In this document: positions 1-24,279 of the stretch, one piece after another
Layout of the letters: every line of letters starts with the position of its first letter
Numbering within the stretch: the stretch's first letter is position 1
DNA from: a virus
Virus record (IMG/VR): IMGVR_UViG_3300028571_000113
Span: 1-24,279 of that record
Direction: 5' to 3' (one strand)
Length of the DNA stretch: 24,279 nucleotides
Notes under the pieces: generated by a model
Seen by the model: only the letters and a program-made list of their open reading frames with translations
Databases searched by the model: none
Told to the model about the DNA's origin: nothing
Made by a program: the position numbers and the translations under genes

Positions 1-794
1 TTGTTTCTTGACCTGTAATTGTAAATATCTTCTATTAACGTTCTATACTGATCTCTAGTTGCACAATCAACTATCGCCGTTGGCTGTAGTCTTAATTTAT
101 GCATAAACTCATTAAAATCAAATGTTTGTTTTTGTAATAAACCGATCATGGTTGTTAAAAATGTACTTCTATTATAACCACTATAATATGGTTTAATCAT
201 TCGTATTTTATTAGCATAATCTTGCGCTAAATTCATATCGTTACATTTCCAAGTTCCTTCTTCAAAAACTTCGGTTGATTTAATATTTCTATATATCTTC
301 ATATTTAAAGTTCTAGAAGTCGCTGTTGTATTATTTTGAGATAATGCCATACAATCACTAAAGGTAATATCATCATTTTTTTTACTAAATTCTCGAAGTT
401 TAATATAAGACTCAATTCCCATATTTGCATATCCCTCCATAAAATCTTTTTTAGTCCAATTTTTTTGATTAAGGTTTAACGTATGTACGTCTTTTAAATC
501 ATATCCATTTACAATTATATAATAAACAAAGCTTTCTGTTTCTTTTGCTGCCATTAAACGGTGTTGACCGTCAATTACTTCCATTTGTTCATTAACTAAA
601 ATTGGATTGCATTTCATTCCGTAAACACGAATTGAATCAGCTAACTGTTTTACGTGTTGTAAATTTGGAACTCTGTTACCGTCAATAGATTTGAACATTG
701 ACAAATCATTTGTTTTGTAAACTTTGTTTACTTCTGTTTTTTGTTGCACTTGGTTACTGTTGTTTTCCATTGGTGCTTGTCTTAAATTAAACAT
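1..794 (-). CDS. ParB-like N-terminal domain protein (3' end beyond window)
   Basis: The frame is open from the ATG at 794 to the left edge (264 codons visible, no stop). Residues 72-84 read EVIDGQHRLMAAK, the conserved GQHR-type box of ParB/Srx-fold N-terminal domains, preceded by a helix (about 45-58) and the PILVN strand. The ParB fold is known both in partition proteins and in phage CTPase or nuclease-like proteins. The remainder (about 100-264) is helical and not recognised. It lies 27 nt downstream of the ERF gene, in the same transcript from the promoter at 1372-1401. An internal ATG at 770 is an alternative start that would remove eight residues. A role in phage recombination or replication is inferred from position. 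There is no partner ParA in the window, so plasmid-style partition is not supported. Confidence 0.85.
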   Translation of the reverse strand, partial: MFNLRQAPMENNSNQVQQKTEVNKVYKTNDLSMFKSIDGNRVPNLQHVKQLADSIRVYGMKCNPILVNEQMEVIDGQHRLMAAKETESFVYYIIVNGYDLKDVHTLNLNQKNWTKKDFMEGYANMGIESYIKLREFSKKNDDITFSDCMALSQNNTTATSRTLNMKIYRNIKSTEVFEEGTWKCNDMNLAQDYANKIRMIKPYYSGYNRSTFLTTMIGLLQKQTFDFNEFMHKLRLQPTAIVDCATRDQYRTLIEDIYNYRSRN

Positions 795-821
795 ATATTT
801 ATTTATATTGGTTACTTGTTT

Positions 822-1349
822 TTATAATTCGTTTATTACCTTAGTTTGTTCTTCAGTTAGTTCAAATTTAGCTTTTAACTTTTCTACTGTAAATTCTCCG
901 TTTTGAATGCTTTTAATCGCTTCAAACAATCTTTTATTATCAATAGCGGGCTTCTTTAGTCCGTGTTTTTCTTGTTCACCGCTTGCGTCCCTATCTTTGT
1001 CAGTTACCAACCCTAAAATTGCGCTCAAACAGTACCTACGAAAATAAGTTATTCCCGACCCGAAACACTGGTATTCGTTCATTCCTTTCAGTTGAACAAT
1101 AGGAACTAAAGTAGAACTTTCTAAAACTTCGCCGCTTTCAACATGAAATAAAATAGTTACTAAATAATTGTGACCTTCGTTCGTGTTGATCAACTGCGTA
1201 AAGCCTAATCCGTGTTTTTTCATTAATGGATTAATTTCACTAAAAATTTTTGGTAGGTCTGTGTAACTGTAACCGTACCCTTGTGTTGCTTTGTGAATTA
1301 CTGTCACCTCTTGCTGGAATTCCGCAAGGCTTTTAAATAGATTTTTCAT
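822..1349 (-). CDS. erf: ERF-family single-strand DNA annealing protein
   Basis: A 175-aa protein of the ERF superfamily (P22 Erf / lactococcal Sak type), which anneals complementary single strands during phage recombination. The family signature is visible at residues 97-113: GSGITYFRRY followed by CLSAILGL. The N-terminal half has the typical sequence of helix, YSYTDL (27-32), INPLMKKHGLGF (39-50) and paired strands. Length fits the family core; the C-terminal 45 residues are charged and probably flexible. It is the first gene after the promoter at 1372-1401 and is followed by the ParB-like gene. The ATG at 1349 has an A-rich leader (AAAAACAAAG) instead of a Shine-Dalgarno sequence. Confidence 0.92.
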   Translation of the reverse strand: MKNLFKSLAEFQQEVTVIHKATQGYGYSYTDLPKIFSEINPLMKKHGLGFTQLINTNEGHNYLVTILFHVESGEVLESSTLVPIVQLKGMNEYQCFGSGITYFRRYCLSAILGLVTDKDRDASGEQEKHGLKKPAIDNKRLFEAIKSIQNGEFTVEKLKAKFELTEEQTKVINEL

Positions 1350-1371
1350 ATTACTTTGTTTTTGTTATATG

Positions 1372-1401
1372 CAAATATATATATTATATTTTAATATACA
1401 A
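1372..1401 (-). promoter_or_regulatory. Bacteroidetes-type promoter for the recombination genes
   Basis: Read on the minus strand: TTG at 1401-1399, a 19-bp spacer, then TATATTTG at 1379-1372. This matches the Bacteroidetes housekeeping consensus (TTTG about -33, TAnnTTTG about -7, spacer near 19-21). The expected start would be near 1366, leaving a leader of about 17 nt before the ERF ATG. The -33 box lies just after the NinG stop. A 17-bp block (1363-1379, TGTTATATGCAAATATA on the plus strand) is repeated exactly at the second promoter (6095-6111). Confidence 0.75.
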
Positions 1402-1406
1402 CTATT

Positions 1407-1931
1407 TTAAGAAATTTGTTTAATCTTTTTTTTGTACGTGTTAATTATTTCTTTTAACTCGTCTATCGTAAACTTCCGTGTTTTCCTCGCTTCATCTTCT
1501 AAAATAGAATAATCAGTAACTCCGATTTTATTAATTAAGTTTTCCCTGTATTCTATTAAATTGCCGTGTAAATATGTATTGCAATGCTCACATTGTAAAT
1601 GTACATTCAGTTCGTTAAATCGTACGTTCCAATGGTTATTCGCGTTGTAAAAATGTCCCGCGTTTTCCTTTAATGGTTTTTTATTACATGAAATACAATT
1701 TTGCCCCGCATCGCGTAACCGAATAAATTTATTAAAAACCTGCTGAGCCAATTTTATATAATCTTGAATCGTCATTAAATCCGCTTTTAACTTTGCTTTT
1801 TTCTTTTGCCACGTTTTTTGTTTTGTTTCTTGAATCCACTCAGTAACGCAATTTGGATCAAAGCAATTTTTTTGTAAAAATGCAACCGGCTCAAAACTGT
1901 TTTTGCAATATTTGCATTTTCGTGTTTTCAT
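1407..1931 (-). CDS. ninG: NinG/Rap-like recombination protein
   Basis: A 174-aa protein of the NinG (Rap) family, a structure-specific endonuclease in lambdoid phages. N-terminal zinc-binding cysteines are at C6, C9, C23 and C28, followed by a basic Lys-rich helix (36-50). The second metal site has C79 and C82, then the AGHFY box (91-95; H93) and C114, C117, H122. This spacing of CxxC, GHF and CxxC is typical of NinG and of HNH-like folds. Its start overlaps the stop of the upstream coiled-coil gene as ATGA, so the two are translationally coupled. Together with ERF it makes a lambdoid-style recombination set, although the promoter at 1372-1401 separates their transcription. Confidence 0.9.
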   Translation of the reverse strand: MKTRKCKYCKNSFEPVAFLQKNCFDPNCVTEWIQETKQKTWQKKKAKLKADLMTIQDYIKLAQQVFNKFIRLRDAGQNCISCNKKPLKENAGHFYNANNHWNVRFNELNVHLQCEHCNTYLHGNLIEYRENLINKIGVTDYSILEDEARKTRKFTIDELKEIINTYKKKIKQIS

Positions 1932-2215
1932 AATCCATTTATCAAATTTCCAACATGAATTTTTAAACTGCTGTTTTCCTCTTTTAACTTTAAATTTTCC
2001 AACTGTAAATCGTGGTTTCTGCTATTTGTGGCGCGTGTTACATTCTCGCAATGTGTAAAGTATTGTATTGATTCAGCAACTTCGTTTAAACTTTGTCGCA
2101 TAGGTTCCAATAAATCAGATCGTTCTGGGTGTTTCTTTTCAATCTCTTCAATCGAGTTTTTTAGCCTGTAATAAAGTACGTTTAAACCCGCTTTTCTTTT
2201 AATCATTTCTAACAT
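1928..2215 (-). CDS. Small coiled-coil protein of unknown function
   Basis: A 95-aa protein that I cannot assign to a family. The N-terminus is basic (MLEMIKRKAG). Residues about 15-50 are helical and charged, and residues 70-90 carry a heptad-like run (LQLENLKLKEENSSLKIHV) consistent with a coiled coil, so it probably oligomerises or bridges partners. It lies between the ATPase (11 nt upstream) and ninG (ATGA overlap downstream), so a role in replication or recombination is suggested by position only. No catalytic motif is visible. Confidence 0.75.
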   Translation of the reverse strand: MLEMIKRKAGLNVLYYRLKNSIEEIEKKHPERSDLLEPMRQSLNEVAESIQYFTHCENVTRATNSRNHDLQLENLKLKEENSSLKIHVGNLINGL

Positions 2216-2226
2216 AATTTTATTTT

Positions 2227-3171
2227 TTAAAATGGTAAATCATTATTCATTTCGTTTATTTTTTTTTCTAAGTTGCTTAACATTAATTCGGGTTTCTTTG
2301 AAGGAAATTGATTTGGTTTTCCTGTTTGACATTTTTGTAGTGGATTAATTCCGCCAATTTCAAATCCTAATCCGCCGTTAAAATTACATAAAATTGGTTC
2401 GTTTAATGCCGTATGTTTTCCGCCCGTGTCCATATCTTTTATTTTTTCTACGTTAATCATTGTAAAATACTTCATTGTATCGTGCTTAATTAATCTATGA
2501 ATTACAAACATATCATCGCATCTATTTGTAAACGCTTTACCACCCTCGATATGGTCTTTTAATGGTGGTTTAAGGTGTCCTTTCCATTCGTGACCATCAG
2601 CGTATAAATTTGCGCTTCGTCCACTTTCTGAATTCGGGTGTGTATTTATGTAAATTGTTATTCCTGTTTCATTTACAAATTGTCTCGCTTCATTTAAAAA
2701 TTCGTAATTTCCTGAATAACTCATTTCACGGTCTAATCCGGTGAACGGATCAATTAACGCTGCGCTGCATCCACTATCCTTGAATATTTTTAATAATTCT
2801 TTTGGCTTGTAAAGTTGATTGTTTGAAATAAATTCAAAATACTGCTCTAAATACGTCAACGTACTTAATATTTTTTTATCGTCTATTTCGCTGAATTTTT
2901 GCCCTACGTACATTTGAATCATGTCGCGTAAAATTTGCCCTTTTTGATTTTCACCACTCCAAATACAAAACTTTAAATCGTGCTTTACTGCGAGCGTTAA
3001 AAAATACCAATTAATAAAATACGTTTTTCCAACATTATCGTGTCCTAAAATTATATTTAGTTGTTTTGGTTTAAATCTTAAATACTCATCCAACGGACAA
3101 TCAATTCCTAATCCTTTTTTTATTTTTCCGTGTTTGTAATCGAGTAAATATTTTGTTACGTCGCCTTTCAT
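2227..3171 (-). CDS. RecA/DnaB-fold ATPase, probable replicative helicase
   Basis: A 314-aa P-loop ATPase. Walker A is GHDNVGKT at 43-50, and the Walker B strand is ALID at 138-141 (D141), followed by PFTGLD. A sensor-like NTHP lies at 176-179, and an Arg-containing loop follows (SESGRS, 181-186). This order resembles DnaB/RadA/RecA-like hexameric helicases; many phages carry such a short version with no N-terminal primase. The residues around 60-80 (FCIWSGEN) match the strand in DnaB-type proteins where a Glu activates water (E74). It begins inside the stop codon of the DUF6291 gene (ATGA), consistent with an initiator-helicase pair. A packaging or recombination ATPase is less likely given the neighbours. 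Confidence 0.83.
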   Translation of the reverse strand: MKGDVTKYLLDYKHGKIKKGLGIDCPLDEYLRFKPKQLNIILGHDNVGKTYFINWYFLTLAVKHDLKFCIWSGENQKGQILRDMIQMYVGQKFSEIDDKKILSTLTYLEQYFEFISNNQLYKPKELLKIFKDSGCSAALIDPFTGLDREMSYSGNYEFLNEARQFVNETGITIYINTHPNSESGRSANLYADGHEWKGHLKPPLKDHIEGGKAFTNRCDDMFVIHRLIKHDTMKYFTMINVEKIKDMDTGGKHTALNEPILCNFNGGLGFEIGGINPLQKCQTGKPNQFPSKKPELMLSNLEKKINEMNNDLPF

Positions 3172-3755
3172 AATGCAAGTTGTTTATTAACGTATGCAAC
3201 TAAAGGATCAATTTGAGTTTTGGAATATTGATCCGGGTTTCTGGAATGCCACGTTCGCAACCTTTGATTAATTCCAAAAGTTTTTTCTTTTTCAAACCTC
3301 ATCTTTTTATCGTTGATTCCGTGTTCACTCCAATAGTTAAAAAAGTCTCTTACCATTTCTTTTGGAAATTCAGATAAATAATTAGAAAGCAAATCGTAAA
3401 ACTTGTTTTTACGTTCTTCTATACTATCTCTTACTCTTACACTATCACTTACACTATCACTATCGGCATTTTTGGTATCCGTTTGCATACTTTCGTATGC
3501 GGTCGCATTCCATCGCTTCAAAGCGTTTTCTTTATTCTTCATTCGTATGTTTTCGTACTTTACTAAATCACGTTTCAAACTTTGTTTAATAGGTGCGAAT
3601 GCAATTTTAATCAATACATCTTCAGTAATTGGATTTTTATCATTTACATATCTTAAAATATGTTTAAATAATTTACCCGCTTGTTCATCAGATAATTCTT
3701 CTACCGTGTGAATTATATCGTTGTACAATATAAATCCGTTTTTTTCTTTTGCCAT
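3168..3755 (-). CDS. DUF6291-type replication initiator-like protein
   Basis: A 195-aa protein. Residues 1-90 match the DUF6291 pattern seen in Bacteroidetes phages (FILYNDIIHTVEELSDEQAGKLFKHI, then NALKRWNA). A low-complexity linker at 98-114 (DSDSVSDSVRVRDSIEE) separates this from a C-terminal segment (about 118-190) containing FFNYWSEHG and NQRLRTWHSR, which resembles the end of DnaD/O-like replication proteins. The linker is encoded by near-perfect DNA repeats, as in phage initiators whose origin lies inside the gene. The order initiator, helicase, with ATGA coupling, supports a role in loading the helicase. The ATG sits 18 nt after the U-tract of a strong terminator, so expression probably needs read-through or a start between the terminator and the gene. 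Confidence 0.78.
   Translation of the reverse strand: MAKEKNGFILYNDIIHTVEELSDEQAGKLFKHILRYVNDKNPITEDVLIKIAFAPIKQSLKRDLVKYENIRMKNKENALKRWNATAYESMQTDTKNADSDSVSDSVRVRDSIEERKNKFYDLLSNYLSEFPKEMVRDFFNYWSEHGINDKKMRFEKEKTFGINQRLRTWHSRNPDQYSKTQIDPLVAYVNKQLAL
3420..3464 (-). repeat. Short tandem repeats inside the initiator gene (iteron-like)
   Basis: On the minus strand this segment contains GATAGTGATAGTGTAA, then GTGATAGTGTAA, then GAGTAAGAGATAGT. These are several near-identical copies of GATAGT and GTGTAA spaced about 12 nt. It encodes the Asp-Ser-Val-rich linker of the DUF6291 protein. In lambda, the origin iterons sit within gene O at the linker between DNA-binding and helicase-loading parts. 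The same layout here is suggestive, but the repeats are short and could simply reflect a low-complexity linker. Confidence 0.5.
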
Positions 3756-3772
3756 ATTTAAAATTTAAGCAT

Positions 3773-3826
3773 AAAAAAAGCCTTCTAAAATCCTGCGCAT
3801 CTCACTTCGCATTCATTTAAAAGGCT
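3773..3826 (-). terminator. Strong intrinsic terminator ahead of the replication genes
   Basis: On the minus strand, AGCCTTTTAAA (3826-3816) pairs over 11 bp (one G-U) with TTTAGAAGGCT (3789-3779). An internal loop and a 4-bp TGCG/CGCA stem (3811-3808 with 3797-3794) follow, closed by the 10-nt loop AAGTGAGATG. Seven U residues follow directly (3779-3773). It lies after the early operon and 18 nt before the ATG at 3755. Its apical loop is complementary to a loop upstream (see 3841-3864). Confidence 0.85.
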
Positions 3827-3840
3827 CATAACTTCTTATT

Positions 3841-3864
3841 GGTTATATAGTGTGAGATGTAACC
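3841..3864 (-). ncRNA. Upstream hairpin whose loop complements the terminator loop
   Basis: On the minus strand, GGTTA (3864-3860) pairs with TAACC (3845-3841) and closes a 14-nt loop that starts with CATCTCAC (3859-3852). That 8-mer is the exact reverse complement of GTGAGATG (3805-3798) in the terminator's apical loop. The two hairpins are 14 nt apart, so a kissing-loop contact is possible. An alternative pairing, ATAAC (3846-3842) with GTTAT (3832-3828), would compete with this hairpin. This suggests a switchable RNA, but no ligand or factor can be named. Confidence 0.5.
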
Positions 3865-3934
3865 GTTCGCAATATTACATATAATTATTATTCTTTTCAC
3901 TTAGTTAAACTATACTTATTAACATTTAATTGTT

Positions 3935-3952
3935 AGTGCAATAAAACGCACT
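3935..3952 (-). other. Small hairpin after the early-operon stop codon
   Basis: AGTGC (3952-3948) and GCACT (3939-3935) are perfectly complementary around an 8-nt loop, directly after the stop codon at 3953. There is no U-tract, so it is not an intrinsic terminator. It may protect the 3' end or be part of the structured leader that continues into the attenuator. The rest of the 197-nt gap (3865-3934) is AT-rich, and I see no gene or clear promoter in it. Confidence 0.35.
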
Positions 3953-4351
3953 TTAAGATATATAAGAATTAATAAAGTCCATCGGCTGCTGCTCGTATTC
4001 GTTGTTTTTAATCCGTTTTACTATATCCATTAAGTCGGTTGTGTTACGTGCGTTTAAAACCTCTGTAAATATGTCTCGCCGTATTTCTACCAACGGCGAA
4101 AATAGTTCGAGTTCTTTCTGAATGTGCATTTTATAAACGCTATCATTCGTTTTAATAAAGTGTTTATCCGATCGAATAGCGTGTATAATTGTCGCGTGTG
4201 TTAAATTAAATATATCAGCAATTCTTTGCAACGTTATTCCCTCTTTGTGTAATAAACCAGCTAAAAACATTCTTCTGTAAACATATTCACGGTGGCGATT
4301 TTTTCTATTTAATCCGTTTTCTTCTACGTATTTAATAATTGTTTCTACCAT
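3953..4351 (-). CDS. DnaA-domain-IV-like helix-turn-helix protein
   Basis: A 132-aa protein. Residues 22-61 contain YVYRRMFLAGLLHKEGITLQRIADIF followed by NLTHATIIHAIR. This is the layout of the DnaA C-terminal DNA-binding domain, in which an HTH (about 38-60) ends in a motif of the form DHSTVxHA that contacts the DnaA box. Here it reads THATIIHA. The rest (62-132) is helical and has no ATPase domain, so it is not a full DnaA. It is the last gene of the early operon, before the attenuator and replication genes, so binding the phage origin or a promoter are both reasonable. Its start lies within the tail of the 31-aa membrane protein gene. Confidence 0.7.
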   Translation of the reverse strand: MVETIIKYVEENGLNRKNRHREYVYRRMFLAGLLHKEGITLQRIADIFNLTHATIIHAIRSDKHFIKTNDSVYKMHIQKELELFSPLVEIRRDIFTEVLNARNTTDLMDIVKRIKNNEYEQQPMDFINSYIS

Positions 4352-4427
4352 TGTAAATTATTCCTATAATTATTACTACTGCTCCTACTACAAAAGTAAA
4401 CAGAGCCATTTTAACTTCTTCTTGCAT
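4332..4427 (-). CDS. 31-aa single-helix membrane protein
   Basis: A short frame: ATG at 4427, stop TAA at 4334-4332. The product begins MQEEVKMALF and has one hydrophobic helix (about 8-25: ALFTFVVGAVVIIIGIIY) followed by a short polar tail (NGRNNY). It overlaps the end of the gene upstream by 17 nt and the start of the DnaA-like gene by 20 nt, consistent with a tightly packed early operon. The acidic N-terminus, clean helix and lack of any other gene in the gap support it. The function is unknown; early one-helix phage peptides often act on the host membrane or on host defence, but that is inference only. Confidence 0.6.
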   Translation of the reverse strand: MQEEVKMALFTFVVGAVVIIIGIIYNGRNNY

Positions 4428-4596
4428 TTTCTTTAATTAATATGTTAATACTTCGTCTTAATTGTTTAACCGCTTTTAAACTGTTTGCATAGGCTTCAGG
4501 AAATATCTGTTTTTGTTGTTCGCTCCATTGAAAGTTTAAAATTTCTTTTTCTTTTTCTTTTAGTACATTAATACTAAAATCAATCATACTCTTCAT
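4411..4596 (-). CDS. Small early protein of unknown function
   Basis: A 61-aa, charged, probably all-helical protein (MKSMIDFSINVLKEKEKEI...). It has no Cys/His metal site, membrane helix or recognised motif. A second in-frame ATG (M4) is close by, so the exact start is uncertain. It lies in the early operon with short spacing to its neighbours and overlaps the 31-aa membrane protein gene by 17 nt. Confidence 0.65.
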   Translation of the reverse strand: MKSMIDFSINVLKEKEKEILNFQWSEQQKQIFPEAYANSLKAVKQLRRSINILIKENARRS

Positions 4597-4663
4597 TTGT
4601 TCGTTTTAATTTAGTTTTGTTCATTTTATTTATATGCTTGAAAAATACTTTAATTCTAAGCAT
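4580..4663 (-). CDS. Possible 27-aa basic peptide
   Basis: An ATG at 4663 opens a 27-codon frame ending in TGA at 4582-4580. It starts 5 nt after the preceding gene's stop and overlaps the next gene's start by 17 nt. This is the same spacing seen at other small genes here. The product is basic (LRIKVFFKHINKMNKTKLKR). Such short frames arise by chance in AT-rich leaders, so the call rests on position alone. Confidence 0.25.
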   Translation of the reverse strand: MLRIKVFFKHINKMNKTKLKRTNEEYD

Positions 4664-4667
4664 GGGT

Positions 4668-4892
4668 TTATTTATTTCGCTCTTCATAATTTTCTATATG
4701 TATTAATACTTTTTCGTAAAATTCAATAATCTTTTGATTTTGTTCTTGATTAATTCTTAGTGCCTTAATTACTTCTTTAACCGCTACTTCAGCGCATTGC
4801 ATCGCTTCGTATTTACTTATTGAATTTTCTAACGTAATGCTGAATAAATTGTAATATTCATTTATCAGTATTGCTGCTATTTGTTTTTTCAT
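4668..4892 (-). CDS. Small early helical protein, paralogue of the 65-aa gene at 5881
   Basis: A 74-aa, helical, charged protein. The central stretch AMQCAEVAVKEVIKAL (about 30-45) matches the pattern AxxCAxxxVxEII in the 65-aa protein at 5881-6078 (AKKCALITVFEII). Both continue into an aromatic, acidic helix. This small protein type recurs in Flavobacteriia phages, but I know of no function for it. The ATG overlaps the stop of the 50-aa gene upstream (ATGA). Confidence 0.7.
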   Translation of the reverse strand: MKKQIAAILINEYYNLFSITLENSISKYEAMQCAEVAVKEVIKALRINQEQNQKIIEFYEKVLIHIENYEERNK

Positions 4893-5041
4893 ATTTCCTT
4901 TAATTTTAATTTTACTTCTTTGAGTGCCTGAAGGTAGCCAGCCCGCCAGCGTTTTTCTACTTTTACTTTTTGCATGAATTTTTCCGTTTTTTCAATTCCT
5001 ACCAAAACACGGTCTAAATTATTCTTTTCTTTCACAGTCAT
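4889..5041 (-). CDS. 50-aa basic early protein
   Basis: A short gene: ATG at 5041, stop TGA at 4891-4889. It fills what would otherwise be a 126-nt gap. It overlaps the end of the 94-aa gene upstream by 23 nt and is joined to the gene downstream by an ATGA overlap, which supports real translation. The product is helical and rich in Lys and Glu (MTVKEKNNLDRVLVGIEK..., with a KRWRAGYLQALKEVKLKLKEI-like end). No family is recognised; a nucleic-acid or protein-binding role would be a guess. Confidence 0.65.
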   Translation of the reverse strand: MTVKEKNNLDRVLVGIEKTEKFMQKVKVEKRWRAGYLQALKEVKLKLKEI

Positions 5042-5303
5042 AATCATTATTTATTTTAAGTCCATACGATAAATCAAACCAATTAAATTCTTTTTCTGCT
5101 CGGTGTATATTCATTCTAAATCTTTTTCCAACTTCTTTAATAAACCATGCTTTCCAAGTTTCGCGCATTTCTTCAGTCATGAAATAGTTTGAATACCATT
5201 CTTTCTCCCAAACAATACTTTCTTCGTGTTTTGCTATTTCCAGCATTTTGTAAATCGCATCCCATCCAAATTGTTCTTTCGGGTCTTTATAAGTTTTTTT
5301 CAT
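5019..5303 (-). CDS. Early protein of unknown function, Trp-rich
   Basis: A 94-aa protein with an unusual number of aromatic residues (W14, WEKEWYSNYF, WKAWF, FNWFDLSYG). It is predicted to be helical and charged. It has no metal site or membrane helix. It lies in the early operon and overlaps the genes on both sides by about 20 nt. I do not recognise the family. A compact host-protein-binding factor is possible, but nothing in the sequence proves it. Confidence 0.72.
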   Translation of the reverse strand: MKKTYKDPKEQFGWDAIYKMLEIAKHEESIVWEKEWYSNYFMTEEMRETWKAWFIKEVGKRFRMNIHRAEKEFNWFDLSYGLKINNDYDCERKE

Positions 5304-5430
5304 GTTTAATTTTTATAATTTTTAAATATAATTCTTCGTTGAAAGTTCCTCGTAATTCTTCTGTTTTTAGTTTTTTATTCCAAGCCCTAATTAAATAAGC
5401 TAAAGGAATTCGTTTTAATGCTGTTTCCAT
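5287..5430 (-). CDS. 47-aa early protein of unknown function
   Basis: A short frame from ATG 5430 to TAA 5289-5287, overlapping the next gene's start by 17 nt. The product METALKRIPLAYLIRAWNKK then LKTEELRGTFNEELYLKIIK looks like a normal, compact helical protein rather than random AT-rich sequence. It begins 11 nt after the stop of the membrane peptide gene. No family is recognised. A real gene is supported by the fit between its neighbours. Confidence 0.55.
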   Translation of the reverse strand: METALKRIPLAYLIRAWNKKLKTEELRGTFNEELYLKIIKIKHEKNL

Positions 5431-5441
5431 GCGTTTTAACG

Positions 5442-5540
5442 TTAAAATATTACTCCCAAGTATGTAAGTATCACTACTACCGTTAAAATGCTTAAAAACG
5501 CGTAAAACATTTCTTTTAAAGTTTCTGTATTATTTTCCAT
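5442..5540 (-). CDS. 32-aa single-helix membrane protein
   Basis: ATG at 5540 and TAA at 5444-5442, two nt after the stop of the zinc-finger-like gene. The N-terminus is polar (MENNTETLKE), followed by one hydrophobic helix (about 11-32: MFYAFLSILTVVVILTYLGV). It has the same architecture as the 31-aa protein at 4332-4427, although the two do not align closely. It may insert in the inner membrane with its N-terminus in the cytoplasm. The function is unknown. Confidence 0.62.
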   Translation of the reverse strand: MENNTETLKEMFYAFLSILTVVVILTYLGVIF

Positions 5541-5542
5541 TT

Positions 5543-5884
5543 TTATAAGTTTTCAAGTTTCAATTTATAATTACTTAATCTGTAAATTGCTTTTTGGCAC
5601 ATTCCAGCCCGATCCTCAAATTTTTTACCTAATTTATTTAAGTAAGCTGAATAACATTTTTCCGACATATCATTAAATATAGAAACACGAATAGCAAAGC
5701 CGTCTAACATTTCTTCTATTTGAGATACTTTAAATTCTACTTCGTCCGTGTTTATTACCTTGCCCTCGTCGCATAAATTACATTCCATTCTACGATCGTA
5801 AACTGGATTTTGTTCAAAGTCATTGTTGTAAAGGTTGTAACCCCAACCTTCGCAATTTTCACAATTTTTAAAAAACTTTTTCAT
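5543..5884 (-). CDS. Zinc-finger-like early protein (DnaJ-type CxxCxGxG half-site)
   Basis: A 113-aa protein when started at the ATG at 5884, which overlaps the upstream stop as ATGA. A longer frame exists to 5923, but that extension lies inside the preceding gene. It has two Cys pairs, CENCEGWG (C8, C11) and CNLCDEGK (C35, C38), which resemble the DnaJ zinc-binding repeats and could bind one zinc ion. The C-terminal 65 residues are helical. There is no J domain, so it is not a co-chaperone by sequence. Phage proteins with this finger are common but uncharacterised. Confidence 0.75.
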   Translation of the reverse strand: MKKFFKNCENCEGWGYNLYNNDFEQNPVYDRRMECNLCDEGKVINTDEVEFKVSQIEEMLDGFAIRVSIFNDMSEKCYSAYLNKLGKKFEDRAGMCQKAIYRLSNYKLKLENL

Positions 5885-6078
5885 AGTGTTATTTTTTTTA
5901 TTTCTGTTTCTACTTCGATCCAATAGTCTATTTGATAATAAGTGACGTGTTCAATTATTTCAAATACTGTAATTAACGCGCATTTTTTAGCGTTTTCAAT
6001 TTGGTTGGATTCGCTCCATGCTTCAACAAAATCAAAATGTTTGTTTACTAATTCAGTTGCTTTTTCTTTTGGTGTCAT
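5881..6078 (-). CDS. First gene of the early operon, small helical protein
   Basis: A 65-aa protein beginning MTPKEKATELVNKHFDFVEA, followed by the box AKKCALITVFEII (about 29-41) and an acidic aromatic helix (YWIEVETEIKK). It is related to the 74-aa protein at 4668-4892 by the AxxCAxxxVxEII pattern. This type is common in Flavobacteriia phages and has no known function. It is directly downstream of the promoter at 6104-6133, in a leader with the same AAAAACAAAG element as the ERF gene. It should therefore be the most strongly expressed early gene. Confidence 0.8.
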   Translation of the reverse strand: MTPKEKATELVNKHFDFVEAWSESNQIENAKKCALITVFEIIEHVTYYQIDYWIEVETEIKKITL

Positions 6079-6103
6079 AATCTTTGTTTTTAAATGTTAT
6101 ATG

Positions 6104-6133
6104 CAAATATAAATACTTTATTTGAATTATCAA
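6104..6133 (-). promoter_or_regulatory. Bacteroidetes-type promoter for the early operon
   Basis: On the minus strand: TTG at 6133-6131, a 19-bp spacer, then TATATTTG at 6111-6104. This is the same spacing as the promoter at 1372-1401. A 17-bp block covering the -7 box and downstream bases (6095-6111) is identical in both. It lies between the late-operon terminator (6189-6216) and the first early gene. No operator-like palindrome is obvious beyond the short TATA arms. Confidence 0.78.
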
Positions 6134-6188
6134 CAATTTTATCTACAAAATAAGTATTTTTTAAGTAGAAACACTTAGAAAAAAACAC

Positions 6189-6216
6189 AAAAAAACCCGT
6201 CTATCGCTAAACGGGT
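6189..6216 (-). terminator. Intrinsic terminator ending the late operon
   Basis: On the minus strand, ACCCGT (6216-6211) and ACGGGT (6200-6195) form a 6-bp GC-rich stem with a 10-nt loop, followed by a run of seven U (6195-6189). It lies 23 nt downstream of the phosphoesterase stop and separates it from the early promoter. This is the clearest operon boundary in the window. Confidence 0.88.
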
Positions 6217-6238
6217 CTTAAAAACAAAGTATGCTAAG

Positions 6239-7117
6239 TTACAAAGGAAATTTTGAACTATCTATTATTTTAGTTAAATTATCTATTCCGTTTTTTTGTT
6301 CTCTATTTATATATATGTTTAAAATCCTACCACCTATCGGTTTCGGTGGCGCTCCGCGTTCTACGTGCCAACCCATAAAGCCATCTCCATATTCTTCTTT
6401 GTAAGTTCCCGTAATAGCCATGTGAATTTGTTTTAGTTCAATTTTACAATTTCCCCCTTGAGTATTTAAGTATTCCCGCACATCGTTACGTGCCGAGTTT
6501 TCGTGTATATGTCCCATTGTAAACACGTCAAACCCTTCAGCAAGTTCCAAAGCACGTGTTAAATTTAACGCCCCTTTAGTTACCACTCCACCACCTCCAG
6601 AACCATGATAATACTTCGCTTTTACACTAATACATTTACTCGTTGTTTCATTTAAAAAAACATTTAAGATTAACCAACCACCGTAACCGCCCGTAATTAC
6701 ATTGGAATTACATTTATAGTTTAACAAATCCACAAATCTTTGCAAAGGATCTGTTTCTACATTTTTTATAATCGCCGTTTCGTGGTTTCCATAACCTACA
6801 ACTGTAAGTATATCAGCATACGGCGTAAACCATTCTACGGCGTCTTCAATAACTACGTCTAAATAATTTGCTTTGTTATGTTCCAGCCTAATATCTTTTT
6901 TACTACGGCGTGGATCAAACTTTCCTTGCATCAAACAGAAGGTGTCTCCGTTTAACATAACCTTAATGTTATGCTCTAAACAGTAGTCCAAATGTTTTTT
7001 TAATAGTTCCCTATCGCATTTCGGATTGTCCCAATGTAAATCACTTAATAAAGCGAATTGAACGTGTTTACCTACTAAGTTAATTCGGGCAATATTTTTA
7101 GAAATTCTGGTTATCAT
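6239..7117 (-). CDS. Calcineurin-like metallophosphoesterase
   Basis: A 292-aa protein with all the metal-binding motifs of the calcineurin-like fold: SDLH (D26, H28), NGD (D58), GNHE (N111, H112), YHG (H171) and GHIH (H203, H205). It should bind two metal ions and hydrolyse phosphoesters. The substrate (protein phosphate, DNA, or a cyclic or nucleotide signal) cannot be told from the sequence. It closes the late operon, just before the terminator at 6189-6216, and is separated from the gene upstream by 98 nt containing an inverted repeat. Phages carry such enzymes for DNA processing, host regulation or defence evasion; none of these is shown here. Confidence 0.92.
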   Translation of the reverse strand: MITRISKNIARINLVGKHVQFALLSDLHWDNPKCDRELLKKHLDYCLEHNIKVMLNGDTFCLMQGKFDPRRSKKDIRLEHNKANYLDVVIEDAVEWFTPYADILTVVGYGNHETAIIKNVETDPLQRFVDLLNYKCNSNVITGGYGGWLILNVFLNETTSKCISVKAKYYHGSGGGGVVTKGALNLTRALELAEGFDVFTMGHIHENSARNDVREYLNTQGGNCKIELKQIHMAITGTYKEEYGDGFMGWHVERGAPPKPIGGRILNIYINREQKNGIDNLTKIIDSSKFPL

Positions 7118-7163
7118 GTTTGATTATTAAGTAAAAAAAAATAAAACCAACTGAGAACTTTAA

Positions 7164-7189
7164 AACAAATTGTATAAAATATATTTGTT
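7164..7189. promoter_or_regulatory. Inverted repeat upstream of the phosphoesterase gene
   Basis: AACAAAT (7164-7170) and ATTTGTT (7183-7189) are perfect 7-bp arms around a 12-nt AT-rich spacer. It sits in the 98-nt gap before the phosphoesterase ATG. It could be an operator or an AT-rich RNA hairpin. I could not find a good TAnnTTTG box in register, so a promoter is not claimed. The rest of the gap is a T-rich run (7128-7145) with no gene. Confidence 0.3.
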
Positions 7190-7215
7190 CGTGTTTATAT
7201 TGTGTTTTAACGCTA

Positions 7216-7500
7216 TTAAGAACGTTTAAATCGTTTTAAAACAAATTTAATTATTCTTTGTGCGATAATTTTCCACAAACGCCCCGTCGCGTTAACTTTC
7301 ACCTCAATACCTTCAGAGGTTTTTTTAATATCAATATCAATCTTTTTGCCGTCGTAATGGAACTCTTTGTTTAAATCGTCTTTTACTACCTTAATATCAA
7401 TGTTTTTCGTGTCAAGTTCAAATTTCAAATTTGTACCGTCTTTTTCTAAATTAATATCTACGTTTTCAGTATTAATTTTTACTACTTTTTTCTTTGCCAT
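7216..7500 (-). CDS. Small protein with cationic amphipathic C-terminus, next to endolysin
   Basis: A 94-aa protein when started at MAKKK (ATG 7500). An ATG at 7512 would overlap the endolysin gene. Residues about 5-70 alternate hydrophobic and charged residues in repeated strands (VDINLEKDG, IDIKVVKDD, IDIDIKKTS), suggesting a small beta-sheet. The last 20 residues (LWKIIAQRIIKFVLKRFKRS) form a very basic helix with hydrophobic residues on one face, as in membrane-active peptides. It lies one base after the endolysin stop. A role in lysis (outer membrane disruption) is therefore a hypothesis; a virion or DNA-binding role is also possible. Confidence 0.7.
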   Translation of the reverse strand: MAKKKVVKINTENVDINLEKDGTNLKFELDTKNIDIKVVKDDLNKEFHYDGKKIDIDIKKTSEGIEVKVNATGRLWKIIAQRIIKFVLKRFKRS

Positions 7501-7501
7501 T

Positions 7502-8050
7502 TTAAAATTCATTTATTAAACATATTGTAACTTTTGCTTGATCTTTTGCCATTTTTATCATTCGTTCGTAATCCAGATTATTATTTAAAACCAAACATCC
7601 TTCCGACCATCCGCCAATTTGCGTTGCCACTTGCTGCGATCCTTTATTGTAAGTCGCGCCGTGAATATTCATATTAATAATATCCGTTTTAATTTCAGTT
7701 GTTGGATTCGTTTTAAGGTCGTTTGTAAAGTCGCGTCTATACGGAATACCTTTTACTTGTCGTAACGCTGGCATTTTGCCCCTGTGCAAGCCGTATGCGT
7801 ATGAATCATAATACCATGCGCCTGTTTCCATTACCGCAGTTCCTTTATTTCCTTTATTTGTTGTGCAACTTGTTACAAACTGAAATTGGTTAAATTTCCA
7901 AATGTAAACTTTATCATCAAAAACATTATTTTGATCTTCATTCGAGCGCACAAATAAAAGCCAAATATTGGGCGGTAACGTTTTAAACGTGTCTAAACTC
8001 ATTACTTTGTCAAGTAACTGTTGATCGGTGTAATTTTTTACGTTTGTCAT
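7502..8050 (-). CDS. L,D-transpeptidase-like (YkuD-fold) endolysin candidate
   Basis: A 182-aa protein. The C-terminal half has the order expected of the YkuD/L,D-transpeptidase active site: a His in NIHGAT (H130), a spacer with GG, and WSEGCLVL with S149, G151 and the catalytic Cys C152. The usual form is S-H-G-C; here Glu replaces His, as in some divergent members. No signal peptide is visible, so export would depend on a holin. It follows a one-helix holin candidate by 8 nt, and lies after the tail fibre, where a lysis module belongs. A peptidoglycan-cutting role is inferred from position, since classical family members form 3-3 cross-links. Confidence 0.72.
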   Translation of the reverse strand: MTNVKNYTDQQLLDKVMSLDTFKTLPPNIWLLFVRSNEDQNNVFDDKVYIWKFNQFQFVTSCTTNKGNKGTAVMETGAWYYDSYAYGLHRGKMPALRQVKGIPYRRDFTNDLKTNPTTEIKTDIINMNIHGATYNKGSQQVATQIGGWSEGCLVLNNNLDYERMIKMAKDQAKVTICLINEF

Positions 8051-8058
8051 ATTATTTT

Positions 8059-8283
8059 TTATGCTAATTTACGCTTTTTTTCATTTGGTAAAATTCCAAC
8101 TGTTTTTTGTTGATCCGGGTTCGCTTTTTTGTTTTGCTGTATTTCATTTTGCCTATCTAAACACGCAAATAAACGCGCTTTTAAGTCCTGAACTTCAAAA
8201 TGTGTGTAACTAAGCCACAAAGCTAAAACACCCAAAGCTCCGTGTTTTTTAATTATAGCTAAAAATTGATTTATTGGTGTCAT
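8059..8283 (-). CDS. Holin-like one-helix membrane protein
   Basis: A 74-aa protein. One hydrophobic segment (about 14-27, GALGVLALWLSYTH) is followed by a short helix (VQDLKARLFACLDRQ) and a basic, hydrophilic tail ending in KKRKLA. This resembles small single-helix holins and phage proteins annotated as holins in Flavobacteriia phages. The start overlaps the stop of the gene upstream as ATGA, and the endolysin follows 8 nt downstream. Because there is only one membrane helix, a different membrane role cannot be excluded. Confidence 0.6.
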   Translation of the reverse strand: MTPINQFLAIIKKHGALGVLALWLSYTHFEVQDLKARLFACLDRQNEIQQNKKANPDQQKTVGILPNEKKRKLA

Positions 8284-8528
8284 ATTTCAAAGGGTGGAAT
8301 TGGTTTTGGTTCGTAAATAATAATTTCTAAATCTTTTACCCAAAAAAACGCTTCATTTGTACAAAATTCAATTTCCTCAACTGAAATAATCCAATTATTA
8401 TTAACATCTTGAATAGGATTAAAAAAAGAATCATTGTCAAATTGCTGTCCTTGTAATTCGTTTTTTTGTAATAAACTAAGTAAACCTACAAAGTTATATT
8501 TATTGTCTTTTAAATCGCTTAATTTCAT
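8280..8528 (-). CDS. Small protein of the tail-fibre/lysis block
   Basis: An 82-aa, acidic, probably beta-rich protein. The conserved-looking segments are FFNPIQDVNNNWIISVEEIE (about 35-54) and FFWVKDLEIIIYEPKP (about 61-76). Proteins with the same sequence order are frequently found beside the tail fibre in Flavobacteriia phages and have no known function. It is coupled by ATGA overlap both to the fibre gene upstream and to the holin candidate downstream. A fibre-assembly or host-recognition accessory is a guess from position. Confidence 0.68.
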   Translation of the reverse strand: MKLSDLKDNKYNFVGLLSLLQKNELQGQQFDNDSFFNPIQDVNNNWIISVEEIEFCTNEAFFWVKDLEIIIYEPKPIPPFEI

Positions 8529-9430
8529 ATTTGACGGCCTAAGGTTGTTTGAAACGTTTGAACTGTTGTATATAAATTAGTTGCTTCAGTATCGCTTAAA
8601 TTTTCACCTATAAAAGATAACGCGCATTGTCTTGAACTATACCATCCAGCCGTTGCAAGTCCATACCAGTTACACGCACCTAAATAAATAGAACCGTTTG
8701 GTCTTGGTTGAATAGTTACTGCAGTCCTTGTTATTACATTAGAACCGTTTTTAAATCCTTTTACAGTAGTTCCTTCCCTTTTAGCCGTGTAAAATGCTGC
8801 TGAATTTGTGTCTGCTGCTTGAGTGTAACTTTCACTTTCAATTACGGAATACCATGTAACATTGTTTACTCTTGAAAATAACATTAAATAATCGGGCCCA
8901 GATGGACCTGAAGTTGAACCTATATCACATGCAATTGATAAAGCATTTACATTTGTCCTTGAATAATAACCTATATTTATATTGTTGGATAGTACCGTAA
9001 ACGGGTTCAATTTAGTATCCGCAAAGGCATTTGTTCCATTAGGCAAAGCTCCATTACTTGAATGCGTCCAACCGCCGTTAAATACTAATCTATACGCCGC
9101 GTCTAAATCCCTTGGGTCTTTCAAATTGAATTTATGCGTCGCAGCCGTTCCCCCTACCATTGGATAAATTGCGTTTAATTTACTCCAAATCGAATATGCT
9201 TTTAAATCAACTACCAAAGTATTAATTGCCGTTTTTTCTGTTTCGTTTGTTATACCTGAAGCCGTTATAAAAGCTTGTGCATCTGCATCCGTTGTAATTC
9301 CAACAATATTAGTTAAACCTGCATAACTTTTACCGTGTGAATCACCCCACCCGACCGCGTTGCTTGCACCTTGCCCCCAGCTTATAGAATTATTTGCGGC
9401 TCCATCTCCCCAACCGTTACTATTTGGCAT
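8525..9430 (-). CDS. Tail fibre / receptor-binding-like virion protein
   Basis: A 301-aa protein. The N-terminus (1-32) carries three GWG-type repeats (NGWGDG, SWGQG, VGWGD), a pattern I associate with Bacteroidetes phage fibre proteins and probably a structural or attachment segment. Residues about 37-110 contain AQAFITASGITNETEKTAIN and NAIYPMVGGTAATHKFNL, and the rest (110-300) is rich in Gly, Asn, Ser and Thr, consistent with a jelly-roll or LamG-like carbohydrate-binding fold. It lies between the connector and lysis genes. As a host-recognition protein it should be a fast-changing gene. Confidence 0.75.
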   Translation of the reverse strand: MPNSNGWGDGAANNSISWGQGASNAVGWGDSHGKSYAGLTNIVGITTDADAQAFITASGITNETEKTAINTLVVDLKAYSIWSKLNAIYPMVGGTAATHKFNLKDPRDLDAAYRLVFNGGWTHSSNGALPNGTNAFADTKLNPFTVLSNNINIGYYSRTNVNALSIACDIGSTSGPSGPDYLMLFSRVNNVTWYSVIESESYTQAADTNSAAFYTAKREGTTVKGFKNGSNVITRTAVTIQPRPNGSIYLGACNWYGLATAGWYSSRQCALSFIGENLSDTEATNLYTTVQTFQTTLGRQI

Positions 9431-9518
9431 TTTTTTCCTTATTTAATTTAACTAAATATGCTTTTAACTTTTTTACGTTTTCAGCCTTGGGCGTGTAAAA
9501 TTTTTTTAAATGAACCAT
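9420..9518 (-). CDS. 32-aa basic protein between connector and fibre
   Basis: ATG at 9518 and TAG at 9422-9420; the frame covers the whole gap between the connector and fibre genes, overlapping them by 13 and 11 nt. The product is basic and Lys-rich (MVHLKKFYTPKAENVKKLKA...). The double overlap is the layout expected of a real packed gene, but the frame is short and could be chance. No family is recognised. Confidence 0.45.
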   Translation of the reverse strand: MVHLKKFYTPKAENVKKLKAYLVKLNKEKNAK

Positions 9519-10246
9519 CCTGTATAATTGTTTTGTGTACTTGGAAACATATCTCCGTTTGAATTGGTATTATATTCTGGAAATAAATCGTTATTGAAAC
9601 TAATATAATCAATAAACCTTTCCGTATAATTTTGAGCAATCATTAATTCTTTTTGTACTAAATAATCTATTTCGTTTTTTTCTACGTTAGTCGAATTTTC
9701 GGAATTGTGTTTATAAACTCCTTTGTTTGCTATTGTGTACGCTGCAAATGGTAAAAATTGCGACATTGCAAAATGAATTAACATCGGTTTTACATACGCA
9801 ACTAATAAATTATTGTAATCTGTTGGTATTGTATAAACTGAATCTATTGTAATTTCCGCATCGTCGTTTCCGCCGTCAATTATTGCCGTGTCTCCCGCTG
9901 CATAACCCGTTCCTGCGTCGTCAATATTAGCAACGGTAATTAATCCACCACTCGCGGTAATATCTACCGTTAAACCCGTTCCCGTTCCCGCTGCCGTTGT
10001 TGTTATACCCGTTGCCGTTGTGTAACCTGTTCCCGCGTTTGTTATTGAAATCGCTGTTGGTATTCCTGAATTTGCTAAAATGATTTCAGCTTGTAATTTC
10101 TGAAGTAGTTGCGTTCCTAAAACTCTTTGTATATCAATATCTTGAGCAATTTTTACCCATTGAATAAAATTATCGGTATCTACATTACCGTTTAACGCTG
10201 TAAATTTAACAACGTCGTTTCGTGTTATTAATAATGCTTCAGCCAT
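9506..10246 (-). CDS. Head-tail connector-like protein (DUF6712-like) with inserted GTGY-repeat domain
   Basis: A 246-aa protein. The outer parts fit a small helical connector: residues 1-57 (LLITRNDVVKFTALNGNVD, then FIQWVKIAQDIDIQRVLGTQL) and about 140-246 (NLLVAYVKPMLIHFAMSQFLPF). Between them, residues about 60-135 form a beta-rich, Gly/Thr-rich block with two repeats (ITNAGTGYTTA and IDDAGTGYAAGD, each followed by a hydrophobic strand). This block is unlike the flanks in composition and looks like an inserted surface domain. It follows the portal gene by one base, so a connector role is likely. The insertion would face the outside of the particle. Confidence 0.75.
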   Translation of the reverse strand: MAEALLITRNDVVKFTALNGNVDTDNFIQWVKIAQDIDIQRVLGTQLLQKLQAEIILANSGIPTAISITNAGTGYTTATGITTTAAGTGTGLTVDITASGGLITVANIDDAGTGYAAGDTAIIDGGNDDAEITIDSVYTIPTDYNNLLVAYVKPMLIHFAMSQFLPFAAYTIANKGVYKHNSENSTNVEKNEIDYLVQKELMIAQNYTERFIDYISFNNDLFPEYNTNSNGDMFPSTQNNYTGWFI

Positions 10247-10247
10247 T

Positions 10248-12044
10248 TTATTCTTGATTTTCTTTTAACATACGACCACCCGTGTTTGGGTTGTTTGGGC
10301 TAAATCCTTTTAACGGTAATTGGTTAGGATAAAAAGAAACTTCATAAGGATTTGTAACTTTGTAACCTTTTATTTCAGCTTTACGCGTTGCGATTTCTTC
10401 GTAACCTTTTTCAATAGCGTTTAAATCTAACATAAAAGTAACCCTTGACCATTTGTGGTGGCATCGCGCACCACCTTTGAATTTAAAAATATCGTAGGTA
10501 TTCGCGCCGAATTCACCCCAACCAGGATTGACGGCTTTTTTACTCATTGCGTCAATATCTTCTTTTCTGAATAAACGATCTTCGTTTAACATCATAGCTT
10601 TGCAAAAATCTCTTTCTGGGTTTTTATTTCCCGTGTATTTATACCGTACTTTGAAATATTTTAAATCACCTACTTTTTTGTCCTGTACGCTCTTTAATTT
10701 CGGTTGTGGGCTTCCTGTTTGTACTAAGTTAATAAAGCGGCTTAAAAGCGTTGTTTTAGGCTCTAAATCGGTTTCAGCTTTAATTAATTGTAAGTCTAAA
10801 TCTTCGTCGTTTTCTGAATCTTCGCGTTCGTCTACTAAAATCCAGTTTTCGCCTAATTGGTTTGAATCAACTTCGGCTAAAATTTCTTCTAAATCAGTAT
10901 TTATTTTTTTTAGTTCCGTTCCTGTTTCTTCAATTACTTGTTCCTCAGTTATCGCGTTTTCTAAATCCACGAATTCCAACGGTTGTAATGTTCTAAAAAA
11001 TAACTTTAACGCAATTCCGTTAAACGCTAAAACTTTATCAAAGCATTCAATTATTTCTTGCTGAAATGGACGTATAACCATATTGTCGAAAAGTATTGTT
11101 GAATTTTTTAATTCATCTGCATTTGAACTAAATCCGCTTGTTGTTGCTATTCCAAATAACAAAGGACTTGTTACATTGTGTCCTAACATTATTTTTCGTA
11201 AACATTCTTCGCTTAAATACGTGTAATGATCCGGCGCATCGTTTAATGGAATATCATCAACCGTTGTTTTACTTTCTGCATTTTGATTAAATGCAACGAT
11301 TACTTTTTGCCCACGCGAACCCGTTAATTTATTTAAAACTTTTGAAGTAATAATTTCTTGCTGCTCTTCGCTCGGTAAACCGTTATTAAAATTTACAACT
11401 TTAGTTCCAGAAAAACCGTTTTGAACTTCGTTAATTAAATAATCTGCCACCTCTTCCTCTAACAAAGCGTATGGAATAGAACCTTGATAATCTGGATAGG
11501 AGTAATATTTCATTCCAACGCTATAAGGCCTGCAAAATAATATTTCTATTTTGTCATTTGAAAAACCAAACGCAGGAATTCTTGTAGGTGGATATTTTTT
11601 TAAATCTAACCAATTATCGGAATAATAATAAGCTTCAATTTCTCCATCTTTATTACATTTTTCAGCGCGTAATAAATTAACTGGAATATGATAAATTTTT
11701 AAAATCTTTTTATGATCTGCCGAATAATGAACTTGAATAGCAAACTGACCTAACATTTTGCGATCTAAAACAATTTTACGAACGCAATCAGGATTAAACA
11801 AAACCATCATTTGAGCGTACTCATTTGGCTTTTTGCTTGCGTCTAACGCACTTAATCCACGTCCGTAAACTAATCTACTAATATTGTTTATTATCGCGTT
11901 GTTCGTTGTTGAATTCGTGTATCTATCTATTAAAAAATTATAATAATTATTGTCAATTCCAAATTCCACCCAATTTTCCCGATTTGATTCCTGAATTACG
12001 GGCGTTGTATAGGAACTTAAATTTAAAACGTGTATATTATTCAT
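10248..12044 (-). CDS. Portal protein with C-terminal extension
   Basis: A 598-aa protein. Residues about 1-390 follow the portal fold: N-terminal helical part, DRKMLGQFAIQVHYSA strand pair, PYALLEEEVADYLINEVQNGFSG (stem region), SRGQKVIVAFN, and ITSKVLNKL. A long acidic stretch (about 385-440) leads to a separate C-terminal region (about 455-598) containing KVRYKYTG, FCKAMM, LFRKEDI, NPGWGEFG and GGARCHHKW. This C-terminal part is not needed for the portal fold; its conserved Cys-His-His-Trp box suggests a metal or substrate site, perhaps an adaptor or head-maturation domain. Its start overlaps the 110-aa gene upstream by 8 nt. The portal is downstream of the capsid gene rather than next to terminase. 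Confidence 0.83.
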   Translation of the reverse strand: MNNIHVLNLSSYTTPVIQESNRENWVEFGIDNNYYNFLIDRYTNSTTNNAIINNISRLVYGRGLSALDASKKPNEYAQMMVLFNPDCVRKIVLDRKMLGQFAIQVHYSADHKKILKIYHIPVNLLRAEKCNKDGEIEAYYYSDNWLDLKKYPPTRIPAFGFSNDKIEILFCRPYSVGMKYYSYPDYQGSIPYALLEEEVADYLINEVQNGFSGTKVVNFNNGLPSEEQQEIITSKVLNKLTGSRGQKVIVAFNQNAESKTTVDDIPLNDAPDHYTYLSEECLRKIMLGHNVTSPLLFGIATTSGFSSNADELKNSTILFDNMVIRPFQQEIIECFDKVLAFNGIALKLFFRTLQPLEFVDLENAITEEQVIEETGTELKKINTDLEEILAEVDSNQLGENWILVDEREDSENDEDLDLQLIKAETDLEPKTTLLSRFINLVQTGSPQPKLKSVQDKKVGDLKYFKVRYKYTGNKNPERDFCKAMMLNEDRLFRKEDIDAMSKKAVNPGWGEFGANTYDIFKFKGGARCHHKWSRVTFMLDLNAIEKGYEEIATRKAEIKGYKVTNPYEVSFYPNQLPLKGFSPNNPNTGGRMLKENQE

Positions 12045-12369
12045 AAACTATAAATTCATTTGATGTACTGTTTGAAACATACTGACCGTTATTTACGGAA
12101 AATGTTACTAAATTTTGATTAGTACAAAATATTTTATCTTTGTAAACTGTTTGATTTCCGTCTTTAATTGTTAAAATATAAAAACGATTTTCTACTAAAT
12201 TAAATGTAGATTGCAACGTACTGTAATAATCGCCCTCCGTAAAAGTGTACGTGTCAATTACTACTGTTTTATTTGTTAATTCATCTGTAATTTGAACTAA
12301 ATCAAAATTTGAACTTCGTGGAATAAAGTTAAATGTTTGTGGCGTTGTAGTAGTAGTTAAAACAATCAT
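12037..12369 (-). CDS. Virion-associated protein of unknown function (110 aa)
   Basis: A 110-aa, beta-rich protein starting MIVLTTTTTPQTFNFIPRSSN. An in-frame extension upstream to 12465 exists but would have to be translated through the terminator at 12407-12432 and would overlap the tail-tube gene, so I chose the ATG at 12369. Residues about 60-97 (FYILTIKDGNQTVYKDKIFCTNQ) resemble small virion proteins seen in Flavobacteriia phages between capsid and portal. The function is not known. The leader lies after a terminator, so it depends on read-through. Confidence 0.7.
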   Translation of the reverse strand: MIVLTTTTTPQTFNFIPRSSNFDLVQITDELTNKTVVIDTYTFTEGDYYSTLQSTFNLVENRFYILTIKDGNQTVYKDKIFCTNQNLVTFSVNNGQYVSNSTSNEFIVYE

Positions 12370-12406
12370 ATATATATAACTAAAAAAGTTCAATTTTGAT
12401 CCAAAT

Positions 12407-12432
12407 AAAAAACCCCCACTATAAAGTGAGGG
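12407..12432 (-). terminator. Intrinsic terminator between tail-tube and portal genes
   Basis: On the minus strand, CCCTCAC (12432-12426) pairs with GTGGGGG (12419-12413) over 7 bp with one G-U and a 6-nt loop, then six U (12412-12407). It falls 23 nt after the stop of the tail-tube-like gene and before the start of the 110-aa gene. It is a strong element in the middle of the structural operon, so it may lower the amount of portal and downstream proteins. Confidence 0.85.
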
Positions 12433-12454
12433 TAATTTATAAAGTAATATTGTT

Positions 12455-13027
12455 TTAAGAAACAACTAGTGCATTGTTTGCAGTGTCGTTAAACAATATT
12501 TTTAATTCCTCTTCGGTTGTACATTCTAAGAAGTTAGCTGGTAATTTTTCCATCGCAGTAAATGTCAAATTATAACCGTTAAAATCACCCATCGCAGTGC
12601 CACTTGAAACAGTGCCGGTAGTAACATCGCATCCTTGGTCTAATCCCGCTAAAAAGTATTGGTGATCTCTTGTTTCAACCACAATTCGTGGACGTCCATA
12701 AGCTAACAATTTAACGTTTTTATGCGTTATAGCGTCTTGTTTCTTTAATTGTATTGTTAATACTTGCTCAAAGAAAGTAGTACCATTATCACGCGACGTT
12801 TGAATAGTTTGTTCAAATCCGTTTGCTCCTTTCAATTCAAATTTATACAAAGAAAGTTGTGCGTCTGGTACCCATGCTTGAATAACGTCCGTATTTACGG
12901 CGTCATAGGTTGGGTTTGACGTGGTCGGCATCGGTAAATCGCCGTAATTAATAAAATAAATATTTAATAACCCTGAAATCGCGTCTTTGCACGCTTCCAG
13001 TCTTCCGTCGGATATATCGCAACTCAT
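12455..13027 (-). CDS. Major tail-tube-like protein
   Basis: A 190-aa protein. N-terminal MSCDISDGRLEACKD (C3, C13) leads to a small beta-barrel: LYKFELKGANGFEQTIQTSRDNGTTFFEQVLTIQLKKQD, then LLAYGRPRIVVETRDHQYFLAG, and a C-terminal run with SSGTAMGDFNGYNLTFTAMEKLPANFL. This pattern of tandem strands with a GDxxGYxLTFTA segment fits a tail-tube protein in Flavobacteriia phages. It follows the major capsid gene by 18 nt and precedes the terminator at 12407-12432, so it is in the high-expression part of the operon. A head-tail joining protein is the main alternative. Confidence 0.65.
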   Translation of the reverse strand: MSCDISDGRLEACKDAISGLLNIYFINYGDLPMPTTSNPTYDAVNTDVIQAWVPDAQLSLYKFELKGANGFEQTIQTSRDNGTTFFEQVLTIQLKKQDAITHKNVKLLAYGRPRIVVETRDHQYFLAGLDQGCDVTTGTVSSGTAMGDFNGYNLTFTAMEKLPANFLECTTEEELKILFNDTANNALVVS

Positions 13028-13045
13028 ATTATTATTTTTTAAAAA

Positions 13046-14002
13046 TTAAATTCCATAAGAAACAACATCCGAAGCAAAACCGTATTTCACATCTGCCGTA
13101 AATCTCATTATTACACGTACATTTTGCGAACCGTCATTTTCTGACATATCTATAATACGAACTTCATTCATAGAATTATCATTCAATAAACCAGTACCAA
13201 AATATAAGTTGGAAGTTTGCGCTAATAACGCCGTATTATTTGCAAGTCCATCAGCTAAAAAGATTTTTACACCGTCAAAATAAATATTGTTCAAAACTTG
13301 GTTTGTTCCTTTATTATCGTAACCGTTTGCTCCAACTCCACCCGCAGCAAAGCCACCCAACGCACGAACATACGCTCTATAAATGTTGTTTGAAACATAC
13401 AAAGTTAAATCCTCTTTACCGTACAAAGCCGCTGGTAAAGCATCAATTATTAAACCTAATTGAGCGATTACGTTTGTAGCATCTACTGTTGTACCCGCAA
13501 TTTTTTGACCTGCTGGTAAAGCTGCATCAACATCTAATTGTGTCATAATTCCCGCGAACTGACCCGCATTAGCATCAACACCTTGCCAAATTGAAGTTTC
13601 AATACCCGCAGCAACTTTTTCCGCAGCGTGCGCGATTAAAAAATCTGCAAATGATTTTGGCAAAACATCGAATGCTGAATAACCCATTTGAATAGCATCC
13701 CAATCCGATCTAAAGTCAGTTTTACAAAGTTGTAAGTTAACTTGGAATGATTCTGGTTGTAATATTTTTTCAGTTAATGTAATTGTACTTGTTGGGTCAA
13801 AATCACAAGTTGCATTTTTAATAATATTGTCCGTAGCTACTCTTTTAATAACTTGTTTGAACTTTACGTTAGGCATAATAGTAATACCGCCTTTTTCTAA
13901 CGTTGGAGCGCTTAACAAAGCCGCTGCAATGTATTTCCCTGCTGACTCTCCAGCGTACGTCGTTGTAATTGACGTTGTTGTACTTAAATTAATGTTTTTC
14001 AT
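13046..14002 (-). CDS. Major capsid protein
   Basis: A 318-aa protein with the layout of an HK97-fold capsid subunit: N-terminal arm (1-45, Thr-rich start MKNINLSTTTSITTTYAG), an elongated strand region (45-95), a helix-rich P-domain part (SFADFLIAHAAEKVAAGIETSIWQG, about 115-140), and an A-domain (ALYGKEDLTLYVSNNIYRAYVRALGG, about 190-215; NVRVIMRFTADVKYGFA near the end). There is no separate delta domain, consistent with a separate scaffold-like gene two positions upstream. It lies after the decoration-like gene and before the tail-tube-like gene. No cleavage site is obvious by eye. Confidence 0.85.
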   Translation of the reverse strand: MKNINLSTTTSITTTYAGESAGKYIAAALLSAPTLEKGGITIMPNVKFKQVIKRVATDNIIKNATCDFDPTSTITLTEKILQPESFQVNLQLCKTDFRSDWDAIQMGYSAFDVLPKSFADFLIAHAAEKVAAGIETSIWQGVDANAGQFAGIMTQLDVDAALPAGQKIAGTTVDATNVIAQLGLIIDALPAALYGKEDLTLYVSNNIYRAYVRALGGFAAGGVGANGYDNKGTNQVLNNIYFDGVKIFLADGLANNTALLAQTSNLYFGTGLLNDNSMNEVRIIDMSENDGSQNVRVIMRFTADVKYGFASDVVSYGI

Positions 14003-14020
14003 TATATAAATTTTTAAAGA

Positions 14021-14440
14021 TTAAACTGCTGTAAATGTAATTGCGCCTGCTGTTGTTCCTACTCCTGAAGCGTACCAATTAACACCGTCGCAATGTAATT
14101 GAATAAAATCCCCGATTGTGTCGGTTGCGTGTGCGAACGTAATTGTATTTTCATTTGCTCCCGGTACGTTAACTGAATTCACAATTGCCCCTCCTTGAAT
14201 AACATTTGAAGCCGCTAAAATTGTCCATGCAGTTGTGGCGAATAACGCTTGTACTGTAAATCGGAAATTTAAACCCGCTGAAGTTGCCACCGCTGGTAAA
14301 GTAATTTGTGCGCCCGCTGCTGCATTCAAAGAAAAATGTCTTCCTGAATCCGCCGCTGTTAAAGTAGTCGCTGCGCTTATTACTGAAGTTTGTACTAATT
14401 GACGTAATTCGTCATTTGAAATCGATACTAATGTTGGCAT
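14021..14440 (-). CDS. Capsid decoration-like protein
   Basis: A 139-aa protein rich in Ala, Thr, Gly and short strands. After a helix (about 8-22, NDELRQLVQTSVISAATT) come alternating strands (FSLNAAAGAQITLPAV, LNFRFTVQAL, WTILAASNVIQGG, DFIQLHCDGVNWYAS). This composition and the position between the scaffold-like gene and the major capsid gene suggest a surface decoration or stabilisation protein. A short virion fibre is possible. It starts 24 nt after the scaffold gene's stop. Confidence 0.65.
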   Translation of the reverse strand: MPTLVSISNDELRQLVQTSVISAATTLTAADSGRHFSLNAAAGAQITLPAVATSAGLNFRFTVQALFATTAWTILAASNVIQGGAIVNSVNVPGANENTITFAHATDTIGDFIQLHCDGVNWYASGVGTTAGAITFTAV

Positions 14441-14464
14441 TTTTTTTTATTTTAAAATTATTAT

Positions 14465-15040
14465 TTACTTATTTAATTTGTCTAAAACTGAATCCATAAT
14501 CGTGCGCGGTTTTTTTGGAGCTAATCTTGTTATTTCGATAGGGTTGTTATTTTCTGGATTAAATGAAATAGGTTTTACTTCGCTTAATTCTGTTTCTTTA
14601 ACTTCGTTTATTTTTGCTAACTCCGCTTTTAACTTTTCGTTTTCAGTTTTCAAGGCTTCAATTTCTGCAAAGAAAGTTTCTTTAACTACGCTTTCAATAG
14701 TTTTTTTAGGTGCTTCTTTTGCGGTTTCCATTTCCTCTTTCTTTTCAGTTTCTACTACAACTTCCTCTTCAACTTCAGGTGCTTCAACTTCCGTTTCCAT
14801 TTCTTTAATTTCGGAAATAATACCTTCGTTTTGTACTATTAAAATTCTTCCGTCTTCCATTTCGTATTCTCCAACGGGTACTGGTATTTTTTGTTCGTCT
14901 TCTGTTACGATAACAATTTCCATTTCGGGTTCAAATGTATCAGCTTCAAAAACTGTTACACCATCTGCCAGTTTCATTTGTTCTAACTTTACTTCCATTC
15001 CGAGTAAAGTTTTGATTTGGTTTATTAGACTATTTTTCAT
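14465..15040 (-). CDS. Scaffold-like protein (coiled coil, acidic)
   Basis: A 191-aa protein. Residues 25-85 hold a small strand-rich part (FEPEMEIVIVTEDEQKIPVPVG). A very acidic Glu/Val stretch (85-105) follows, then a heptad coiled coil (about 118-150, ETFFAEIEALKTENEKLKAELAKI) and a basic tail (RLAPKKPRTIMDSVLDKLNK). Acidic coiled coils with a basic C-terminal helix are typical of phage scaffolding proteins, whose C-terminus binds the capsid protein. The location between the protease and capsid genes agrees. Start ATG overlaps the upstream stop (ATGA). Confidence 0.72.
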   Translation of the reverse strand: MKNSLINQIKTLLGMEVKLEQMKLADGVTVFEADTFEPEMEIVIVTEDEQKIPVPVGEYEMEDGRILIVQNEGIISEIKEMETEVEAPEVEEEVVVETEKKEEMETAKEAPKKTIESVVKETFFAEIEALKTENEKLKAELAKINEVKETELSEVKPISFNPENNNPIEITRLAPKKPRTIMDSVLDKLNK

Positions 15041-15351
15041 TTTTCTTTTATTAAGTTTTCCATTTCTATTTTTAAATCCTTTAGTTTTTTAAATGATTCT
15101 ACTTTTTCAGGCTCTATTCCAACATCTTTAGACTTGTTTTCATATTCGCTTAAATCTGTATCAATTTTTCCAACTGTTTTTTCGTAAGTTGCTTTTATTT
15201 CCTTTTTTAGTTCTTTAATCTTTTTTATACCATATTGCATTTCTATTATATCGGATTCTAAAGATTGCATTGAACCCAAGTCAACTTCGTGTTTTGCTAA
15301 CTCTGTATTTTCCCTAAACAACTTATTATAAACTGTTTTTCTTGTATTCAT
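15037..15351 (-). CDS. Coiled-coil protein of the head block
   Basis: A 104-aa protein that is almost entirely helical and charged, with long hydrophobic-charged heptads (SLESDIIEMQYGIKKIKELKKEI, about 30-52; PEKVESFKKLKDLKIEMENL, about 82-101). No catalytic residues or metal sites are visible. It sits between the Cys-rich protein gene and the scaffold-like gene, to which it is joined by an ATGA overlap, so it may assist capsid assembly. The function is not known. Confidence 0.65.
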   Translation of the reverse strand: MNTRKTVYNKLFRENTELAKHEVDLGSMQSLESDIIEMQYGIKKIKELKKEIKATYEKTVGKIDTDLSEYENKSKDVGIEPEKVESFKKLKDLKIEMENLIKEK

Positions 15352-15400
15352 ATTACTTTATTTAACTTATTAACTTTTGTTATTTTAATTTGTTCCCTTT

Positions 15401-15595
15401 TTAACCGTTTTCCCTTACCGTAGTTCGCACACCGTTAGTTTCTGTTACCGTAACATTTTGTGGCGGTACGCTTGCCGTTTGCCCTATTCCTTGCGCTTGT
15501 AAACTACCGTCGCAACATTTGGAACTGTAACTTCCGTTTTTACATAAACATCCACGTTTACCACCTAACGGACTAACTTTACTTTGTGTTCTCAT
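15401..15595 (-). CDS. Cys-rich small protein of the head block
   Basis: A 64-aa protein: basic N-terminus, then GCLCKNGSYSSKCCDGSLQAQGIG (C16, C18, C27, C28), and a Thr/Val tail. The four Cys could bind zinc or form disulfides. The same small protein type is found beside head genes in many Bacteroidetes phages, but I know of no function. It overlaps the end of the XkdF-like gene by 17 nt, indicating translational coupling. Confidence 0.72.
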   Translation of the reverse strand: MRTQSKVSPLGGKRGCLCKNGSYSSKCCDGSLQAQGIGQTASVPPQNVTVTETNGVRTTVRENG

Positions 15596-16175
15596 AATCT
15601 AAAATCAATTCTTTTAGCTTGTTTAACATCGCTTCATCTTCATGCGCGGCCATATCATATTTATCGATAAAATAACCTTCGATTGAAAAGCCTTTTACTT
15701 CACCAGATTTTACCTTTTTCCAAATTTCGTCGTTGTTTACTTTCATGGAAATCATCCAAGTTCCCTTTGGTAAATTAAAGTTGTATAATCGGCTTTTATC
15801 CGTTTTTTCGTCGTCTATTATCCAGCTTTCAACTACACTCATCCCCTCTAACATTTTCTTTTCATGTTCGATCGTAGCGTTGTTTTGGTTTGATCGCATC
15901 AAAAATAATTCGCTTGCTTTTCGGATTGTGTCTTTACTAAAAAATATGTAAAATTCTTTGTCTTTAATACGTCTGTAAATTTGTTTATTTGGAATCAACG
16001 CGGCTCCCATTAAAATACGCTTTTCGGCATCAACCTCTTTTAGTTCTATTTTGTGTTCGTTTAACGCTACAAAGTTTTCCTCTATTGCTGGGCTTTCAAC
16101 AACTGAAACGGCATTAATTCCCATTTCTATTTTTGTTTCGTCTATTAATAGTTCTATAATTTCAAACTTTTTCAT
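15579..16175 (-). CDS. XkdF-like prohead protease
   Basis: A 198-aa protein matching the phage XkdF/prohead serine protease pattern: VVESPAIEENF (25-35), GAALIPNKQIYRR (57-69), TIEHEKK with H104, WIIDDEKTD (118-126), GTWMISMKVNNDEIWKKVKSGEVKGFSIEG (138-167) with S164 in GFSIEG. H104 and S164 are the likely catalytic pair. Such proteases cut scaffold and sometimes capsid in the prohead. It lies upstream of scaffold-like and capsid genes, 11 nt after the tape measure gene. Length fits the family. Confidence 0.85.
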   Translation of the reverse strand: MKKFEIIELLIDETKIEMGINAVSVVESPAIEENFVALNEHKIELKEVDAEKRILMGAALIPNKQIYRRIKDKEFYIFFSKDTIRKASELFLMRSNQNNATIEHEKKMLEGMSVVESWIIDDEKTDKSRLYNFNLPKGTWMISMKVNNDEIWKKVKSGEVKGFSIEGYFIDKYDMAAHEDEAMLNKLKELILDYENTK

Positions 16176-16186
16176 ATATTTTTAAC

Positions 16187-18457
16187 TTAAAAACTTGAAT
16201 TTTGTACCCTATTTCTGTCTAACGCTTGTTGGCTTGTTACTTGTCCACTAACTACATAAGCCATCGTTGGTTGTTGTTGTAATTGCGCTAATTGATTAAT
16301 TCCGTTATTTCCTACCGTGTTAAATTGTGGCGTTATAGAACCACCACCACCACCACCACCACCACCTGAAGCACCGCTTCCAGAATCCCCACCGCCTTCA
16401 AACTTTTGGGATGCTATTTTTTTAACATTTAATAAACCCGCCGTAATTGCTGCGGCTGCTGAAATTGCACCAAATATTGGATTAATAGCCGAACCACTTG
16501 CAAAGGCAGCGTTTGCCGCTTTGTACGTGTCAATAGTTGCGCCTGCTATACTAACCGCCTTTTGAATTTGAAACGCTTTCTTTTGTTGTGTTTTACTTTT
16601 ACCCGCAAATAAATCAGTAAGATTTGATATAACTTGTAACGTGTCTTTTGCCGCGTTTAATCGTAAATCATTTAATTCTTTTATTCTTTCAGCCTCTTTT
16701 TGATCCGCTTCAGCTTTTGCAATTTTTTCTTCAGTACGGTACTTTTTATTTATTGCTGCGTTATCTTTATTGAATTTATCGGTTAAAGCTTTTTGTAATT
16801 CCGCATTCGTTTCCGCTAATTCATATTCTTTGTCGTATGCTATATGTAAATCTAATAATTCTTGTTCCCGTTGTGAGTTTTTTACTTTTTGTAGCGCATA
16901 CCATTGTTCGTCCTGAAGTTTAATTTTATCTTCCAAGGCTTTTGCTGCTGCTTCTTTGTCTAATTTATCGTATTTGTCATTGATTTTTTTTTCATCTATT
17001 TTTTTGCTTATAACCGCTTGCGCGTTTAATTTAGCTAATTTGCTTACTTTGTCTATGTCGTTTTTAAATTCTGTTTTAGCATCTTCTTCTTTACGTTTAT
17101 ATTGTAAGTCTAACGCGTCTAATTCTTTTTGGCGTCCTTCGTCTTTTATTCGTAAACTTTCATCTTCTAAACGCCTTGTAATATCTATTTGTGTTTGGGC
17201 TGTTTTATTTCCTGAATCAATACTACTTTTATTATAATTACTTTGACTTTCCGCGTTTCTTTTATTTACCTCAATTTCAAATATCTCTAATTGATTAACG
17301 GCGTCTTTTCGCGCTTCGTTTGCAGCTTTATTATCCGCTAATAAATCCTTTTGTCTTGAAGTATAACTGGCTAAGTATTTATTATATTCTTTCCAGTCGT
17401 CAGCACGAACTCCAATAGCGTATAATTCCGCTTTTGTTAATTCGTGTTTCTCTTTATTTTGATTAAATATAGCTGCGCTTTCGTTTTGTAAATTCGCTTG
17501 ATAATTTATAGTTGCTTGTAAACGCGCACGCTCCAACGCGGTTGTATCTTTTCCCTGGGCTTTTAATAATGCTATTTCACGCGCTGCGGCTTTGTCTTGG
17601 TTATTATAAGCCTCTGCCATTGTTTTATGCAACTTTTCGCGTAACGCTTTTTCTTTTGCGATTTCGTCCATTCTTTTATGGTGGCGTTTTATAGTTGCTT
17701 CATCAATTAAACGCTGCTTTTTTTCCGCTTCGTTTTCAACAACTCCTAACGCTTCTAATCCTGCGACTACTAAACGAATCATACCTATAAACGGAAATAT
17801 TACGGATAAAACATTTTTCATTGTTCCGCTTAACCCACCAAACCAACCAACAACTTTTTTTACTACTCCTACTATTGAATCAAAATTAGCAACTAATAAA
17901 CCAACCCCAACAACTAACAAACCTATACCCGTACTTATTAAAGCTGTTCTAAACAGTTTTAAACCTATTGTACTTGCGCCTAATACAAAGTTATATGCTA
18001 CGGTTGCTGCCGTTAATAAACCTTGCCCTACTGCTGTTGATTTAACAACCGCACCCAACAGCTTAAACGCTCTTCCTGCATCTTCTAAACCCTGCAAACC
18101 TTGCGCCAAAGCCATTGCACTCTGTACCCTTAACATCGCTTGTTGAACATCCTCACTTTGTGCGCCAACTAAACCCATAGCACCCTCCACCGCACTAAAA
18201 CCACTTGCAACCGCACTTATAGATTTTCCCATAGCAATAAATGCCCCCTCGCCTTTTTGCGCTTGAATAGCATCGTTTACATCTTCAATTTGATCTTTTA
18301 ATGCCGCTGCTGCTTTTGCCGCATTAATTGCTTGTGTACTGCTTTCACCGTATTGCGCGCTTAACTTTTGAAGTTCCACAACGGCTTCTTTATATTGAGA
18401 CTTTAAACTTTTGCTATTGTCTTTTATTTCTAATTCAACCGTTCTTTTTTCTGACAT
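16187..18457 (-). CDS. Tape measure protein
   Basis: A 756-aa, largely helical protein. Residues 1-70 form a coiled coil (SLKSQYKEAVVELQKLSAQYGESS). Two to three hydrophobic segments follow at about 140-240 (including ISTGIGLLVVGVGLLVANF), then a long charged coiled-coil region (about 245-610) and a C-terminal part with an Ala/Gly-rich segment (AAITAGLLNVKKIASQ) and a nine-Gly run. This is the normal architecture of a tape measure protein, which sets tail length. At 756 aa the tail should be of moderate length (about 0.15 nm per residue gives roughly 110 nm). It follows the 54-aa gene and precedes the head block. Confidence 0.9.
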   Translation of the reverse strand: MSEKRTVELEIKDNSKSLKSQYKEAVVELQKLSAQYGESSTQAINAAKAAAALKDQIEDVNDAIQAQKGEGAFIAMGKSISAVASGFSAVEGAMGLVGAQSEDVQQAMLRVQSAMALAQGLQGLEDAGRAFKLLGAVVKSTAVGQGLLTAATVAYNFVLGASTIGLKLFRTALISTGIGLLVVGVGLLVANFDSIVGVVKKVVGWFGGLSGTMKNVLSVIFPFIGMIRLVVAGLEALGVVENEAEKKQRLIDEATIKRHHKRMDEIAKEKALREKLHKTMAEAYNNQDKAAAREIALLKAQGKDTTALERARLQATINYQANLQNESAAIFNQNKEKHELTKAELYAIGVRADDWKEYNKYLASYTSRQKDLLADNKAANEARKDAVNQLEIFEIEVNKRNAESQSNYNKSSIDSGNKTAQTQIDITRRLEDESLRIKDEGRQKELDALDLQYKRKEEDAKTEFKNDIDKVSKLAKLNAQAVISKKIDEKKINDKYDKLDKEAAAKALEDKIKLQDEQWYALQKVKNSQREQELLDLHIAYDKEYELAETNAELQKALTDKFNKDNAAINKKYRTEEKIAKAEADQKEAERIKELNDLRLNAAKDTLQVISNLTDLFAGKSKTQQKKAFQIQKAVSIAGATIDTYKAANAAFASGSAINPIFGAISAAAAITAGLLNVKKIASQKFEGGGDSGSGASGGGGGGGGGSITPQFNTVGNNGINQLAQLQQQPTMAYVVSGQVTSQQALDRNRVQNSSF
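16340..16366 (-). repeat. (GGT)9 trinucleotide repeat in the tape measure gene
   Basis: Nine consecutive GGT codons on the minus strand encode nine Gly in the C-terminal part of the tape measure protein. No codon variation is present. Such pure triplet runs can lengthen or shorten by slippage, changing the flexible linker but not the reading frame. Confidence 0.85.
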
Positions 18458-18594
18458 TTCGCTTTGCGTATTTCTTGTTTAAATATCTTTTTTACATTTC
18501 CCGTTAATTCGTGTTTTCCTTTTGCCACGTCCACAATTTCAGAAACACCGTAAAAATCCTCTGTTTTTAATAGTTCTAAAATTAATTCTATCAT
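18430..18594 (-). CDS. 54-aa protein between tail hub and tape measure
   Basis: ATG at 18594, stop TAG at 18432-18430. The start overlaps the stop of the 762-aa gene as ATGA, and the end overlaps the tape measure start by 28 nt, so the whole gap is coding. The product begins MIELILELLKTEDFYGVSEIVDVAKGKHELTGNV as a helix-turn-strand and ends in a basic helix (KKIFKQEIRKAKCQKKERLN). No family is recognised. Its position immediately before the tape measure gene suggests a tail assembly role. Confidence 0.72.
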   Translation of the reverse strand: MIELILELLKTEDFYGVSEIVDVAKGKHELTGNVKKIFKQEIRKAKCQKKERLN

Positions 18595-20879
18595 GCTTGT
18601 TGAATTATATATAAATAATTAATTAATGTATTCCCGTCTCTGTTATTTATTGTTATGGTAATTGTTATTGTACGTTCTATTCCCGTTGTGTTTGCTGGTA
18701 AGCATATCGTTACAAATCCACTTGTTGTTAACGGGTTCGGACTTATTGTAACACCAACTAAACTACTTGTTAAATTCGCAAATGAATTTCTTTCTATGTT
18801 TATTAAATAATCGTAACACGCACCTAACGAACTAACCGTGTTTATTGACGGTGGATTAACGGGTCTAAAATCTAAATACAAACTGAAATTAACATCACCA
18901 GTTCGTAGGTTTGATTTCATTTCGTTTATAATATATCTTTTGTCGCGAATAATTAACCGATCATTCAAATTTAAGTTAGTTAATAAGCTAATCGGCAAAA
19001 CTGTTTTAACGTTAATTAAACGGTTTTTAAGATTGTATAAATTAGTTAAATAACCAAAATAATATATGGCAAATAAATTGTTTTCGCTGGCTAAATTTAA
19101 TAGCGTGCTTTCATCCGCGCTAAAATTTAATGAGTAATCAATTCCTTGTATTATCGTATCTTGTCCGAACGGCATATAATCCGAAACGGTTACGTGTGTT
19201 GTTCCATTATAAAATTTAAACGTACACGGTTTTTGATCGTACATATAAAGCAAAGTCGGTTTAGGCACGTAGCTTTGAAATGTTTCGTTTAAATGGTAAC
19301 CCACTTGTAAATCAGTACCCGTAAATTTGTTAAACATTAAATTTTCAAATGGAACTTCTACTGAATATTCCGCGCCGTCATAATCGTAACTTGTATTCGT
19401 GTTTCCGTAGTCTCTAAAGAATAAACTTTTAAAATTCTTATTCATAAAACTTTCGCTTTCTTGATATTGAAACGAAATCTTTTTATATAACTTTATTCTT
19501 TCTACGTCTATTGAATCAATATCGGTATATTCTGTAATATCTACAATCGCGCCTGTATTATACCACTCATCCAACGGTTGCAAAGTAAAATTATCTACTG
19601 ACGTTCCGAAACAAGTTAGGTTAAATTCTCTTATTATTCCTGACAGGAAATCTCCTACTTTAATTTCTGGTGCCAACGTCGCTAAATCTACATTACCCGA
19701 AAATGTTTGCGTGCTTGCCGTTGTATTATATGTTTGGGTTTGTTCAATAACGTTTCCGCTGCCATCAATATAAAAATACGTTTGTACATATCTAAACCTA
19801 CAATTAAAACTAATATTTTCATTTGAACGAACTTTAATTGTGAAAACTGAATTTAATCCGGGTACGTTTTGTAATTGCGCTACTGAAATGGTTTTGGTTG
19901 CTGTTCCTACCCCTGTTTGAGTTGCGTAAAAAGTGCCGTTTTGGTAAACGTCTATAAAATAACCCGCCGAAGCTGAAGAAACGCTACTCATTATTACAAT
20001 TATATTGTGTTCTAAAGCGTATGGTATAAGAGTACCGGGCGTTATTATATCATCAATATATGAAACTGTTAACGTGTCATTTGCAATATTAAAATAATCA
20101 CCCCCTCCAGCTGAAAATGTTAAAATATCTACGTTTAATGGTGCTGTAATATATGTTTTTTCTAATACGTTTTTTAATAGTAAAAAGCATTTTGTAAATC
20201 TTAAATCAGTTAACCACGACCCCGCAAATGTAACTCCGTATTTTGTTGCAATTGCGCTTAAAACTTTTTCGACTTTAATAGCTGGAAATAACTCATTGTA
20301 AAAAATAGGGTGTGCATTTTGTGTTATGTCGTAAGTTCCAACCCCACTAATTTGCCATAAATTCTTCCAACTAATCAAAGGGTAACGAACATCGTAGTCT
20401 ACTGCATCGTCTGTTATTCTATTGTAAACTTCGGTTGCCGTATATTCGTGCGAATAATCGTTTAACTCTTTTATGTCGCTTAATTTATCTTCTCCAAATT
20501 TATCTTTTAAACTTAACAAATCGCCGTAAAATGTTATTTGATAACTATCTGCTACTCCTTTTTTTACGTTGGATTTTTCCAAACTTATTTTACCCGTTCT
20601 AAACGGTGTTAAATCAATTTCAATATACGCTTTTCTTTTTATGCTATGATCTACGCTTGCGTCTACGTCTGATTCGTAAAAGTGTTGAAATATAGAATTA
20701 TTAATAGGGCTTGCAGGAACGCTAAAACTCAAGCTAACGTCTGTAAAAACTTTTGAAATATCTGCAATGTTTTGAATAGTTGAAGTAACTTCTATTGTTT
20801 CGTCGTTAAATAATTCTAACTCTTTAAAATTACCACTATCAAAAATCGGTTCTATAAATATTTGTACTTTGCGTTCCAT
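18591..20879 (-). CDS. Tail tip/hub-like structural protein (762 aa)
   Basis: A 762-aa protein. The N-terminal region (about 10-130) contains ELFNDETIEVTSTIQNIADISKVFTDVSLSFSVPAS and RTGKISLEKSNV, segments typical of a tail protein conserved in Bacteroidetes phages. The middle (about 200-450) is beta-rich. The C-terminus (about 690-762) is a separate Thr/Ile-rich beta domain ending NGxTLxNYLYIIQQA-like, perhaps an Ig-like adhesion module. It lies after the 354-aa tail gene (TAATG overlap) and before the tape measure gene, a place where the distal tail or tail-hub protein is expected. The exact role cannot be fixed from the sequence. Confidence 0.72.
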   Translation of the reverse strand: MERKVQIFIEPIFDSGNFKELELFNDETIEVTSTIQNIADISKVFTDVSLSFSVPASPINNSIFQHFYESDVDASVDHSIKRKAYIEIDLTPFRTGKISLEKSNVKKGVADSYQITFYGDLLSLKDKFGEDKLSDIKELNDYSHEYTATEVYNRITDDAVDYDVRYPLISWKNLWQISGVGTYDITQNAHPIFYNELFPAIKVEKVLSAIATKYGVTFAGSWLTDLRFTKCFLLLKNVLEKTYITAPLNVDILTFSAGGGDYFNIANDTLTVSYIDDIITPGTLIPYALEHNIIVIMSSVSSASAGYFIDVYQNGTFYATQTGVGTATKTISVAQLQNVPGLNSVFTIKVRSNENISFNCRFRYVQTYFYIDGSGNVIEQTQTYNTTASTQTFSGNVDLATLAPEIKVGDFLSGIIREFNLTCFGTSVDNFTLQPLDEWYNTGAIVDITEYTDIDSIDVERIKLYKKISFQYQESESFMNKNFKSLFFRDYGNTNTSYDYDGAEYSVEVPFENLMFNKFTGTDLQVGYHLNETFQSYVPKPTLLYMYDQKPCTFKFYNGTTHVTVSDYMPFGQDTIIQGIDYSLNFSADESTLLNLASENNLFAIYYFGYLTNLYNLKNRLINVKTVLPISLLTNLNLNDRLIIRDKRYIINEMKSNLRTGDVNFSLYLDFRPVNPPSINTVSSLGACYDYLINIERNSFANLTSSLVGVTISPNPLTTSGFVTICLPANTTGIERTITITITINNRDGNTLINYLYIIQQA

Positions 20880-21943
20880 TAAACAACTGAATTAATTACA
20901 TCAAATGCGAATTCAAACTCTAAAGAATAGTTAATCATTTTAGTATTTATGTTTTTAAATAACTCGGTGGTTTTAGAATTCAACTTAGCTGGGTAATTGT
21001 TAATAATTATTTTTTCGCTTAACATTATTTGCCGTAATAATTCTTTGTAATCTTCAGTAACCCAATCCGTATTTACTTTAATAGACTTTTTTCCGTTGTT
21101 GTTAAATACTTGCCTTTGTCCTTGAATAGTATTATAATTCGTGTTTGTTTGCATTAAATTATATTCCTGACTATCTACCGTTAACGTGTCGTTACTCGCA
21201 GCGTAAAAATAAGTCCTTTGCCAGCATCCGTATTTATTTACGAAATCACAAAGTACTGGATCGTATTTACAATTTTGATTTGGAATAAAAGTCGCGCTCC
21301 AAATAACCGCGTCTCCCGTGTTTAAAATTTCTAAAACATTACCACTACTAAAATTGTTTTGATATACTTTTAAAACGTCTATTAACGCGTTGTTGGTTAG
21401 TGCTTGCGTAAACTCGACTGCGGTAACTAAGTTTCTGTAACGTGCTTTGTAACTTGTTCCCGTTTTAACCATAATAAAACCTGGTCGCCTACTTGCAAAA
21501 ACTGACGGCGCCAAACCATCGTACAAATAATTAAACGTGCCTTCGTCGTGTAAAATATCGTAATTTAAAGTTGGATTAAAACCTTCCTCGTAATATCCGA
21601 ATCCGTTGTAACCTAAATAATCGGTTGTGTCTAATAAAGTGTAAGTTCCTGAAACTAATTTATAGCGTTTAACTTTTACGTTTACGTATTGCGTTGTTTG
21701 GCTTGCCGTCCATGCGTTGTACGGTTGTTGCCTTGTATTGAATGTAATATATTCTCTAATATACGGGCTTATGTTATATTCCGTTTTAATATTGTTTGTC
21801 GCTGAAATTAATTTACTTAACGTATATTGTGGGCTTGCCGGTGCGCTTCCTGTACCGTTCCATAAAAACAATTCAATTTTACTACCAGTGTTTAATATTT
21901 CGGCTACTGAAATAATATGTGGGCTTCGTGCGAAAATACTCAT
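20879..21943 (-). CDS. Tail structural protein (354 aa)
   Basis: A 354-aa, aromatic and beta-rich protein (MSIFARSPHIISVAEILNTG..., then IELFLWNGTG, SPYIREYITFNT, TTQYVNVKVKRYKL). The length, repeated strand-turn-strand composition and position between the tail completion gene and the 762-aa tail protein indicate a tail structural protein, possibly of the tail tip. The same type occurs in many Flavobacteriia phages. It is coupled to the upstream gene by an ATGA overlap and to the downstream gene by TAATG. Confidence 0.68.
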   Translation of the reverse strand: MSIFARSPHIISVAEILNTGSKIELFLWNGTGSAPASPQYTLSKLISATNNIKTEYNISPYIREYITFNTRQQPYNAWTASQTTQYVNVKVKRYKLVSGTYTLLDTTDYLGYNGFGYYEEGFNPTLNYDILHDEGTFNYLYDGLAPSVFASRRPGFIMVKTGTSYKARYRNLVTAVEFTQALTNNALIDVLKVYQNNFSSGNVLEILNTGDAVIWSATFIPNQNCKYDPVLCDFVNKYGCWQRTYFYAASNDTLTVDSQEYNLMQTNTNYNTIQGQRQVFNNNGKKSIKVNTDWVTEDYKELLRQIMLSEKIIINNYPAKLNSKTTELFKNINTKMINYSLEFEFAFDVINSVV

Positions 21944-22455
21944 TTTATATTTTTTAAATTCGTGTCTAATATTTGGTTTAAAAGTTGTTCGGCATCTAAT
22001 CCGTATTTATCTATTAAAACGTCTGGCAAAGTTTTGAATGCTTTTTCAAATGGCTTAGTAAAAAATAAACTTGGTTTAATACCTTTATAAAAAATACTTC
22101 GCGCAATTGCAAATTGAATTCCTTTTCTACTCTGAAACTTCCCCGTTTTACTTCGTGGTGCAATTCCTTTTCTAACTATCCATTTATCCAATTTACTTGG
22201 TGGCGGCGTTTCTGTTGTATAAGAATAAGGCGTGTTAAATTTTCTTTTAGTTCCTGAAACTCCTTTGTCTTGAAAATTACCATAAGGTAACATATTAAAA
22301 TAAATACCTATTGAATTAGGCATCTGTTTTACTTCACCTTGAATTGAATTAGAAAGTTTTCCGCTTGCGTCTTTTCCTTGACTGCGTAAATTTGCCTTCG
22401 CTTCATTTATTACTAAGTCCCTGAATTTCTGTAAAGCTTTTAATGTTTCACTCAT
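21940..22455 (-). CDS. HK97-gp10-like tail completion protein
   Basis: A 171-aa protein when started at ATG 22455, which overlaps the upstream stop as TAATG. A 17-residue extension exists but would lie inside the preceding gene. N-terminal helix (ETLKALQKFRDLVINEAKANLRSQGKDASGKLSNSI), then VGIYFNMLPYGNFQDKG-type strand, a basic Lys-rich segment, and FFTKPFEKAFKTLP near the end. The order helix, TGxLxxSI, strands, YGxFxDxG is characteristic of the HK97 gp10/tail-completion family. It should cap the tail or join it to the head. Confidence 0.75.
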   Translation of the reverse strand: MSETLKALQKFRDLVINEAKANLRSQGKDASGKLSNSIQGEVKQMPNSIGIYFNMLPYGNFQDKGVSGTKRKFNTPYSYTTETPPPSKLDKWIVRKGIAPRSKTGKFQSRKGIQFAIARSIFYKGIKPSLFFTKPFEKAFKTLPDVLIDKYGLDAEQLLNQILDTNLKNIK

Positions 22456-22910
22456 TAACAAATTGTCATATTGTTTGCAACTAAAATATCGAAAGTCATT
22501 GTCCAACCAGCTAAATAGTTTTCAAATCGTTCTGCAAATGGTTCGCACGTTGGGTTACCATCCACCACAAAATTATTTGAGTACAAATCGCCACGTCTTA
22601 ACATTTCGTATAGTCTGTTTAAAATTGCTAATTGGGTATTTAAAACATCTTGTTCGTTGTCGTTACCAATAAATATTTCTGTTACTTCGTCTTTTGATAT
22701 ATCGACAATATCCATAGCCAATAAACTAATATTAAAACGAATTACATTAGATTCAAAAACCGCCGAATTTACTATAATATGACAAAGCGGAAATATTGTT
22801 TGCTTGCCTAAGTCGACCTGAAAAATATCTCCCGTTGTAACCGTGTTTACTATCGCGTCATTATCCAAATGGTTTTTTAACGTGTCAATTATTGTGTAAA
22901 AGTTACCCAT
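22455..22910 (-). CDS. Tail terminator/completion-like protein (151 aa)
   Basis: A 151-aa protein. It starts with a helix (MGNFYTIIDTLKNHLDND) and contains VTTGDIFQVDLGKQTIFPLCHIIVN, an LLAMDIVD strand, NEQDVLNTQLAILNRLYEMLRRGDLYSNNF and EPFAERFENYLAGWTMTFDI. This pattern recurs in Flavobacteriia phage tail blocks. The fold is consistent with the gpU/tail-terminator type (alpha-beta with a small domain), but I cannot confirm it by eye. It starts 8 nt inside the chaperone extension and is coupled to the next gene by TAATG. Confidence 0.68.
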   Translation of the reverse strand: MGNFYTIIDTLKNHLDNDAIVNTVTTGDIFQVDLGKQTIFPLCHIIVNSAVFESNVIRFNISLLAMDIVDISKDEVTEIFIGNDNEQDVLNTQLAILNRLYEMLRRGDLYSNNFVVDGNPTCEPFAERFENYLAGWTMTFDILVANNMTIC

Positions 22911-23178
22911 GTTTTATTCTTTTGTTTAATTCGCGTTGTTCAATTTCGTTTTTTTGTCGTTCATAAGTAAGAAAGGTAAGACACTTGCGAAGTCCAAGCC
23001 TTGTAACTTCATCAAATTTGGTAACATCTCCTTGAGCGACTGCATAGATTGAGTTATACCAACCCCAGTGCTTTCCAAACTGCGTTCGTTCGCTGTAATC
23101 ATTAGTTTCGGATTCTTCGTTATTTCCATCTCCAAATAAGAAAGCGAATTGTTTACTAAGTCGTTTCCTAAATTCCAA
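22903..23178 (-). CDS. Tail assembly chaperone, -1 frame extension (GT-like)
   Basis: This is the -1 frame of the chaperone gene. It has no ATG near its beginning, starting instead at a TTG directly after the slippery run. Its 91 codons are protein-like (HWGWYNSIYAVAQGDVTKFDEVT..., then LTYERQKNEIE), a sequence order known to me from Bacteroidetes phage tail proteins. After a -1 shift at 23178-23184 the product would be a 254-aa fusion: 163 residues from the 0 frame plus 91 from this frame. This matches the G-to-GT strategy of lambda, where the fusion binds the tape measure protein. It ends 8 nt inside the next gene. Confidence 0.75.
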   Translation of the reverse strand: MEFRKRLSKQFAFLFGDGNNEESETNDYSERTQFGKHWGWYNSIYAVAQGDVTKFDEVTRLGLRKCLTFLTYERQKNEIEQRELNKRIKHG

Positions 23179-23666
23179 AAAAAAACACTCGCTGCCATTA
23201 CTACGTCTAAAGGTGCGAACTTCATTAACTCGCTGAATTCATTTGTGCCAGTGTATTGTGTTATTTCGTATTTATCTTTTATTCGTGTTTTGATAGGTCT
23301 GTACATTACGGCCATTGCTTTGTGGAAATTGTCAACGCTGGTTATATTGCTTTCTAAATCAATATATTCTCCAAATGTTATTTCGTCTAAATTTGGAATG
23401 AATCCAAACTCCATATTTTGAATTTTAAACGTACTTTGAAATTTTGGTTTTTCTTGAAACAATTTATTAAAATGTAACGCTAAATCTTTTACATCGCTCC
23501 ATTTAATTTTAATCACCTCTTTTAAATTTAATCCGCAAAATATTTCGATTGTTTTTTCGGCAATAAATTCTTGATCGTTGGAATTGTTAATTACCTTCAT
23601 AAATTTTTGGTAATTCTGTAAAGGTATTTCAGCAAGTTTTGTAGGTACGTAGATTTCCGTTTTCAT
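22926..23666 (-). CDS. Tail assembly chaperone (G-like, 0 frame)
   Basis: A 246-aa protein started at ATG 23666 (MKTEIYVPTKLAEIPLQNYQKF), 10 nt after the upstream stop; an extension to 23711 would overlap that gene. Residues about 1-160 are helical and contain NFHKAMAVMYRPI, TGTNEFSELMKFAPLDVVMAA and SVFFWNLGNDL, common in Flavobacteriia phage chaperones. The slippery U-run lies at the codons for VFFW. Without a shift the 0 frame continues another 83 residues (to NDKKTKLNNAN), unlike lambda G, which ends soon after the site. The result is a region open in two frames. Confidence 0.78.
   Translation of the reverse strand: MKTEIYVPTKLAEIPLQNYQKFMKVINNSNDQEFIAEKTIEIFCGLNLKEVIKIKWSDVKDLALHFNKLFQEKPKFQSTFKIQNMEFGFIPNLDEITFGEYIDLESNITSVDNFHKAMAVMYRPIKTRIKDKYEITQYTGTNEFSELMKFAPLDVVMAASVFFWNLGNDLVNNSLSYLEMEITKNPKLMITANERSLESTGVGITQSMQSLKEMLPNLMKLQGLDFASVLPFLLMNDKKTKLNNAN
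23178..23184 (-). other. Slippery site for -1 frameshifting (U UUU UUU)
   Basis: On the minus strand the codons GTT TTT TTT TGG contain nine consecutive T (23185-23177). The heptamer T TTT TTT at 23184-23178 is a canonical X XXY YYZ slippery site; re-pairing one base back makes the next codon TTG and enters the 91-codon frame. No strong stem-loop is visible by eye in the following 60 nt. A sequencing-length error in the run is an alternative explanation. Confidence 0.72.
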
Positions 23667-23676
23667 ATTGTTATAA

Positions 23677-23850
23677 CTATTTTTTAAGGTTATTGTAGTA
23701 AGTAAGCGCAATATTGTACGCTTCGTTTAACATTGTTATGTGCATCCGTATTTTCATAGGGTCGTCAAATATTATTTTAACCTTTTTACCAGTTTTATCT
23801 TCTATAAATTGCTCAACTGTGCGCACCATTATCGGTAGTTCGTCTGTCAT
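23677..23850 (-). CDS. 57-aa protein between terminase and tail chaperone
   Basis: ATG at 23850, stop TAG at 23679-23677, and 10 nt before the chaperone start. It fills a 193-nt gap between the terminase stop and the chaperone. The product begins MTDELPIMVRTVEQFIEDKTGKKVKIIFDD (helix then strand) and ends in an aromatic basic helix (TYYNNLKK). It is not recognised. It starts 9 nt after the terminase stop, so it is part of the packaging/tail transcript. Confidence 0.7.
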   Translation of the reverse strand: MTDELPIMVRTVEQFIEDKTGKKVKIIFDDPMKIRMHITMLNEAYNIALTYYNNLKK

Positions 23851-23859
23851 TAGTGTAAA

Positions 23860-24279
23860 TTATCTAATAAAATATTTGCCGTAATTTGAATTTAACCCTA
23901 ACGTTTCCATTTCGTGGTAACGTAGCGCATCAATACCATGATCTTGTTTGCCCTGCGGTTTGTTTAATTGCTTTCCTGTTTTATCTTGATCCCAACAATA
24001 CGCGCGTAATTCTTTAATTAAATTAGTGCTGTTTGACGTTACTAAATAGTTTTGTTGTTGCATTATATCAATACCGTAATTAATTGAATCCTTGCCCTTT
24101 GTAACGCCTTTAATCGTTATTCCGTAACGTCTTATTTCATCAATAGATTTTGGTTCGCTTGAATCAGCGTAAACAACTACGTTTTTAGGTAACTCCTTTG
24201 CTATGTCGCTGTTTAACATTCCTGTTTGGTATTTCAGTTCGTTAACTATTCGTTGCCCGTTGTAATTGTATATTTCTAT
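23860..24279 (-). CDS. terL: Terminase large subunit, C-terminal nuclease part (5' end beyond window)
   Basis: The frame is open to the right edge (139 residues visible to the stop at 23862-23860). It shows the RNase-H-like nuclease of large terminases: NELKYQTG, VVVYADSSEPKSIDEIRRYG with the acidic metal-binding Asp, KGKDSINYGIDIM, NLIKELRAYCWD, and QDHGIDALRY with the second acidic site. The family cuts the DNA concatemer during headful packaging. The ATPase domain lies beyond the window. The next gene on the same transcript is the 57-aa protein. Confidence 0.9.
   Translation of the reverse strand: MEIYNYNGQRIVNELKYQTGMLNSDIAKELPKNVVVYADSSEPKSIDEIRRYGITIKGVTKGKDSINYGIDIMQQQNYLVTSNSTNLIKELRAYCWDQDKTGKQLNKPQGKQDHGIDALRYHEMETLGLNSNYGKYFIR

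Follow-up and report, generated by a model that had tools for sequence, protein, structure and literature searches.

The minus strand of the viral DNA analysed here (IMG/VR record IMGVR_UViG_3300028571_000113, positions 1 to 24,279; this whole stretch of 24,279 nucleotides is called the window) carries, ahead of a gene of replication type, an RNA element in which the loop of a 5' hairpin, P1, is complementary to the loop of the intrinsic terminator hairpin, P2, that follows it. Comparison with related elements suggests that viruses of Bacteroidota harbour a family of phage RNA switches not described before, and we consider it probable, on comparative grounds, that the element acts as a self-contained promoter and leader attenuator which is not specific to replication genes.

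In the window, sequence and folding place P1 at 3841..3864 on the minus strand, with a stem made of GGTTA (3864-3860) and TAACC (3845-3841) and a 14-nt loop, CATCTCACACTATA, which contains the candidate kissing segment k (CATCTCAC, 3852..3859, minus strand). After a spacer of 13 to 14 nt on the same strand, P2 and its U-run occupy 3773..3827, the folded hairpin extending from 3827 to 3778 and the U-run reaching 3773, so that a stable hairpin is directly followed by a U-run, as defines an intrinsic terminator. In particular, folding resolves the minus-strand P2 into a 12-bp outer stem (3827-3816 with 3789-3778), an internal loop of UGAA (3815-3812) facing GGAU (3793-3790) in the region 3790..3815, a 4-bp inner stem flanked by this internal loop, and a 10-nt apical loop, AAGTGAGATG (3807-3798), which holds the second candidate kissing segment, k' (GTGAGATG, 3798..3805). 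Folding and alignment together identify the internal loop as a conserved purine loop of the tandem GA type, and k and k' were assigned from covariation in relatives. The two segments form a perfect 8-nt complement, and each of the two 8-mers occurs at a single site in the window. The preliminary description had reported two minus-strand hairpins with perfectly complementary 8-base loops and a strong terminator before a replication gene, and both observations were confirmed: P2 by itself folds with -18.3 kcal/mol (z, -4.3; 0 of 200 shuffles as good), and the ATG of the replication-type gene stands at 3755, 17 nt beyond the end of the U-run. P1 by itself is weak (-1.4 kcal/mol; z, -0.6), and it could not be accepted on the strength of the window sequence alone. 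Since a signal seen in a single sequence could be due to chance, the case rests on the relatives of the element.

The gene directly downstream (3168..3755, minus strand) encodes a 195-aa DUF6291 protein of the phage replication/primosomal type (PF19808, E value of 6.7e-25; weak match to the primosomal protein family phrog_6451) and is followed by a gene for a primase/helicase-like ATPase (2227..3171, minus strand; phrog_18375, E value of 3e-21). Upstream and co-directional lies a gene for a 132-aa protein resembling the C-terminal (HTH) domain of DnaA (3953..4351, minus strand; PF08299, E value of 7.7e-6, below the curated cut-off). All predicted phage genes between positions 305 and 24219 of the window lie on the minus strand, in the order terminase piece, structural genes, endolysin-like gene, small open reading frames (ORFs), DnaA-like gene, RNA element, DUF6291 gene, helicase-like gene, NinG and ERF. 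We could also notice that the DUF6291 proteins of the window (3168-3755) and its relatives are mosaic, a conserved N-terminal part of about 80 aa being followed by one of several C-terminal halves that are unrelated to each other.

We sampled viral contigs that encode relatives of the 195-aa DUF6291 protein, together with isolates, and an automatic rule accepting a terminator that ends at most 30 nt from the start codon yielded 35 non-redundant leaders. A perfect complement between the terminator loop and an upstream segment was present over at least 6 nt in 35/35, at least 7 nt in 29/35 and at least 8 nt in 15/35, counts which include three leaders (L034, L039 and L040) where the segment picked is probably a chance one and the real complement likely lies elsewhere in the leader. 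The complementary segment is located 14 to 34 nt before the terminator in nearly all of the 35 leaders, and the chance of a complement of at least 7 nt amounts to 4.9% for mismatched loop/leader pairs taken from other loci and 3.1% for shuffles. As a control within the same contigs, the complement was detected in 19 of 20 elements versus none of 10 other terminator-like hairpins. The loop pairs are highly diverse among relatives, as exemplified by CCTTCGAC/GTCGAAGG, CTCACGAC/GTCGTGAG, CATCCGAC/GTCGGATG and GGTAGGAG/CTCCTACC. Furthermore, several remote relatives have two hairpins whose stems enclose precisely the fully complementary loops of 6 to 8 nt and nothing more, as in L103, where the loops GTGCAG (closed by GTC and GAC) and CTGCAC (closed by GGG and CCC) are complementary over their entire length, and in L033 and L051, where the whole-loop complement is exact at 7/7 and 8/8 positions, respectively; the arrangement predicted from this exact closure is textbook kissing geometry.

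As a safeguard against bias toward DUF6291, we searched viral contigs for a DNA pattern describing the P2 interior, regardless of the downstream gene. The scan returned 82 stretches, and in 78 of the 80 examined k and k' match over at least 6 nt, the two exceptions being L234, which is cut by the contig end, and L213, which is a natural mismatch. In the latter (L213:786-900), k is GGTCTGAC and k' is GTGAGAGC, and P1 appears to have been acquired from another element by recombination.

The alignment of 46 non-redundant close relatives, window included, gave 95.2% of cells paired for the full named structure versus 76.1% after shuffling, with changes on both sides at 23 of 28 pairs, and a slide of one column lowered the paired fraction to 48%. 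For the kissing helix taken separately, 95.4% of cells were paired, versus 72.7 ± 1.5% when shuffled and 25 to 44% when slid; double changes numbered 80 cells against 23.7 ± 3.5 in shuffles, fell at 6 of the 8 pairs and included almost no G-U. The P1 stem was paired in 92.7% of cells, with both-side changes at all four outer pairs, the outer and inner stems of P2 covaried as well (96.8% and 98.9% paired, respectively), and four positions of the U-run were invariant in the 46 sequences. The preliminary description had called for a covariance search in relatives and had named a lack of conservation or covariation of the two loops as grounds against its proposal; the loops proved to be conserved, as seen in the 35 leaders, and covarying. 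Two complementary hairpin loops with covariation support are what characterizes a kissing-loop RNA. As regards highly conserved nucleotides of the kind that bind the ligand of a riboswitch, the close relatives conserve only the internal loop (UGAA/GGAU) and a small number of loop positions, and other subfamilies have a different internal loop, AGUA/GAA. This replacement was observed in the terminators of L103, L128, L149 and L275 (Olleya phage Harreka_1) and corresponds to the bulged-G (sarcin-ricin) consensus.

These data bear on the simplest alternative, namely, a plain terminator whose loop complement is an incidental inverted repeat in the DNA, such as a protein-binding site or an origin element. 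It is true that, in the DNA, k and k' constitute an inverted repeat and that replication genes lie nearby; however, k differs between phages with nearly identical DUF6291 proteins (L174 versus L188) and changes before unrelated genes, the P1 and P2 stems covary with G-U pairs, that is, at the RNA level, the complement is missing from the other terminator-like hairpins of the control, and entire hairpin loops of 6 to 8 nt are exactly complementary in some relatives. This explanation is therefore already strongly disfavoured, and we regard it as extremely improbable.

P1, the outer and inner stems of P2 and the kissing helix covary at once. It follows that all helices can coexist and that the selected state is the terminator and the kissing contact together; on the covariation evidence, kissing is compatible with the terminator rather than an exclusive antiterminator. 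When 26 sequences were truncated short of the complete 3' arm of P2, RNAalifold returned only the k:k' pairing, and no conserved alternative (antiterminator) fold was found in those 26 cut sequences. The competing pairing of ATAAC with GTTAT, proposed in the preliminary description as a means of opening the first hairpin, is present in the window and is not conserved, with 63.0% of cells paired versus 61.6% in shuffles. Thus, the mutually exclusive terminator and antiterminator folds of a classical attenuator were not found.

With regard to the start of the transcript, nearly all relatives show a Bacteroidota -7 box, TATATTTG, just 5' of P1, and the window contains a putative -7 box at 3870..3877 on the minus strand (TAATATTG), which agrees with 5 of the 6 fixed positions of TAnnTTTG. 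In Flavobacterium psychrophilum, the -7 box is located at -12 to -5 (PMC9723704), a spacing that would put the +1 of the window at about 3866-3864, in the first bases of P1. A -33 TTG box gave no signal in relatives, and none is evident in the window. The stop codon of the co-directional upstream gene lies a median of 8 nt before the -7 box in relatives, and that of the 132-aa DnaA-like gene lies 75 nt before it in the window. On the other side of the element, the first downstream genes of the contigs found by the pattern belong to 14 unrelated families, including small ORFs and HNH genes, and the distance from U-run to ATG has a median of 19 nt across these 14 families, most values falling between 11 and 25 nt. 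Since this gap is too short to accommodate a separate promoter, the gene would have to be reached by read-through. A promoter, a leader terminator and a gene without room for another promoter are thus arranged as in an attenuator, with an imperfect -7 box in the case of the window.

A covariance model built from the element and searched in the window and 54 records detected one copy in the window, with no second copy there, and gave hits in 52 of the 54 records, each with one or two copies. The cultured Cellulophaga phages phi19:3 and phi13:2 have two copies each, Flavobacterium phage tooticki6-1 carries the element, and Olleya phage Harreka_1 scored weakly (E value of 0.007), with a matching loop pair visible. 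The two copies of phi19:3 stand before the DUF6291 gene and at the head of an operon led by a YopX-like gene, respectively; where a DUF6291 gene has no adjacent element, one is often found a few genes upstream. Host chromosomes of one family gave a single match in 397 genomes, which argues that the element is not a host RNA. No Rfam 15 covariance model matched the window or 20 relatives at gathering score, the only matches being at chance level. We also noted that L178 (IMGVR_UViG_3300042503_000036), likewise 24,279 nt long, is a different sequence from the window, to which it is about 74% identical over some 600 bp only, and that it has its own element with k CCTCTCAC.

The occurrence of the element at transcript starts recalls the put RNAs of phage HK022, short two-hairpin RNAs with which early transcripts begin and of which each genome has two (PMC9378689), and raises the alternative that RNA polymerase, once bound by the nascent two-hairpin complex, would become resistant to terminators for the operon. 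The put RNAs are about 70 nt long, with two stem-loops and one copy per early operon (PMC9378689), and the element likewise stands at the transcript start and heads two operons in phi19:3. However, put RNAs antiterminate and have neither a terminator nor kissing loops, whereas the element has a strictly conserved terminator stem and U-run, present in 46/46 close relatives, and its loop sequence is largely unconstrained; we judge such a role very improbable.

As for the claim of the preliminary description that an RNA device decides whether early transcription reaches the replication genes, the attenuator role is the best reading of these data. Its restriction to replication genes did not hold, given the 14 families of first genes and the YopX-led operon of phi19:3, and the position of the -7 box immediately 5' of P1 in relatives indicates that the element would not only relay upstream "early" transcription. 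It is possible to hypothesize that RNA polymerase starts at the leader promoter or arrives from upstream, that P1 is made first, at the 5' end of the transcript, and then P2, and that kissing of the loops closes the two hairpins into one complex with the terminator formed. Termination at the U-run would be expected for the majority of transcripts, and those reading through would express the downstream early/replication genes, so that the leader would set (attenuate), and probably condition, downstream expression. Our inference is that only part of the transcripts terminate, in a regulated manner, and that kissing tunes this termination; we favour a contact that would stabilize the terminator apex as the apex emerges, relief possibly coming from capture of the P1 loop by a protein, a ribosome or another RNA. 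Attenuation is favoured by the covariation, the U-run, the spacing, the -7 box, the independence from gene identity and the two operon heads in phi19:3 and phi13:2. Against it we count the weakness of the window P1 alone, the imperfect -7 box, the missing -33 box in relatives, the lack of a conserved mutually exclusive antiterminator, unlike classical attenuators, and kissing loops that change faster than a purely structural role in cis needs.

In a subset of leaders (L071:1413-1534, L083, L084, L040, L118, L129 and L146), just 5' of the DUF6291 start, k directly precedes an ATG that opens a short ORF of about 10 to 35 codons running through the terminator. A second copy of k lies before the gene ATG in L129, L084, L040, L101, L102, L103 and L143, and likewise in L118, where a duplicate of the start region, ATCTGAACAATG, stands at the real gene start. 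The k segments 5' of the short-ORF ATG, and the second copies in L118, L129, L103 and L143, would suit a control of leader translation, in which the loop complement would cover or expose the ribosome start site of the leader ORF or of the gene. Nevertheless, the window and its close relatives have neither an ORF starting at k nor a second copy of k, and we hold this explanation to be very improbable.

The turnover of the loops deserves separate consideration. Among the closest relatives, k/k' show 0.165 differences per site versus 0.006 to 0.009 in the stems, as calculated from 11 pairs that are not independent. L174 and L215 have three differences outside the loops, yet their loops are different and still matched, and the comparison of L174 with L215 and L186 shows compensated loop changes with 3 to 8 differences outside. 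Non-cognate loops pair poorly (-4.6 versus -10.9 kcal/mol for cognate ones), and the two-element genomes examined have a different k in each copy. The rapid turnover of matched loops suggests either diversifying selection for a private identity, comparable to plasmid incompatibility, or template switching at quasi-palindromes, and the difference between the two copies is allowed by both views. On this basis, the terminated RNA of about 90 nt could itself be the product, a small RNA closed by the kissing of its 5' hairpin with its 3' terminator hairpin that would act in trans, for example upon the nascent leaders of further genome copies as a sensor of copy number or superinfection, with a private specificity conferred by the loops. 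Both ends of a small RNA gene, promoter box and terminator, are present, and the fast, compensated divergence of k/k' relative to the stem pairs, the distinct k of the two copies and the poor non-cognate pairing are all in its favour. On the other hand, neither k nor k' is enriched at other places in the phage sequences analysed (k', 7 observed versus 11 expected; k, 9 versus 6), so that no separate targets are visible, the tight ATG spacing over the 14 gene families favours use in cis, drift would also give a different k in two-copy genomes, and template switching could couple the loop changes without selection. We consider a trans-acting product possible but unlikely. Equally doubtful, if not slightly more so, is the idea of a self-contained device in which P1 holds the terminator loop of its own transcript and the hyperdiverse loop pairs are private "addresses" by which the terminated leaders of sibling genomes or rival phages would be told apart, allowing copy number or superinfection to be sensed by RNA.

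The components of the proposed attenuator, namely, leader attenuation, kissing loops and intrinsic terminators, are known. In the ColE1 RNAI/RNAII pair, kissing is intermolecular, between RNAs from opposite strands whose complementarity is automatic, and controls the primer. The element resembles it in having complementary kissing loops of about 6 to 8 nt whose identity varies while the architecture is constant, but RNAI/RNAII involve no terminator loop and control a primer rather than a leader. In the repY/repZ leader of ColIb-P9, which contains a leader ORF, a loop pairs with a distant segment before the replication initiator gene, forming a pseudoknot that acts on translation; pairing of a loop with a distant leader segment is shared with the element, and the leader-ORF subset may be compared with it, whereas the action on translation and a pseudoknot partner other than a terminator loop are not shared. 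Purine-type riboswitches combine kissing L2/L3 loops with a conserved ligand pocket and a separate, mutually exclusive terminator hairpin. Like the element, they are 5' leaders that join a terminator to an intramolecular loop-loop contact; in the element, however, no conserved junction or pocket is apparent, and the terminator itself kisses. In pT181-type attenuators, an intrinsic terminator lies just ahead of the replication gene and a 5' hairpin loop kisses (PMC4878617). Terminator attenuation before a replication gene and a kissing 5' hairpin loop occur in both, but in pT181 the kissing takes place between antisense and leader and sequesters the antiterminator, whereas the two loops of the element belong to a single RNA, the terminator itself supplies one of them, and no conserved antiterminator was found. 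A literature search covering mainly the main texts of open-access papers found no description of such an element. What is new, to our knowledge, is that one transferable phage leader unites the loop of a terminator with that of a 5' hairpin and that these loops match while being hypervariable.

The element thus defines an RNA family absent from Rfam and represented in phages of Bacteroidota by scores of viral contigs together with at least four cultured isolates, with an unusual layout, in which the terminator hairpin is itself the kissing partner, and very strong covariation. Its roughly 20 to 30 matched loop pairs are a natural library from which orthogonal transcription switches could be drawn, and the phage-host pairs that already exist allow a direct test of an old question, namely, whether terminator efficiency is set in nature by loop-loop contacts. 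For the poorly understood phages of Bacteroidota, it provides a handle on the timing of early and replication genes.
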